Assembly (NCBI RefSeq): GCF_022419185.1 | Contig: NZ_JAJOZK010000003.1 | Span: 62,001 to 126,000, forward strand | Direction: 5' to 3' | DNA: 64,000 nt | Origin: Thermomonas flagellata | Lineage (GTDB): Bacteria; Pseudomonadota; Gammaproteobacteria; Xanthomonadales; Xanthomonadaceae | Part shown: positions 1 to 64,000 of the stretch, piece by piece | Layout: each line of letters starts with the position of its first letter | Position numbering within the stretch: position 1 is the stretch's first letter | Made by a program: the position numbers and the translations under genes | Notes under the pieces: generated by a model | Databases searched by the model: none | The model's input: the letters and a program-made list of their open reading frames with translations, nothing else | What the model was told of the DNA's origin: nothing

Positions 1-1
1 C

Positions 2-424
2 CTGTACAACGCCAAGGCGGCCAACCTCATCGCCCTGTGCAGGCAACTGCTGGAACGCCATGGCGGCGAGGTGCCGCGCACCCGCGAGGCGCTCGAGGCC
101 CTCCCCGGCGTCGGCCGCAAGACCGCCAACGTGGTGCTCAACACTGCGTTCGGCGAGCCCACCATCGCGGTGGACACCCACATCTTCCGGGTCGCCAACC
201 GCACCGGGCTCGCCCCGGGCAAGGACGTGCGCACGGTCGAGGACAAACTGGTGAGGCTGGTGCCGGCGGAATTCGCGCGCGACGCCCACCACTGGCTGAT
301 CCTGCACGGCCGCTACGTCTGCAAGGCGCGCAAGCCGGACTGCCTGCACTGCCCGATCCACGACCTCTGCCGCTGGCCGCACAAGGCCGCACCCGCCGGC
401 CCGATCCCGCTGCCGCCCGCCTGA
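2..424 (+). CDS. nth: Endonuclease III, 5' end missing
   Basis: C-terminal 140 residues of the base-excision-repair DNA glycosylase/AP lyase that removes oxidised pyrimidines. The window opens inside the gene and the frame is open from base 2. Visible are the helix-hairpin-helix LPGVGRKTANVVLN, whose Lys is the expected catalytic lysine, the downstream VDTHIFR with the catalytic Asp, and a C-terminal cluster of four cysteines spaced C-x6-C-x2-C-x5-C (CKARKPDC...CPIHDLC), the family's [4Fe-4S] loop. The tail after the cluster is short and Pro/Ala-rich. All key residues in the visible part are intact, so the gene is probably functional and truncated only by the window edge. Confidence 0.96.
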   Translation: MYNAKAANLIALCRQLLERHGGEVPRTREALEALPGVGRKTANVVLNTAFGEPTIAVDTHIFRVANRTGLAPGKDVRTVEDKLVRLVPAEFARDAHHWLILHGRYVCKARKPDCLHCPIHDLCRWPHKAAPAGPIPLPPA

Positions 425-432
425 GCGCGGCC

Positions 433-1128
433 TCAGCGGCCGGCGATCCGCAGCCGCACCTGCGGATCCAGCGCGAGCACGGTGTCGCTGCCGTAGGCGC
501 GCGCATTCGGCCCGGTCCACTGGCAGTCCTCGCGCGCCTGGCTGGCCTGGAAGCAGACCGGCAGCAGCACCTCCCCGGCGACCGCGCGCCCGGCCACCCG
601 CTCCGGCAAAAAGCGCCACTGCTGCGCCGCGGCGAGCGCGGCCCGCGCCATCGCGCGGGTGACATCGCCCTGCACCTGGTCCACCGCCACGTCCGCGACC
701 CGGCCCTCGGCATCGGTCTGCAGGCGCAGCACCACCACCCCGCGCTTGCCCTGGCGGCGCACGTCCGCCGGCAGCTCGGGCAGGGTCAGGTGCGCCGGCG
801 CCGGGCCGGCGGTCGCCTGCAGGATCTGCGGGGGCGCGCCCGCCGCGCCGGGCCGCGCCAGCACCCGCACGTAGGACTCGCTGGCGACCGGGCGGCCGTC
901 CTCGCGCGCCGGTTCGAACAGCCAGTGGCGCAGTTCCTGCGCGATGCGGTCCGTCTCCGCGCGGTCCTGCCCGGACAGGGGCTGGAGCGCGCGCAGGCCG
1001 CCGCCGGCATCGAGTTCCACCCGATAGGTATGCACCTGCGCGGCGGCCGGCTGCGTGGCCTGCGCCCATCCCGACAGCAGGCCGCACGCCGCCGCCAGCA
1101 CTGCGATCCGTACCGTCTTGCCGTTCAC
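433..1128 (-). CDS. Secreted TonB-C-terminal-domain-like protein, probable Pho regulon member
   Basis: A 231-residue protein with an N-terminal signal peptide (about residues 1-25, cleavage after an AQA-like site) and no further membrane segment. Residues about 120-195 resemble the TonB C-terminal fold: a GVVVLRLQTDAEGRV strand, then repeated Ala-rich helix and WRFLPERV, as in TonB family proteins. Unlike true TonB it lacks a membrane anchor and a Pro-rich spacer, so it probably stays in the periplasm and may not transduce energy. Two cysteines near the C-terminus could form a disulfide. It is convergent with nth, 8 bp apart. Two Pho-box-like elements lie just upstream in its orientation, suggesting phosphate-starvation control. 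Substrate or partner is unknown; the TonB receptor at 3930-6557 is an inferred candidate. Confidence 0.7.
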   Translation of the reverse strand: MNGKTVRIAVLAAACGLLSGWAQATQPAAAQVHTYRVELDAGGGLRALQPLSGQDRAETDRIAQELRHWLFEPAREDGRPVASESYVRVLARPGAAGAPPQILQATAGPAPAHLTLPELPADVRRQGKRGVVVLRLQTDAEGRVADVAVDQVQGDVTRAMARAALAAAQQWRFLPERVAGRAVAGEVLLPVCFQASQAREDCQWTGPNARAYGSDTVLALDPQVRLRIAGR

Positions 1129-1156
1129 GCCCCACCTCCGCGCCTAGCACACCAGG

Positions 1157-1173
1157 ATGACGGGACGATGACA
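1157..1173 (-). promoter_or_regulatory. Putative Pho box 1 (promoter-proximal)
   Basis: On the minus strand TGTCAT-CGTCC-CGTCAT gives two PhoB half-sites with an 11-bp period, 29 bp upstream of the start codon at 1128. The family consensus is tandem CTGTCAT-type repeats 11 bp apart. Orientation matches the downstream gene. Confidence 0.6.
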
Positions 1174-1194
1174 CGGCATCCGCCGGTGACATGG

Positions 1195-1211
1195 GTGACA
1201 GGCGTATGACA
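1195..1211 (-). promoter_or_regulatory. Putative Pho box 2 (distal)
   Basis: On the minus strand TGTCAT-ACGCC-TGTCAC, two near-consensus PhoB half-sites with exact 11-bp period. A further TGTCAC lies at 1186-1191. Together with the box at 1157-1173 it forms a double Pho-box promoter for the TonB-domain gene. Confidence 0.68.
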
Positions 1212-1314
1212 AACGGGCCTCGGGCCGACCAGCGGTCGGTTTTGGTAGACCAACGGCAAAACCCTGGCAGCCGGCGCGGGAAACCGCGGCATCCCTCAGA
1301 AGCCGCGGCAGCCC

Positions 1315-2175
1315 TCAGTGGTGCACGCCCTCGCGCAGCCACTTGGTCACGATCCACTTCTCGCCGGCGCGCACCGGGCAGCCGGCGTGCAGGGTGCGGG
1401 TCATCGGATGCGGGCGGTCGTAGCTGAAGAACACCGCGTTGCCCTTGACCGCGGCGGCCTCGAAGTGGGCATCGGGGAAGGCGGTGGCGCCGCCGCGCTC
1501 GGGGGTGTTGAGGTACATCACCACAGTCGCGACGCGCTGCCCGCCGCGGCGCAGCAGCACCTCGCTGCCGGGCATGGCCGGATCGAAGTAGTCGTGGTGC
1601 GGGCGGTACTGCGCGCCCACCCCGTAGCGCAGCACCTGCAGGCCTTCACCGTGGTCGAGCGGCCAATCTAGCAGGCGCGCGATGCGCGCCTCGATCCGCG
1701 CGCACAGGGCATTCTCGCCGCGCGCGAAGCCCATGCCCTCGCTGGTGCGGTCCGGGTGGACCATGTCGCCACCGGTCTCCGGCTCGACCGTGGTCGAGCG
1801 CGCCAGGCGCGGCCGTGCCAGCGCGATCAAGGCATCGCACTCGGCGTCCGACAGCAGCCCGCCGAGCACCACCACCCGTGGCAGCTGCAGGCTGGCCAGC
1901 ACCCGGACCTGGCGGTCGCCGGCATCGAGCACGCTGGCGCCGTTGGGCTCGGCCAGCACCGGCACCTTCAGCGGCGGCGGCAGGCCGCGCGCCTGCGATT
2001 CGCGCGCCACGTGCGCCTCGACCGCGGCGGTGACCGCAGCGACCGCAGCTTCCTCCTCCCAGCCCTCCGCGCGCAGGCGTTCGATCACCTCACCCGGGTC
2101 GGCGCCCGCCATGGCGCGCGCCACTACCCAGCGTTCCAACTCGGGCGACAGCGGCGGGATCACGGGCGCGGACAT
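1315..2175 (-). CDS. 2-oxoglutarate/Fe(II) dioxygenase, prolyl 4-hydroxylase-like
   Basis: A 286-residue cytoplasmic protein. The start at 2175 is chosen because GGAG lies 7 bases upstream and family-like sequence begins there; an in-frame codon 22 residues earlier lacks support. The C-terminal half (about 95-286) is a P4Hc-type double-stranded beta-helix: iron ligands H193-x-D195 in RPHHDYFDP and H263 in TLHAGCPV, with K273 positioned to bind 2-oxoglutarate. The N-terminal 70 residues are helical and Glu/Ala-rich, resembling a UBA-like bundle often seen before this domain. It should hydroxylate a prolyl or similar side chain; the substrate is not evident. A Pho-box-like repeat upstream in its orientation suggests co-regulation with the phosphate genes. 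Confidence 0.85.
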   Translation of the reverse strand: MSAPVIPPLSPELERWVVARAMAGADPGEVIERLRAEGWEEEAAVAAVTAAVEAHVARESQARGLPPPLKVPVLAEPNGASVLDAGDRQVRVLASLQLPRVVVLGGLLSDAECDALIALARPRLARSTTVEPETGGDMVHPDRTSEGMGFARGENALCARIEARIARLLDWPLDHGEGLQVLRYGVGAQYRPHHDYFDPAMPGSEVLLRRGGQRVATVVMYLNTPERGGATAFPDAHFEAAAVKGNAVFFSYDRPHPMTRTLHAGCPVRAGEKWIVTKWLREGVHH

Positions 2176-2234
2176 GAGGGCTCCCTGCAGGCGAAAGCGA
2201 CGATGTGACAGCCAGACGAATTTCCGCAATACGC

Positions 2235-2251
2235 ATGACACCGCGATGAAA
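2235..2251 (-). promoter_or_regulatory. Putative Pho box in divergent promoter region
   Basis: Minus strand reads TTTCAT-CGCGG-TGTCAT, an 11-bp period. It sits 60 bp before the oxygenase start (2175) and 111 bp before the divergent lipoprotein start (2362). Orientation favours the oxygenase, but the 186-bp region is the only promoter space for both transcripts. Confidence 0.5.
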
Positions 2252-2361
2252 CATCGCCGTTAAAGACTCATTCATGGCTGGCGTGCACGCCCGCCGCGCC
2301 CACTCGCGCACGCCCGCGCCCCTCCCGCATCGCCACCGTCTTCGACCGGAGATCGAGCCCC

Positions 2362-3819
2362 ATGTCTGTCAGCAAGCACACCAAGACCCTCTTGATGGCC
2401 TTCGGCGCCGCCCTCGCGCTGGCAGGCTGCGGCAACGGCGCCGACAAGGTCGTCTCGCCCGGCGAGGGCGCGTTCCCGCCGGCGCCGCCGACCACCCCGC
2501 CGCCGACCACGCCCCCGCCGACCACTCCGCCGCCGACCGGCGGCCCGGCGGCCGACTGCCCGACGGGCCTGGCCAACGTCGGCACCGTCGCCAACGGCAC
2601 CCTGCGCGCCTGCCAGCTGCCGAACCTGATCACCGGCAACCTGGTGCTGCGCAAGCTGGCCGGCACCATCTACGTGATCAACGGCCAGGTCAACGTCGGC
2701 GAGGATCTCGGCGGCGACGCCACCAAGCCGATCGCCGGCCGCCAGGCGGGCATCCTGACCATCGAGCCGGGCGTCAAGCTGTTCGGCTCGGCCGGCGCCG
2801 ACTCGCTGGTGATCAACCGCGGCTCGCAGATCTACGCCGAGGGCAGCAGCACTGACCCGATCATCTTCACCTCGCGCGCCAGCGTCGAGGGCCAGACCAA
2901 CATCGACTCGATGGGCCAGTGGGGTGGCCTGGTGATCCTCGGCCGCGCCCCGATCAGCGCCTGCCCCGGCTCGACCGTGTCCGGCACCCCGGAATGCCAG
3001 GCCGCGATCGAGGGCATCAGCAACGTGTTCTACGGCGGCAACGCGCCGGGCGACAACAGCGGCCGCCTGCGCTACGTGCGGGTCATGTACTCCGGCTTCC
3101 AGGTCTCGCCGGACAACGAGCTCAACGGCATCAGCTTCGGCGGCGTCGGCAGCGCAACCACGGTCGACCACATCCAGGTCCACAACAGCTCCGACGACGG
3201 CATCGAGATCTTCGGCGGCAGCGTCAACCTGCGCTACGTGGTGCTGACCGGCAACGACGACGACAGCCTCGACACCGACACCGGCTGGTCCGGCGCGGCG
3301 CAGTTCGGCATCGTGATCCAGCGCGCGGGCGGCGGCGACCGCGGCTTCGAGTGGAGCGCGATCCGGCGCACCCCGTACTCGACCCCGAAGGTGTCCAACT
3401 TCACCCTCGTGCTGCGCGAGAACGGCGGCGCCGGCATCATGCTGAACCAGGGCACCCAGGCCACCATCATCAACAGCGTGGTCTCGCGCCCGACCGGCAG
3501 CAAGGAACTGCTGGCGATCCAGGACACCGACACCAAGGGCACCTTCCAGTCGGTCTACTTCTCCGGCGCCAAGGCTTTCCTCGACACCCGCGCCGAGACC
3601 GACTTCAAGGCCGGCACCAACAACAGCGTGGGCGCCTCGACCCTGACCAACACCTTCGTCAACGGCGCCAACGAGAACGCAGTGCCGGCGTTCAGCGGCA
3701 CCACCGGCGTCTCGCCGTTCTTCCAGAGCGTCAGCTACATCGGCGCGGTGCGCAACAGCAGCGACACCTGGTGGCAGGGCTGGACCTGCGGCCTGACCGC
3801 CGACACCGCCTGCCGCTGA
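2362..3819 (+). CDS. Beta-helix lipoprotein paired with TonB receptor
   Basis: A 485-residue predicted lipoprotein: residues 1-23 form a signal peptide ending in the lipobox LAGC, so Cys23 should be lipidated. A low-complexity Thr/Pro linker (TTPPP repeats, about 43-61) lifts the body off the membrane. The rest (about 65-485) is Gly/Asn/Val-rich with regular strand-turn periodicity (TIEPGVKLFG, GQWGGLVILG, NGISFGGVG, DDGIEIFGG), typical of a parallel beta-helix; Cys pairs at about 197/210 and near the C-terminus may be disulfides. It lies directly upstream of a TonB-dependent receptor in the same direction, 110 bp apart. By analogy with SusD-type partners it may capture a ligand at the cell surface for the receptor, which is inference. 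No catalytic motif was recognised. Confidence 0.75.
   Translation: MSVSKHTKTLLMAFGAALALAGCGNGADKVVSPGEGAFPPAPPTTPPPTTPPPTTPPPTGGPAADCPTGLANVGTVANGTLRACQLPNLITGNLVLRKLAGTIYVINGQVNVGEDLGGDATKPIAGRQAGILTIEPGVKLFGSAGADSLVINRGSQIYAEGSSTDPIIFTSRASVEGQTNIDSMGQWGGLVILGRAPISACPGSTVSGTPECQAAIEGISNVFYGGNAPGDNSGRLRYVRVMYSGFQVSPDNELNGISFGGVGSATTVDHIQVHNSSDDGIEIFGGSVNLRYVVLTGNDDDSLDTDTGWSGAAQFGIVIQRAGGGDRGFEWSAIRRTPYSTPKVSNFTLVLRENGGAGIMLNQGTQATIINSVVSRPTGSKELLAIQDTDTKGTFQSVYFSGAKAFLDTRAETDFKAGTNNSVGASTLTNTFVNGANENAVPAFSGTTGVSPFFQSVSYIGAVRNSSDTWWQGWTCGLTADTACR
2491..2535 (+). repeat. Three tandem 15-bp repeats encoding TTPPP
   Basis: Units start at 2491, 2506 and 2521, differ by one or two bases, and keep the reading frame. 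They form the Pro/Thr linker of the beta-helix lipoprotein. Such a repeat could vary in copy number between strains and so change linker length. Confidence 0.85.
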
Positions 3820-3830
3820 TCCGGATCGCA

Positions 3831-3863
3831 ACGGGCCGGCCGCGCGCCGGCGCGCCGGCCCGT
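3831..3863 (+). terminator. Intercistronic hairpin without U tract
   Basis: A perfect 9-bp inverted repeat, ACGGGCCGG (3831-3839) and CCGGCCCGT (3855-3863), between the lipoprotein stop and the TonB receptor. There is no T run, so it more likely stabilises or attenuates transcript between the two genes than ends it fully. Confidence 0.5.
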
Positions 3864-3929
3864 CGCACTGCCGTGCCGCGCCACGTCCGCTGCCCCTCCG
3901 CGCGCCCTCCGACGACCAAGGCTGCCCCC

Positions 3930-6557
3930 ATGAAGCACACCCTTACCCGCACCGGGCTGTTCCTGGCCATCGCCGCCCTGCTCGCCCCGTCCGCCGCGCT
4001 CGCGCAGGACGCCGCGCAGGACGCGCAGAAGGCCGGCCAGGACGCGCCGAAGACCCTCGACTCGGTGGTGGTGCGCGCCGACTATATCCCCGAACCGCTG
4101 CTGCAGAGCCCCGAGGTGATCGCGGTGGTGAGCCAGGCCGACCTCACCCGCACCGGCGACAGCGACGCGGCGCAGGCCCTGACCCGGGTCAGCGGCCTGA
4201 GCCTGGTCGGCGACAAGTTCGTGTACGTGCGCGGCCTCGGCGAGCGCTATTCCTCGGCGCTGTTCAACGGCTCGCAGCTGCCGAGCCCGGAGCCGCTGCA
4301 GCGGGTGGTGCCGCTGGACCTGTTCCCGAGCGAGGTGCTGGCCGGGATCACCGTGCAGAAGACCTACTCGGTGCGCTATCCGGGCGAGTTCGGCGGCGGC
4401 GTGATCGACCTGCAGGGCCTGACCGTGCCGAAGGAGGACTTCCTCAAGCTCAGCGCCGGCACCGGCGGCAACAGCGCGACCACCTTCCACAAGGGCCTGA
4501 CCTACTATGGCGGCGACTGGGACTTCTGGGGCTACGACGACGGCAGCCGCAAGATGTCGCCGGAGCTGAAGGCCGCGATCGCCACCGGCCACCGGATCGT
4601 GCGCGGCGCCAACTTCACCCAGGCCGAGATCCGCACCATCGGGCGCAGCATCAACAACCCCAACCTGTACCTGCTGCAGCAGAAGGACAGCATCGACCCG
4701 GACGTGGAGTTCGGCGGCAGCGGCGGGTTCTCGCGCGAGATCGCCGACGGGGTGCGCATGGGCGGGATCGCGGTCGCCAACTTCAGCAACCAGTGGCGCA
4801 CCCGCTACGGCATCCAGCGCGATGCGTTCTTCACCAACGACACCGTCGAGTACAACTACGACTACGACTTCGCCGCGACCAAGAACACCGCGCGGGTGAA
4901 CGCGATGCTCGGCTTCGGCGTGGAGAGCGCACGCCACCGGGTCGGGCTGACCGCGCTGTACGTGCACGACACGGTCAAGACCGCGCGCAGCAGCTGGGGC
5001 TACAACGACCTGGCCGGCTTCGTGAAGCGCGAGGACGTGACCGACTGGGTCGAGCGCCAGCTGACCAACGTGCAGCTCAACGGCCAGCACAGCTTCGGCC
5101 AGTACAAGGACGTCGAGGTGAGCTGGCGCGCGGCGGTGGCCAAGGCCCGCCGCGACGCCCCGTACGAGACCGGCATCGCCTACGAGAACATCGACGGCTA
5201 CTGGTCGCACGACGCCTCGCGGGTGCAGAACTACATCCGCTTCAGCAAGGTCGACGACCAGACCCGCAGCGCCGGCGTGGACGTGGTCTGGCACCTGCCG
5301 ACCGAGCGCAGCCTGACCGTGAGCGGCGGCCTGGACTATTCCGACAACCAGCGCAATGCCTGGACCCGCCAGTTCCGCTTCCTCGCGCTGGACGGTGCGC
5401 TGCCGTTCTACAACCGCTACCAGCGCATCGACTACCTGCTGAGCGACTACAACCTCAGCCAGAACCTGCTGTCCCTGGTGGAGGACACCGGTGCCTCCGG
5501 TGCGGCCGCGTACGACGGCGAGCTGAAGGTCGCCGCCGGCTACCTGCAGCTGGAGGGCACCATCGCCGACAACCTGCGCGGCAGCCTCGGGGTACGCTAC
5601 GAGGACGGCAAGCAGCGGGTGCGCCCGTACGACATCTTCACCGGCGCGGTCACCGACGCGCCCGCGCCGCTTCGGAACAAGTACCTGCTGCCGGCGCTGA
5701 CCGTGACCTGGAACCTGGCCGACAACCAGCAGCTGCGCTTCGGCGCGTCCAAGACCATCGCCCGCCCGCAGTTCCGCGAGCTCTCGCCGATCCAGTACAC
5801 CGACCCGGACAACGACCGCCTGTACTACGGCAACCCGAACCTGGTGGACAGCAAGCTGCGCAACTTCGACCTGCGCTGGGAGCGCTACTTCGAGGCCGGC
5901 GAATACCTCACCGCCGGCGTGTTCTACAAGCACCTGGACCGCCCGATCGAGGCGACCGTGAACGAATCCGGCGCAGTGGTGTTCCAGAGCTTCTTCAACG
6001 CCCCGCGCGCGCGCATCCACGGCCTCGAGCTGGACGCCAAGAAGTACTTCCCGCTGCCGGCCGGGCTGGCCTGGCTGGACGGCAGCCGGCTGTATGCGGC
6101 GGCCAACTACACCTGGTCGAAGTCGCGGGTGTCCGCGCGCGAGGGCGACACTGTGCAGCCGTTCGGCTACGCCGAACCGGTGCCGGCGCTGCTGTTCGTG
6201 CGCGACGGCAGCCGCCTGCAGGGGCAGTCCGACCATATCGCCAACCTGCAGCTGGGGATCGAGGACACCGACGGCGACCTGCAGGCGACCCTGATCGCCA
6301 ACTACGTCAGCCCGCGCATCCTCGCCCGCGGCCGCCCCGGCCAACCGGACTACATGGAAAAGCCCGGCACCAACCTCGACTTCGTCCTGCGCAAGGGCAT
6401 CCGCCTGGGCGGGCAGAAGCTCACCGCCGCGTTCGCCGCGCGCAACCTGCTCGGCACCAAGCACCGCGAATACCAGCAGGGCAACGGGCAGACGGTGGAC
6501 ATCTACCGCTACACCCGCGGCACCAGCTACAGCGCTAGCCTGTCGCTGGAGTTCTGA
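3930..6557 (+). CDS. TonB-dependent outer-membrane receptor
   Basis: An 875-residue outer-membrane active transporter. The start is the ATG opening a clear signal peptide (1-26, ending ALAQ). A TonB-box-like stretch LDSVVVRAD follows at about 43-51, then the plug domain (about 60-180; LTRVSGLSLVGDKFVYVRGLGERYSS, PGEFGGGVIDLQ) and a long 22-strand barrel with alternating aromatics, ending in the terminal Phe (SASLSLEF) needed for BamA recognition. The barrel motif RPQFRELSP is typical of these receptors. Context (beta-helix lipoprotein before it, OprP-like porin and pst genes after it, Pho boxes around) suggests import of a phosphate-containing compound under phosphate limitation. That substrate is inferred, not seen. 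The coding frame is open upstream across the lipoprotein, but that part is out of frame with it and carries no start signal. Confidence 0.92.
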   Translation: MKHTLTRTGLFLAIAALLAPSAALAQDAAQDAQKAGQDAPKTLDSVVVRADYIPEPLLQSPEVIAVVSQADLTRTGDSDAAQALTRVSGLSLVGDKFVYVRGLGERYSSALFNGSQLPSPEPLQRVVPLDLFPSEVLAGITVQKTYSVRYPGEFGGGVIDLQGLTVPKEDFLKLSAGTGGNSATTFHKGLTYYGGDWDFWGYDDGSRKMSPELKAAIATGHRIVRGANFTQAEIRTIGRSINNPNLYLLQQKDSIDPDVEFGGSGGFSREIADGVRMGGIAVANFSNQWRTRYGIQRDAFFTNDTVEYNYDYDFAATKNTARVNAMLGFGVESARHRVGLTALYVHDTVKTARSSWGYNDLAGFVKREDVTDWVERQLTNVQLNGQHSFGQYKDVEVSWRAAVAKARRDAPYETGIAYENIDGYWSHDASRVQNYIRFSKVDDQTRSAGVDVVWHLPTERSLTVSGGLDYSDNQRNAWTRQFRFLALDGALPFYNRYQRIDYLLSDYNLSQNLLSLVEDTGASGAAAYDGELKVAAGYLQLEGTIADNLRGSLGVRYEDGKQRVRPYDIFTGAVTDAPAPLRNKYLLPALTVTWNLADNQQLRFGASKTIARPQFRELSPIQYTDPDNDRLYYGNPNLVDSKLRNFDLRWERYFEAGEYLTAGVFYKHLDRPIEATVNESGAVVFQSFFNAPRARIHGLELDAKKYFPLPAGLAWLDGSRLYAAANYTWSKSRVSAREGDTVQPFGYAEPVPALLFVRDGSRLQGQSDHIANLQLGIEDTDGDLQATLIANYVSPRILARGRPGQPDYMEKPGTNLDFVLRKGIRLGGQKLTAAFAARNLLGTKHREYQQGNGQTVDIYRYTRGTSYSASLSLEF

Positions 6558-6570
6558 GCCGGCCGGCCCG

Positions 6571-6644
6571 CCGCCCTGCCCCGGGCAGGCGGCGGCTCCC
6601 GGCGGCGGGGAGCAGGGCCGCGGTCGCGCAGACCGCGGCCCTGC
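6571..6644. terminator. Bidirectional hairpins between convergent genes
   Basis: Two hairpins fill the gap between the TonB receptor and the convergent porin. The second is a perfect 14-bp stem (6612-6625 with 6631-6644) around a 5-base loop; the first (about 6571-6596) has a mismatched GC-rich stem. No strong T run follows either, so they are likely weak or factor-assisted terminators for both strands. Confidence 0.6.
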
Positions 6645-6648
6645 CGAC

Positions 6649-7893
6649 TCAGAAGCGGAATTCCCCCCACACCCCGAGTTCGCGGCCCTGCTGGTCGAGG
6701 TCGCCGTGGGTGCCGCGCTGGTCGAGGTGCTTGAGCACGGTGGCGAGCCGGATCCCGGGCGCCAGCGGCCATTCCACGCCGAGGTTGTAGTAGGTCTGGC
6801 GCAGCGCCGGATCCTGCAGCCGGCTGAGGTCGGCGCGGTCGTAGCGCGCGAACAGGGCCATCCCGTGCGCGCCGATGCCGACGCTGCCCCACAGCGAATA
6901 GCCGCTGGCCTCGTCGCGCCGCGGCAGCACCACGTCGTTCCAGTTGCGCGCGAGGAAGTATTCGGCCCCCAGCCGGTTCGGGCCGTCGGCATAGGCCAGC
7001 AGCGCGGTCCAACGGGTCGCGGTGTGCAGCGCCGGGCGCTGCTGCGCGTCCAGCCCGAGCGTGCCGGAATAGCCGCCGAGCGCGAGCACGGTGTGCGCAC
7101 TCGGCGCATAGGCCAGCCGCGTCTCCACGTCCAGGCGCTTGGAGCGAGTCGGGTTGCGGAAGCCGCCGCCGCCCACCAGCGCCGCCGCGTAGTCGAGGCC
7201 CGCCGCGTCCCAGCGCCCGCTGGCGTGCAGGCCCCAGTCGGCCGAGGTGCCGAAGCGCAAGCGGTCGACCAGGCTCGGCTCGATCCAGCGGTAGCCGTTC
7301 CAGGTCTCCGCGAACGGCACCCAGGGCATGTCGGCGGAGCCCGCGCGCACGGTCAGGCCGGGCCCGAACCGGCCTTCCACATAGGCCTTCTTGACGAACA
7401 CCTGGGTCGAGCCGATCGCCGAGGAATACTGGAAGTCGGTGGTGAGGTTGAGCGCCCAGGTCGCGTCGATCCGGTGGTCGACCCCGAGGTAGAACCGGCG
7501 CACGTCGAACCCGATCCCGCTGCGGTTGGTCTTCACGCCAGCGAGGCGCTCGTCGACCTGGCTCAGGTTGTAGTACATGCGCCCGCTCAGGCGGGTCGCG
7601 GGGGGCGCCACCGTCGCCGTGGGCGCCGGGACCGGCGCTGCGGCGGCCACCTGCGCGGCCGGTGCCGGGACGGGTGCCGGTGCGGCGGCCGGCGTCGCGC
7701 TGCGCGCGCGCTCCAGCGCCTCGATCCGCGCCGCCAGTTGAGCCAATTGACGGCGCAGTTCGGCGATCTCCGCATCGCGCGGGTCCTGCCCCGGCGCCGC
7801 CTGCGCCGCCTCCTGCGCCGCGACCGGCGCGGCCAGTCCCATGCCACTACCGAGGGCTGCCGCCAGTACCGCCACCCTGCCCATGCACCGCAT
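6649..7893 (-). CDS. OprO/OprP-like phosphate-selective porin
   Basis: A 414-residue outer-membrane porin expected to pass phosphate or polyphosphate as a trimer. The start at 7893 has GGGAGG seven bases upstream; an earlier in-frame ATG at 7953 lacks this. A signal peptide (1-27, ending AAQ) precedes a short coiled coil (about 37-65, DAEIAELRRQLAQLAARIEALE), then an Ala/Pro linker and a 16-strand-type barrel from about residue 115 ending in EFRF with a terminal Phe. The N-terminal coiled coil and the SGRMYYNLSQVD / DVRRFYLGVD start of the barrel are typical of the family. A Pho box lies upstream and pstS is divergent, which agrees with a role in phosphate uptake. Confidence 0.85.
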   Translation of the reverse strand: MRCMGRVAVLAAALGSGMGLAAPVAAQEAAQAAPGQDPRDAEIAELRRQLAQLAARIEALERARSATPAAAPAPVPAPAAQVAAAAPVPAPTATVAPPATRLSGRMYYNLSQVDERLAGVKTNRSGIGFDVRRFYLGVDHRIDATWALNLTTDFQYSSAIGSTQVFVKKAYVEGRFGPGLTVRAGSADMPWVPFAETWNGYRWIEPSLVDRLRFGTSADWGLHASGRWDAAGLDYAAALVGGGGFRNPTRSKRLDVETRLAYAPSAHTVLALGGYSGTLGLDAQQRPALHTATRWTALLAYADGPNRLGAEYFLARNWNDVVLPRRDEASGYSLWGSVGIGAHGMALFARYDRADLSRLQDPALRQTYYNLGVEWPLAPGIRLATVLKHLDQRGTHGDLDQQGRELGVWGEFRF

Positions 7894-7984
7894 CCGAAGG
7901 CCTCCCGTCGCTGTGTCGGCGGCCAGTCCAGCCGCGCCCGGCGGCCGCCCCATGACCGAAATTTGGCAAGCGTGTTCCGGTTTC

Positions 7985-8002
7985 GTGTCAATCGCGTGAC
8001 AG
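7985..8002 (-). promoter_or_regulatory. Putative Pho box of the porin gene
   Basis: Minus strand CTGTCAC-GCGAT-TGACAC: two half-sites, 11-bp period, about 92 bp before the porin start at 7893. It is back-to-back with the pstS box at 8111-8138. Confidence 0.65.
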
Positions 8003-8110
8003 CCCCCGGCGCACCCCGCCGCGCGCCGACGAACGGCGCTCCATCAGGCCGCCCTCGTTCGCCGCCCCTGCACCCAACGCCGGGCGGGTGTCACCCGGCC
8101 CGCGCGCGGG

Positions 8111-8138
8111 CGTCATCGGCTTGTCACAAAAACATCAT
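8111..8138 (+). promoter_or_regulatory. Putative triple Pho box of the pst operon
   Basis: CGTCAT (8111), TGTCAC (8122) and CATCAT (8133) recur at exact 11-bp intervals, with the A-rich spacer AAAAA between the last two. It ends 33 bp before the pstS start codon and so places the probable -10 region near 8145-8155. Confidence 0.72.
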
Positions 8139-8171
8139 TTCATGGCGGGATTCCCCATCCGCGATCCGCCC

Positions 8172-9257
8172 ATGAACGCCATGCTGCCCCGCTCCGCCGC
8201 CCTCGCCCTGTGCCTGGCCCTGGGCCTGGCCGCCTGCAAGCAACAGCCCGCCGCCCCCGGCGCGAGCGCCGATGCCGCCGCGCCGGCCGCGGGCGCGGCC
8301 AAGACCATGGCCGAGATCACCGGCGCCGGCTCGACCTTCGTGTATCCGCTGATCTCCAAGTGGTCGGACGACTACAACAAGGCGTCCGGGCACAAGATCA
8401 ACTACCAGTCGATCGGCTCCGGCGGCGGCATCGCCCAGATCAAGGCCGGCACGGTCGACTTCGGCGCCTCCGACAAGCCGCTGCCGCCGGAGGAACTGGC
8501 CAAGGACGGGCTGGCGCAGTTCCCGGTCACCATCGGCGGGGTGGTGCCGGTGGTGAACCTGGACGGCATCGAGGCCGGCAAGCTGCGCCTGACCGGCCCG
8601 CTCATCGCCGACATCTTCCTCGGCAAGATCACCCAGTGGAACGACCCGGCGATCGCCGCGCTCAACCCGGGGCTCAAGCTGCCGGCGCAGAAGATCAACG
8701 TGGTGCACCGCTCCGACGGCTCCGGCACCACCTTCAACTTCGTCAACTACCTGTCCAAGGTCAGCCCGGCGTGGAAGGCCGCGGTCGGCGAGGGCACCTC
8801 GGTGAAGTGGCCGACCGGCGTCGGCGGCAAGGGCAACGAGGGCGTGGCCGCCTACGTCAAGCAGATGAAGGGCTCGATCGGCTACGTCGAGCTGGCGTAT
8901 GCCACCGAGAACAAGATGAGCTGGACGGCGATGCAGAATGCCGCCGGCAACTGGGTGCAGCCGACCATCGACACGTTCAAGGCCGCTGCCGCCAGCGCCG
9001 ACTGGAGCACCGCCAAGGACTTCAGCCTGGTGATCACCAACGCGCCGGGCACGGACGCCTGGCCGCTGGCGGCGACCGTGTTCGTGCTGATGCACCGCCA
9101 GCCGAAGGATCCGGCGCGCAGCCGCGAGGCGCTGGACTTCTTCAAGTGGGCGCTGGAGAACGGCAAGCCGCAGGCGGACGCGCTGCACTACGTACCGCTG
9201 CCGGATGCGCTGGTCAAGCAGGTCGAGGCCTACTGGGCCGAGCAGATCAAGGCCTGA
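8172..9257 (+). CDS. pstS: Phosphate ABC transporter substrate-binding lipoprotein
   Basis: A 361-residue periplasmic phosphate receptor of PstSCAB. The start at 8172 is preferred over the ATG at 8142, which abuts the Pho box. The signal sequence ends in a lipobox (LGLAAC, Cys at about 19), so this PstS is predicted to be lipid-anchored rather than soluble as in E. coli. Phosphate-binding segments are visible: GSTFVYP, then IGSGGGIAQIKAGTVDFGASD, and HRSDGSGTTFNFVNYL. An Ala/Pro-rich linker (about 22-45) follows the lipid site. It is first in a five-gene operon with pstC, pstA, pstB and phoU and is preceded by a triple Pho box, so phosphate starvation should induce it. Confidence 0.97.
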   Translation: MNAMLPRSAALALCLALGLAACKQQPAAPGASADAAAPAAGAAKTMAEITGAGSTFVYPLISKWSDDYNKASGHKINYQSIGSGGGIAQIKAGTVDFGASDKPLPPEELAKDGLAQFPVTIGGVVPVVNLDGIEAGKLRLTGPLIADIFLGKITQWNDPAIAALNPGLKLPAQKINVVHRSDGSGTTFNFVNYLSKVSPAWKAAVGEGTSVKWPTGVGGKGNEGVAAYVKQMKGSIGYVELAYATENKMSWTAMQNAAGNWVQPTIDTFKAAAASADWSTAKDFSLVITNAPGTDAWPLAATVFVLMHRQPKDPARSREALDFFKWALENGKPQADALHYVPLPDALVKQVEAYWAEQIKA

Positions 9258-9312
9258 GCCGCGCCCGCGGCCGCCCGGCCGCGGGGGACGCCCCCGAGCG
9301 CATGACCCGCCC

Positions 9313-10287
9313 ATGACCGCGACCCCTGCCACCGCCGCCGGCGACGCCCTGCGGCGGGAGATCCGCGACCAGCACGCCGACCGCCGCTTCCGCCGGTTGG
9401 TGACCGCCGCCGGCCTGTTCGTGCTGGTGTCGCTGCTGGCGGTCGCGCTGTCGATGCTGTGGGGCGGACGCGAGGCGTTCGCCCGCTTCGGCCTCGGCTT
9501 CCTGTGGGGCCAGGACTGGGACGCGGTGCAGGGCCAGTTCGGCGCGCTGGTGCCGATCTACGGCACCGTCGTCACCGCGGTGATCGCGATGCTGATCGCG
9601 GTGCCGGTCAGCTTCGGCATCGCCTTCTTCCTGACCGAGGTCGCGCCGAAGTGGCTGCGCGCCCCGGTCGGCGCCGCGATCGAGCTGCTGGCCGGCATCC
9701 CCTCGATCATCTACGGCATGTGGGGCCTGTTCGTGCTGGTGCCGCTGCTGGCCGAGCACGTGTACCCGTGGGTGGACGCGCACCTGGGCGCACTGCCGGG
9801 CATCGGCGCCCTGTTCCGCGGGCCGCCGCTCGGGCTGGGCATGGGCACCGCCGGCCTGGTGCTGGCGGTGATGGTGATCCCGTTCATCTCCTCGGTCATG
9901 CGCGAGGTGTTCCTGACCGTGCCGGCGCGCCTGAAGGAATCCGCCTACGCGCTGGGTTCGACCCGCTGGGAGGTGATCTGGGACATCGTGCTGCCCTACA
10001 CCCGCTCGGCGGTGATCGGCGGCATCTTCCTCGGCCTCGGGCGCGCACTCGGCGAGACCATGGCGGTCACCTTCGTGCTCGGCAATGCGCACCGGCTGAC
10101 CTTCTCGCTGCTGGAGCCGGGCAACTCGATCGCCGCCACCATCGCCAACGAGTTCACTGAGGCAGACACCGCGCTGTACCGCTCGGCGCTGATCGCGCTC
10201 GGGTTCGTGCTGTTCGTGGTCACCTTCGTGGTGCTGGCCGCGGCGCGCCTGATGCTGCGCCACCTCAACAAGCGCGAGGGCAACTGA
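9313..10287 (+). CDS. pstC: Phosphate ABC transporter permease PstC
   Basis: A 324-residue inner-membrane permease half. The start at 9313 gives a cytoplasmic N-terminus of about 30 residues before the first membrane segment ([21 protein letters not shown]). Six hydrophobic segments are visible, and the EAA loop appears as [21 protein letters not shown], which docks on Pst[16 protein letters not shown] is the usual PstC signature. It follows pstS by 55 bp and its TGA overlaps the pstA ATG, so translation is probably coupled. Confidence 0.97.
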
Positions 10288-11138
10288 TGGACGCCCGCCT
10301 GCACGCCTGGCGCCAGGCCAAGAACCTGATCGCGCAGGGGCTGGCCGTGCTGGCCGCCCTGTTCGGCCTGTTCTGGCTGGTGTGGATCGTGTGGACCACG
10401 CTGAGCAAGGGCATCGGCGCGATGACCCCGGCCCTGTTCACCCAGATGACCCCGCCGCCGGGCGCGGAGGGCGGCGGACTGCTCAACGCCTTCTACGGCA
10501 GCCTGGTGATGAGCGTGCTGGGCGTGCTGCTGGGCGCGCCGATCGGGATCCTCGCCGGCACCTATCTCGCGGAATACGCGCGCGGCTGGCTCGGGGAGTC
10601 GGTGCGCTTCATCAACGACATCCTGCTGTCGGCGCCCTCGATCGTGCTCGGCCTGTTCGTCTATACCCTGGTGGTGGCGCAGATGGGCCACTTCTCGGCG
10701 CTGGCCGGCGCGATCGCGCTTGGCTTCATCGTGCTGCCGGTGGTGGTGCGCACCACCGACGAGATGCTGCGGCTGGTGCCGGCGCAGATGCGCGAGGCCG
10801 CGCTGTCGCTCGGCATCCCGCAGTGGAAGGTGGTGGTGCAGGTGCTGTATCGCAGCGCCCTGCCGGGCGTCATCACCGGCATCCTGCTGGCGCTGGCGCG
10901 CATCACCGGCGAGACCGCGCCGCTGCTGTTCACCGCGCTCAACAACCAGTACTGGTCGAGCGACCTGCTCGGGCCGATGGCGAACGTGCCGGTGGTGATC
11001 TTCCAGTTCGCGATGAGCCCGTTCGACGGCTGGCACGCGCTGGCCTGGGCCGGCGCGTTCGTGCTGACCCTGTTCGTGCTGCTGGTGAGCATCCTGGCGC
11101 GGGTGATCGTCGCCCGCAGCCGCATCCTCCACGACTGA
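10287..11138 (+). CDS. pstA: Phosphate ABC transporter permease PstA
   Basis: A 283-residue permease that pairs with PstC to form the phosphate channel. Starts within the pstC stop (TGATG). The first membrane segment ([21 protein letters not shown]) is near the N-terminus; six segments are visible. The EAA loop reads [26 protein letters not shown], and [17 protein letters not shown] is a conserved family stretch. No anomalies seen. Confidence 0.97.
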
Positions 11139-11140
11139 CC

Positions 11141-11983
11141 ATGACCGACCTCGCCCGGGCGCCCGCCATGAACGACCTGTATACCCAACTCCCCGCCCAC
11201 GCGCGCGCCGCCGCGCTGCCGCAGGCGGCCCCGGCCAAGCTCGCCGCGCGTGGGCTGAACTTCTGGTACGGCGCGACGCACGCGGTGCGCAACATCGACC
11301 TCGACATCGCCGAGCGCAAGGTGACCGCGCTGATCGGCCCGTCCGGCTGCGGCAAGTCCACCCTGCTGCGCATCTTCAACCGCATCTACGCGCTCTATCC
11401 CGGCCAGCGCGCGGCCGGCCGGGTGCTGCTGGACGGCGAGGACATCCTCGACCCCAAGTACCCGATCAACCGCCTGCGCAGCAAGGTCGGCATGGTGTTC
11501 CAGAAGCCGGTGCCGTTCCCGATGACGATCTACGAGAACGTCGCCTACGGCATCCGCCACCACGAGCGCCTCGGCAAGGCCGCGCTGGACGAGCGGGTGG
11601 AGCTGGCGCTGCGCCAGGCCGCGCTGTGGGACGAGGTCAAGGACAAGCTCAAGGAGAGCGGGCTCGGACTGTCCGGCGGCCAGCAGCAGCGGCTATGCAT
11701 CGCGCGCGCGGTGGCGCTGCGCCCGGAGGTACTGCTGCTGGACGAGCCGACCTCGGCGCTCGACCCGATCTCCACCAGCCGCATCGAGCAGCTGGTGGAG
11801 GAGCTCAAGCACGAGTACACGATCATGATCGTGACCCACAACATGCAGCAGGCCGCGCGCGTCTCCGACTACACCGCCTTCATGTACCTGGGCGACCTGG
11901 TCGAGTTCGGGCCGACCGAGCAGCTGTTCTCCAACCCGAGCAAGCAGCAGACCGAGGACTACATCACCGGGAGGTTCGGCTGA
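11141..11983 (+). CDS. pstB: Phosphate ABC transporter ATPase PstB
   Basis: A 280-residue ATPase powering the Pst importer. Walker A is [10 protein letters not shown]-loop [17 protein letters not shown], signature LSGGQQQR, Walker [13 protein letters not shown] and the switch His in VTHNMQQ; all are intact. The N-terminus carries about 30 extra residues compared with the usual 250-260; an ATG at 11168 is an alternative start that would shorten it by nine. It follows pstA by 2 bp and overlaps phoU (TGATG). Confidence 0.97.
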
Positions 11984-12684
11984 TGAACGAGCATGCCCAC
12001 ATCGTGCGCAGCTACGACGAGGAGCAGGCCGCGCTGCTGGCGGAGCTGGTGCGCATGGGCGAGATGGCGGTCGCCCAGCTGGAGGCCGCGCTCGATGTGG
12101 TCGAACGCCGCGACGACAAGGCCGCCGAGCGCATCATCGGCAACGACGAGGCGATCGACGCGCTCGAGCAGCAGGTCAACGCCGACGTGATCCGCCTGAT
12201 CCGGCGCGGCCCGCTGGCAACCGACCTGCGCATCATCCTGGCTGCGCTGCGGGTCGCCTCCGACATCGAGCGGATCGGCGACTACGCCGCCAACATCGCC
12301 AAGCGCTCGATGGCGCTGAACCTGTCGCCGCCGCTGCCGCACACCCGCGGGCTGGACGCGCTCGGCCGCCTCGCCGCGCGCCAGGTGCGCGAGGTCATGG
12401 CCGCCTACGTCGCGCGCGACGGCCAGGCCGCGCTGCGCGTGCGCGAGCGCGACGCCGAGCTGGACACCCTCTACACCGGGCTGTTCCGCGAGCTTCTGAC
12501 CTACATGATGGAGGACCCGCGCGCGATCACGCCCTGCACCCACCTGCTGTTCATGGCCAAGAACCTGGAGCGGATCGGCGACCATGCCACCAACATCGCC
12601 GAGAACGTCTGGTTCCTGGTCCACGGCGAGGAGCTAATGCCGCCGCGCGACAAGCGCGACGACAGCAGCACCACCGTGGTCTGA
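11983..12684 (+). CDS. phoU: Phosphate signalling regulator PhoU
   Basis: A 233-residue helical cytoplasmic protein that links PstB to PhoR and represses the Pho response when phosphate is ample. Two PhoU repeats are visible, each with its metal-binding motif: ERIGDYAANIAKR (about 92-104) and ERIGDHATNIAEN (about 192-204). Starts within the pstB stop, so it is the last coupled gene of the operon. The phoB and phoR genes are not in this window. Confidence 0.97.
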   Translation: MNEHAHIVRSYDEEQAALLAELVRMGEMAVAQLEAALDVVERRDDKAAERIIGNDEAIDALEQQVNADVIRLIRRGPLATDLRIILAALRVASDIERIGDYAANIAKRSMALNLSPPLPHTRGLDALGRLAARQVREVMAAYVARDGQAALRVRERDAELDTLYTGLFRELLTYMMEDPRAITPCTHLLFMAKNLERIGDHATNIAENVWFLVHGEELMPPRDKRDDSSTTVV

Positions 12685-12695
12685 ACCGCGGGCTG

Positions 12696-12714
12696 GCCGG
12701 CGCCCGCCGCCGGC
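12696..12714 (+). terminator. GC hairpin after phoU
   Basis: GCCGGCG (12696-12702) pairs with CGCCGGC (12708-12714) around a 5-base loop in the 69-bp gap before the next gene. There is no T tract, so termination is uncertain and some read-through from pst into the RiPP operon is possible. Confidence 0.4.
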
Positions 12715-12753
12715 GCTAGGATCGGGTTCGCATCCACGCATCCGGAGCCCGCC

Positions 12754-13221
12754 ATGTCCCGCATCCCCCGTCCCCCGCTGGCCGCCGCGATCGGCGCCGT
12801 CCTCGCTACCGGCGCGCTTGCCGGCGGCAGCCTGTTCAGCATGGACGCGCTCGCCCACGGCTACATGCAGGACGCCGCCAAGCCCGGCAGCGGCAAGGCT
12901 AGCGAAGGCAAGTGCGGCGGCGAGGGCAAGTGCGGCGCCGGCAAGATGGCGGCCGCCAAGGCCAACCACGAAGGCGGCTGCGGCATGGCCAAGATGGACA
13001 CCGACAAGGACGGCCGCGTCTCGCGCGCCGAGTTCACCGCCGCGCACCCCGATCGCGCGGCGATGTTCGCCAAGATCGACACCGATGGCGACGGCTTCAT
13101 CAGCCAAGCCGAGATGGACGCCCACCACGCGGCCATGCAGAAGCCGGCCACCGGCGGCAAGGCCGGCGAAGGCAAGTGCGGGGAAGGCAAGTGCGGCGAG
13201 GGCAAGTGCGGCAGCATGTGA
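12754..13221 (+). CDS. HvfA/bufferin-type RiPP precursor with two EF-hands
   Basis: A 155-residue exported precursor peptide. Residues 1-35 look like the long signal peptide of bufferin precursors (LAAAIGAVLATGALAGG, then DALAHGYM). The mature part holds six cysteines: C54 and C60 in EGKCG motifs, C76 in EGGCG, and C142, C147, C152 in a C-terminal run of three EGKCG motifs. EGKCG is the core that HvfB/HvfC enzymes convert to oxazolone-thioamide, giving copper-binding peptides. Between the Cys clusters lie two canonical EF-hand loops, DTDKDGRVSRAE (82-93) and DTDGDGFISQAE (109-120), predicting Ca2+ binding as well. CCGGAG lies seven bases upstream. The modifying genes follow 6 bp later. Role in copper protection is inferred from the family. 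Confidence 0.85.
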   Translation: MSRIPRPPLAAAIGAVLATGALAGGSLFSMDALAHGYMQDAAKPGSGKASEGKCGGEGKCGAGKMAAAKANHEGGCGMAKMDTDKDGRVSRAEFTAAHPDRAAMFAKIDTDGDGFISQAEMDAHHAAMQKPATGGKAGEGKCGEGKCGEGKCGSM

Positions 13222-13227
13222 GCCGCC

Positions 13228-14052
13228 ATGCCCGGTCCTGCCCTGCCCGCGCGTAGCGCCGGCCTCGGCCTGCGGCGCGCGCTGCTGGACGGCTTGCTCG
13301 CGGCGCCCGCCGGCGCGTTCGACTTCCTCGAGTGCGCGCCCGACAACTGGATCGGCGTCGGCGGGCGCGCCGGCGCCGCGCTGGCCGAGCTGGCGGAGCG
13401 CCACCCGCTGGCCTGCCACGGCCTGTCGCTGTCGCTGGGCGGGCCGGACCCGCTGGACCTGGATTTCCTGGATCAGACCCGCGGTTTCCTCGAACGCCAC
13501 CGGGTCGCGCTGTACAGCGAGCACCTGAGCTACTGCGCCGCCGGCGGCCAGCTGTACGACCTGCTGCCGCTGCCGTTCACCGAGGAGGCGGTGGCCCACG
13601 TCGCCGCGCGCATCCGCCAGGCGCAGGACCGCCTCGGGCGGCGGATCGCGGTGGAGAACGTGAGCTACTACGCCGCGCCGTGGCAGGTGCTGGACGAGGC
13701 CGGCTTCATCAACGCGGTGCTGGCCGAGGCCGACTGCGACCTGCTGCTGGACGTGAACAACGTGTGCGTGAATGCCGCCAACCACGGCTACGACGCGCGC
13801 GCCTTCATCGATGCCATGCCGGGCGCGCGCATCGCCGCCTACCACGTCGCCGGCCACCACGTGGAGCCGGACGGGCTGCGGATCGACACCCACGGCAGCG
13901 CGGTCGGCGCGGAGGCCTGGGCGCTGCTGGCGCATGCGTACGCGCGCCACGGCGTGCGCCCGACCGTGCTCGAGCGCGACTTCGGGCTGCCGCCGCTGCC
14001 GGCGCTACTGGCGGAAGTGGCGCACATCCGCACCCTGCAGGCGGCGGCATGA
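13228..14052 (+). CDS. hvfB: HvfB-type multinuclear iron oxidase (MNIO, DUF692)
   Basis: A 274-residue TIM-barrel enzyme that uses a mixed-valent iron centre and O2 to rearrange cysteines in its precursor peptide. Family motifs and likely metal ligands are all present: H64 (CHGLSLSLG), H99 (SEHLSYC), E143 (VENVSYY), D175 and N177/178 ([10 protein letters not shown]), H206 (YHVAGHH), D220/H222 (DTHGSAV) and E249 (LERDF). Its neighbours are the EGKCG precursor upstream and a DUF2063 partner whose ATG overlaps its stop (ATGA). The substrate is therefore very probably the protein at 12754-13221. No oddities within the enzyme itself. Confidence 0.92.
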
Positions 14053-14795
14053 GCACGCTGGAACGCCAGCTGCACGCGTTCGCCGCGCACCTGCGCGACC
14101 CTGCCGCCGCGCCCGCGCCGGAGGGCGTGCCGGCGCGCCGGCTGGCGGTCTACCGCGACCTGGTGTTCCACAACCTGGCGGGGCTGCTGGGCAGCGGCTT
14201 CCCGGTGCTGCGCGCGACCCTGGGCGAGCCGGCCTGGCCGGCACTGGTGCGCGAGTTCCTGCGCCGCCACCGCAGCCAGACCCCGCTGTTCCCGCAGCTG
14301 GCGCTGGAATTCGTGGCCTTCCTCGGCGGCGAGCATGCCGACCCGGCCCGCCCGTGGCTGGGCGAGCTGGCCCACTACGAGTGGGCCGAGGCCGGCCTGC
14401 AGCAGTCGGATGCCGCAGTGCCGCCGCACGACCCCGACGGCGATCTGCTGGAGGGCATACCGGTGCTGTCGCCGCTGGCCTGGCCGCTGGCCTACCGCTG
14501 GCCGGTGCACCGGATCGGCCCGGAGTGGACTCCCCCGGCGGATCCGCCGCCGGAGCCGACCTGCCTGCTGCTGCGGCGCACGCCCGAGGGCGAGGTGCGC
14601 TTCGCGCAGATCTCGCCGCTGCTGTACCGCCTGCTGGAACTGGTGGACGCCTGCCCGGGCGAACGCGGGCGCGACCTGCTGCGCCGGCTCGCGGCGGAGA
14701 CCGCGCAGTCGGAAGCCATGCTGGAGGCACAGGCACGCCCACTGCTGGCGCGCCTGCAGGGCGAGGGCGTCCTGCCCGGCACCCGCATCGCGTAA
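14049..14795 (+). CDS. hvfC: HvfC-type DUF2063 partner of the MNIO enzyme
   Basis: A 248-residue protein that in this family binds the precursor and presents it to HvfB. The N-terminal DUF2063 region (about 1-95) shows [26 protein letters not shown] and the [23 protein letters not shown] stretch; the C-terminal half (about 130-248) matches the recognition-element-like domain seen in this family. Overlaps hvfB by four bases. The operon ends here: the DoxX-type membrane protein HvfD that often follows is absent and the next gene is RNase T. Confidence 0.85.
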
Positions 14796-14804
14796 CCTGT
14801 GCGC

Positions 14805-15482
14805 ATGCCCGCCGACCTTGCCCTGGCGCCCGCCGCGCCCGCCCCGCCGCTGCCGATGGCGCAGCGCTTCCGCGGCTACCTGCCGGTGGTGGTGGACGTG
14901 GAGACCGGCGGCTTCGACTGCGGCCGCCATGCGCTGCTGGAGATCGCGGCGGTGCCGATCGAGTTGGACGCCGCCGGCCGCTTCGTGCCGGGCGAGGTCG
15001 CGCACGCGCACATCGCCCCGGCGCCGGGCACCAGCATCGACCCCAAGTCGCTGGAGGTCACCGGGATCAAGGTCGGCCATCCGCTGCGCGGCGAGGTGGA
15101 CGAGCGCACCGGGCTGGACGCGGTGTTCGTGCCGGTGCGTGCGGCGGTGAAGAAATACGGCTGCCAGCGCGCGATCCTGGTCGGCCACAACGCGCATTTC
15201 GACCTCGGCTTCCTGAACGCGGCGGTGGCGCGGGTGCAGCACAAGCGCAACCCGTTCCATCCCTTCAGCGTGTTCGACACCGTGACCCTGGCCGGGATCG
15301 CCTACGGGCAGACCGTGCTGGCGCGCGCGGCGATCGCAGCCGGGCTCGGCTGGGATCCGCAGGAGGCGCATTCGGCGGTGTACGACGCGCTGCAGACCGC
15401 GCGCCTGTTCTGCGCGGTCGCCAACGCCTGGCCCGCCTCGCCGGCCGCCTGCGCGCAGGACGCCGACGCCGGCCCGGCCTGA
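14805..15482 (+). CDS. rnt: Ribonuclease T
   Basis: A 225-residue DEDDh 3'-5' exoribonuclease that trims tRNA and 5S/23S rRNA ends. Catalytic residues are visible: Asp and Glu in VVDVETGGF (about 30-38), Asp in [12 protein letters not shown], and His with Asp in [11 protein letters not shown]. Start taken at ATG 14805; a GTG two codons earlier or the Met 18 residues later ([10 protein letters not shown]) are alternatives. Family members run about 200-220 residues, so either fits. It lies 9 bp after hvfC and may share its transcript, but function is unrelated. Confidence 0.93.
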
Positions 15483-15489
15483 GGGTGGC

Positions 15490-15759
15490 TCAGAGCGTGC
15501 CGTCGCCCGCGCGCCGACCGCCACCGAGCGAACGCGCGATGCCGTACAGGCTGATCGCGACCCAGGTCAGCTCCAGCAGGAACACCGAGATGTTGAAGCT
15601 GCCCCACAGCGAGGCCAGCACCCCGGCCGCGCCCAGCAGGTTCATCAGCTGGTAGGGCAGGCGGTTGCCGTGCAGGCGCCCGGCCTGCAGCAGGAAATAC
15701 GACAGCACGATCAACACCGTGCCGGCCAGCCCCACCCAGTCGTACCAATGCAGGTTCAT
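15490..15759 (-). CDS. Small inner-membrane protein, CBU_0592-like
   Basis: An 89-residue protein with three hydrophobic segments (about 8-25, 38-55, 57-75) and a basic Gly/Arg-rich tail. The opening MNLHWYDWVGLAGTVLIVLSYFLLQ and central LPYQLMNLLGAAGVLASL match a small conserved membrane family of unknown function. Convergent with rnt and 19 bp downstream of rlmB, so likely the last gene of the rnr-rlmB transcript. Confidence 0.75.
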   Translation of the reverse strand: MNLHWYDWVGLAGTVLIVLSYFLLQAGRLHGNRLPYQLMNLLGAAGVLASLWGSFNISVFLLELTWVAISLYGIARSLGGGRRAGDGTL

Positions 15760-15778
15760 CCGCGTCTCCTTGCCCCGC

Positions 15779-16525
15779 TCACGCCAGCCGCTGGCGCACG
15801 GCCTCGAACAGCGCCACCCCGGCCGCGACCGAGACGTTCAGGCTCTCGAAGCCGCCGGGCATCGGCACCTTCACCAGCCCGTCGCAGTTCTCGCGGGTCA
15901 GCCGGCGCAGGCCTTCGCCCTCGCTGCCCAACACCAGCGCCACGTTGCCGGTCAGGTCCTGCGCGTACAGCGAGGCCTGCGCGTCGCCGTCCAGCCCGTA
16001 GATCCACACCCCGGCCTGCTGCAGCTCGCGCAGCGTGCGCGCAAGGTTGGTGACGCGGAACACCGGCAGCCGGTCGGCGGCGCCGGCCGAGGTCTTGCGC
16101 ACGGTGGCGTTGACCTGCACCGCCTTGTCCTTGGGGATCACCACCGCGGTCGCGCCCGCCGCCGCCGCGCTGCGCAGGCAGGCGCCGAGGTTGTGCGGGT
16201 CCTGCACGCCGTCCAGCACCAGCAGCAGCGCCTTGCCTGCGGCGGCTTCGACCAGGCCCGGCAGTTCGTGTTCGTCCCGGGTCTTTGCAGCCGCATAGCG
16301 CGCGGCCGCGCCCTGGTGGCGCAGCCCGCCGGCCACGCCGTCCAGCGCCTGTCCGGCGACCCGGCGCACGGCGATGTCCTTGCGCCGCGCCTGCTGTTCG
16401 ATCTCGAGGAGGCGCGGGTTCTTGCCGCCGGCTTCCAGCAGCACCTCGCGCACGTGTTCGGCGTCGTGCTCCAGCGCGGAGGCCACCGCGTTGAGGCCGA
16501 CGATCCATTGGGCTTGCTTGCTCAT
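15779..16525 (-). CDS. rlmB: 23S rRNA 2'-O-methyltransferase RlmB
   Basis: A 248-residue SPOUT methyltransferase that methylates Gm2251 in the peptidyl-transferase region. The N-terminal substrate domain (about 8-75) begins WIVGLNAVASALEH; the catalytic knot shows motif 1 DGVQDPHNLGACLRSAAAAGA, motif 2 ALVLGSEGEGL and motif 3 PMPGGFESLNVSVAAGVALFE. Start at the ATG opening MSKQAQWIVG. It follows rnr in the same direction, the same pairing as in E. coli. Confidence 0.95.
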   Translation of the reverse strand: MSKQAQWIVGLNAVASALEHDAEHVREVLLEAGGKNPRLLEIEQQARRKDIAVRRVAGQALDGVAGGLRHQGAAARYAAAKTRDEHELPGLVEAAAGKALLLVLDGVQDPHNLGACLRSAAAAGATAVVIPKDKAVQVNATVRKTSAGAADRLPVFRVTNLARTLRELQQAGVWIYGLDGDAQASLYAQDLTGNVALVLGSEGEGLRRLTRENCDGLVKVPMPGGFESLNVSVAAGVALFEAVRQRLA

Positions 16526-16705
16526 GCGCGCATTGTGCCTCGCCGGGGGCATCGCGTTGCCTCTCCACGGCCAGGCGGCCTGCGCCTGCGCCTCTGCGCA
16601 CAGCCTGCTGGAGGCGCGGCCACCGGCCATCCATGGCCGGCCCTCCGCGGGCCGCCCGGCCATCGCGCCGCACCGGGGCTGCCCGCGTCGCGCGGCATCC
16701 GACCC
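16526..16705. other. Intergenic stretch between rnr and rlmB
   Basis: 180 bp with several overlapping GC-rich inverted repeats built on GGCC/CCGG. No open frame with a start signal and no clear promoter was found. It may hold processing hairpins between rnr and rlmB. Confidence 0.4.
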
Positions 16706-19126
16706 TCAGTACGTCTGCTTCTGCCGCCGGGCCGGCTGGCCGCGCGCCGGCGCCGGCGGCAGGCCGGCGTCGTCCTCGGCCAGGCGGAAGTCGATCTTGC
16801 GCTCCTCCACGCTGGCCTTGAGCACCACGATGCGGACGCGGTCGCCGAGCCGGAACACCCGCCCGCGACGCTCGCCGGTGAGCGTCTTGCGCACTGCGTC
16901 GAAGTGGTAGAAGTCGCGCGGCAGTTGGGTCACGTGGATCAGCCCGTTGACCTTGGACTCGTCCAGCTCCACGAACAGCCCGAAGCTGGTCACGCCGCTG
17001 ATGGTGCCGTCGAACTGCTTGCCGACGTGCTCCTCCATCCACGCTGCGCGGTAGCGCTCGTCCACCTCGCGCTGGGCCTCGTCGGCGCGGCGGGCGCGTT
17101 CGGAGCACTGCAGCGAGAGGCTGGCCATGTCGTGCGGGGAATAGGCGTAGGCCTCCGGCCGGCCGCCGGCCAGCGCATGCTTGATCGCACGGTGCACCAA
17201 CAGATCCGGGTAGCGCCGGATCGGCGAGGTGAAGTGGGCGTAGGCCTCCAGCGCCAGCCCGAAGTGGCCGATGTTCTCCGGCGCATACACCGCCAGCGAC
17301 TGGCTGCGCAGGATCACCGATTCCAGCAGCGCCGCGTCCGGGCGCTCGCGCACCTTCTCCAGCAGGTGGCGGAAGTCCTTCGGCCGCACCTTGCTCCACG
17401 GTGGCAGGCGCAGCTGGAACTCCTTGAGGAACTCCTCGAGGTCGGCGTACTTGGACTCCGGCGGCTTGTCGTGGTTGCGGAACGGCGCCGGCACGCCGCA
17501 GGCCAGCAGGAACTTCGCGGCCTCCACGTTGGCCGCGATCATGCATTCCTCGATCAGCTTGTGGGCATCGTTGCGCGGCAGCATCCCGGCCTGTGCCACC
17601 GCGCCCTGCGCATCCAGCACGAAGCGCACTTCGCCGGTCTCGAAGTCGATCGCGCCGCGCCGCGCGCGCGCCTTCTCCAGCACCTTGAACAGCCGGTGCA
17701 GATGGCGCACCTGCGGCAGCAGCGGGCCGATCTTGGCCAGCGCCGCGGCGCGGTCGTCCTCGGGGATGCCCTCGCCCACCGCGTTCCACACGTCGGTATA
17801 GGTCAGCCGCGCGTGCGAGTGCATCACCGCCTCGTAGAAGCGCGAGGCGTGCACCAGGCCGTCGCGCCCGACCTGCATGTCGCACACGAAGCACAGCCGG
17901 TCCACTTGTGGGTTGAGCGAGCAGATGCCGTTGCTCAAGGTCTCCGGCAGCATCGGCACCACGAACCCGGGGAAGTACACCGAGGTCGCGCGCTTCTGCG
18001 CCTCCGCGTCCAGCGGCGTGCTGGGGCGCACGTAGTGCGAGACATCCGCGATGGCGACGACCAGGCGGAAGCCGTCGCGGGTCGGCTCGCACCAGACCGC
18101 ATCGTCGAAGTCCTTGGCGTCCTCGCCGTCGATCGTCACCAGCGGCAGCGCGCGCAGGTCCACCCGCCCGGCGATCTCCTCAGGCTGCACCGCGAGCGGC
18201 ACCGCGGTGGCCTGCGCCAGCACCTCTGGCGGGAATTCGTGCGGGAGGTCGTGGCCGTGGATCGCCGCCTCCACTGCCTGCGAGGCGGTGAGCTTGTCGC
18301 CCAGCACCGCCAGCACCCGCCCGATCGGCGGGCGGTAGGCCTCCTGCGGGGTGGTGATCTCGGCCACCACCAACTGCCCCGGGCGGGCGCCGTTGCGCGC
18401 GTCCTGCGGGATCATCAGGTTGCGCAGGATGCGCTTGTCGTCCGGCACCACGTAGCCGATGCCCAGCTCCTCGGCATAGCGCCCGAGCAGCCGGGTCAGG
18501 CGGCGCTCCAGCACCTCGACGATGCTGGCCTCGCCGCGGCCGCGGTGGTCCAGCCCGATCAGGCTCACCAGCACGCGGTCGCCGTGGCTGACCTTGCGCA
18601 TCTCCAGCGGCGGCAGGAACAGGTCGTCGCCGCCCTGCTCCGGGCGCAGGAAGCCGAAGCCGTCCGGGTTGGCGATCACGGTGCCGGCGATCAGGTCCGC
18701 GCCCTGCGCCGGCACGTAGCCGCCGCGGCGGTTCTGCAGCAGCTGGCCGTCGCGCAGCATCGCCGCCAGCCGCTTCTGCAGCGCCTCGAAGCGCTCGGGC
18801 GCCTGCAGCCCGAGCGCCTGCGCCAGCGCGCGCTCGTCGAGCGGTCCGTCGCTGGCGGCCAGCGTCTGCAGGATCAGCTCGCGGCTGGCGATCGGGTTGG
18901 CATAGCGCTCGGCTTCGCGCCGCGCCTGCGGGTCGGCGGCCGGCGCCGACGCCGACGCCGTGCGCCCGGGGGGCGCGGCCGGCGCGGGCTCCGGCAGCCA
19001 CGGCGGGCGGCCCGCACCCTTGCGCGACGGCGCGCGCGGCTTGCCGGAAGCGGAGGAAGGGGCGCCGGGCGGGCCGGCGGGCGTCGTGCCGCGGCCGGGG
19101 CCGCGCTTGGTCGGAGGTTTGCGCAT
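16706..19126 (-). CDS. rnr: Ribonuclease R
   Basis: An 806-residue processive 3'-5' exoribonuclease that degrades structured RNA. After a basic, Pro/Ala-rich N-terminal tail (1-65) come a winged-helix segment (about 70-140), cold-shock OB folds (about 150-280), the RNB catalytic domain with ITIDGEDAKDFDDAVWCE holding the Mg-binding aspartates, and a C-terminal S1 domain (FDGTISGVTSFGLFVELDESKVNGLIHVTQL). A short basic tail ends the protein. The start at 19126 (MRKPPTKRGPGRG) is the first Met downstream of the divergent tRNA gene; upstream in-frame Met would add 14 residues. Likely heads an rnr-rlmB operon. Confidence 0.95.
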   Translation of the reverse strand: MRKPPTKRGPGRGTTPAGPPGAPSSASGKPRAPSRKGAGRPPWLPEPAPAAPPGRTASASAPAADPQARREAERYANPIASRELILQTLAASDGPLDERALAQALGLQAPERFEALQKRLAAMLRDGQLLQNRRGGYVPAQGADLIAGTVIANPDGFGFLRPEQGGDDLFLPPLEMRKVSHGDRVLVSLIGLDHRGRGEASIVEVLERRLTRLLGRYAEELGIGYVVPDDKRILRNLMIPQDARNGARPGQLVVAEITTPQEAYRPPIGRVLAVLGDKLTASQAVEAAIHGHDLPHEFPPEVLAQATAVPLAVQPEEIAGRVDLRALPLVTIDGEDAKDFDDAVWCEPTRDGFRLVVAIADVSHYVRPSTPLDAEAQKRATSVYFPGFVVPMLPETLSNGICSLNPQVDRLCFVCDMQVGRDGLVHASRFYEAVMHSHARLTYTDVWNAVGEGIPEDDRAAALAKIGPLLPQVRHLHRLFKVLEKARARRGAIDFETGEVRFVLDAQGAVAQAGMLPRNDAHKLIEECMIAANVEAAKFLLACGVPAPFRNHDKPPESKYADLEEFLKEFQLRLPPWSKVRPKDFRHLLEKVRERPDAALLESVILRSQSLAVYAPENIGHFGLALEAYAHFTSPIRRYPDLLVHRAIKHALAGGRPEAYAYSPHDMASLSLQCSERARRADEAQREVDERYRAAWMEEHVGKQFDGTISGVTSFGLFVELDESKVNGLIHVTQLPRDFYHFDAVRKTLTGERRGRVFRLGDRVRIVVLKASVEERKIDFRLAEDDAGLPPAPARGQPARRQKQTY

Positions 19127-19220
19127 CCGCCGATGGTACGCGCCCGCCGGTGCAGGCCGCGTGCGCATCCCCGGGCGTTGACAAGCGCCGACGACATGCC
19201 CAGAATGCGCGGCTCCGAAC

Positions 19221-19305
<85 letters not shown>

Positions 19306-19319
19306 CGTTCGGATCGTCG

Positions 19320-19346
19320 AAAAACCCGCCGCCGGCGGGTTTTTTG
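19320..19346 (+). terminator. Rho-independent terminator of tRNA-Leu
   Basis: AAAACCCGCC-GCC-GGCGGGTTTTTT: a GC stem flanked by A and T runs right after the tRNA gene. It would also work on the other strand. Confidence 0.93.
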
Positions 19347-19538
19347 TTGCCCGCCCGCAGCCGGCATGGCGCGCGCCTGAGGGCACCGATAGCGCCTGCG
19401 CAGCGCCGCAGGCCCGGCGAACCCAGCGCGGTGCCCCGCCAAGGTTGGGAAACTGTATCCCCGCGGCAACCGCCGCGCGCACTACCCTTGGGCAGCATGG
19501 ATGGCGTTCCACCCACCCATCCAGATCAGGAGCTTCCC

Positions 19539-19835
19539 ATGCACACCCTGTCCCGCACCGCCCTGCTGGCCGTCCTGGCCGCGTTCGCCGCCGGCGCCGT
19601 CGCCGGCAACCCGCCCGCCGCGCCGGCCGCCGGCATCAGCCTGGCGCAGGCGCGCGCGATCGCGCTCAAGGCCGCGCCCGGCAAGATCGTCAAGGAAGAG
19701 CGCGAGCAGGAAGACGGCAGCCTGCGCTATTCGTTCGACATCCGCCAGGACGGCAGGATCCACGAGATCGGCGTGGACGTCGCCACCGGCAAGATCGTCG
19801 AGGACAAGTTCGAAGACCCGGCCAACCGCGACTGA
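19539..19835 (+). CDS. Secreted PepSY-domain protein
   Basis: A 98-residue periplasmic protein: signal peptide 1-22 (ending AVAG), then one PepSY domain (about 33-98) with ISLAQARAIALKAAPGKIVKEE and the terminal GVDVATGKIVEDKFED. AGGAGC lies six bases upstream. It heads an operon with a response regulator, sensor kinase and RND pump; such small PepSY proteins often accompany two-component systems and may modulate the sensor in the periplasm, which is inference here. Gap to the next gene is 7 bp. Confidence 0.85.
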   Translation: MHTLSRTALLAVLAAFAAGAVAGNPPAAPAAGISLAQARAIALKAAPGKIVKEEREQEDGSLRYSFDIRQDGRIHEIGVDVATGKIVEDKFEDPANRD

Positions 19836-19842
19836 GCCCGCC

Positions 19843-20517
19843 GTGCTGCGCATCCTGCTCGCCGAGGACGACCCCGAGACCCGCCAGTTCGTGGAGCGCG
19901 GCCTGCGCGAGCAGGGCCACAACGTCCTCGCCGCCGAGCGCGGCGAGGACGCCCTGCACCTGGGCCTGACCGAGGCGCTGGACGTGGTCGTGCTCGACCG
20001 CATGCTGCCGGGGCTGGACGGGCTGGGCGTGCTCAAGCGCCTGCGCGCCGCCGAGGTCGCGGTCCCGGTGCTGATGCTGACCGCGCTCGGGCGGATCGAG
20101 GACCGCGTGGACGGCCTGCAGGCCGGCGCCGACGATTACCTGGTCAAGCCGTTCGCCTTCAGCGAGCTGGCCGCGCGGGTGCAGGCGCTGGCGCGCCGGC
20201 GCGCACCCGCCAGCGTCGCCACCGTGCTGCAGGCGGGCGGGATCGAGATGGATCTGCTGCGCCGCGAGGTGCGCCGCGAAGGTCGCGCCATCGCACTGCA
20301 GCCGCGCGAGTTCCGGCTGCTGGAGGAACTGCTGCGCAATGCCGGCCAGTTCGTCACCCGCACCATGCTGCTGGAGCGGGTGTGGGACTTCCACTTCGAC
20401 CCGCAGACCAAGATCGTGGAGACCCACATGAGCCGGCTGCGCGCCAAGCTCAACGACGGCTTCGCGAGCGACGCGATCGAAACCGCGCGCGGCGCCGGCT
20501 ACCGGGTGCGCACATGA
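19843..20517 (+). CDS. OmpR/PhoB-type response regulator
   Basis: A 224-residue transcription factor. The GTG start at 19843 begins LRILLAEDDPETR, with the acidic pocket; the phosphoacceptor Asp is in VVVLDRMLPG and the conserved Lys in DDYLVKPFAF. The C-terminal winged helix (about 125-224) contains LQPREFRLLEELLRNAGQFVTRTMLLERVWDFHFDPQTKIVETHMSRLRAK. Its stop overlaps the kinase ATG. Probably controls the downstream efflux genes. Confidence 0.94.
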   Translation: MLRILLAEDDPETRQFVERGLREQGHNVLAAERGEDALHLGLTEALDVVVLDRMLPGLDGLGVLKRLRAAEVAVPVLMLTALGRIEDRVDGLQAGADDYLVKPFAFSELAARVQALARRRAPASVATVLQAGGIEMDLLRREVRREGRAIALQPREFRLLEELLRNAGQFVTRTMLLERVWDFHFDPQTKIVETHMSRLRAKLNDGFASDAIETARGAGYRVRT

Positions 20518-21893
20518 GCCGCACGCATCTGGGGCCGCGCAGCGCGGCGCGCCGGATCGCGCTGGTCGGCCTGCTGATCTACGCGATCGCGCTGCTGCCG
20601 CTGGGCGCGGGGGTGTATCTGGCCACCCGCGGCGCGCTGCTGCGCCAGATCGACGCCGGCATCGAACAGCTGTCGGCCACCCTGGCCGCCGAATACCGGC
20701 TGGAGGGCACCGCCGGGGTCGCGCATGCGCTGGCGCACCTGGCCGGCAATGGCCCGGTGCCGATCGGCGCGGCCCTGTTCGCCGCCGACGGCCAGCGCCT
20801 GGCCGGCAACATCGACACCGCCCTGCCCGCGCCCGGCTGGGCGCGCATCCTGCTCCGCGACCCGCGCGAAGGCCCGGATCCGGCGCGCGCGCTCACCACC
20901 GTGCAGGCGGACGGCACCCGGCTGGTGGTGGCGGCCGACCTGGAGGCGCTGGAAGCCATCGGCGGCACCCTGCTCGGCATGTTCGCGCTGGCCGCGCTGG
21001 CGCTGTTGGTGCTGGGCGCGCTCGCGGCGTGGGCGCTCACCCGCTACCTCGGCCAGCGGCTGGCGCCGATCCAGGCCACCGCCGATGCGGTGATGCGCGG
21101 CCAGCTGGAGCAGCGCGCCCGGGTCGGCACCGGCGGCGACGAATTCGACCGCGTGGCCGCGTCGCTGAACGCAATGCTGGACCGCATCGCCGCGCTGGTC
21201 GGCCACCTGCGCCAGGTCAGCGCCGACCTCGCCCACGACCTGCGCACTCCGCTGATGCACCTGCGCAACCAGCTGGAGGCGCTGCGCGACGAATCCGACC
21301 CGGCACGCCGCCAGGCCCGGATCGAAGCCGCGCAGGCACGCACCGACGAAGTGCTGGGCCTGTTCGATGCCATCCTGCGGATCGCCGAGGTCGATGCCGG
21401 GCAACTGGCCAAGGGGTTCGGCATGCTTGACCTGAGCGCGCTGCTGGCCGAGTTGGCCGACAGCCTGCAGCCGCTGGCCGAGGACAGCGGGCATGCCTTC
21501 GCCACCGCGATCGCGCCCGGCCTGCGCGTGCGCGGCGACCGCCAGCTGCTGGCGCAGGCGGTGCTGAACCTGGTCGAGAACGCCCTGCGCCACACCCCAC
21601 CCGGCTGCCGGGTGGAACTGCACGCCGGGATCGATACCGACACCGGCGCGACCATCATCTGCGTGCGCGACGACGGCCCCGGCATTCCGGCCGCCGACCG
21701 CGCACGCGTGCGCCAGCGCTTCGTGCGGCTGGAGGCCTCGCGCAGCACGCCCGGCCACGGCCTCGGCCTGAGCCTGGTCGAAGCGATCGCGCAGGCGCAC
21801 GCCGGCCGGCTGCAACTGGAGGACGCCGCCCCCGGCCTGCGCGCCTGCCTGGTCATGCCGCCCCACCGCGCCCCCCCGGAGCCCCGCGCATGA
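20514..21893 (+). CDS. Membrane sensor histidine kinase
   Basis: A 459-residue kinase partner of the preceding regulator. Two membrane segments (about 13-36 and 154-178) flank a periplasmic sensor of about 115 residues with no recognised domain. HAMP follows (about 180-230), then the H-box SADLAHDLRTPLMHLR, N-box LNLVENALRHTP, G1 DDGPGIP and G2 GHGLGLSLVEAI. Overlaps the regulator by four bases upstream and the outer-membrane gene by four bases downstream. Signal unknown. Confidence 0.93.
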   Translation: MSRTHLGPRSAARRIALVGLLIYAIALLPLGAGVYLATRGALLRQIDAGIEQLSATLAAEYRLEGTAGVAHALAHLAGNGPVPIGAALFAADGQRLAGNIDTALPAPGWARILLRDPREGPDPARALTTVQADGTRLVVAADLEALEAIGGTLLGMFALAALALLVLGALAAWALTRYLGQRLAPIQATADAVMRGQLEQRARVGTGGDEFDRVAASLNAMLDRIAALVGHLRQVSADLAHDLRTPLMHLRNQLEALRDESDPARRQARIEAAQARTDEVLGLFDAILRIAEVDAGQLAKGFGMLDLSALLAELADSLQPLAEDSGHAFATAIAPGLRVRGDRQLLAQAVLNLVENALRHTPPGCRVELHAGIDTDTGATIICVRDDGPGIPAADRARVRQRFVRLEASRSTPGHGLGLSLVEAIAQAHAGRLQLEDAAPGLRACLVMPPHRAPPEPRA

Positions 21894-23242
21894 TCCGATC
21901 CCCACGGCCGCTGCCTGCGCTGGCGTTCGCGCTGCTGCTGGCCGGCTGCGCCAGCTACGCGCCGCAGCCGCTGGCACCCGACCCCGCCCTGCTGGCACCG
22001 CCGGTGGCCAGCGTCCTGCAGGCACGGGCGGACGCGATCGCGCGCCCATGGCTGGCCCCGGTGCGGATCGACCTGCAGGCCCCGCTGGACGATGCCGCGG
22101 TGGCCGCGCTGGCGGTGGTCAACGGCCCCGACCTGGTCGCCCTGCGCGCGCGCTCAGGGATCGCCGAGGCGCAGGCCTTCGCCGCCGGCCTGCTGCCCGA
22201 CCCCACCTTCAGCCTCGGCGCCGACAAGGTGCTGCGCGGACCGGACACCCTGCTCAACCTGAGCGCCGCGCTCGGGTTCGACCTCAATGCCCTGCGCACG
22301 CGCGCGCTGACCCGCGCCCAGGCGAACGCGCAGGCGCGCAGCGTGCGCCTGGACCTGGCCTGGGCGGAATGGCAGGCGGCCGGCCAGGCGCGCCTGCAGG
22401 CGGCGCGCATCCGCGCCTATGAGCGCCAGCTGCCGCCGCTGCGCGAGAGCGCCGAGGCCGCATCGCGCCTGGCCGAGGCCAGCCTGCGCGCGGCCGCGCG
22501 CGGCGACCTGGCGGCCGACGCGGCGCAGGCGCAGCGGCTGGCGGCACTCGACGCGCAAACCCGCCTGCGCACGCTGGAGCAGGACCTGCTGGGCGCACGC
22601 CAGGCCCTGAACCGGCTGCTCGGGCTGCCGCCGGACACCACGCTGGTGCTGGCCGCGACAGCGGTGGCGGAAACCCCGCCGGCGACGCTGGACGCGCTGT
22701 TCGCGCAGGCGCGCGCGCAGCGCAGCGACCTGGCCGCGCTGCGCGCCGGCTACGACGCCCAGGAGGCCGCGCTGCACAAGGCGATCCTGCAGCAGTTCCC
22801 CAGCCTCAACCTGAGCCTGACCGGCAACCGCGACTCCGCTGGCAACCTGCTGCTCGGGCCGGCGCTGGATTTCACCCTGCCGCTGTGGAACCGCAACCGC
22901 GGCAACATCGCGGTCGAGACCGCCACCCGCGCCACCCTGCGCGCGGAATACGACGCCCGCCTGTTCCAGACCCGCGCCGACCTGGCCGCCGCGCGCGAGG
23001 CCCTGCTCTTGGCGCTGCGCCAGCGCGCGGCGGCGCAGGCGGATGCCCCGGCCCTGCAACGGCAGGCCGCGGCCGCGCGCGCCGCCGCCCGCCGCGGCGA
23101 CCTGTCGCAGGCCGCCGCCGAGGCCAGCACGCAGGCCTGGCGCGACCGCGCCCTGCTGCTGGCGCAGCTGGACCAGACCATCGCCGAACACCGGATCGCG
23201 CTGGAGCTGCTGACCGGCGCACCGAGCGAGAACACCCCATGA
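21890..23242 (+). CDS. TolC/OprM-type outer-membrane efflux lipoprotein
   Basis: A 450-residue outer-membrane channel of a tripartite pump. The signal peptide ends in a lipobox LLAGC (Cys at about 20). Two long Ala/Gln-rich helical repeats follow, each with outer_membrane efflux features (ARSGIAEAQAFAAGLLPDPTFSLG; RAGYDAQEAALHKAILQQFPSLNLSLTGNRDSAG). Start overlaps the kinase stop (ATGA), and the next gene overlaps its stop. Confidence 0.9.
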   Translation: MIRSPRPLPALAFALLLAGCASYAPQPLAPDPALLAPPVASVLQARADAIARPWLAPVRIDLQAPLDDAAVAALAVVNGPDLVALRARSGIAEAQAFAAGLLPDPTFSLGADKVLRGPDTLLNLSAALGFDLNALRTRALTRAQANAQARSVRLDLAWAEWQAAGQARLQAARIRAYERQLPPLRESAEAASRLAEASLRAAARGDLAADAAQAQRLAALDAQTRLRTLEQDLLGARQALNRLLGLPPDTTLVLAATAVAETPPATLDALFAQARAQRSDLAALRAGYDAQEAALHKAILQQFPSLNLSLTGNRDSAGNLLLGPALDFTLPLWNRNRGNIAVETATRATLRAEYDARLFQTRADLAAAREALLLALRQRAAAQADAPALQRQAAAARAAARRGDLSQAAAEASTQAWRDRALLLAQLDQTIAEHRIALELLTGAPSENTP

Positions 23243-24285
23243 CGCCTCGCCTGCCCCTGCTCCCCCTGTGCCTGCTTCCCGCTTGCCTGCTGCTGGCCGC
23301 CTGCAGCCGTCCCGGCGATACCGGCGACGCGGCGGGCGACGCCGCCCCGAGCGCGCTGGTCACTCTCGCGACCGCCCAACGCGGCGCGGTGGCACAGACC
23401 ATCACCGTGTACGGCCAGGTCGAGGCCGGCAGCGACAGCCAGCGCATGCTGGCGGCACCGGTAGAGGCCGTGGTCGCGGCGATCGACGCCCCCGCCGGCA
23501 GCCGCGTGCGCCTGGGCCAGCGCATCGTGCGCCTGCAGCCCAGCCCGGCCACCAGCGCGCAGTGGCAGTCCGCCGTGGCCGAGGCGCGCGCCGCGCAGGA
23601 CGCCCTGGCGCGCAGCCAGCGCCTGCGCGGCGACGGCCTGGCCGGACAGGCCGAGGTGGAGGCCGCACGGGCGCGGTGGGCCACCGCCGACGCGCAGCGC
23701 CGCACGCTGCAGGCGCGGCTGGCCCAGCTCGACCTGCGCGCGCCCGCCGCCGGCGACGTGCAGCGGGTGCTGGTGAATGTCGGCGACCTGCTCGCCCCCG
23801 GCGCGCCGGTGGCCAGCCTCGCGGCGGCCGGCGCCGGAGTGGCGCGGTTCGGGATCGATCCGGCGCAGATCGGCCGCCTGCAGGTGGGCGCCCCGGTGCA
23901 GGTGCAGCCGCTGGATGGCCACCCGCCGTTCACCGCGCGCGTGCGCAGCGTGAGCCGAGCCGTCGATCCGCAGACCCGGCTGGCGGCGTTCCTGGTGGAC
24001 GTGCCCGCCGGCCTCGCGCCCAGCCCCGGCCAGCCGCTGACCGCGCAGGTGGCGGTGGCCGGCGCGGCCGATGCGGTCGTGGTGCCGTATGCCGCGCTGC
24101 TGGACGATGGCGGCCAGCCCTACGTGTACGTGGTCGCCGGCGGCACCGCGCATCGCCGCGACGTGCAGCTGGGGCCGACCGATGCCCGCCGGGCCGCGAT
24201 CCTCGCCGGCGTGCACGCCGGCGAGCAGGTGGTGGTCGCCGGCGGCACCGCGCTGGAGGACGGCCTGAAGGTGCGCACGCGATGA
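23239..24285 (+). CDS. RND efflux periplasmic adaptor lipoprotein
   Basis: A 348-residue membrane-fusion protein bridging the RND pump and the outer-membrane channel. The lipobox LLAAC is at about residue 22. The split lipoyl domain (AAPVEAVVAAIDAPAGSRVRLGQRIVRLQP and LRAPAAGDVQRVLVNVGDLLAPGAPVASL) encloses a short hairpin of about 60 residues; beta-barrel and membrane-proximal domains follow. Four-base overlaps on both sides. Confidence 0.92.
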   Translation: MTPRLPLLPLCLLPACLLLAACSRPGDTGDAAGDAAPSALVTLATAQRGAVAQTITVYGQVEAGSDSQRMLAAPVEAVVAAIDAPAGSRVRLGQRIVRLQPSPATSAQWQSAVAEARAAQDALARSQRLRGDGLAGQAEVEAARARWATADAQRRTLQARLAQLDLRAPAAGDVQRVLVNVGDLLAPGAPVASLAAAGAGVARFGIDPAQIGRLQVGAPVQVQPLDGHPPFTARVRSVSRAVDPQTRLAAFLVDVPAGLAPSPGQPLTAQVAVAGAADAVVVPYAALLDDGGQPYVYVVAGGTAHRRDVQLGPTDARRAAILAGVHAGEQVVVAGGTALEDGLKVRTR

Positions 24286-27200
24286 GCAGCGCCCTCACCC
24301 GCCACGCCCGCAGCCTGTGGCTGGCGCTGCTGCTGCTCACCTTGGGCGGGGTGGTCGGCGCGCTGCGGATGCCGGTCAGCCTGTTCCCGCGGATCGACTA
24401 CCCGCGCGTGCTGGTGGCGATCGACGCCGGCGAGCGCGATCCGGCGCAGATGGAGGCGGAGATCACCCGCCCGATGGAGGTCGCCCTGCGCGCGGTGCCC
24501 GGGGTCACCCACATCCGCTCCACCACCAGCCGCGGCGCGGCCGAGATCGCGCTCAACTTCCCCTGGGGCCAGGACATGGCGCAGGCCACCCTGGCCACCC
24601 AGGGCGCGCTGGCCACGGCGGCGGCGGGAATCCCGCCGGGCACCCGCTACGAGGTGCGCCGCTCCGATCCCAGCCTGTTCCCGGTACTGGGGCTGGCCCT
24701 GACCTCCGACAGCCTCGACCCGCAGGCGCTGCGCCAGCTGGCGGAGCTGAAGATCCGCCCGGCCCTGATCGCAGTGGACGGCGTGGCCGGGGTGGACGTG
24801 CTCGGCGGCGCCGCGCGCGAGTTCGCAGTGGACATCGACCCGGCGCGGCTGGCCGCGCGCGGGCTGTCGATCGACGACGTGGCGCGCGCGCTGGCCCAGG
24901 GCAACCTGGTGCGCGGCGCCGGCCGCCTGCAGGACCGCCACCGACTGTACCTGGTGCTGGTCGAACACCGCCCGGCCACGCCCGCGGCGCTGGCGCGGCT
25001 GCCGCTGAAGGCCGGCGCCAGCGCCGCCGCCGGGCAGGTGACGCTGGGCGACGTCGCGCAGATCCGCCCCGCCAGCGCGCCCAACTACACCCTGGTCAAC
25101 AGCGACGGCCACCGCGCGGTGCTGGTGAACGTGCGCCAGGGCCTCGGCGGCGACACCGTGCGCATCGTGCAGCAGGTGCAGGCGCGGCTGGCCGCGCTGG
25201 GGCTGCCGCCGAGCGTGAAGGTGACCCCGTTCTACGACCAGTCCGAGCTGGTGGTGGGCGCTGCCGGTGCGGTGCGCGACGCGATCCTGCTCGGCGCCCT
25301 GCTGGCCGGGCTGGTGCTGTGGCTGTTCCTGCGCTCGTGGCGGCTGGTGGCGATCACCGCCGCGGTGCTGCCGGCGGTGCTGGCCGCCACCAGCCTGCTG
25401 CTGTACGCGCTGGGCATGCACTTCGACATGATGACCCTGGGCGGCATGGCCGCCGCGGTGGGCCTGGTGGTGGACGATGCGGTGGTGATGCTGGAGCACG
25501 TGATGCGGCGGATGCAGGAAGGCCGCGCGCACACGCCGCCGACGATCCTCGCCGCCGCCGCGGAGATGACCCGCCCGCTGCTGGGCTCCACCGGCGCCAC
25601 CATCGTGGTGTTCCTGCCGCTGGCCTTCATCGCCGGCGTCAGCGGCGGCTTCTTCAAGGCGCTGGCGGTGACCATGGTGGCCGCGCTGGTGATCTCGCTG
25701 CTGTATGCGCGCCTGCTGATCCCGCTGCTGTGCGCGCACTGGCTGCGGCCGCGCGACGCCGAGCTGGCCGAGCGCGCCGGCGGCTGGCTGGGCTGGCTGC
25801 TGCGCCAGTACCACCGCGCCATCCAGGCGGTGATGGCAGGGCCGGCGCGGTTTGCCGCGGTGGTGGTGCTGGTGCTGGCTGGCGCAGGAGGGCTGGCCTG
25901 GTACAAGGTGCCGTCCGGCTTCATGCCGAAGATGGACGAAGGCGGCTTCATCCTCGACTACAAGGCTCAGCCCGGCGCCGCGCTGGCCGACACCGACCGC
26001 CTGCTGCGCCAGGTCGAGGCGATCATCCGCGCCATGCCCGAAGTCGCCAGCTATTCGCGCCGCACCGGCCTGCAGCTCGGCGGCGGGCTGACCGAGGCGG
26101 ACGAGGGCGACTACTTCATCCGCCTCAAGGACGGCCGCCGGCGCCCGATCGAGGCGGTGATGGCCGACCTGCGCCAGCGCATCGCCACCCAGGTGCCGGG
26201 GCTGCAGGTGGAGACCGCGCAGCTGATGGAGGACCTGATCGGCGACCTCACCGCGGTGCCGCAGCCGATCGAGATCAAGCTGTTCGGCGACGATCCGGCG
26301 CAGCTGGCGCCGATTGCGCAGCGGGTGGCCGGCGCGATCGCGCGCATCCCCGGCGTGGTGGAGGTGGTGGACGGCCTGCGGGTGGCCGGCGACGCGATCG
26401 CGATCCGGGTGGATGCCGGGCGCGCGCGCCTGCACGGGCTGGATCCGGCCCAGGTGGCGGACCAGGTGGAGGCGCTGGTCGGCGGCAACGTGGCGACCCG
26501 GGTCCGCGTCGGCGAGCAGATGCTGGACGTGCGCGTGCGCGCCCCGGCCGACCTACGCGCGCGCGCGGCGGAACTGGCGCAGTTGCCGCTGGTGGCACCC
26601 GACGGGCATGCCCTGCGCGTGGGCCAGATCGCGCAGGTCGCGGTGGTGGCCGGGCAGATGCAGCGCACGCGCGAAGACCTGGCACCGTTCATCGACGTCA
26701 CCGCGCGCCTGGAAGGCCGCGACCTCGGCTCGGCGATGGCCGACGTGCGCCGCACCGTGGCCGCGCTGCAACTGCCGGCCTCGGTCCGGGTGGAGTACGG
26801 CGGGCTGTACGCGCAGCAGCGGCAGAGCTTCGCGGACATGGCGATGGTGTTCAGCGCCGCCCTGCTGCTGGCGGCGCTGCTGCTGACCTTCCTGTTCGAG
26901 CGCCTGGCCTGGACGCTGGCGGCGATGGCCACCGTGCTGCTCAGCGTGGCGGCCGTGTTCATCGGCCTGTGGCTGACCGGGATCGAGCTGGACGTGTCGG
27001 CGCTGATGGGCCTGACCATGGTGGTCGGCATGGTCACCGAGCTGATCGTGTTCTATTTCTCCGAGCTCACCGCCGGCCAGCCGGCGAGCGCGCGCGCACT
27101 GGCCGAGGCCGGCGAGAAGCGCCTGCGCCCGATCCTGATGTCGGCGCTGATCGCGATCCTCACCTTGAGCCCGCTGGCGCTGGGCGTGAGCCGCGGCGCC

Positions 27201-27326
27201 GGGCTGCAGCAGCCGCTGGCCACCGCCATCATCTTCGGCCTGACCGCCGCGGTGCCGCTGGTGCTGTTGCTGCTGCCGGCGCTGGTGTGCGTGCTGCAGG
27301 GCCGCGCGCGCACCGCGTCGGCCTGA
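24282..27326 (+). CDS. RND efflux permease
   Basis: A 1014-residue proton-driven inner-membrane pump. Twelve hydrophobic segments flank two large periplasmic loops. Segment 4 reads GLVVDDAVVMLEHVMRR, with the twin Asp of the drug-type (HAE) RND proton relay rather than the single acidic residue usual in CzcA-like metal pumps; the N-terminus MPVSLFPRIDYPRVLV is typical. No repeats of frame damage. It ends the PepSY-kinase-pump operon and is convergent with the TSUP gene 17 bp away. Substrate is unknown: sequence and context do not settle drugs, metals or lipids. Confidence 0.92.
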   Translation: MSSALTRHARSLWLALLLLTLGGVVGALRMPVSLFPRIDYPRVLVAIDAGERDPAQMEAEITRPMEVALRAVPGVTHIRSTTSRGAAEIALNFPWGQDMAQATLATQGALATAAAGIPPGTRYEVRRSDPSLFPVLGLALTSDSLDPQALRQLAELKIRPALIAVDGVAGVDVLGGAAREFAVDIDPARLAARGLSIDDVARALAQGNLVRGAGRLQDRHRLYLVLVEHRPATPAALARLPLKAGASAAAGQVTLGDVAQIRPASAPNYTLVNSDGHRAVLVNVRQGLGGDTVRIVQQVQARLAALGLPPSVKVTPFYDQSELVVGAAGAVRDAILLGALLAGLVLWLFLRSWRLVAITAAVLPAVLAATSLLLYALGMHFDMMTLGGMAAAVGLVVDDAVVMLEHVMRRMQEGRAHTPPTILAAAAEMTRPLLGSTGATIVVFLPLAFIAGVSGGFFKALAVTMVAALVISLLYARLLIPLLCAHWLRPRDAELAERAGGWLGWLLRQYHRAIQAVMAGPARFAAVVVLVLAGAGGLAWYKVPSGFMPKMDEGGFILDYKAQPGAALADTDRLLRQVEAIIRAMPEVASYSRRTGLQLGGGLTEADEGDYFIRLKDGRRRPIEAVMADLRQRIATQVPGLQVETAQLMEDLIGDLTAVPQPIEIKLFGDDPAQLAPIAQRVAGAIARIPGVVEVVDGLRVAGDAIAIRVDAGRARLHGLDPAQVADQVEALVGGNVATRVRVGEQMLDVRVRAPADLRARAAELAQLPLVAPDGHALRVGQIAQVAVVAGQMQRTREDLAPFIDVTARLEGRDLGSAMADVRRTVAALQLPASVRVEYGGLYAQQRQSFADMAMVFSAALLLAALLLTFLFERLAWTLAAMATVLLSVAAVFIGLWLTGIELDVSALMGLTMVVGMVTELIVFYFSELTAGQPASARALAEAGEKRLRPILMSALIAILTLSPLALGVSRGAGLQQPLATAIIFGLTAAVPLVLLLLPALVCVLQGRARTASA

Positions 27327-27343
27327 GCGGCGGGGGGCGGCGC

Positions 27344-28138
27344 TCAGGCGGTCGCGTGCAGCAGCGCGCTACCGCTGCGGTAGAGAATGTAGGCGGCGAC
27401 CACGAACACGATCCCGGCGAAGATCCGGGCCAGGGTGTTGCGCTGACCGGCCAGGCGCAGCGAGAGCTTGGTTCCGATCAGGCCGCCGACCACGCCGCCA
27501 GCGATGAACAGCCCGGCCACTGCCCAGTTGACCATCCCGGAGACGGCGTAGTTGAGCGCAGTGGCGAGGCCAAAGGTGCCGACTGCCAGCAGCGAGGAGC
27601 CGACTGCGTTCGACATCGACATCCCGGTGGCCATGATCAGCGCCGGCACGATCAGGAAGCCGCCGCCGATCCCGAAGAAGCCGGAGGCGCCGCCGGCGAC
27701 CAGCGCCGCCAGCCCGGTGCGCAGGCAGTTGCGCAGGTTGGTGACCTGGTGCGCGGCGCCGCGCTCGCGCCGCGGGCGCAGCATCGCGATCCCGACCGCG
27801 ACCATGATCAGGCCGAACAGGAACAGCAGCTTCTGCCCGTCCATCGCCTTGCCGAGGGTGGAGCCGAGCAGCGCGCCGACGGTGCCGACCAGCGCGAACA
27901 AGATCGCGCAGGTCCAGCACACGTTGCGGCGCAGGGCATGGGTGGCAAAGTTGGCGTAGGCATTGGCCGACACCGCCAGCGCGCTGGTGCCGATCGCCAC
28001 GTGCGGCTGCGCGATCCCGACCACGTACAGCAGCAGCGGGGTGGCGAGGATCGAGCCGCCGCCGCCGATCAGGCCGAGCACGAACCCGACCGCGGCGCCG
28101 GAACTGATCGAGGAGAACGCCTGCCAGGCATCCAGCAT
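27344..28138 (-). CDS. TauE/SafE (TSUP) family permease
   Basis: A 264-residue membrane protein with about eight hydrophobic segments. The two family repeats are visible: GFVLGLIGGGGSILATPLLLYVVG near the N-terminus and ASGFFGIGGGFLIVPALIMATG in the middle. TSUP proteins export small sulfur anions such as sulfite or move related compounds. It lies 7 bp after a Blh-type phosphatase gene, a pairing known from hydrogen-sulfide detoxification operons (bigR type), which supports a sulfur role. Confidence 0.88.
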   Translation of the reverse strand: MLDAWQAFSSISSGAAVGFVLGLIGGGGSILATPLLLYVVGIAQPHVAIGTSALAVSANAYANFATHALRRNVCWTCAILFALVGTVGALLGSTLGKAMDGQKLLFLFGLIMVAVGIAMLRPRRERGAAHQVTNLRNCLRTGLAALVAGGASGFFGIGGGFLIVPALIMATGMSMSNAVGSSLLAVGTFGLATALNYAVSGMVNWAVAGLFIAGGVVGGLIGTKLSLRLAGQRNTLARIFAGIVFVVAAYILYRSGSALLHATA

Positions 28139-28145
28139 GGCCGCC

Positions 28146-28487
28146 TCAACCCGGCAGCTGCTGGGCCATCTGATAGGCCATCGCGCAGCGGTTGCCGGAG
28201 GCGCAGTAGGCCAGCACCTTGCCCGGCGCCTGCGCCAGCACCTGCTTGAGCTGGGCGGCCTGGGCCGGGGTCACCGCGCCGGAACGGACCGGGATGAAGT
28301 GGGTCTGCAGCCCGTGCTTCTTCGCCTCCGCCTCGACCTGGGCCCAGTCGGGCTGGCCGAACATCTCGCCGTCCGGGCGCATGCAGACCAGGGTGGTGTA
28401 GCCGGCGGCGGCGATCGCGGCGACCTCGCGCGGATCGACCTGCGGACTGACGTGGTAGTTGGGGGTGAGCGGGGTGATCGCGGGCAT
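28146..28487 (-). CDS. Blh-like rhodanese/phosphatase-fold protein (DUF442)
   Basis: A 113-residue protein of the beta-lactamase-hydrolase-like family (TIGR01244-type). The fold opens with TPNYHVSPQVDPREVAAIAAAGYTTLVCMRPDGE, and the active loop is AYCASGNRCA, where Cys and Arg sit four residues apart, shorter than in classical protein tyrosine phosphatases. Relatives are fused to or encoded with persulfide dioxygenase and TSUP permease. No dioxygenase domain is present here. Probably acts on sulfide-derived species or as a phosphatase; activity is not certain. Confidence 0.8.
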   Translation of the reverse strand: MPAITPLTPNYHVSPQVDPREVAAIAAAGYTTLVCMRPDGEMFGQPDWAQVEAEAKKHGLQTHFIPVRSGAVTPAQAAQLKQVLAQAPGKVLAYCASGNRCAMAYQMAQQLPG

Positions 28488-28574
28488 GGGGGACTCGCGC
28501 TGGCAAGAGTGGTTGCAAAGGAAACGGCGCGGGCCGCCGGGCGGCCCGCGCCATGAGAGTACCGCAAGCGCCGG

Positions 28575-29276
28575 TCAGGCCGCCGGCTTCATCGAAAAGT
28601 ACCAGTCGGTGGTCTCCAGCCCGGCCTGCAGGCGGTCCTTCAGCTCGTCCACCGTCTTCGGCGCACCGACCAGCACTTTGTCCCCTGGCTGCCAGCCCTC
28701 CGGGGTGGCCACGCCGTTGGCGAGGCTGTACTGCAGGGCCTTGACCAGGCGCAGGATCTCGGCGATCGAGCGGCCGTTGGTCATCGGGTAGTAGATCATC
28801 GCGCGCAGGATCCCGGTGTCGTCGATCACGAAGGTCGCGCGCACCGCCGAGGTGTCGGACGCCCCCGGATGGATCATCCCGTAGGCCCGCGCCACGTCCA
28901 TCTTCAGGTCCTCGATGATCGGGAACGGGATCTCGACCCCGAACTTCTCCTTGATGTTCTGCACCCAGGCCAGGTGCGCGAAGATCGAGTCGATCGACAG
29001 CCCGAGCAGCTCGGTGTTGATCGCGCGGAACTCGTCCGCGGCGCGCGCGAAGGCCATGAACTCGGTGGTGCACACCGGGGTGAAGTCGGCCGGGTGCGAG
29101 AACAGCACCAGCCACTTGCCGCGGTAGTCGGCCAGCGCGCGCGGGCCGTGGGTGGTCTGGGCGTGGAAGTCCGGCGCCGGCTCGTTGATGCGCGGCAGCC
29201 CGACCGCCGGCGCGGGCGCGGCGACGGCGGTCTCGGCGGCGGTCACGGCCTTGGGGGTGGCGTCGTTGCAGCTCAT
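28575..29276 (-). CDS. Peroxiredoxin, Prx6 (1-Cys) type
   Basis: A 233-residue thiol peroxidase. The start at 29276 has GAGGAG eight bases upstream. A 25-residue Ala-rich leader precedes the fold: INEPAPDFHAQTTHGPRALADYRGKWLVLFSHPADFTPVCTTEFMAF holds the peroxidatic Cys in PVCTTE, the Prx6 signature, with the catalytic Arg later in the chain. No second conserved Cys is seen in the C-terminal region, as expected for 1-Cys enzymes. Divergent from an OxyR-like regulator, so it is a likely target of it. Confidence 0.93.
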   Translation of the reverse strand: MSCNDATPKAVTAAETAVAAPAPAVGLPRINEPAPDFHAQTTHGPRALADYRGKWLVLFSHPADFTPVCTTEFMAFARAADEFRAINTELLGLSIDSIFAHLAWVQNIKEKFGVEIPFPIIEDLKMDVARAYGMIHPGASDTSAVRATFVIDDTGILRAMIYYPMTNGRSIAEILRLVKALQYSLANGVATPEGWQPGDKVLVGAPKTVDELKDRLQAGLETTDWYFSMKPAA

Positions 29277-29505
29277 CGGGAGTCTCCTCGGGTTGGGGGA
29301 AGTTCGGTTGGGGGCAATGCTGGCGACGGTGGAAGGAAGGGCCGACGGGGCCGAGAGGCAGGGAGCCGGGGGGAAGTCTCGGCCCCGTCGGTGCAAGCGC
29401 GTGTCAACGACCGGTGACGCCGGGGATCACGGGCCTCGGCGAAGGCGTCCGGCCGCGACCGCACGGTGTGCACCTTAGGCCGCGCCTGCCATGATGGGAA
29501 ACGAA

Positions 29506-29534
29506 TTGTTTTGCGCTGTGTGATCGCATATTTC
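29506..29534 (+). promoter_or_regulatory. Probable promoter of the OxyR-like gene
   Basis: TTGTTT (29506-29511), a 17-base spacer and TATTTC (29529-29534) in a locally AT-rich stretch that stands out from the GC-rich surroundings, 37 bp before the start. The spacer region shared with the divergent peroxiredoxin gene is a plausible binding region for the regulator. Confidence 0.5.
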
Positions 29535-29571
29535 GATAAGATGGCAGCGCCTCCCGGTGCTCCGCCCCGCC

Positions 29572-30534
29572 ATGCCCGCCCTGCCCAACCTGCGCCACCT
29601 GCGCTATCTGGTCGCCCTGCACGACCACCTGAACTTCAGCCGCGCGGCACAGGCCTGCTTCGTCACCCAGTCCACCCTCAGCGCCGGCATTCGCGAGTTG
29701 GAGGCGCAACTGGGCGCGCAGGTGGCCGAGCGCAGCAAGCGCCACGTGGTGATCACCCCGCTCGGGCACCGGCTGGTCGCGCGTGCGCGCCCGCTGCTGC
29801 GCGAGGCGGCGGCGCTGCTGGAGATGGCGCGCGAGGACGGGGACGCGATGGCCGGCACCCTGGAGATGGGCGTGCTGCCGACGATCGGGCCCTACCTGCT
29901 GCCGCGGCTGGTACCGGCGGTCACCCGCCAGTTCCCGCACCTGCGCCTGGCGCTGCGCGAGGACAAGACCGGCAACCTGCTGGCGCAGTTGGCGCAGGGC
30001 CGGCTCGACCTGGTGCTGATGGCCTTCCCCTACGACACCCCGGGGATGGAGAGCGCGCCGCTGTTCGAGGACGCCTACCGCTTCGCCACCCGCGACGACG
30101 ACATGCCGCGGCCGCAGCGCGGACGCCGCTTCGACCTGCAGGCGCAGATCGACGAGCGCAACCTGCTGCTGCTCGAGCACGACCACTGCCTGCACAGCCA
30201 TGCCCTGCCGGCGTTGCAGCGCGCGGCCGAAGTCGGGCGCGCCAACTTCGCCTCGACCAGCCTGCACACCCTGGTGGCGATGGTGTCCGAGGGCATGGGC
30301 GCGACCTTCCTGCCGGACCTGGCGATCAACGGCGGCATCCTCAAGGGCAGCCGGGTGGTGGTGCGCCCGCTCGGCGATGCCGCCAACGCCCGCACCATCG
30401 GCCTGTGCTGGCGGCGCGGCGCGGCCCGGCGCGACACCTTCCTCGCCCTGGCCGCCTTCCTGCGCGAGTGGGCCGCGCAGCATGTGCGCCCATGGCAGCC
30501 GGGCGGGCCGCACAGCGCGCGCGATCTGGCCTGA
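29572..30534 (+). CDS. OxyR-like LysR family regulator lacking the second redox cysteine
   Basis: A 320-residue transcription factor. The LysR helix-turn-helix spans about 8-60 (HLNFSRAAQACFVTQSTLSAGIRELE). The effector domain closely follows OxyR: LLLLEHDHCLHSHALPAL aligns with the E. coli peroxide-sensing loop, and ASTSLHTLVAMVSEGMGATFLPDLAI is characteristic. The Cys equivalent to C199 is present (Cys206), but the position nine residues on, where C208 should be, is Leu. Start taken at ATG 29572; a GTG five codons earlier is possible. Divergent from the Prx6 gene. It may sense oxidation through a single-Cys mechanism or respond to persulfide; both are inference. Confidence 0.88.
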   Translation: MPALPNLRHLRYLVALHDHLNFSRAAQACFVTQSTLSAGIRELEAQLGAQVAERSKRHVVITPLGHRLVARARPLLREAAALLEMAREDGDAMAGTLEMGVLPTIGPYLLPRLVPAVTRQFPHLRLALREDKTGNLLAQLAQGRLDLVLMAFPYDTPGMESAPLFEDAYRFATRDDDMPRPQRGRRFDLQAQIDERNLLLLEHDHCLHSHALPALQRAAEVGRANFASTSLHTLVAMVSEGMGATFLPDLAINGGILKGSRVVVRPLGDAANARTIGLCWRRGAARRDTFLALAAFLREWAAQHVRPWQPGGPHSARDLA

Positions 30535-30643
30535 GTTCCCGCGCAGCGTGACCGCGCGCACGGAACCGTGCGCCTGCCATCGCCGCGACATGCAAGCGTC
30601 AAGCGGGCATGGCAGGCTCGCGCGCCCAATCACAGGGGTGACC

Positions 30644-31696
30644 ATGCACCACACCATCCGCACCGCCGCAACCTGCGCCGGCCTGGCCCTGCTGCTGGCC
30701 GGCTGCAACGCCCAGCAATCCGATACCACCGCCGCCCCGGCCACGGCCAGCGCCCCGAGCGCGGCCCCCGCGCTGCCCGCAGCCAATGCCGAGGAGCTGC
30801 GCGCGCGCGCGGCGCAGGCCACCGCTGCGCAACGCTTGTTTGCCCCGACCGGGGACAACGCACTGGAGTACTACCTCGCCCTGCGCACGCGCGTCCCAGA
30901 CGACCCCGCGGCGCGCGCGGCGCTGGAGGACCTGCAGCCGCAGCTGGTCATCGCGGTGGAACAGGCGCTGGCCCGCGACCGCCTGGACGAGGCGCGGCGC
31001 CTGCTCGGGCTGCTGGCGCAGGTGGATGCGCAGGCGCCGGCGCTGGCACGCCTGCGCGCCAGCTTGGCGGAAGCCGACCGCCTCGCGCAGGCGCGCACCC
31101 AGGCCGCGGACGAGCAGGCGCGGCTGGCGGCCGAGCGCGCGCAGGCGGCGCTGCGCCAGCAGGCCGAGGCGAATGCCGCGCGCCTGGCGCGCGAGCGCGC
31201 GGACAGCACGCCGGCCAGCCCCGCGGCCACCGCTGCCGCCACTGTGGCGGCGCCCGCCGCCGCGAGTCCGGCACCCGCGCCCGTCGCGGCCCCCGCGCCG
31301 ACTCCGCCGCCACCGAGCGAGCGTGCGGCCGCGCGCGCCCCGGACCCCAGTGCCGACAGCCGCCCAGCCATCGCCGCCGCACCGGCACCTGCCCCTGCAC
31401 CGGCATCGCCCCCCGCGCCCGCGGCCGCGCGCAGTGCGTCCGGCGGCGCGCCGGCCGCGGCCCCGCGCCTGCTGCGCGACGCCGCCCCGCGCTATCCGCA
31501 GAACGCCGGGGTGAACGTCAAAGGCGAGGTGACCATCGCGTTCACCATCCTGCCGGACGGCAGCGTGGCCTCGCCGCGGGTGGTCTCCTCCACCCTGCCG
31601 CCGGCGTTCGAGCGCGCGGCGCTGGCCGCGGCCCAGCGCTGGAAGTTCGAGGGCACCGGCAGCGCGCAGGAAAGCCGACGCACCGTCGCGTTCTAG
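30644..31696 (+). CDS. TonB-domain lipoprotein
   Basis: A 350-residue predicted lipoprotein (lipobox LLAGC, Cys at about 20). After an Ala-rich linker comes a helical region (about 45-185) rich in Ala, Arg, Leu and Gln with TPR- or coiled-coil-like character, then a long Ala/Pro linker (about 190-265) and a C-terminal TonB-like domain (about 270-350: PRYPQNAGVNVKGEVTIAFTILPDGSV...AALAAAQRWKFEG). A lipid-anchored rather than membrane-spanning TonB domain is unusual: it could not contact ExbB/ExbD through a transmembrane helix. Function unknown. Confidence 0.75.
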   Translation: MHHTIRTAATCAGLALLLAGCNAQQSDTTAAPATASAPSAAPALPAANAEELRARAAQATAAQRLFAPTGDNALEYYLALRTRVPDDPAARAALEDLQPQLVIAVEQALARDRLDEARRLLGLLAQVDAQAPALARLRASLAEADRLAQARTQAADEQARLAAERAQAALRQQAEANAARLARERADSTPASPAATAAATVAAPAAASPAPAPVAAPAPTPPPPSERAAARAPDPSADSRPAIAAAPAPAPAPASPPAPAAARSASGGAPAAAPRLLRDAAPRYPQNAGVNVKGEVTIAFTILPDGSVASPRVVSSTLPPAFERAALAAAQRWKFEGTGSAQESRRTVAF

Positions 31697-31741
31697 GCGC
31701 AGGCGCTATCCTGATCGCCCGTGGCCCAGGACACCCCCATC

Positions 31742-32131
31742 ATGACCCGCAAGCGCGTGTTGTTCGTGTGCGTGGAGAACAGCAACCGCAGCCAGATGGC
31801 GGAAGCCTTCGCGCGTCTGCACGGCGGCGACCGGGTGGAGGCGCTGAGCGCCGGTTCGCGCCCGTCCGGACGGATCAACCCGAAGGCGGTGCGGTTCATG
31901 GCCGAACGCGGCTATGACCTCAGTACCCATGCCAGCAAGTCGCTGCAGGAGGTGGGCGGCGCGTTCGACGCGGTGGTGACCATGGGCTGCGGCGACGACT
32001 GCCCGTGGGTGCCGGCGCAGCGGCGCGAGGACTGGGCGCTGCCCGACCCGCGCGACCTCGACGACGACGGCTACCGCGCGGTGCGCGACGAGATCGAACG
32101 CCGGGTGCAGGCGCTGCTGGCCGCGCTGTAG
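31742..32131 (+). CDS. arsC: Arsenate reductase, low-molecular-weight phosphatase type
   Basis: A 129-residue protein of the thioredoxin-coupled ArsC/LMW-PTP fold. The catalytic loop FVCVENSNRSQ carries the nucleophile Cys in CxxxxxR geometry, DPRDLDD holds the general-acid Asp, and MGCGDDCPWVP provides two further cysteines where the ArsC shuttle pair lies. ATG at 31742 preferred over a GTG seven codons upstream. No other ars genes are near, so it may instead act as a small phosphatase. Confidence 0.8.
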   Translation: MTRKRVLFVCVENSNRSQMAEAFARLHGGDRVEALSAGSRPSGRINPKAVRFMAERGYDLSTHASKSLQEVGGAFDAVVTMGCGDDCPWVPAQRREDWALPDPRDLDDDGYRAVRDEIERRVQALLAAL

Positions 32132-32147
32132 GCCGACCCCGGGGCCC

Positions 32148-32627
32148 TCACAGCCAGCGCCGCACCCGCCGCCGGTAATCCGCGTAGGCGGCGCCGAAGC
32201 GTGCGTGCAGGGCGCGCTCCTCGGGCAGGATCTGGAAGCGGGTGACGTAGGCCACGAACAGCAGGGGCGCCAGCAGCGCCGCCGGCTGCCCCAGCCACAG
32301 CGCCCAGCCGCACAGGCTCGACGCCATCCCGAGGTACATCGGGTTGCGGCTGATCCGGTACGGGCCGTGCACCACCATGCGCGCGCTGCGCTCGGGCGCG
32401 AGCGGGTTGACCGTAGTGCCCGCGCGCAGCACCACTGCCAGTGCCCACAGGTCGAGCGCGGTCCCGGCCAGCACCGCGGGCAGCGCGAGGGCCAGCCGCA
32501 GCGCCTGCGGCCAGTCACAGGGCGCCCATGCCCGCGCGCCGGCCCAGGCCAGCAACGCGCACGCCAAGCCGACCACCGGCGGCGGCACCCGATGGTCCAG
32601 CCAGTGCCGGCGCGGCGCGGCGGGCAT
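32148..32627 (-). CDS. Isoprenylcysteine methyltransferase-family membrane protein
   Basis: A 159-residue protein with about four hydrophobic segments and the ICMT/PEMT C-terminal signature: VHGPYRISRNPMYLGM, then EERALHARFGAAYADYRRRVRRWL, which binds S-adenosylmethionine in this family. Substrate unknown. It starts 2 bp after the thioredoxin-domain gene stop, so the two are coupled. Confidence 0.83.
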   Translation of the reverse strand: MPAAPRRHWLDHRVPPPVVGLACALLAWAGARAWAPCDWPQALRLALALPAVLAGTALDLWALAVVLRAGTTVNPLAPERSARMVVHGPYRISRNPMYLGMASSLCGWALWLGQPAALLAPLLFVAYVTRFQILPEERALHARFGAAYADYRRRVRRWL

Positions 32628-32629
32628 GC

Positions 32630-33451
32630 TCAGCGCGCCTGCAGGGCCTGCAGCTGGCGCGCCAGCCCGGCCTCGGTCAGCTCGCCCATGTGCGCCTGCA
32701 CCAGATGCCCGCGGGCATCGTAGAACAAGGTCGTGGGCAGGCCGCGCGAGCCGGCCGCCTGCATCAGCGCCGAGGCCGGATCGCGCACCACGTTCTGCAG
32801 TGCGAACGGCTGCCGCTGCAGGAAGGCCGCGACCTCGGCCGGCGTCTCGCCCTGGTTGGCGAACACGAACGCGACCTGCGGATGCGCCGCCTGCGCGCGC
32901 GCCAGCACCGGCATCTCGCGCCGGCAGGGCGGGCACCAGGTCGCCCACAGGTTGACCACCAGCGGCCGCCCGCCGGCCAGCGCGGCCAGATCGGTGCGCG
33001 CCGCGGGCGTCGTCGCGGTCTGCAGCTCCAGCGTCACCGCCGGCAGCACCGCCCCCGCCAGCATCCGCGCATGCAGCAGGCCCAGCCCCAGCCAGACCGC
33101 CAGCCCGACGCCCGCGCCCCAGGCCAGCGGCTGGCGCAGCGCCGGCTGGCGGCGGATGCGCCAGACCAGGAAGGCGAGTGCCGCCAGCACCCCGAGCCAG
33201 CCGAGATAGCCGCCGTCGCCCAGCCGCAGGACCGCCCACGGATCCGCCAGGTAGGCCCGCCACCAGCGCAGCACGAAGCCGACCCGCGCCGCCAGCACTC
33301 CGACCAGCAGCGCGTCCAGCAACGCCGGCGCGACCGCCGGGCGCGGCTCCGGCAGCCGCCGCGCGATCCCGGCCGCGACCCCGGCCGCCAGCGCCCAGGC
33401 CAGCAGCAGGATCACCGCATCGATCGGGAACGGGCCAAGGCTGGTCAGCAT
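32630..33451 (-). CDS. Lgt-like membrane domain fused to TlpA-type thioredoxin
   Basis: A 273-residue protein. The N-terminal 130 residues hold about four membrane segments resembling part of prolipoprotein diacylglyceryl transferase ([57 protein letters not shown]) but too short and lacking the enzyme's full catalytic core. The C-terminal half (about 140-273) is a periplasmic TlpA/ResA thioredoxin with active site WCPPC in [15 protein letters not shown] and the cis-Pro in LPTTLFYD. It probably reduces or delivers disulfides in the periplasm, anchored by the Lgt-like part. Start at 33451 opens the first membrane segment. Operon with the following methyltransferase. Confidence 0.85.
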
Positions 33452-33548
33452 CGCAGGCGGCAGCGGGGCGGGAAGCGCAAGGCTAGCCGCCGCCGCGCGC
33501 GTGTGCCATCCGCCCGGCCGCGGCAGGGGCTGCCCGTACAATGGGCGG

Positions 33549-35798
<2,250 letters not shown>

Positions 35799-35881
35799 CC
35801 GCCGCACGTTCCGCGCAGCGGCATTTCGCGTCGCGTGGCGGAATGCACAGCGGTCGGCGCGTCCAACCCGAGGAGACACGC

Positions 35882-36535
35882 ATGCAACCGGAATTCTGGC
35901 AACAGCGCTGGGCCCACCACGAGATCGGCTTCCACCAGCCGGTGCCGACCCCGCAGCTGCTCGCGCACTGGCCGGCGCTGGGCGTCCCGGCCGGCGCGCA
36001 GGTGTTCGTGCCGCTGTGCGGCAAGTCGCTGGATCTGGCCTGGCTGGCCGGCCAGGGCTACCGCGTGCTGGGGGTGGAGCTGTCGCAGATCGCGGTGGAC
36101 GAGTTTTTCGCCGAGCACGGGCTGGTGCCCGCGGTGGAACGCACCCGCTACGGCCTGCACCACCGCGCAGGCGCGATCGAGCTGATCTGCGGCGATGCCT
36201 TCGGGCTGGACGCCGAAGCGCTGGCCGGCTGCGCCGCGGTGTTCGACCGCGCCGCCCTGATCGCCCTGCCGCCGGACATGCGCCAGCGCTACGCAGGCAC
36301 GCTGTATGCGCAGCTGCCGGCGGGCTGCCGCGGCCTGCTGGTCACCCTGGAATACCCCCAGGCCGAGCGCGCCGGCCCACCCTTCAGCGTGGACGAGGCG
36401 GAGGTACGCGCGCTGTACGCACCGCACTGGGACGTGGCGCGGCTGGAACGCCAGCCGATCCTGCCGGGGCAGCCGGGCTTCGTCTCCGGCGCCTCGCGCC
36501 TGGCCACCGCCGCCTACGCGCTGACCCGGCGCTGA
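35882..36535 (+). CDS. tpm: Thiopurine S-methyltransferase
   Basis: A 217-residue SAM-dependent methyltransferase that in bacteria methylates thiopurines and selenium or tellurium oxyanions. Family start MQPEFWQQRWAHHEIGFHQ, SAM site VFVPLCGKSLDLAWLAGQGYRVLGVELS and downstream CGDAFGL are intact. GAGGAG precedes the ATG. It lies 83 bp after parC. Confidence 0.95.
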   Translation: MQPEFWQQRWAHHEIGFHQPVPTPQLLAHWPALGVPAGAQVFVPLCGKSLDLAWLAGQGYRVLGVELSQIAVDEFFAEHGLVPAVERTRYGLHHRAGAIELICGDAFGLDAEALAGCAAVFDRAALIALPPDMRQRYAGTLYAQLPAGCRGLLVTLEYPQAERAGPPFSVDEAEVRALYAPHWDVARLERQPILPGQPGFVSGASRLATAAYALTRR

Positions 36536-36557
36536 ACCTGGTCGCCCCCGTGGAGGC

Positions 36558-36571
36558 TTGATCGGCATCAA
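36558..36571 (+). promoter_or_regulatory. Perfect FNR box upstream of hemN
   Basis: TTGATCGGCATCAA matches the FNR/ANR consensus TTGAT-N4-ATCAA in every position. Its centre is 61 bp before the hemN start, consistent with activation when oxygen is low by the Fnr encoded at 38043-38819. Confidence 0.9.
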
Positions 36572-36625
36572 GCCGGGCCGGACCGGGCACGACTACAGTC
36601 GCGGCAGCCCGGTGGAGAGCCCCGC

Positions 36626-38032
36626 ATGCCGCAGACCGCCCTCGCCTTCGATGCCGACCTGCTGCGCCGCTACGACCGCCCGGGGCCGCGCTACACCTCC
36701 TATCCGACCGCGCCGCAGTTCCACCCCGGGTTCGGCGAGGCCGAGCTGCGCGCCGCCGCCGCGCGCAGCAACGGCGATCCGATCCCGCGCCCGCTGTCGC
36801 TGTACGTGCACGTGCCGTTCTGCCACAGCCCCTGCTTCTACTGCGGCTGCAACCGGGTCATCACCCGCGACCCGGCGCGCGGCGAGGCCTACCTGGCCCG
36901 CCTCCGGCGCGAGATCGCCCTCACCGCCCCGCTGTTCGACCGCGACCGCCGCGCCGTCCAGCTGCACTTCGGCGGCGGCACCCCGAACTTCCTGAGTGCC
37001 ACCCAGTTGGCCGACCTGGCCCTGCTGCTGCAGAGCCGCTTCCACTTCGGCCCGGCCGCGGACTGCGACATCTCGATCGAGCTGGATCCGCGCCACGGCC
37101 GGCCGCAGGACCTGCCGGTGCTGGCCGAGGCCGGCTTCAACCGCGTCAGCCTCGGCGTGCAGGACTTCGACCCGGCCGTGCAGCAGGCGGTCAACCGCGA
37201 GCAGGGCATCGAGGACACCGCGGCGATCATCGAGGCCGCGCGCGGAGCAGGGATGCAGTCGATCAACATCGACCTGATCTATGGCCTGCCGGGGCAGTGC
37301 CTGGAGGGCTTCGGCCGTACGCTCGAGATCGTCACCGAACTGCGCCCGGACCGCCTGGCGGTCTACAGCTACGCGCACCTGCCGCACCTGTTCAAGGCCC
37401 AGAAGCAGATCGACGCGCGCCTGCTGCTGGACGGCGAGGCCAAGCTGGCGCTGCTGCAGCTGGCGGTGGAGCGGCTCACCGCCGCCGGTTACGTCTACAT
37501 CGGCATGGACCACTTCGCCCTGCCCGGCGACGCGCTGGCGCGCGCCCGCGCGCGCGGCGACCTGCACCGCAACTTCATGGGCTACACCACCCACGCCGAC
37601 AGCGACCTGATCGGCCTGGGCGTGTCCGCGATCAGCCACATCGCCGACACCTACAGCCAGAATCCGCGCGACCTGCCGGCCTGGGAGGCGGCGATCGACG
37701 CCGGCCGCCTGCCGGTGGCGCGCGGGATGGTGCTCGACGCCGACGATGAACTGCGTGCCGACCTGATCCAGGGTCTGATGTGCCACGGCGAGATCCCGAT
37801 CCCGGCGCTGGAGGCACGCCACGGCATCGCCTTCGCCGAATACTTCGCGGCCGACCTGGCGCGGCTGTACCCGCTGGCCGAGGACGGCCTGGTCACGATC
37901 GCCCCGGACGCCATCCGCGCCACCCCGCGCGGGCAGCTGCTGCTGCGCAACATCGCGATGTGCTTCGACCGCTACCTGGCGCCGCCGGCGGACGCGGCGG
38001 ACACCCGCCCGCGCTACTCGCGCGCGATCTGA
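36626..38032 (+). CDS. hemN: Oxygen-independent coproporphyrinogen III oxidase
   Basis: A 468-residue radical-SAM enzyme making protoporphyrinogen IX for heme without O2. The cluster motif is VPFCHSPCFYCGC (Cx3Cx2C), followed by HFGGGTPNFL and NRVSLGVQDFDPAVQQAVNR; the HemN C-terminal domain with GYVYIGMDHFALP is complete, separating it from HemW. It has an FNR box and sits beside fnr and the cbb3 genes, so it supplies heme under microaerobic conditions. Convergent with fnr, 10 bp apart. Confidence 0.97.
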   Translation: MPQTALAFDADLLRRYDRPGPRYTSYPTAPQFHPGFGEAELRAAAARSNGDPIPRPLSLYVHVPFCHSPCFYCGCNRVITRDPARGEAYLARLRREIALTAPLFDRDRRAVQLHFGGGTPNFLSATQLADLALLLQSRFHFGPAADCDISIELDPRHGRPQDLPVLAEAGFNRVSLGVQDFDPAVQQAVNREQGIEDTAAIIEAARGAGMQSINIDLIYGLPGQCLEGFGRTLEIVTELRPDRLAVYSYAHLPHLFKAQKQIDARLLLDGEAKLALLQLAVERLTAAGYVYIGMDHFALPGDALARARARGDLHRNFMGYTTHADSDLIGLGVSAISHIADTYSQNPRDLPAWEAAIDAGRLPVARGMVLDADDELRADLIQGLMCHGEIPIPALEARHGIAFAEYFAADLARLYPLAEDGLVTIAPDAIRATPRGQLLLRNIAMCFDRYLAPPADAADTRPRYSRAI

Positions 38033-38042
38033 ACGCGCCGGC

Positions 38043-38819
38043 TCAGGCGCGGCCGCCGCGCGCCCGCGCACGTGCCATGTCGGCCTCGCAGCCCTGGGTC
38101 TGGGCGCGCAGCGCCTGCGGGTCGAGGATGCGTACGCGGCGCCCGCGCACCTCGATGATGCCGTCCTCGTGCAGGCGACTGAAGCCGCGGCTGACGGTCT
38201 CCAGCGCCAGCCCGAGGTGGCGGCCGATCTCCTCGCGGCTCATCGGCAGGCTGAACTCCTCGCCCGGCTGCCCGATCCGCCGGTAGCGGTCGCTCAGGCC
38301 CTGCAGGAACAGCGCGATGCGCTCGCAGGCCTGGCGCCGCGAAAGCACTTCCACCAGGTCGTGGTCGCGATCGGCGCTCTGTCCCATCACCCGCAGCAAC
38401 TGGCGCTGCAGGCTCGGCAGCTGGCCGGCGACCTGCGCCAGGCTGGCGAACGGCAGCTCGCACACCCGCGCGTCCTCCAGCGCGACCGCCTCGCAGCGGT
38501 GGCGGCCGGTGCCGACCGCGTCCAGCCCGAACAGCTCGCCGGGCAGGTGGAAGCCGAGCACGTGCTCCTCGCCGGATTCGCTGACCACCACGGTCTTGAA
38601 GCTGCCCTCGCTGGCCACGAACACCGCGCCCAGCGGATCGCCGGCGCGGTACAGGCGATCGCCGCGCGCGACCGGGCGGCGCTTCTTCACCAGCTCGTCC
38701 AGCCGCCCGAGGTCGCCGCGGTCGATCCCGGCCGGCAGGCACAGCTGCGCCAGCGAGCAGTCGGCGCAGCTGCGGCGCAGGCGGGCCAGGTCGATCGGGC
38801 TGACGGACGGCGTGCTCAC
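38043..38819 (-). CDS. fnr: Oxygen-sensing Crp/Fnr family regulator
   Basis: A 258-residue [4Fe-4S] transcription factor controlling microaerobic genes. The cluster ligands are visible: C-x2-C-x5-C in RRSCADCSLAQLC (about 13-25) plus a distal Cys in RHRCEAV. The cyclic-nucleotide-type domain spans about 35-150; the C-terminal winged helix has MSREEIGRHLGLALETVSRGFSRLHEDG with the E--SR recognition helix that reads TTGAT. No ATG exists upstream; GTG at 38819 gives a family-like N-terminus with GGGGG six bases ahead. It is divergent from ccoN. Confidence 0.93.
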   Translation of the reverse strand: MSTPSVSPIDLARLRRSCADCSLAQLCLPAGIDRGDLGRLDELVKKRRPVARGDRLYRAGDPLGAVFVASEGSFKTVVVSESGEEHVLGFHLPGELFGLDAVGTGRHRCEAVALEDARVCELPFASLAQVAGQLPSLQRQLLRVMGQSADRDHDLVEVLSRRQACERIALFLQGLSDRYRRIGQPGEEFSLPMSREEIGRHLGLALETVSRGFSRLHEDGIIEVRGRRVRILDPQALRAQTQGCEADMARARARGGRA

Positions 38820-38821
38820 TG

Positions 38822-38837
38822 ATACCCCCGGGGGTAT
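38822..38837. promoter_or_regulatory. Perfect palindrome ATACCCCCGGGGGTAT
   Basis: A 16-bp perfect palindrome ending two bases before the fnr GTG start. On the minus strand an AT-rich ATAATATA lies just upstream of it, a likely -10 element, so the palindrome covers the start site and could act as an operator. Its A-T-A-C5-G5-T-A-T form resembles operators of CsoR/RcnR-type repressors. No such repressor is in the window. Confidence 0.5.
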
Positions 38838-38894
38838 ATTATGCGGGCGGATCCCGGGGGGGATTATGGGCCATGCGGCCCGCGCAGGGCGGTA

Positions 38895-38908
38895 TTGATC
38901 CGGATCAA
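38895..38908. promoter_or_regulatory. Perfect FNR box upstream of ccoN
   Basis: TTGATCCGGATCAA matches the consensus fully. It lies 56 bp before the ccoN ATG. An AACAATT at 38931-38937 sits where the -10 of a class II FNR promoter belongs, predicting a start near 38943. The box may also affect the divergent fnr gene. Confidence 0.92.
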
Positions 38909-38963
38909 GAGGCGTCCCGCCGCGGGCGGGAACAATTCGCGCGCAATCCAGGTGGAGGTTCGC

Positions 38964-40403
38964 ATGCAGGCCATGACTGCAACATACAACGACAAGGTGG
39001 TGAAGCAGTTCGCCATCGCCACGGTGCTGTGGGGGATCGTGGGCATGCTGGTGGGGGTGATCGTCGCCACCCAGCTGTACTGGCCCCACCTGTTCGAGGG
39101 CATCCCGTGGCTCAGCTACGGGCGGCTGCGCCCGCTGCACACCAACGCGGTGATCTTCGCGTTCGGCGGCTCGGCGCTGATGGCGACCAGCCTGTACGTG
39201 GTGCAGCGCACCAGCCACGTGCGCCTGCTCTCCGACAAGCTCGCGGCCTTCGTGTTCTGGGGCTGGCAGGCGGTGATCGTGGCCGCCGCGATCACCCTGC
39301 CGCTCGGCATCACCCAGAGCAAGGAGTACGCCGAGCTGGAATGGCCGATCGACATCCTGATCACGGTCGTGTGGGTGGCCTACGCGGTGCTGTTCTTCGG
39401 CACCATCGCCCGGCGCAAGGTCACCCACATCTACGTGGCCAACTGGTTCTATGGTGCGTTCATCATCGCGGTCGCGCTGCTGCACGTGGTCAACAACCTG
39501 GCCCTGCCCTCGACCCTGACCAAGTCCTATTCGCTCTACAGCGGCGCGGTCGACGCGATGGTGCAGTGGTGGTACGGCCACAACGCGGTCGGCTTCTTCC
39601 TGACTGCCGGCTTCCTCGGGATGATGTACTACTTCGTGCCGAAGCAGGCCGGGCGCCCGATCTACTCCTACCGCCTCTCGATCGTGCACTTCTGGGCGCT
39701 GATCGCGGTCTATATGTGGGCCGGCCCGCACCACCTGATGTACACCGCGCTGCCGGACTGGGCGCAGAGCCTGGGCATGGTGTTCTCGCTGATCCTGCTG
39801 GCGCCCAGCTGGGGCGGCGCGATCAACGGGATCATGACCCTGTCGGGGGTGTGGCACAAGCTGCGCACCGACCCGATCCTGAAGTTCCTCATCGTCTCGC
39901 TCAGCTTCTACATGATGAGCACGTTCGAGGGGCCGATGATGTCGATCAAGACGGTCAACTCGCTGTCGCACTATACCGACTGGACGATCGGCCACGTGCA
40001 TTCCGGCGCGCTCGGCTGGGTGGCGATGATCTCGATCGGCTCGATCTACTCGCTGCTGCCGCGCATGTTCAGCCTGAAGGAGATGTGGTCGACCCGGCTG
40101 GTGGACGTGCACTTCTGGATCCACACCATCGGCGTGGTGTTCTACATCGCGGCGATGTGGATTGCGGGGGTCATGCAGGGCCTGATGTGGCGCGCCACCA
40201 ACGCCGACGGCACCCTCACCTACACCTTCGTCGAGGCGCTCAACGCGACCTACCCGTACTACCTGGCGCGCCTGGTCGGCGGGCTGATGGTGCTCAGCGG
40301 CATGTTCCTGATGGCCTGGAACGTCTACAAGACCTGGGCCATGGCCAAGTCGCCGGCGGAGCAGCCGGTGCTGGCCCCCGACCCGTCGCAAGCGCGCGCC
40401 TGA
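38964..40403 (+). CDS. ccoN: cbb3-type cytochrome c oxidase subunit I
   Basis: A 479-residue catalytic subunit carrying heme b, heme b3 and CuB. Start at 38964 has GGTGGAGG seven bases upstream. About twelve membrane segments are visible. Metal-ligand regions include [43 protein letters not shown] and [17 protein letters not shown]. Reduces O2 with high affinity at the inner membrane. Heads ccoNOQP. Confidence 0.98.
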
Positions 40404-40413
40404 GGAGACGGCC

Positions 40414-41046
40414 ATGAGCGAGAACCAGACCCCCTATGCCCACGAGAAGGTCGAGAGGAACGTCGGCCTGATGGCGATCCTGATCGCAGTGGCGGTGTCG
40501 TTCGGCGGCCTGGCCGAGATCGTCCCGCTGATGTCGCAGGCGGAGGCGATCGAGCCGCTGCCCGGCATGAAGCCGCGCACCGCGCTGGAGCAGGCCGGCT
40601 TCGACGTGTACGTGCGCGAGGGCTGCTACAACTGCCACTCGCAGATGGTGCGCACCCTGCGCTTCGAGACCGAGCGTTACGGCCACTACTCGCTGGCCGG
40701 CGAATCGGTGTACGACCGCCCGTTCCAGTGGGGCAGCAAGCGCACCGGACCCGACCTGGCCCGGGTCGGCGGCCGCTACAGCGACGACTGGCACCGCGTG
40801 CACCTGATGAACCCGCGCGACGTGGTGCCGGAGTCGAACATGCCGAGCTTCCCGTGGCTGGCCGAGAACAAGCTCGACCCGGCGGTGGTGCAGGAGCACC
40901 TGCGCACCCTCAAGCGCCTGGGCACGCCGTACACCGACGCCGAGATCGCCGCCGCCGCGCAGGAGCTGGAAGGCAAGACCGAACTGGATGCCGTGGTCGC
41001 CTACCTGCAGAGCCTCGGCAAGTACGCGCCGAAGGGGAGCAGTTGA
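40414..41046 (+). CDS. ccoO: cbb3 oxidase monoheme subunit II
   Basis: A 210-residue membrane-anchored c-type cytochrome. One N-terminal segment (about 17-38) precedes the heme motif CYNCH, with the axial Met in ESNMPSFPW. It passes electrons from CcoP to CcoN. Ten bp after ccoN with GAGGAG upstream. Confidence 0.98.
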
Positions 41047-41049
41047 GCC

Positions 41050-41244
41050 ATGGTCTACGGAATCGTGACGCTGCTGCTGATGCTGATCTTCATCGGCGGC
41101 TGGATCTGGGCCTGGAGCCCGCGCCGCAAGAAGGCCTTCGACGAGGCCGCCAGGCTGGCGCTGGACGACGCAGACACGACGCAGGGTGGGAAGAAGCAGG
41201 GCGCCGACAGCGACGCCCACAGCGAAAGGGGTGACACGCCATGA
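41050..41244 (+). CDS. ccoQ: cbb3 oxidase subunit CcoQ/FixQ
   Basis: A 64-residue protein with one membrane segment (about 4-22, ending WAWSPRRKKAF) and a charged tail rich in Asp and Gly. CcoQ stabilises the oxidase. Its stop overlaps the ccoP start. Confidence 0.93.
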   Translation: MVYGIVTLLLMLIFIGGWIWAWSPRRKKAFDEAARLALDDADTTQGGKKQGADSDAHSERGDTP

Positions 41245-42176
41245 GCACGGGCTGGTCGATCTACGTCATCGCCCTGGTGGTGCTGAACATCGTCGGGTAC
41301 GTGGTGCTGCTGTGGTGGACCTCGCACCGCCGCCCCGGCGACCCGGCGCCGGAGGACACCAGCCACCTGTGGGACGGCGACATCACCGAGTACAACAAGC
41401 CGCTTCCGAAGTGGTGGATCAACCTGTTCTACCTGACCATCCTGTTCGCGATCGGCTATCTGATCTGGTTCCCGGGCCTGGGCGCGTTCGCCGGGGTCGG
41501 CCACTGGACCAGCGCCAAGGCGGTCAAGGAGGCGCAGGCGCGCGAGAACGCCAAGCTGGCCAAGACCTTCGCGCCCTACGCCAACCAGCCGATCGACAAG
41601 CTGGCGCAGGATCCGAAGGCGCTGGCGCTGGGCAAGTCGATCTACGGCAACAACTGCGCCACCTGCCACGGCTCCACCGGCCAGGGCGCGCTCGGCTACC
41701 CCAACCTGACCGACGACATCTGGCACTGGGGCGGCTCGCCCGACCAGGTGCTGGAGACCGTGCTGCACGGGCGCGAGGGCGTGATGCCGAGCATGGGCAG
41801 CGTGCTCACCGGCATGGGCGGGCCGAACGCGGTCGACGAGGTCGTGGCCTACGTGCGTGCGATGGGCAACCCGGAGGCGCTGAAGAACGACTACCTCGCC
41901 GCCCAGGGCAAGAAGCTGTTCGAGGGCGTGTGCGCGGCCTGCCACGGCGCCGACGGCCAGGGCAACCCGGCGATGGGCGCGCCCAACCTGACCGACAACT
42001 ACTGGCTGTACGGCAACAGCGCGGCGGCGATCCGCAAGACCATCATGGACGGCCGCCACGGGGTGATGCCGGCGTGGGAGCCGATCCTCGGCGACACCCG
42101 CGCGCGCCTGGCCGCGGCCTACGTGTGGTCGCTGTCGCACAACAAGCCGGGGGCGGCGGCCGCCGCCGCGCCATGA
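41241..42176 (+). CDS. ccoP: cbb3 oxidase diheme subunit III
   Basis: A 311-residue diheme c-type cytochrome, the electron entry point of the oxidase. Two N-terminal membrane segments (about 3-25 and 55-75) precede two heme domains with CATCH (about 136) and CAACH (about 233); axial Met residues lie in VMPSMG and VMPAW. Overlaps ccoQ and the next gene by four bases. Confidence 0.98.
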   Translation: MSTGWSIYVIALVVLNIVGYVVLLWWTSHRRPGDPAPEDTSHLWDGDITEYNKPLPKWWINLFYLTILFAIGYLIWFPGLGAFAGVGHWTSAKAVKEAQARENAKLAKTFAPYANQPIDKLAQDPKALALGKSIYGNNCATCHGSTGQGALGYPNLTDDIWHWGGSPDQVLETVLHGREGVMPSMGSVLTGMGGPNAVDEVVAYVRAMGNPEALKNDYLAAQGKKLFEGVCAACHGADGQGNPAMGAPNLTDNYWLYGNSAAAIRKTIMDGRHGVMPAWEPILGDTRARLAAAYVWSLSHNKPGAAAAAAP

Positions 42177-42463
42177 GCACGCCGGCGCCGTTCGACCATC
42201 CGCCGCGCCCGCTGGCGCAGCGGATCGGCGCGATCCTCTGGCCCAGCTTCATCGCCGCGGCGGTCGCCGCGGCGGTGTTCTTCGCCTTCGTCGATCCCGA
42301 GCAGCTGCGCGAGATCGCCTTCCCCGGGCATGCGCTGTCGCGGATGCTGGTCAGCGGCCTGATGTTCTTCGCGTTCTGGGCCGCGACCGCGGCCTCCAGC
42401 CTGTTCACCTGGATCCTGCTGCGCCCGGCCAGCCGCTACAACCGCGCGCTGCCCCCGGACTGA
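42173..42463 (+). CDS. Small membrane protein in the cbb3 cluster
   Basis: A 96-residue protein with two hydrophobic segments (about 18-40 and 62-84), separated by an acidic loop with FVDPEQLREIAFPG. Starts inside the ccoP stop (ATGA), so it is coupled to the oxidase genes. Not one of the standard cco genes and no cofactor motif is visible. Possibly an assembly or stability factor. Confidence 0.75.
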   Translation: MSTPAPFDHPPRPLAQRIGAILWPSFIAAAVAAAVFFAFVDPEQLREIAFPGHALSRMLVSGLMFFAFWAATAASSLFTWILLRPASRYNRALPPD

Positions 42464-42499
42464 CCGCGGCCCGCGGCCGCCCCCACCCGCCCGCCCACG

Positions 42500-44059
42500 A
42501 TGGCCAGCCAAGACGACAAGAAGAAGATCGAGATCGCGCTCGACGCCGGCATGCCCGGGATGTACGTCAGCGAGCGCAAGGTCTACCCGCGCGAGGTGTC
42601 CGGCCGCTTCGACCGCCTGCGCAAGGCGGCGGTGTTCTGGCTGCTGGGCATGTTCTACCTGTTCCCGTGGCTGAACTGGGACGGCCGCCAGTCGGTGCTG
42701 TTCGACCTGCCGGCGCGCAAGTTCTACGTATTCGGGCTGACCTTCTGGCCGCAGGACTTCATCTTCCTGGCGATGCTGCTGATGATCGCGGCGTTCGCCC
42801 TGTTCTTCTTCACCACCCTCGCCGGCCGCCTGTGGTGCGGCTATGCCTGCCCGCAGACCGTCTGGACCGAGACCTTCCTGTGGATCGAGCGCTGGACCGA
42901 GGGCGACCGCAACAAGCGGATGAAGCTCGACCAGCTGCCGTGGAGCCACCGCGAGAAGCTCCTGCGCAGCGGCAGCAAGCACGTGCTGTGGGTGCTGTTC
43001 GCGCTGTGGACCGGGTTCACCTTCGTCGGCTTCTTCTCGCCGATCCGCGACCTCGGCGCGCGCCTGCTGCACCTGGACCTGGGTGGCTGGGAGACCTTCT
43101 GGATCCTGTTCTACGCGCTGGCGACCTGGGGCAACGCCGGCTTCCTGCGCGAGCAGGTGTGCAAGTACATGTGCCCGTACGCGCGCTTCCAGAGCGCGAT
43201 GTTCGACCGCAACACCCTGCTGATCGCCTACGACCCGATGCGCGGCGAGCCGCGCGGCGCGCGCCGGCGCGGCCTGCCGAGCGTGCTCGAGCGCGCGCGC
43301 GGGCTGCTGCCGTTGGCGCAGGCAGAGGACTACGTGGTGCGCGCGGCGTTCAACCCGAGCGCCGCCGACGCACGCAGCGGCGCGCACGGCACCATCACCT
43401 TCGACCGCAGCGCCCGCCACGACCCGCTGCCGAAGTTCGCGCCGGAGGAACTCGGCGACTGCATCGACTGCACCCTGTGCGTGCAGGTCTGCCCGACCGG
43501 GATCGACATCCGCAACGGCCTGCAGTACGAATGCATCGCCTGCGGCGCCTGCATCGACGCCTGCGACTCGGTGATGGAGAAGATGGGCTATCCCAAGGGC
43601 CTGATCCGCTACGACACCCAGAACGGGATCGACGGCAAGCCCACCCGGGTACTGCGCCCGCGCATCTTCGTGTACGGCACCCTGCTGGTGCTGCTGCTGG
43701 CCGGCTGGATCGCCGGCGTCACCCTGCGCAGCCCGCTGAGCGTGGAGGTGCTGCGCGACCGCAATGCGCTGTACCGCGAGACCGCCGACGGCCTGGAGAA
43801 CAGCTACACCCTCAAGCTGATCAACAAGACCGACCAGCCGGTAGCCTACCGGCTGCGGCTGGCGCAGGCCCCGGCCGGCGCGCACCTCAGCCGCGTGCCG
43901 CCGGAGGTGGTGCTGGAGCCGCAGCAGGTGCTCAACCTGCCGGTGACCGTGGTCGCGCCGGAAGGCCCGCGCGGGCGCGCGCCGCTGCGGTTCGAACTGG
44001 AATCGCGCGACGGCCGCGTGCGAAAGTCGGTCGACAGCAGCTTCTTCGGCCCGATCTGA
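42500..44059 (+). CDS. ccoG: cbb3 assembly cupric reductase CcoG
   Basis: A 519-residue membrane protein required for cbb3 maturation; it reduces Cu(II) for the CcoI pathway. About five membrane segments, a CGYACPQTVW motif near the second, and a bacterial ferredoxin domain with two Cys clusters (CIDCTLCVQVCPTG and CIACGACIDACDSV). The C-terminal periplasmic Ig-like domain (about 400-519) is typical. Preceded by a 36-bp gap without strong SD. Its stop overlaps the ccoH start. Confidence 0.97.
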   Translation: MASQDDKKKIEIALDAGMPGMYVSERKVYPREVSGRFDRLRKAAVFWLLGMFYLFPWLNWDGRQSVLFDLPARKFYVFGLTFWPQDFIFLAMLLMIAAFALFFFTTLAGRLWCGYACPQTVWTETFLWIERWTEGDRNKRMKLDQLPWSHREKLLRSGSKHVLWVLFALWTGFTFVGFFSPIRDLGARLLHLDLGGWETFWILFYALATWGNAGFLREQVCKYMCPYARFQSAMFDRNTLLIAYDPMRGEPRGARRRGLPSVLERARGLLPLAQAEDYVVRAAFNPSAADARSGAHGTITFDRSARHDPLPKFAPEELGDCIDCTLCVQVCPTGIDIRNGLQYECIACGACIDACDSVMEKMGYPKGLIRYDTQNGIDGKPTRVLRPRIFVYGTLLVLLLAGWIAGVTLRSPLSVEVLRDRNALYRETADGLENSYTLKLINKTDQPVAYRLRLAQAPAGAHLSRVPPEVVLEPQQVLNLPVTVVAPEGPRGRAPLRFELESRDGRVRKSVDSSFFGPI

Positions 44060-44562
44060 TGGCGCAGGCCCCGTCCCACTGGCGCAACCCCGTGCTCTGG
44101 CTGGTGCTGCTGCTGCCGCTGGCGGCGGTGGTCGCCGGGGTCGGGATGGTGGTGGTCGCCAGCCGCAGTAGCGGCAACAACGACCTGGTCAACGACGAGG
44201 TCCGCCGCACCGGCCAGATCCAGCAGGCGGCGATCGGCCCGGACGCGACGGCGCGCGCGGCCGGGCTGTCGCTGGTGCTGCGCAGCCAGGACGGCGTGCT
44301 CGAGCTGTTCCCGGCCACGGGCCGGTTCGACCGCACCCGCCCGCTGCGGCTGCTGCTGGAGCACCCGACCGAGGCGCGCCGCGACCTACGCCTGGAACTG
44401 CCGCCGAGTGCCACCGGCTGGCGTGCTGCGCAGGTGCTGCCGGCTGCCGACCATTGGAACCTGACCGTCACCGACCCGGACGGTCACTGGCGCCTGAAGG
44501 GCCGGCTGGACGCCGGCCTGCACGCGGCGCGGCTGGCGCCGGCGCTGCCCGCGGGGCACTGA
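44059..44562 (+). CDS. ccoH: cbb3 assembly protein FixH/CcoH
   Basis: A 167-residue protein with an N-terminal membrane anchor (WLVLLLPLAAVVAGVGMVVVA, about 13-34) and a periplasmic FixH domain containing NNDLVNDEVRRTGQIQQ and a beta-rich remainder. Needed for oxidase assembly. Coupled by TGATG to ccoG; ccoI follows 1 bp after its stop. Confidence 0.92.
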   Translation: MAQAPSHWRNPVLWLVLLLPLAAVVAGVGMVVVASRSSGNNDLVNDEVRRTGQIQQAAIGPDATARAAGLSLVLRSQDGVLELFPATGRFDRTRPLRLLLEHPTEARRDLRLELPPSATGWRAAQVLPAADHWNLTVTDPDGHWRLKGRLDAGLHAARLAPALPAGH

Positions 44563-44563
44563 G

Positions 44564-47005
44564 ATGGCGACCGCCGCGCTCCCGGCCCGGCCCGGCGCGG
44601 ACGGCGCGGCTGCCGCACGCGCCGAGGCCACCTGCTACCACTGCGGCGAGCCGCTGCCGGAGGCCCCGGCGCGCGCGACCGTGGCCGGCGCAGAGCGCGC
44701 GTTCTGCTGCACCGGCTGCGCCGCCGCCAGCCAGTGGATCGCCGACAGCGGCCTGTCCGACTACTACCGCCTGCGCACGGCCACGGGCGCCCGGGTGGAC
44801 ACCGCCCCCGCCGCGCTGGAGGTCTGGGACGACCCCAGCGTGCAGGCCGAGCACGTGCGCCGCACCGAGGACGGCTGCGAAATCACCCTGATCGCCGACG
44901 GCATGCACTGCGCCGCCTGCGCCTGGCTGATCGACAACGCGCTGACCCGCGAGCCGGGGGTCAAGCTGGCGCAGGCCAACGCGGTCACCGGCCGCCTGCG
45001 GCTGGTCTGGGATCCCGCCCGCATCCGCCTCTCGCACGCCCTGCAGCGGCTGCGCGCGCTCGGCTACAGCCCGGCGCTGGCCACCGGCGCCGCGCGCGAG
45101 CAGGCGCGCCGGCGCGAACGCAACCGCGACCTGCTGCGGATCGGGATCGCCGGGCTCGGCAGCATGCAGGCGATGATGTTCGCCGAGGCGCTCTACCTCG
45201 ACACCGGCAACAGCATGTCGCTGCCGATGCGCGACTTCCTGCGCTGGATCACCTTCCTGGTGGCGACCCCGGTGGTGTTCTACGCCGGCTGGACCTTCCT
45301 CGCCGGGGCCTGGCGCGAGCTGCGCCTGCGCCGCCCGGGGATGGATACCCTGGTCGCGACCTCGGTGCTGCTGGCCTACTTCGCCAGCGTGTGGGCGACC
45401 GTGACCGGCGGCGCGCACGTGTGGTACGACGCCGCGGTGATGTTCGTGTTCCTGCTGCTGGCCGCGCGCCTGCTCGAGCAACGCGCGCGGCGGGTGGCCA
45501 GCGCGCAGGTGGATGCGCTGGCGCGCGCGCGCCCGGTGTTCGCCACCCGCCTCGACCCCGCAGGCCAGCCGCAAGCGGTGCCGCTGGCGGCGCTGCAGGA
45601 AGGCGACGTCGCGCTGGTCGCCGCCGGCGAGCCGCTGCCGGCCGACGGCGAGCTGCTGGACGCCCCGGCGCAGCTGGAGGAAGCCCTGCTCACCGGGGAA
45701 TCGCGCCCGGTCACCCGCCAGCCGGGCGAGACCGTGCTCGCCGGCAGCCTCGCGCACGCGCGCCCGCTGCGGCTGCGGGTCACCGCGACCGGCACCGCGA
45801 CCCGGCTGTCGCACCTGATCCGGTTGGTGGAGGCGGCGCAGGCGCACCGCCCGCCGCTGGCGCAGGCCGCCGACCGCATCGCCGCCTGGTTCGTGCTCGG
45901 CATGCTGCTGGCGGCGACCGCGGTGTACTTCGCCTGGCGGGTGCTCGACCCGGCGCGTGCGTTCGAGGTGGCGCTCAGCCTGCTGGTGATCAGCTGCCCG
46001 TGCGCGCTCTCGCTCGCGGTCCCGGCCGCGCTCGCAGCGGCGCACGGCGCGCTGGCGCGGATCGGGGTGCTGGCCACCCGTCCGGACGCGCTACAGCGGC
46101 TGGCCAGCGCCACCGACGTCGTGTTCGACAAGACCGGCACCCTCACTGACGGCCAGCCGGAACTGCGCGCGATCGAACCGCTGCCCGACACCAGGCTCGA
46201 CGAGGACGCCGCGCTGGCGATCGCCGCGGCGCTGGAACGCGGCAGCCGGCATCCGCTGGCGCAGGCGTTCGAGGCCGCCGCGCGCGCGCGCGAGCTGGCG
46301 ATCGCGCCCGCCGCGGACGTGCGGGTGCGGCCGGGGCTGGGCCTGCAGGGCCGGGTCGGCGGCCGCGACTGGCGGCTCGGGCGTGCCGACTTCGCCGCCG
46401 CCGGCGCAGGCGACGACGGCCGCCTGTGGCTGGGCGACGGCACGCGCCTGCATGCGGCGTTCGCGATCGGCGAACGGCTGCGCGCAGACGCCGCGGCCGC
46501 GGTCGCCGCGCTGCGCGCGGCCGGGCTCGAGGTGCACCTGGCCAGCGGCGACGGCGCCGCCGCGGTCGCCGGAATCGCCGCCGCGCTGGGGATCGCCGAT
46601 GCGCGCGCACGCCTGGCGCCAGAGGACAAGCTGGCGCTGGTGCGCGGGCTGCAGGCCGGCGGGCGGCGGGTAGCGATGGTCGGCGACGGCATCAACGATG
46701 CGCCGGTGCTGGCGGCGGCGGACGTGGCGATCGCGCTCGGCGACGGCGCCGCCCTGGCCCACCGCAGCGCCGACCTGGTGCTGGCCGCGCCGGCCCTGCA
46801 GCGCATCCCGCAGGCGCTGGCGCTGGCGCGCCGCAGCGGGCGCATCGTGCGCCAGAATTTCGCCTGGGCGCTGGGCTACAACGCGCTGGCGCTGCCGCTG
46901 GCCGCGCTCGGCTGGGTCACCCCGTGGCTGGCCGCGCTCGGGATGGCGGTGTCCTCGCTCACGGTCACCCTGAACGCCCTGCGCCTGACCCGGAGCCGCG
47001 CATGA
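44564..47005 (+). CDS. ccoI: cbb3 assembly copper P-type ATPase CcoI
   Basis: An 813-residue P1B-ATPase exporting Cu for the oxidase. An N-terminal Cys-rich motif (CYHCGEP, then CCTGC) precedes an HMA domain with MHCAAC (about 120); membrane segment 6 carries CPC in ISCPCALSLAVP; the phosphorylation site is DKTGTLT, the nucleotide pocket has HP in GSRHPLAQ, and the hinge is GDGINDAPVL. All motifs intact. Confidence 0.97.
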   Translation: MATAALPARPGADGAAAARAEATCYHCGEPLPEAPARATVAGAERAFCCTGCAAASQWIADSGLSDYYRLRTATGARVDTAPAALEVWDDPSVQAEHVRRTEDGCEITLIADGMHCAACAWLIDNALTREPGVKLAQANAVTGRLRLVWDPARIRLSHALQRLRALGYSPALATGAAREQARRRERNRDLLRIGIAGLGSMQAMMFAEALYLDTGNSMSLPMRDFLRWITFLVATPVVFYAGWTFLAGAWRELRLRRPGMDTLVATSVLLAYFASVWATVTGGAHVWYDAAVMFVFLLLAARLLEQRARRVASAQVDALARARPVFATRLDPAGQPQAVPLAALQEGDVALVAAGEPLPADGELLDAPAQLEEALLTGESRPVTRQPGETVLAGSLAHARPLRLRVTATGTATRLSHLIRLVEAAQAHRPPLAQAADRIAAWFVLGMLLAATAVYFAWRVLDPARAFEVALSLLVISCPCALSLAVPAALAAAHGALARIGVLATRPDALQRLASATDVVFDKTGTLTDGQPELRAIEPLPDTRLDEDAALAIAAALERGSRHPLAQAFEAAARARELAIAPAADVRVRPGLGLQGRVGGRDWRLGRADFAAAGAGDDGRLWLGDGTRLHAAFAIGERLRADAAAAVAALRAAGLEVHLASGDGAAAVAGIAAALGIADARARLAPEDKLALVRGLQAGGRRVAMVGDGINDAPVLAAADVAIALGDGAALAHRSADLVLAAPALQRIPQALALARRSGRIVRQNFAWALGYNALALPLAALGWVTPWLAALGMAVSSLTVTLNALRLTRSRA

Positions 47006-47193
47006 GCATCCTGCTGCTGCTGATCCCGCTGAGCCTGGTGCTGCTGGTGGTGGCGGTATGGGCCTTCGTCTGGGCGGTGCGCAAGGGCCAGTTCGACGAC
47101 CTCGACACCCCCGCGCTGGACATCCTGCGCGAGGACGATCCGCCCGTGCGCGCCGCGCCGGAGCGGGAGGAGCCACCGCGCGATGCCGGTTGA
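47002..47193 (+). CDS. ccoS: cbb3 maturation protein CcoS
   Basis: A 63-residue protein with one N-terminal membrane segment (about 3-27) followed by RKGQFDDLDTPALDILREDD, the CcoS signature, and an acidic tail. Needed to insert heme and copper into CcoN. Overlaps ccoI by four bases and the following gene by 11 bp. Confidence 0.95.
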   Translation: MSILLLLIPLSLVLLVVAVWAFVWAVRKGQFDDLDTPALDILREDDPPVRAAPEREEPPRDAG

Positions 47194-47908
47194 CGCGCTG
47201 GTCCTGCTCGGCGCGTTCGCCAGCGGCCTGCTCGGCAGCGCGCACTGCGTGGCGATGTGCGGCGGCATCGCCACCGGGCTGTCGCATGGGCGCCAGCACG
47301 GCCTGTGGCAGGCGGCGCTGCCCAACCTCGGGCGGATCCTCGGCTATGCGCTGGCCGGCGCGATCGTCGGCGGGCTCGGCGGCGGGCTGCTCGCGCTGGC
47401 GCGCACGCCCTGGCTGGCGGTCGGCATGCGCGCGGCGGTCGGCCTGGTGCTGATGGTCGCCGGGCTGCGCCTGCTCGATCGCCGCGGCTGGCTGCCGCGC
47501 TTCGCCGGCGGCAGCGGGGCGCGCCTGTGGCAGTGGCTGGCGCCGCTGCGGGCGCGGGTGTGGCCAGCGGACACCGCGGGCAAGCGGCTCGCGCTCGGCA
47601 TGCTGTGGGGCTGGATGCCGTGCGGACTGTCCACCACCCTGCTGGCCGCGGCCTGGCTGCAGGCCAGCGCCTGGCACGGGGCCCTGACCATGCTCGCGTT
47701 CGGGTTGGGCACCCTGCCGGCGATGGTGCCGCTGACCTGGGCGGGGGTGCGGATCGCGCGCCTGCTGAACGCCGGCGGCACCCGCACGCTGGCCGGCTGG
47801 GGCGTGATCGCCGCCGGCGTGGTGACGCTCGCCGGACCCTGGCTGATGCAGGTGCCGGCGTTGCACGGCGTGCTGTCCGCGCTCGGGTGCCGCAGCCTGC
47901 CCGGCTGA
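47183..47908 (+). CDS. TauE/SafE-type membrane protein of the cbb3 cluster
   Basis: A 241-residue protein with about six hydrophobic segments. SGLLGSAHCVAMCGG near the N-terminus (Cys pair about 22 and 26) and the second motif GMLWGWMPCGLSTTLL match the UreH/CcdA-like branch found beside ccoS in many gammaproteobacteria. The paired cysteines suggest copper or thiol handling for the oxidase; this is inferred from context. GGGAGGAG precedes the start. Convergent with the gene at 47944. Confidence 0.85.
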   Translation: MPVDALVLLGAFASGLLGSAHCVAMCGGIATGLSHGRQHGLWQAALPNLGRILGYALAGAIVGGLGGGLLALARTPWLAVGMRAAVGLVLMVAGLRLLDRRGWLPRFAGGSGARLWQWLAPLRARVWPADTAGKRLALGMLWGWMPCGLSTTLLAAAWLQASAWHGALTMLAFGLGTLPAMVPLTWAGVRIARLLNAGGTRTLAGWGVIAAGVVTLAGPWLMQVPALHGVLSALGCRSLPG

Positions 47909-47943
47909 CGGCACCCGCCGCGCTCAGCCGCCGATGGGCGGCG

Positions 47944-48270
47944 TCAGTTCTTGCACTTGGTGAACTTGCCGTGCTCGTCGCGGCACTGCTTCTTCTCGGG
48001 CTTGGCCTCGCACTTGACGAACTTGCCCTTGGCGTCGCGGCAGGGCTCGTGCTTGGCCGGCTCCGCCTTCTTGGCCTCTTCCTTCTGCATCGGCTTGGCC
48101 TCGGCCGGCTTGCTCGCAGGCTTGGCCTCTTCCTTCTTCATCGGCTTGGCTTCCGCCGGCTTGGCGGCGGGCGCGGCGGCCTGCGGGGTGGCCTGCGGGG
48201 TGGCGGCGAGGGCCTGGGCGCCGAACACCAGCAGCGAGGCCAGCAGGGCGGAACGCAGGATCTGTTTCAT
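47944..48270 (-). CDS. Secreted Lys-rich protein with CRDxxGKFxKC repeats
   Basis: A 108-residue exported protein: signal peptide 1-22 (ending ALAA), a low-complexity region of Ala/Pro/Lys/Glu (about 23-72) with repeated AEAKPM(K/Q)KEEAK units, and a C-terminal tandem of CRDAKGKFVKC and CRDEHGKFTKC separated by a short Lys/Glu spacer. Four cysteines are evenly paired, so each repeat could make a small disulfide or bind metal. Function unknown. Bases upstream show no clear operator. Confidence 0.7.
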   Translation of the reverse strand: MKQILRSALLASLLVFGAQALAATPQATPQAAAPAAKPAEAKPMKKEEAKPASKPAEAKPMQKEEAKKAEPAKHEPCRDAKGKFVKCEAKPEKKQCRDEHGKFTKCKN

Positions 48271-48458
48271 GGCAGGGCTCCGGTCGGAGTGGGTGGATGG
48301 CCGGCGCATTAGGCCGGGCGCCGGTTTGCCGCGGGGTGACGGCGACATGACAGCCGCGTCATCCGATGCCGGGCAACGCAGCAATGCCGACGCGACGGCC
48401 ACGGCGCGCGTGCGCATGCCATCATCTGCCGCCGTCCGCCCTGCCCGCCGAGCCGCCG

Positions 48459-50867
48459 ATGTCCGCACCCGCCCCTGCCCCGTCCCGCCGCCGCTGGCTG
48501 TGGTGGCTGCTGGCCCCGATCGCCCTGGTCGCGCTGCTGCTGGCGGTGCTGGCCTGGCTGCTGACCGGCAGCCTGGCCCGGCTGGACGGCCGGATCGCCC
48601 TGCCCGGGCTGGCGGCGCCGGCCACGGTCGAACGCGATGCGCTCGGGATCGCCACCGTGGACGCCGCCAGCGCCGCCGACGCCATGCGCGCGCTCGGCTA
48701 CGTGCATGCGCAGGAGCGCTATTTCGAGATGGACCTGTCGCGCCGGCTGGCCGCCGGCGAGCTGGCCGAACTGGTCGGTAGCAAGGCGCTGGAGGCCGAC
48801 CGCAAGCACCGGGTGCACCGCCTGCGCGCGCGGGTGGCGGCGGATCTGGCGCGCATGGACGGGGAGGAGCGCGCGCTGCTGGACGCCTACGTGGCCGGCG
48901 TCAATGCCGGCCTGGCCGCCCTGCGGGTGCGGCCATGGCCCTACCTGCTGCTGCGGCAGGCGCCGCGGCCGTGGACCGCGGCCGACAGCCTGCTGGTCGG
49001 CATGGCGATGTACTTCGACCTGCAGGATGCCGAGGGCAAGGACAGCCTCGCCCTGTGGCGGATGCGCCCGCACCTGCCGCCCGCGCTGTACGCGCTGCTG
49101 ACCCGCGACGGCACCGCCTGGGACGCGCCCTTGTTCGGCCCGCCGCGCGGCAACGCCGTGCTGCCGGAGGCGGCCACGCTCGACCTGCGCGCCCTACCCG
49201 CGCCGCCGCGCGCGCCGGCGCAGGCCGCGACCGCCGCCATCGCGGCGCCAGAACCCGCCTCGGTGGTCGGCAGCAACAACTTCGCCGTCTCCGCGCGCGC
49301 CACCGCCGATGGCCGCGCGATCGTCGAGGACGACATGCACCTGACCCTGCGCGCGCCGAACATCTGGTTCCGCGCGCGCCTGCGCTACCCCGACCCCAAG
49401 GCGCCCGGCGGGCGGGTCGACATGACCGGCTTCAGCCTGCCGGGGCTGCCGGCGATCGTGGTCGGCAGCACCGGGCACATCGCCTGGGGCTTCACCAACA
49501 GCTACATCGACACCGCCGACTGGCTGCGCCTGCGCCCGTGCGGCGCGCGGCCGCAGCCCGGCTGCACGCCGGTGCAGGTGCACACCGAGGTGATCAAGGT
49601 CGCCGGCGGCGCGGCGGAACGCCTGGAGGTCGAGGAGACCGCGTGGGGCCCGATCCTGCACCGCGAGCCGGACGGCCACGCGCTGGCGCTGCGCTGGGTG
49701 GCGCACCTGCCCGGCGCGCTCAACCTGCATCTGCTGGACTTCACCCGCGCCAGCTCGGTGGAGGACGCCCTGCGCGCGGGCGACCGCATCGCGATCCCGA
49801 CCCAGAACCTGATGCTGGCCGACCGCGGCGGGCGCATCGGCTGGCGCCTGCTCGGCCCGATCCCGCAGCGCGGCCCGGGCTGGGACCCGGCGCACCTGGT
49901 CGAGGAAGCCAGCGCGCAGCCGGCCTGCGCGCCGTGGCCGATCGCGACCGACCGCGCGCCGCAGCTGTACGACCCGCCGGACGGCCGGCTGTGGACCGCC
50001 AACAACCGCACCCTGGACGGCGCGGCGCTGGCCTATGTCGGCGACGGCGGCTACGACCTCGGCGCGCGCGCGCGCCAGATCCGCGACGACCTGTTCGCGC
50101 GCCCCACCCTGGACGAGCGCGCGCTGCTCGCGATCGCGCTGGACGACCGCAGCCTGTTCCTCGATCCCTGGCGCGCCTTCCTGCAGGCGCAGGCGGCGCG
50201 CCAGCGCACCCCGGCGCTGCAGGCGCTGGCCGCCGCCAGCGCCGACTGGCCCGGGCGCGCCGCGGTGGACTCGGCCGGCTACCGGATCGTGCGCGCGTGG
50301 CGGCTGGCGGTGGTGGAGCGGATCGCGCGCGGGCTGTCCGCGCCGGCGCTGGCCGCGCTCGGCCCGGACTTCGCCCTGCCCAAGTTCCGCCAGCTCGAGG
50401 GCGTGGCCTGGCCGCTGCTGCAGCAGCAGCCGGCGCACCTGCTGCCGCGCGCCTGGCCGAGCTGGGCGGCGCTGTTCGAGGATGCCGCCGCCGAGGTCCA
50501 GCGCGACCTCGGCCGCCACGGCCCGTTGCCGCAGCGGACCTGGGGCGAGCGCAACACCGCGCACATCTGCCACCCGTTGGCGGCGGCGCTGCCGGCGCTG
50601 GCCGAGCGCGTGCTGTGCATGCCGGCGGTGCCGCTGCCGGGCGACGCCGACATGCCGCGGGTGCAGGCGCCGGCGTTCGGCGCCAGCGAGCGCATGGTGG
50701 TCAGCCCGGGGCACGAGGCCGACGGCATCACCCACATGCCCGGCGGGCAGAGCGGGCACCCGCTGTCGCCGTTCTGGGGCGCGGGCGAGGCGGGGTGGGC
50801 CGCGGGCGAGCCGACCCCGTTCCTGCCCGGCGCCGCCCGCCACCGCCTGCAGCTGCAGCCGCGCTGA
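48459..50867 (+). CDS. Penicillin acylase family (Ntn) hydrolase
   Basis: An 802-residue secreted Ntn hydrolase proenzyme. One N-terminal membrane/signal segment (about 12-37) precedes the alpha subunit region (LPGLAAPATVERDALGIATVDA...GYVHAQERYFEMDLSRRLAAGELAELVG). Self-cleavage is expected at G271-S272 in VVGSNNF, leaving Ser272 as the catalytic N-terminal nucleophile of the beta chain. The beta chain has DDMHLTLRAPNIW, conserved in the family. Members cleave penicillins, acyl-homoserine lactones or related amides; substrate cannot be read from sequence. Convergent with asnB. Confidence 0.92.
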   Translation: MSAPAPAPSRRRWLWWLLAPIALVALLLAVLAWLLTGSLARLDGRIALPGLAAPATVERDALGIATVDAASAADAMRALGYVHAQERYFEMDLSRRLAAGELAELVGSKALEADRKHRVHRLRARVAADLARMDGEERALLDAYVAGVNAGLAALRVRPWPYLLLRQAPRPWTAADSLLVGMAMYFDLQDAEGKDSLALWRMRPHLPPALYALLTRDGTAWDAPLFGPPRGNAVLPEAATLDLRALPAPPRAPAQAATAAIAAPEPASVVGSNNFAVSARATADGRAIVEDDMHLTLRAPNIWFRARLRYPDPKAPGGRVDMTGFSLPGLPAIVVGSTGHIAWGFTNSYIDTADWLRLRPCGARPQPGCTPVQVHTEVIKVAGGAAERLEVEETAWGPILHREPDGHALALRWVAHLPGALNLHLLDFTRASSVEDALRAGDRIAIPTQNLMLADRGGRIGWRLLGPIPQRGPGWDPAHLVEEASAQPACAPWPIATDRAPQLYDPPDGRLWTANNRTLDGAALAYVGDGGYDLGARARQIRDDLFARPTLDERALLAIALDDRSLFLDPWRAFLQAQAARQRTPALQALAAASADWPGRAAVDSAGYRIVRAWRLAVVERIARGLSAPALAALGPDFALPKFRQLEGVAWPLLQQQPAHLLPRAWPSWAALFEDAAAEVQRDLGRHGPLPQRTWGERNTAHICHPLAAALPALAERVLCMPAVPLPGDADMPRVQAPAFGASERMVVSPGHEADGITHMPGGQSGHPLSPFWGAGEAGWAAGEPTPFLPGAARHRLQLQPR

Positions 50868-50880
50868 GCGCGGCGGCCGC

Positions 50881-52572
50881 TCAGGCCGCCACGTGCACGT
50901 CGCGCACCGCGCGCCCGGACGGATCCGCGGCGGCGGCGAACGCCGCGTCCCAGGCGATCGCCGCCGGCGAGGAGCAGGCGATCGACTTGCCGCCGGGCAC
51001 GCTGCGCGCGCAGGCCTCGCCCGGGAACTGCTGTTCGAACAAGCTGCGGTACCAGTAGGCCTCCTTGGTCTGCGGCGGGTTGATCGGGAAGCGCTCCTCC
51101 GCGGCGGCCAGTTCGGCGTCGCTGACCCGCTGCTCGGCATGCGCCTTGAGCCCGTCGATCCAGCCGTAGCCGACGCCGTCGCTGAACTGCTCCTTCTGCC
51201 GCCACAGGATTTCCTCCGGCAGCGCGCCGGCGAAGGCCTCGCGCAGCACCGCCTTCTCGATCCGCCGGCGTCCGTCCGCGCCGCTGCCCGCCATCTTGTG
51301 GGCGGCGTCCATGCGCATCGCGGTGTCGATGAACTCCACGTCCAGAAAGGGCACCCGCGCCTCCACGCCCCAGGCCATCATCGCCTTGTTCGCGCGCAGG
51401 CAGTCGTACTGGTGCAGGGCATCCAGCTTGCGCACCAGCTCCTCGTGGAAGGCGCGCGCGTCCGGCGCCTTGTGGAAGTAGAGGTAGCCGCCGAACAGCT
51501 CGTCGCTGCCCTCGCCGGAGAGCACCATCTTGACCCCCATCGCCTTGATCCGGCGCGCGAGCAGGAACATCGGGGTGGACGCGCGGATGGTGGTGACGTC
51601 GTAGGTCTCGACGTGGCGGATCACCTCCGGGATCGCGTCCAGCCCCTCGGCGAAGGTGTAGGTGAAGCCGTGGTGGACGGTGCCGAGCGCGTCCGCCGCG
51701 CGCTGGGCGGCGGCCAGGTCGGGCGAGCCCGGCAGCCCGATCGCGAAGCTGTGCAGGCGCGGCCACCAGGCCTCGCCGCGGTCGTCGTCCTCGATCCGGC
51801 GGCGCGCGAAGCGCGCGGCGCAGGCGGCCACCAGCGAGGAGTCCAGCCCGCCCGAGAGCAGCACCCCGTAGGGCACGTCGCTCATCAGCTGGCGGTGCAC
51901 CGCGCGCTCCAGCGCCTGGCGCAGCTCCGCGCGGTCGGGGGCGACTCCCTGCACCGCGTCGTAGTCGCGCCACGCGCGCCGGTACCAGCGCTGCGGCGCC
52001 TCGCCGGCGGCGCTGTCATACACATGCCCCGGCGGGAACAGCGCCGCGTCCGCGCACACGTCGGCGATCGCCTTCAACTCGGAGGCGACCCACAGCCGCC
52101 CGGCGTCGTCATGGCCCCAGTACAGCGGGCAGATGCCCATGTGGTCGCGCGCGATCAGCAGGCGCTGCGCCGCGGCGTCCCACAGCAGGAAGGCGAAGAT
52201 GCCGTTGAGCCGCGCCAGCCACTGCGCCGGCGCCTCGCCGTCGCGGTACAGGGCGTTGATCACCTCGCAGTCGGAGCCGGTCTGGAACGCATACGGATGC
52301 GCCAGCCGGCGCTCGAGGTCGCGATGGTTGTAGATCTCGCCGTTCACCGCCAGCACCAGCGCGCCGTCGGCGGACACGATCGGCTGCGCGCCGCCGGCCG
52401 GGTCCACGATCGCCAGCCGCTCGTGCACCAGCAGCGCCGCCGACTCCGCGTGCACCCCGCTCCAGTCGGGGCCGCGGTGGCGCTGGCGCGCGGAATGGGC
52501 CAGCGCCTGCGCGCGCAGCGGGCGCAGGTCGGCGCCGGGGCGCAGGTCGAACAGTCCGAGAATCGAGCACAT
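50881..52572 (-). CDS. asnB: Asparagine synthetase B, glutamine-hydrolysing
   Basis: A 563-residue enzyme making Asn from Asp, Gln and ATP. Cys2 is the glutaminase nucleophile (MCSILGLFD); RHRGPDWSG and NGEIYNHRDLE belong to the glutaminase domain. The synthetase domain has the P-loop SGGLDSSLVA and later GEGSDELFGGY. Upstream 180 bases hold an Asn-rich leader frame and a hairpin, suggesting control by attenuation. Follows the methionine gamma-lyase gene in the same direction. Confidence 0.97.
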   Translation of the reverse strand: MCSILGLFDLRPGADLRPLRAQALAHSARQRHRGPDWSGVHAESAALLVHERLAIVDPAGGAQPIVSADGALVLAVNGEIYNHRDLERRLAHPYAFQTGSDCEVINALYRDGEAPAQWLARLNGIFAFLLWDAAAQRLLIARDHMGICPLYWGHDDAGRLWVASELKAIADVCADAALFPPGHVYDSAAGEAPQRWYRRAWRDYDAVQGVAPDRAELRQALERAVHRQLMSDVPYGVLLSGGLDSSLVAACAARFARRRIEDDDRGEAWWPRLHSFAIGLPGSPDLAAAQRAADALGTVHHGFTYTFAEGLDAIPEVIRHVETYDVTTIRASTPMFLLARRIKAMGVKMVLSGEGSDELFGGYLYFHKAPDARAFHEELVRKLDALHQYDCLRANKAMMAWGVEARVPFLDVEFIDTAMRMDAAHKMAGSGADGRRRIEKAVLREAFAGALPEEILWRQKEQFSDGVGYGWIDGLKAHAEQRVSDAELAAAEERFPINPPQTKEAYWYRSLFEQQFPGEACARSVPGGKSIACSSPAAIAWDAAFAAAADPSGRAVRDVHVAA

Positions 52573-52632
52573 GGGCGGCAGTCCTGTCGGGGTGGGAGGT
52601 GGAAGGCGTAAACCGGGGGGGGCGAAAACGCG

Positions 52633-52660
52633 CGAGCCCGCACGGGGGGGTGCGGGCTCG
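52633..52660 (-). terminator. Hairpin in the asnB leader, probable attenuator
   Basis: A perfect 10-bp stem (CGAGCCCGCA with TGCGGGCTCG) around an 8-base loop; on the minus strand TTTT follows four bases after it. It lies between the Asn-rich leader frame and asnB, 61 bp before the asnB start. GCGGGC near the end of the leader frame (52698-52703) can pair with GCCCGC of the stem's first arm (52652-52657), offering an antiterminator. Confidence 0.72.
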
Positions 52661-52687
52661 TCGGGGGATCAGCGTGGGGAATGCGCG

Positions 52688-52750
52688 CTAATCGCCGGCC
52701 CGCGGGAGGCAGGCGTTATTGCGATTGGCATTCGCGCGGAGGCGGGTCAC
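52688..52750 (-). CDS. asnB leader peptide, Asn-rich
   Basis: A 20-codon frame with a GTG start at 52750, AGGA eight bases upstream and TAG stop. It reads MTRLRA, then N-A-N-R-N-N, then ACLPRAGD: four Asn in six codons, three of them AAT, a codon rare in this GC-rich region. A hairpin follows 27 bp after its stop and asnB starts about 115 bp downstream. This is the layout of a ribosome-mediated attenuator: with scarce Asn-tRNA the ribosome would stall on the Asn run and favour the antiterminator. Reading is from sequence alone; no leader of this type was verified. Confidence 0.75.
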
Positions 52751-52808
52751 GGCGCGATCCTGCCAGCCGCGCGCGGCCGCTGGCAAGCGTCGGTTGCGCG
52801 CGCAAGCA

Positions 52809-53993
52809 TCAGCCGGCCGCGGCCTGCAGCGCGCGCGCCACGTCCTCCAGCAGGTCGGGCGCGTCCTCCAGCCCGGCCGACAGCCGCACCAAGCCCTCGC
52901 CAATGCCGGCGGCGGCGCGCTCCTCCGGGGTGTAGGTGGAATGGGTCATGCTCGCCGGGTGCTGCGCCAGCGACTCGGCATCGCCGAGGCTGACCGCGCA
53001 CGCCACCAGCTGCAGCGCGTCGATGAAGCGCCGCCCGGCCGCGACCCCGCCGTGCAGTTCGAACGCCAGCATCCCGCCGGGCTGGCGCATCTGGCGCGCG
53101 GCCAGGGCATGGAACGGATCGTCCGCCAGCCCCGGGTAGTACACCCGCGCCACCGCCGGGTGCCCGTGCAGCAGCCCGGCCAGCGCGCGCGCGTTGGCAC
53201 AGTGGCGGTCCATGCGCAGGGCCAGGGTCTTCAGCCCGCGCAGCAGCAGGCTGGCATCCGCCGGCGAGAGCACCGCCCCGGTCATGTCCTTGAGCCCCTG
53301 CAGGCGCACCTGCGCGGCCAGCTCCGCATCGCGCGCCACCATCACCCCGGCGGTGGCGTCGCCGTGCCCGGACAGGTACTTGGTGGCCGAATGCAGCACC
53401 ACGTCGGCGCCCAGCGCCAGCGGCTGCTGCAGGTAGGGCGTGGCGTAGGTGTTGTCGACCGCGACCAGCGCGCCCGCGGCGTGCGCCGCGGCGGCCACCG
53501 CGGCGATGTCGATCAGGCGCATGTTCGGGTTGGCCGGCGATTCCAGGTACACCAGCCGCGGCCGTTCGCGCAGGCCGTCGGCCAGCGCCGCCGGGTCGGT
53601 CATGTCGACCTGGCGCACGCGCACTCCGAACTGGCCGATCCCGTGGTGCAGGAAGGCGAAGGTGCAGCCGTACAGGGTGCGGTCGGCCAGGATGAGATCG
53701 CCCGGGCGCAGCAGCGTCCACAGGGTGCTGGTGATCGCGCCCATGCCGGAGCCGAACGCGACCGCGGCGGCGCCGCCCTCCAGCGCCGCCATCCGCGCCT
53801 CGAACAGGGCCAGGGTCGGGTTGCCGATGCGGGTATAGACATAGCCCGGCCCCTCGCCGGCGAACGCGCGCGCCGCCGCCTCCGCGCCGGGAAAGGCGAA
53901 GGTCGCGCTGTGGTAGGTCGGCGGCACCAGCGCCCCGTGGTGCGCCTGCGGGTCGTAGCCGTGGTGGATGGCGAGCGTGGAGAAGCCGGACAT
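52809..53993 (-). CDS. mdeA: Methionine gamma-lyase
   Basis: A 394-residue PLP enzyme splitting L-Met into methanethiol, 2-oxobutyrate and ammonia. Strong family marks: [21 protein letters not shown] with the active-site Cys that distinguishes Met gamma-lyase, [11 protein letters not shown], the PLP-lysine in [11 protein letters not shown], and [16 protein letters not shown]. These favour gamma-lyase over cystathionine gamma-synthase, which usually has a different residue at the Cys. Divergent from an Lrp-type gene, as with mdeA/mdeR in pseudomonads. asnB follows in the same direction. Confidence 0.9.
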
Positions 53994-54060
53994 GGCGGGC
54001 CAGCGGGTCGGGAGGAGGCCACCAGCCTAGTCCGGCCGCCGCGGAAGAGGCTTGCAATGC

Positions 54061-54088
54061 TTGCCCTGCGATGGGGGTTCGCAGGCAG
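54061..54088. promoter_or_regulatory. Inverted repeat between mdeA and the Lrp-type gene
   Basis: TTGCCCTGCGA and TCGCAGGCA form an imperfect inverted repeat around GTGGGGG-like bases in the 134-bp divergent region. Lrp-family proteins bind such sites, so it is a candidate operator for both genes. It lies upstream of the chosen regulator start at 54128. Confidence 0.5.
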
Positions 54089-54127
54089 GTTTTTGCCTTG
54101 AACCGGCGGATCGGGGATGATCTTTCG

Positions 54128-54601
54128 ATGGACGCCCCGCTCGACCGCACCGACCGCCGCCTCTTGGCCGCCTTGCAGGACGATGCCCGCCTGACCGTGG
54201 CGGAGCTGGCTGAGCGGGTCGCGCTGTCGCCCTCGCCGTGCTGGCGGCGGGTGCGCCGGTTGGAGCAGGCCGGGGTGATCAGCGGCTACCACGCGCGGCT
54301 GGACGCCGGCCGCCTGGGCCTGGGCATCACCGCCTTCGTCAGCGTGGTGATGGGCAGCCACACCCGCGAGGTCGCGCGTGCGTTCGAGGCCGCGGTGCAG
54401 GACATCCCGGAGGTGATCGCCTGCCACAACGTGTCCGGCGAGTACGACTTCCTGCTCGAGGTGGTGGCGCCGGACCTGGCCGCCTACGGCGAATTCGCGC
54501 GCAGCGTGCTGCAGGCGCTGCCGGGGGTGCGCGCGCTGCACTCGAGCTTCGCCCTGAAGCCGATCAAGACCGCGCGCCGGCTGCCGATCCCCGGCGCCTA
54601 A
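54128..54601 (+). CDS. Lrp/AsnC family regulator, MdeR-like
   Basis: A 157-residue transcription factor. The N-terminal AsnC-type helix-turn-helix is [47 protein letters not shown]; the RAM ligand domain follows (about 70-150; [34 protein letters not shown]). Start at 54128 because the family motif begins within five residues. By analogy with pseudomonad mdeR it should activate mdeA in response to Met or its products; AsnC-like action on asnB is also conceivable. Confidence 0.9.
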
Positions 54602-54604
54602 GCC

Positions 54605-55735
54605 TCAGCCGAGCAGCAGGCGCTCGACCAGCGTGGCGTACAGCGCGGGCAGGCGCTCGAGGTCGGCCACCCGCACGTGTTCGTCGACCTGGTGGATGCT
54701 GGCGTTGACCGGGCCGATCTCGACGCACTGCGCGCCCAGCGGGGCGATGAAGCGCGCGTCGGAGGTGCCGCCGCCGGTGCTCTCCTCCGGCGGGTGGCCG
54801 GCGAACCCGGCGAGCACCGCGCGCGCGACCGCGCGCAGGCGACCTTCCGGGGTGTAGAACGGCTCGCCGCCGCGGTGCCAGTGCAGGGCGTAGTCCAGCC
54901 CGTGCGCGCGCAGCACCGCCTCGCATTCGGCTTCCAGCTGCTCCGCGCGCCAGTGCGGGTTGTAGCGAAGGTTGAACAGCACCGCGAGTTCGCCTGGGAT
55001 CACGTTGTTGGCACCGGTGCCGGCGTGCACGTTGCTGATCTGCAGGCTGGTCGGCGGGAACGATTCGTAGCCGTCGTCCCAGCGCCGGGCGGCCAGTTCC
55101 GCCAGCGCCGGCAGGGCCTGGTGGATCGGGTTGCGCGCCTTCTCCGGATAGGCCACGTGGCCCTGGATGCCGCGCACCGTCAGCGTGGCCGACAGCGTGC
55201 CGCGGCGGCCGACCCGCAGCAGGTCGCCCAGCATCTGCTTCGAGGACGGCTCGCCGGTGATGCACCAGTCGATGCGCTGGCCGCGTTCGCGCAGCACCTG
55301 CGCGACCTTGCGCACGCCGTCGATGGCCTCGCCCTCCTCGTCCGAGGTCAACAGCAGCGCGACTGTGCCCGGATGCGCCGGATGCGCGGCGACGAAGCGC
55401 TCCAGCGCCACCACGAAGGCCGCCACGCTGCCCTTCATGTCGGCGGCGCCGCGCCCGTACAGGCGGCCATCGCGCACTTCGGGAACGAACGGATCGCTGG
55501 CCCAGGCCGCGCGCGGGCCGGGCGGCACCACGTCGGTGTGGCCCAGCAGCAGCAGCACCGGGCCGCCGCGGCCGTGGCTCGCCCAGAGGTTGTCCACCGC
55601 CCCGAAACGCAAGTGTTCGACCGCGAACCCCGCAGCCTGCAGGCGCTGCGCGATCAACGCCTGGCAGCCGGCATCCTCCGGCGTCACCGACGGCCGCGCG
55701 ATGAGGTCCTGTGCCAGCGCCACGACCTCGCTCAT
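54605..55735 (-). CDS. dapE: Succinyl-diaminopimelate desuccinylase
   Basis: A 376-residue dinuclear zinc enzyme for lysine and peptidoglycan synthesis. Zinc and catalytic residues: H in [13 protein letters not shown] and E in [12 protein letters not shown] and [11 protein letters not shown], and terminal H in [10 protein letters not shown]. Start ATG overlaps the upstream small-gene stop. Follows the dapD group, which is on the same strand. Confidence 0.96.
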
Positions 55736-55974
55736 GTTTTGCTCCTGTCCGCTGCAGACCGGGCGTGCCGTCGCGCGTTGCGCGACGGCTGCCAGATCGC
55801 CATCAGTGCGGCGCCGATCAAGGCCCCGAAAAAGGCGACCCGCAGCTCCGGGCCGATGGTGTCGTGCCAGCCGAACAGCCATTCGCCGCCGGCCAGGGCC
55901 AGGAAGAAGCCCGCCACCGCACCTGCGCATGCGCCGAACACGCCTGCCGCGAGAATACGCAGCGCCGCCATCAT
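55732..55974 (-). CDS. Small membrane protein between ArsC-like gene and dapE
   Basis: An 80-residue protein with two hydrophobic segments (about 5-28 and 46-62) and a basic tail. Its start overlaps the ArsC-like stop and its stop overlaps dapE, so it is translationally coupled in the dap operon. Role unknown. Confidence 0.7.
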
Positions 55975-56327
55975 CCGATCCCGAACAGCTTCTTGAAGCC
56001 GTTGTCGGAAAAGCCCTGCGCGATGCGGCCATCGTCCAGCACCACCACCGGGCGCCGAATCAGCTGCGGGTATTCACGCAGCAAGAGCTTCCATTCGGCA
56101 TCGCTGCCGGGGGTCTTGCGGTGGGCGGGCAGCTGGCGCCAGGTGGTCGAGGACTTGTTGACGAGCGCGTCCCAGCCGCCGGCCGCATCCCGCCAGGCCA
56201 GCAGGGTCTCCGCCGGCTGCGGCTGCTCGCGGTAGTCCACGAACGCATGCGCCACGTCGAAGCGCTTGAGCCAGTTCTGCGCCTTCTTGCAGGTGTCGCA
56301 GGTCTTCAGTCCGTACAGGGTGACCAT
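55971..56327 (-). CDS. ArsC/Spx family reductase (YffB-like)
   Basis: A 118-residue thioredoxin-fold protein with [20 protein letters not shown], giving a C-x2-C motif, and the ArsC C-terminal [17 protein letters not shown]. coli yffB also precedes dapE. True arsenate reductase activity is doubtful; a thiol or glutathione role is likelier. Start ATG at 56327; a GTG four codons earlier overlaps dapD less well. Confidence 0.85.
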
Positions 56328-56335
56328 GTCCGCGC

Positions 56336-57264
<929 letters not shown>

Positions 57265-57268
<4 letters not shown>

Positions 57269-59898
57269 GTGGGGTCTCCGTCGATGACGGCCAGCAGGGC
57301 CCGGCGCAGGGCCTGCCGGCGCGATTCGTCGCGCAGCGGCGCGTCGTGCTGGTCGCTGATCTGGAACAGGTCCTCGGCGCGCTCGCCGAAGGTGGCGATG
57401 CGCGCATCGTGCACGCGCAGGCCGGCCTCGCGCAGCACCCGGCTGATGTCGGCCAGCAGGCCCGGGCGGTCGGTGCACACCAGCGACAGCTGGGTGCGGC
57501 CCTGCTCGGCATCGCCGAATTCGATCCGCGGCGCGATCCGGAAGTGCTTGAGGTGGCGCGGCGGGGCGCGCCGCGCCGGGCGCACGCGGTCGAGGTCGGC
57601 GCCGGCGAGCACCTCGCGCAGGCGCTGCGCCACCGCCTCCGGGTCCTGCCCGCGCTGGCCGTCGGCCGGCACCAGCTCGAAGCTGTCGACCACGGTCCCG
57701 CCCGGCGCATCCAACAGGCGCGCGCGCTGGATCGCCAGGCCCAGGCGGTCGAGGGTGGCCACGATCGCGGCGAACAGGCCGTCGCGGTCGGGGGCGCGCA
57801 CGAACACCTCCAGCGCGCCGGACTGCGCGGCGAGCGCGCGCGCGGCGACCCGCAGTTCGCCAGGGGCGGCCCCGCGCAGTTGCAGCGCCTGCCAGGCCAC
57901 CGCCTCGGCGCGGCTGCGCATGAACACCTGCGCCGGCAACAGCGCCAGCAGCCGGCGCTGCTCGTCCTCCCCCACTCCGGCCGCGGCCAGCGCGGCGCGG
58001 GCGGCGGCGCGCACCTCGGCGGCGCGCTCCGCGGCGGCCACCGGGTGCTCCAGCCCGCGCCGCAGCGCTTGCCGGGTCGCGTTGTACAGGTCCGCCAGCA
58101 GGCGGTCCTTCCACGCGTTCCACAGCTTGGGCGAGGTGCCGGCGATGTCGGCGCAGGTCAGCAGGTAGAGCAGGTCCAGCCGCTCGCGGTCGCCGACCTG
58201 GGCGGCGAAGCGGTGGATCACGTCGGGGTCGGCGATGTCCTGCTTCTGCGCGGTCATCGACATCAGCAGGTGCTTCTGCACCAGCCAGGCCACCAGCGCG
58301 GTGTCGGCCGGGGACAGCCCGTGCGCGGCGCAGAACGCGCGCGCGTCCACCGCGCCCAGCTCGGAATGGTCGCCGCCGCGGCCCTTGGCGATGTCGTGGA
58401 ACAGCCCCGCCAGCAGCAGCAGCTCCGGCTTGCGCAGCCGCGGCCACACGTCGTGCGCGATCGAGAAGCGCGGATCCGGCTGGCCGCCGGCGAAGCCCTC
58501 CAGGTTGCGCAGCACCATCAGGGTGTGCTGGTCCACGGTGTAGACGTGGAACAGGTCGAACTGCATGCGCCCGCTGACCCGCGCGAACGCCGGGATCCAG
58601 CGCCCGAGCACGCCCAGGCGCGCCATCCGCTCCAGCGTGCGCACCGGCTGCGGCCCGCGCAGCAGGTCCATGAAGCGCGCGCGCAGCGCCGCCGGCGCGG
58701 CCTCGTAAGCCGGGATCTCCGGCAGCAGCTGCGCCAGCGCGCGTGCAGTCTGGGTGTGCAGGCCGCGCAGGCCGGGATCGGCCGCCCACGCCGCGAACAG
58801 GGCAAACACGTGTGCCGGGTCCGCGGCCAGCCAGTCCGGCCGGCGCACCGCGAGGTAACCGCGCCGGCGCTCGAAGTCGGCGTCGATCGGCTCCGGCGCC
58901 GTGCTGCCCTCGAAATGCTCCTCGAACCGCTGCAGCAGGCGCTCGTCGATCCGGCGCACCACCGCGGCGCTGCAGTAGAACGCCTGCATCATCTGCTCCA
59001 CGCCCAGCGCATCGGCGTCGTCGCGGTAGCCCAGGCGCGCGGCCAGCGCCTTCTGGTGGTCGAAGCGCAGGCGCTCCTCGCGGCGCCCGGCCACCAGGTG
59101 CAGGCCGAAGCGCAGCCGCATCAGCAGCTGGCGCTCGCGCTCCAGCGCCTGCGCCTCGTCCGCCCCGAGGTGGCCGAGTGCGACCAGCGGCCCCAGCTCG
59201 CGCACGCCGAAACTGCGCAGCGCCAGCCAGCCCAGGGTGTGCAGGTCGCGCAGCCCACCCGGGCCGTCCTTCAGGTTGGGCTCGAGGTTGTCGGAGGTGT
59301 CGCCGAAGCGCGCGTGGCGCAGGCGCTGCTCCTCGCGCTTGGCGAGGAAGAAGTCGCGCGCCGGCCACACCCGCTCCGGCGCGATCGCCGCCTGCAGGGC
59401 CGCGACTGCGGCGGCGTCCGCCTGCAGCGGGCGCGCCTCCAGCAGCGCGGTCAGCACGGTCTGGTCGGCGGCCGCGGCGGTGCATTCCTGCGCCGAGCGC
59501 AGCGCCTGGCTGGCGGCCAGCCCGGCATCCCACAGCAGCGCGTGCAGGCGCGCCAGCGCCCCGGCCTGCGCCCGCTGCGCCGGCGCTTCGGCCAGCACCA
59601 GCAGGTCGACGTCGGATTGCGGGTACAACTCGCCGCGGCCGTAGCCGCCGACCGCGAACAGCGCCAGTCCGGCCTCGCCGTCCGGCAGGCAGCGCCGCCA
59701 GGCACCGGCGACGATTGCATCCACCGTGCGTGCGCGCAGCGCGACCAGGCGCTCCACCGGCTCGCCGGCGTCGAACCGGCGCGCCAGCCGCGCGTCGGCC
59801 TGGGCCAGGGTCTCGCGCGCCTGCGCCGCCCACGCGGCATCGCCGTCGGTCCCGGCGGGAAGGGCGGCGGCCGCGGCGGGGACGGCGTCCGCCTGCAT
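57265..59898 (-). CDS. glnD: PII uridylyltransferase/uridylyl-removing enzyme
   Basis: An 877-residue nitrogen sensor that modifies PII proteins according to glutamine. N-terminal nucleotidyltransferase with [19 protein letters not shown], helical linker, HD domain [22 protein letters not shown], and two C-terminal ACT domains ([45 protein letters not shown]). Start ATG lies 2 bp after the map stop; stop overlaps dapD. Confidence 0.96.
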
Positions 59899-59900
59899 GC

Positions 59901-60677
59901 TCACAACTCGTTGTCGTCGCCGGGCAGGCGGGTCAGGATCTCCACCCCGTCGCGGGTGACCGCCACGGTGTGCTCCCACTGCGCCGACAGCTTGCGGTCC
60001 TTGGTGACCACCGTCCAGCCGTCCGGCAGCAGGCGGGTGTGCCGGCTGCCCTCGTTGATCATCGGCTCGATGGTGAAGGTCATGCCCTCCTGCAGCACCA
60101 GGCCCTCGCCCGGGCGGCCGTAGTGCAGCACCTGCGGGTCGTCGTGGTAGACCTTGCCGATGCCGTGCCCGCAGTACTCGCGCACCACGCTGAAGCGCTG
60201 CGATTCGGCGTAGCTCTGGATGGCGTGGCCGACATCGCCCAGGGTCGCGCCGGGACGCACCGCGCGGATGCCGCGGAACATCGCCTCGCGAGTGACCTCG
60301 ACCAGCCGCCGCGCCATCACCGAAGGCGTGCCGACGAAGTACATGCGGCTGGTGTCGCCGTGCCAGCCGTCCTTGATCACGGTCACGTCGATGTTGAGGA
60401 TGTCGCCCTCGCGCAGCACCTTGCTCGGGCTGGGGATGCCGTGGCAGATCACGTTGTTGACCGAGGTGCACACGGTCTTGGGGTAGCCGCGGTAGCCGAC
60501 ATTGGCCGGGATCGCGCCCTGCACGTTCACGATGTGGTCGTGGCAGATGCGGTCCAGCTCCTCGGTGGTGACCCCCGGCTTCACGTACGGCGCGACCACC
60601 TGCAGCACCTCGGCGGCCAGGCGGCCGGCTTCGCGCATCTTCTCGATCTCGGCCGGGGTCTTCAGGTGGATGTTCAT
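59901..60677 (-). CDS. map: Methionine aminopeptidase type I
   Basis: A 258-residue enzyme removing initiator Met. Metal ligands are visible: D in [12 protein letters not shown] in [11 protein letters not shown] in [12 protein letters not shown] in IEPMINEG and E in [10 protein letters not shown] in ICHGIPS is the substrate-side His. Start at 60677 ([18 protein letters not shown]). Divergent from rpsB, as in many proteobacteria, and followed by glnD. Confidence 0.97.
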
Positions 60678-60695
60678 GCGCCGATTATCGCGCAT

Positions 60696-60724
60696 TTGCC
60701 CGCGCCCGGGGCCGCGGCTATACT
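60696..60724 (+). promoter_or_regulatory. Probable rpsB promoter
   Basis: TTGCCC (60696-60701), 17-base spacer, TATACT (60719-60724). Transcription would start near 60731, giving a 185-base leader before rpsB. Confidence 0.72.
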
Positions 60725-60730
60725 TCACAA

Positions 60731-60915
60731 GCTTTTTAGCCGCCACGCCGGGCGCACCGGCGAATCCACACCCACCGGCAACCCCTGCTCCGGGGTGCCT
60801 GCGCAAGCAGGTTCGGCAGCAGTGACGGTGGGGAGGCCCAACCCCGGAACCTGCGCCCGCCCGCGCGGACGCACCGCCCATGCCCGGCGGCCGGTTCCCC
60901 TTCCGGAGACATGCA
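60731..60915 (+). promoter_or_regulatory. rpsB: Structured rpsB leader, possible S2 autoregulatory site
   Basis: The leader is long for a short intergenic gap and can fold: GGCAACCCC with GGGGTGCC around 60777-60800, and CCTGC-GCAA-GCAGG at about 60799-60812. CCGGGGT (60791-60797) can instead pair with AACCCCGG (60841-60848), so two alternatives compete. rpsB leaders in gammaproteobacteria are known S2 targets; whether this one works that way is inference. Confidence 0.45.
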
Positions 60916-61701
60916 ATGCCCCAGATCACCATGCGCCAGATGCTGGAAGCCGGCGTCCACTTCGGCCACCAGACCCGCTACTGGAACCCGAAGATGGCCC
61001 CGTACATCTTCGGCGCGCGCGGCAAGATCCACATCATCAACCTCGAGAAGACCGTCCCGCTGTTCAACGACGCGATGAACTTCATCAGCGGCGTGGCCCA
61101 GAAGCGCGGCATCGTGCTGTTCGTCGGCACCAAGCGCAGCGCGCGCGACGCGATCAAGGAAGAGGCCGAGCGCTGCGGCATGCCGTACATGACCCAGCGC
61201 TGGCTGGGCGGCACCCTGACCAACTTCGCCACCGTGAAGAAGTCGGTCGCGCGCCTGAAGGAGCTGGAGGCCGCCGAGACCGACGGCACCTTCCAGAAGC
61301 TGGTCAAGCACGAGGTGATGGCGCTGCGCCGCGAGCGCGAGAAGCTCGAGGCCAGCCTCGGCGGCATCAAGGACATGCAGCGCCTGCCCGACGCGCTGTT
61401 CGTGATCGACATCGGCCACGAGGACATCGCGGTCAAGGAAGCCAAGAAGCTGGGCATCCCGGTGGTGGCGGTGGTCGACACCAACTACGACCCGGCGCTG
61501 GTGGACTACGCCATCCCGGGCAATGACGACGCCATCCGCGCGGTGCAGCTGTACGCCCGCGCCGCCGCCGACGCGGTGCTGGAGGGCAAGGCCGCGGCGC
61601 CGTCCGCCGCGGTGGTGCGCGAGGACGAGTTCGTCGCCGTGGCCGAGGCCGCCGAGGGCGAGGACAAGAAGCCCGCGCGCCGCGCCCGCAAGGCCGACTG
61701 A
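60916..61701 (+). CDS. rpsB: 30S ribosomal protein S2
   Basis: A 261-residue ribosomal protein. [49 protein letters not shown] and [12 protein letters not shown] are family signatures. An acidic and Lys/Arg tail ends it. An ATG five bases upstream (60911) is out of frame. tsf follows after a GC hairpin. Confidence 0.98.
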
Positions 61702-61722
61702 CGCGGCTTCATGCCGCGGTCA

Positions 61723-61750
61723 CGCGGCCGCGCGATCCTGCGCGGCCGCG
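61723..61750 (+). terminator. Hairpin between rpsB and tsf
   Basis: An 11-bp perfect stem around a 6-base loop, CGCGGCCGCGC-GATCCT-GCGCGGCCGCG. No T run follows. It probably lets part of the transcription continue into tsf, as in other rpsB-tsf operons. Confidence 0.55.
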
Positions 61751-61826
61751 CCATCCACCCCCAGGCCGGCGCTGCCGGGCGCCGCTCGGCGCCGCCACGT
61801 CGGCCCACCACACCCCGAGGTCACCC

Positions 61827-62705
61827 ATGGCAGAGATCACCGCTTCCCTGGTCAAGGAACTGCGCGAGCGCACCGGCGCCGGCATGATGGAATGCAAGAA
61901 GGCGCTCACCCAGAACGACGGCGACATCGACGCCGCCGCCGAATGGCTGCGCAAGCAGGGCCTGGCCAAGGCCGACAAGAAGGCCAGCCGCGTCGCCGCC
62001 GAGGGCCGCATCGCGCTGGCCCAGGACGGCGGCAAGGCGGTGCTGGTCGAGGTCAACTCCGAGACCGACTTCGTCGCCAACGATGCCAACTTCAAGGCCT
62101 TCGCCGACGCGGTGGCGCAGGCCGCGCTCAGCTCCGGCGCGGGCGACGTCGAGGCCCTGAAGGCCGCCACGCTGGCCAGCGGCGAGAGCGTCGAGGAAGG
62201 CCGCGCGGCCGCGGTCGCCAAGCTCGGCGAGAACATCCAGGTGCGCCGCCTGGTCCGCATCGACAGCGCCCACAACGTGGCCGCCTACGTGCACGGCGGC
62301 AAGATCGGCGTGCTGGTCGAGGTCGCCGGCGGCGACGCCGACTTCGCGCGCGGGGTGGCCATGCACGTGGCCGCCATGAACCCGCCCTACAACAAGCAGG
62401 CGGACGTGCCGGCCGAGTTCATCGCCAAGGAGAAGGAGATCGAGCTGGCGAAGATGAGCGAGAAGGACCGCGCCAAGCCGGCCGAGATCCTGGAGAAGAT
62501 CATCAGCGGCAAGCTGGCCAAGATCGTCAACGAGGTCAGCCTGTACGGCCAGCCGTACGTGCTCAACACCGACCAGACCGTGGAGCAGGCGGCCAAGGCC
62601 GCCGGCGCCGACGTGCTCGGCTTCACCCGTCTGGTGGTCGGCGAGGGCATCGAAAAGCCGGTCGAGGACTACGCCGCGGAAGTGGCCAAGGCCATGCAGG
62701 TCTGA
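61827..62705 (+). CDS. tsf: Elongation factor Ts
   Basis: A 292-residue EF-Tu nucleotide exchange factor. Family start [27 protein letters not shown] with the UBA-like domain, the TDFVAN motif ([14 protein letters not shown]), and the C-terminal module [23 protein letters not shown] lies 8 bp upstream. Confidence 0.98.
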
Positions 62706-62734
62706 CCCTTCGGGCGATAGCGCAAGACACCCGG

Positions 62735-62761
62735 GAAAACCCGCCGCGAGGCGGGTTTTTC
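62735..62761 (+). terminator. Rho-independent terminator after tsf
   Basis: AAAACCCGCC-GCGA-GGCGGGTTTTT: GC stem with a T run, 30 bp after the tsf stop. Ends the rpsB-tsf transcript before pyrH. Confidence 0.93.
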
Positions 62762-62805
62762 CGTTCCGCCGCAGCGCCGCGACTGCCGCGCCGGCGGGCT
62801 TCCGC

Positions 62806-62811
62806 TAGAAT
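62806..62811 (+). promoter_or_regulatory. Possible pyrH -10 element
   Basis: TAGAAT lies 27 bp before the pyrH start and downstream of a terminator, so a promoter is needed here. The -35 position holds only a weak CTGCCG. Confidence 0.45.
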
Positions 62812-62838
62812 TTCGCCGTTTGCCAGCCGGAGCCCGCC

Positions 62839-63558
62839 ATGTCCGCCCTCGCCTACCGCCGCGTCCTGCTCAAACTGTCCGGCGAGGCGCTGATGGGGGA
62901 GGAGGACTACGGCATCGATCCCAAGGTGCTTGATCGCCTCGCGCGCGAGGTGATCGAGGCGCGCGAGGCCGGCGCCGAGATCGCGCTGGTGATCGGCGGC
63001 GGCAACATCTTCCGCGGCGCCGGGCTGGCGGCCGCCGGCATGGACCGCGTCACCGGCGACCAGATGGGCATGCTGGCCACCGTGATCAATGCGCTGGCGA
63101 TGCAGGACGCGCTGGAGAAGCTCGGCGCCAAGTGCCGGGTGATGAGCGCGATCAAGATCAACGACGTGTGCGAGGACTACATCCGCCGCCGCGCCGTGCG
63201 CCACCTCGAGAAGGGCCGGATCACCATCTTCGCGGCCGGCACCGGCAACCCGTTCTTCACCACCGACTCCGGCGCCGCGCTGCGCGCGATCGAGATCGGC
63301 GCCGACCTGCTGCTGAAGGCGACCAAGGTGGACGGGGTGTACGACAAGGACCCCAAGAAGCATGCAGACGCCGTCCGCTTCGACGCGCTGCGCTACGACG
63401 AGGTGATCGCGCGCGACCTGCAGGTGATGGACACCGCCGCGTTCGCGCTCTGCCGCGACGCCGGGCTGCCGCTGCGGATCTTCGACATGGCCCAGCCCGG
63501 GGTGCTGCTGCGGATCCTGCGCGGCGAGCCGGTCGGCACCCTGGTCCACGCCGGCTGA
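62839..63558 (+). CDS. pyrH: UMP kinase
   Basis: A 239-residue amino-acid-kinase-fold enzyme making [47 protein letters not shown] and [16 protein letters not shown] are diagnostic. CCGGAG seven bases upstream of the ATG. Placed after rpsB-tsf, the usual order. Confidence 0.98.
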
Positions 63559-63625
63559 GCGCCCCGCCGCCACGACGCCCGCCGCCGTAATAGTGTCCGC
63601 GCGCGGCGCATGGCAGGCTGCGCGC

Positions 63626-64000
63626 ATGCACGGCCACCACCACGCCCACGACGCGACCCGCGCCTTCGCCTGGGTCACCCTGCTCAACCTCGCCTACACC
63701 GCGGTCGAGGCCGGCTACGGCTTCGCCACCGGGTCGCTGGCGCTGCTGTCGGACGCGCTGCACAACGCCGGCGATGTGCTCGGCCTCGGTCTGGCCTGGG
63801 CCGCCGCGGCGCTCGCCCAGCGCGCGCCGACCGCCCGCCACACCTACGGCTGGCGGCGCGCGACCCTGCTCGCCCCGCTCGCCAATGCGGTGGTGCTGGT
63901 CGGCTTCTCCGGCGCCCTCGGGTGGGAGGCGCTGCGCCGCTTCGCCGCGCCGCCGCAGGTGCCCGGCGCCACGGTGATGGTGGTGGCCGCGATCGGGATC
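63626..64000 (+). CDS. Cation diffusion facilitator transporter, 3' end missing
   Basis: First 125 residues of a metal exporter of the CDF family. A His-rich start (MHGHHHAHD) precedes membrane segments; SLALLSDALHNAGDVLGLGLAW carries the HxxxD metal-binding motif of segment 2, and RHTYGWRRATLLAPLANA follows. The window ends inside the gene. Zinc or similar divalent metal is the likely substrate. Confidence 0.9.
   Translation, partial: MHGHHHAHDATRAFAWVTLLNLAYTAVEAGYGFATGSLALLSDALHNAGDVLGLGLAWAAAALAQRAPTARHTYGWRRATLLAPLANAVVLVGFSGALGWEALRRFAAPPQVPGATVMVVAAIGI

Follow-up and report, generated by a model that had tools for sequence, protein, structure and literature searches.

An asparagine-codon leader and terminator conserved upstream of asnB in Thermomonas flagellata and its relatives: a candidate attenuator with an apparently leaderless start

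The asparagine synthase gene asnB lies on the minus strand of the window, as we call the whole 64,000-nucleotide stretch of Thermomonas flagellata DNA analyzed here. A 236-bp gap separates it from an upstream gene of the Cys/Met metabolism PLP family (52809-53993, minus strand), whose best NCBIfam match is methionine gamma-lyase, at 663.7 bits against a cut-off of 666. Divergent from this gamma-lyase-like gene is a gene for an Lrp/AsnC-type regulator (54071-54601), and the plus strand of the window also carries a tRNA gene at 19221-19302 (Rfam RF00005). Within the gap are a short open reading frame rich in asparagine codons, a hairpin with a run of T residues, and promoter-like boxes just before the frame (Table 1). 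The stretch from 52740 to 52573 (168 nt) folds better than all 200 of 200 shuffled versions, with a z score of -3.73.

Table 1. Features of the asnB leader region in the window, including putative regulatory elements
Feature	Coordinates	Strand	Remarks
-35 box TTGCCA, putative leader promoter	52781..52786	minus	18-nt spacer
-10 box CAGGAT (putative), 6 nt before leader start codon	52757..52762	minus	contains AGGA
Leader ORF, GTG 52750 to TAG 52688	52688..52750	minus	20 codons; start codon is the putative transcription start; homologous leaders in relatives
Control codons AAT GCC AAT CGC AAT AAC (putative)	52715..52732	minus	4 Asn in 6
Segment 1, GCCTGC	52709..52714	minus	can pair with segment 2 (protector hairpin, -9.0 kcal/mol)
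Segment 2, GCGGGC, last leader codons	52698..52703	minus	predicted to pair with segment 3 (antiterminator)
Segment 3, CGAGCCCGCAC	52650..52660	minus	terminator 5' arm, common to antiterminator
Segment 4, GTGCGGGCTCG	52633..52643	minus	terminator 3' arm
TTTT tract	52625..52628	minus	4-nt gap after hairpin; weaker than in many relatives
asnB, glutamine-hydrolysing asparagine synthase B	50881..52572	minus	NF006949, 831 bits against cut-off 499; putatively controlled gene

What sets the leader frame apart is its density of asparagine codons. A preliminary reading made from the sequence only had drawn attention to a 20-codon frame with Asn at four of six consecutive positions; we confirmed this frame and found that, across all six frames of the 64-kb window, no other stretch has at least four Asn in six codons. 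The same reading had called AAT rare in this DNA, and the neighboring genes bear that out: pooled, asnB, the gamma-lyase-like gene and the Lrp-like gene use AAC 13 times and AAT not once. Three of the leader's four Asn codons are AAT. In a set of 60 loci, AAT makes up 159 of 353 Asn codons in the leaders compared with 93 of 516 in the accompanying asnB genes (Fisher p = 1e-17), an excess that fits selection for sensitive control codons when related sequences are counted as independent. A scan of frames of 10 to 45 codons elsewhere in the source genome found none with at least four Asn in 12 codons before asnS or before a second asnB-like gene; near the two aspartokinase loci it turned up neither a Thr/Ile-rich nor a Met/Lys-rich frame. 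That second asparagine-synthase-like gene (G000:C3:134589-136319, locus L248; TIGR01536, 462.5 bits) adjoins a glycosyltransferase frame.

We gathered 233 asnB upstream regions, comprising the 30 best matches in the family of the source organism (window included), 80 loci from a genome collection, a further 100 family upstreams taken in order of asnB score, and 23 loci from 22 family genomes hand-picked for low asnB score; these sets may overlap, and one strain may occur twice. A leader was counted where a frame closed by a stop codon held at least three Asn in eight codons. By this measure an Asn-rich leader precedes asnB in 30 of 30 closest family matches, the window among them, and in 99 of the 100 family upstreams picked by asnB score. 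Of the 42 nearest named loci (L039 to L080), 39 have one, and the remaining three carry the labels Holophagales, Deltaproteobacteria and Rhodococcus. The sole miss among the 100, L119, is a true leader whose spaced Asn codons fall below the cut-off, and it scores 74.8 bits with the covariance model described below. Named carriers include Xanthomonas, Stenotrophomonas, Pseudoxanthomonas, Lysobacter, Luteimonas, Thermomonas, Arenimonas, Dyella, Rhodanobacter, Frateuria and Fulvimonas. The leader is identical in a same-genus genome (G051, locus L179) and in Thermomonas haemolytica DSM 13605 (L068).

At least three Asn in eight codons were present in 191 of the 233 upstreams, which reduced to 176 unique sequences and, after exclusions, to 162 leaders. 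Thirteen loci that bear labels of other orders (Shewanella, Colwellia, Thalassotalea and others) were dropped before the counts and taken as chance because their frames are AT-rich and unlike the leaders, and L038 was dropped as a stretch without a start codon. The 162 leaders are dense in Asn codons: 145 hold at least four per eight codons, compared with 0 of 162 shuffled sequences, and fewer than four are found in the other 17 and in 11 of 106 representatives. These representatives have less than 40% of their 8-mers in common; 105 extend far enough upstream for a promoter profile, and 104 have a usable terminator. In its conserved cluster of codons for the product amino acid (in the window, four Asn in six), the short leader ORF resembles those of trp- and his-type attenuators.

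A covariance model was built from 42 of 103 stretches, selected for diversity and length. It matches 238 of 296 family genomes at E<=1e-10, including 222 of 268 good-quality ones, and an asnB-like match at E<=1e-50 is found in 269 of the 296. Among 55 loci that had been scored as having no leader (42) or dropped (13), 54 gave no match to the model, L119 being the only one that did. The leader was not found in 14 family genomes (L226 to L239) with a separate type of asnB, which a quick tree groups as one clade, set off by a long branch with full support; loss of the leader or replacement of the gene may account for this group. A class-wide search of 369 genomes, run with stricter filters under which weak matches may be lost, reached E<1e-10 only in the four genomes of the same family, and the leader was not found in the other orders sampled. 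The best of the weak matches outside the family had an E value of 7.8e-9. Eight such loci, translated and read by eye, have no Asn-rich leader, and two weak matches in one genome (L290 and L291, G010) resembled ordinary terminators. The alignment of relatives proposed in the sequence-only reading therefore gave a positive result across the family for both Asn codons and terminator, together with covariation within the terminator and between the leader and the terminator arm. Homologous leaders without Asn codons or hairpin, which that reading had listed as a result that would refute it, amounted to cases in which no leader at all was found: the separate asnB clade of 14 family genomes, and loci with labels of other orders.

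The frame had initially been credited with its own Shine-Dalgarno sequence, AGGA, an assignment that we do not retain, as the string lies inside CAGGAT, where a -10 box explains it better. When the 105 representatives with sufficient upstream sequence are aligned at the leader start, T occupies the peak column of the -35 region in 95, and the -10 region has A at -11 in 73 and T at -7 in 74. Position -1 is C in 99, and position +1 is A in 101. The choice of start in this profile is circular because a promoter score was used, and frames with a single possible start were therefore examined: the pattern TTG-N17/18-nAnnnT-N6/7 directly precedes the start in 19 of 21 unique-start frames and 5 of 1,525 other starts in the same DNA. 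Of the 106 chosen starts, 85 fit the strict pattern; the circularity is avoided only in the 21 frames with a single start. Judged as a sequence pattern, the promoter is placed for transcription to begin at the leader start codon, and the apparent Shine-Dalgarno sequence is probably the -10 box of such a promoter, which would make the leader leaderless. The literature searched yielded no start-site map for the order to which the window belongs.

It is unlikely that the same attenuator instead initiates at the AGGA Shine-Dalgarno sequence on a transcript that starts further upstream. The window and 32 of 106 representatives do have a Shine-Dalgarno-like string, but 27 of those 32 strings fall in CAGGAT and 3 in TAGGAT, leaving 2 elsewhere. 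The remaining representatives have no such string, many of them carrying TACGGT, TAGCGT or TCTAGT in its position, and the -35 and -10 elements keep a fixed spacing to the start, with the C at -1 that 99 of 105 share.

Behind the leader frame, the hairpin at 52660-52633 has 11 perfect base pairs and a six-C loop (-22.7 kcal/mol) and is followed by CGCG, TTTT and then asnB. The earlier description of a perfect 10-bp hairpin with TTTT was right about the perfect stem; the stem is 11 bp long, and the T run is short and offset. A simple terminator scan did not flag the hairpin of the window, and many relatives have a longer T tract directly behind the stem. A uniform search for hairpins of -13 kcal/mol or lower with TTT behind them succeeded in 154 of 162 relatives and 106 of 486 shuffled sequences. 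With the limit at -10 kcal/mol the counts are 157 of 162 and 174 of 486, and the bare 157 of 162 is less telling than it appears because the shuffles reach so many. In 42 diverse sequences, 95.1% of cells in the terminator stem are paired, and 7 of its 11 pairs show compensatory changes. A predicted intrinsic terminator stands between leader and structural gene, as in trp- and his-type attenuators, with a weak T run in the window.

The sequence-only reading had also noted that GCGGGC at the end of the leader could pair with the first arm of the hairpin, and GCGGGC (52703-52698) is indeed complementary to GCCCGC (52657-52652) in the 5' arm. Segments 2 and 3 would accordingly form an alternative antiterminator that uses the terminator 5' arm, a further trp/his-type feature. 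In the aligned relatives 91.9% of 2:3 cells are paired, compared with 25.6-48.9% when the alignment is slid, and the covariation score is 0.138, compared with 0.086 for shuffled alignments (0 of 500 as high) and 0.029-0.070 for slid ones. Both sides change in only 2 of 6 pairs, which 169 of 500 shuffles equal, and the pair types show no excess over shuffles. The 2:3 duplex is below the shuffle mean in energy in 99 of 104 representatives (mean z, -2.19) and no better than the mean in 5; it ranks among the best 5 of 100 shuffles in 60 of the 104 and does not in 44.

The sharpest evidence for the predicted 2:3 pairing comes from the match between one leader codon and the terminator arm. In an alignment of 38 leaders of the PRAGD/PQAGD type, which left out two representatives (L153 and L031), 26 have G-C as the central 2:3 pair and 12 have A-U. 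Behind the stop, all 46 leaders with the codon CGG (Arg) carry CCCGC and lack CCTGC, and all 15 with CAG (Gln) carry CCTGC, 5 of the 15 also holding CCCGC within 80 nt. The leader codon thus covaries with the terminator 5' arm, as an antiterminator requires. Two apparent exceptions (one CAG with CCCGC, one CAG with another arm) proved on inspection of the sequences and a recount to be miscalled arms. A quick asnB tree with 93 rows, of which 8 carry CAG, requires 4 changes for the CAG state, and well-supported branches force at least 2 of them. The predicted protector pairing of segment 1 with segment 2 was examined in the window and in the 38 aligned leaders of the PRAGD/PQAGD type, where it is kept but shows little covariation.

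Outside the PRAGD/PQAGD types, the motif GCGGG(C/T) is encoded by other residues, in RPMRVCD, RWRARA and GWAGV. In 97 of 106 representatives a GCGGG-like motif lies behind the last Asn codon. Counted from the start of this codon, it begins after 14 nt in 44, and in 65 it begins 13 nt upstream of the stop codon. With this spacing, a ribosome stalled on Asn codons would leave segment 2 free, and a ribosome at the stop codon would cover it.

The frame might also be read as a gene for a functional small peptide, with the hairpin as an ordinary terminator or stabilizer. Its conservation, and the few types into which its C-terminal codons fall (PRAGD, RPMRVCD, RWRARA and GWAGV), would suit such a peptide, but leader length varies from 20 to more than 40 codons among representatives and the N-terminal parts vary too. 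What is kept is the Asn codons and an RNA motif, GCGGG(C/T), written through different residues, and the covariation of segments 2 and 3 points to a constraint on RNA. We consider this reading very improbable, although an additional role for the peptide in trans is conceivable on the precedent of peTrpL, as described in part of PMC7298713.

Control of asnB by something other than leader translation, through a T-box or a protein such as the product of the Lrp/AsnC-family gene at 54071-54601, has equally little in its favor. Escherichia coli asnA is controlled by AsnC, and an Lrp/AsnC-type gene does lie close to the leader in the window, but that Lrp-like gene was found in 0 of 40 named leader-bearing loci (tblastn at 1e-10, flanks up to 2.5 kb). 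As for a T-box, no Rfam match to one reached the gathering threshold in the window, and the sub-threshold list for 52560-52820 does not contain one either. For the leader element, nothing reached threshold in the window or in four relatives. The Thr_leader family (RF00506) was rejected at 16.7 bits against a gathering threshold of 55, its match covering the hairpin only.

That the hairpin is merely the intrinsic terminator of the gamma-lyase-like gene and the Asn frame a product of chance is extremely unlikely: the hairpin does lie between two same-strand genes, the upstream one ending at 52809 in the window, but leader and hairpin persist in 40 named loci without the gamma-lyase-like gene of the window (0 of 40 by tblastn at 1e-10, with the window as positive control and a few loci having less than 1 kb upstream), the density of four Asn in eight codons was never reached by shuffled sequences (145 of 162 vs 0 of 162), and the leader codon covaries with the hairpin arm. 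We rejected it on the conservation without the upstream gene and on the covariation; from the absence of that gene at the 40 loci it follows that the element belongs to asnB.

The leader region is therefore best read, with high though not complete confidence, as a ribosome-mediated transcription attenuator that would control asnB by the charging of tRNA-Asn. From its features we infer a start site, translation, termination and a response to asparagine that would operate as follows. RNA polymerase would start from the TTGCCA-N18-CAGGAT promoter, at or next to the leader start codon, and the leader would be translated as a leaderless mRNA. When charged tRNA-Asn is scarce, the ribosome would stall on the Asn codons and cover segment 1, so that segment 2 could pair with segment 3 and asnB would be transcribed. 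When asparagine is plentiful, the ribosome would reach the stop codon and cover segment 2, the 3:4 hairpin would form, and transcription would end before asnB.

Folding calculations bear on how this switch could work. The window RNA up to segment 3 has a folding energy of -25.9 kcal/mol with a ribosome on a middle Asn codon and -3.5 kcal/mol with a ribosome at the stop. In equilibrium folding with ribosome masking, the terminator of the window wins in all three ribosome states (0.99 each). A clean equilibrium switch appears in only 18 of 104 representatives, mostly Xanthomonas- and Stenotrophomonas-like leaders. Attenuator switching is usually kinetic, and because the terminator wins every equilibrium state, we argue that the switch in the window would be kinetic as well; this is the weakest computed step of the model.

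Leader-peptide attenuators for amino acids are familiar in proteobacteria from trp, his, leu, ilv, thr and phe. The asnB leader shares with them a short ORF with codons for the product amino acid, segments 1 to 4, and a terminator before the gene; it is unlike them in its control amino acid (Asn), in its target (asnB) and in its apparently leaderless leader. At the level of sequence, the predicted Asn attenuator is real and conserved and shows each trp/his-type feature examined, the picture being ambiguous for the protector hairpin, which can pair but covaries little.

Leaderless leader ORFs have been described in other groups. In Sinorhizobium meliloti, the 5' end of the trpL attenuator RNA (rnTrpL/peTrpL) is the ATG of the leader, according to part of PMC7298713. 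The likeness lies in the leaderless leader ORF, with a 5' end stated in that text as known for trpL and a putative one for the asnB leader; the S. meliloti system differs in sensing Trp, in belonging to an alphaproteobacterium and in having a 14-aa leader. Leaderless leader ORFs upstream of amino-acid genes are also reported in part of PMC8079986 for leuL, trpL, ilvL, thrL and metL of Streptomyces lividans, a member of the Actinobacteria, and the 8 leaders listed in that part include no Asn leader. Asparagine goes unmentioned in the available portion of PMC2965389. Literature searches combining asparagine or asnB with leader peptide and attenuation found no Asn attenuator, a result that does not prove its absence from print. 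The asnB leader would thus be a known kind of attenuation, and as far as searched, what is new is most likely its Asn specificity together with its apparent leaderless start.

The covariance model of the Asn leader also found a second leader in the source genome. This match, at 43.6 bits, is a Val/Leu/Ile leader (control codons ALVLVLIT), MLHRHTPAPTALTATAAALVLVLITSPTGAGRSGV, with a terminator, at G000:C7:381448-381561 (L287), before a ketol-acid reductoisomerase frame; the family of the downstream frame (Pfam KARI) was assigned from the frame of a relative, in L288. Three relatives also have a Val/Leu/Ile leader as their second model match. Its resemblance to the Asn leader extends to promoter-like boxes just before the ATG, a GTGCGGG motif and a terminator before the gene, and it differs in its control codons and in the gene downstream. 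Read by eye, the source genome and the three relatives share a weak -10-like box 6-8 nt before the ATG and a TTGACA that precedes this box by 17-18 nt, and the Val/Leu/Ile leader is apparently leaderless too. A his leader, looked for as a positive control, was not seen upstream of hisG in the source genome. A Trp_repressor-family frame precedes hisG there (L247:1142-1465, G000:C1; Pfam PF01371, 85.2 bits), and a regulator, HisR, is reported in Xanthomonadales in part of PMC9413887.

The like promoter layout of the Val/Leu/Ile leader suggests that leaderless leaders may be a general design here. A more speculative extension, which we consider possible but rather doubtful, is that the attenuator is gated by its 5' end, acting as amino-acid sensor and insulator in one, and that leaderless leaders are general in the Lysobacterales. 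Only RNA from the asnB promoter itself would then be rescued by stalling at the Asn codons, because a leader without a Shine-Dalgarno sequence would be translatable only if the transcript begins at the start codon. Read-through RNA from the upstream gene would pass the leader untranslated and would always stop at the terminator. Such a design would embrace the Asn leaders and, by their like layout, the Val/Leu/Ile leaders. In 15 of 104 representatives, mostly Xanthomonas-like, folding of the untranslated RNA does not favor the terminator, and the insulator part may therefore hold only for others, such as the window.

A CAGGAT -10 box of a leaderless leader can pass for a Shine-Dalgarno sequence, and leader peptides in this order may therefore be mis-annotated or missed. 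As far as the literature has been searched, the candidate attenuator would extend leader-peptide attenuation to asparagine as a sensed amino acid, and it offers a testable form of asnB control across relatives of Xanthomonas, Stenotrophomonas, Lysobacter, Dyella and Rhodanobacter.
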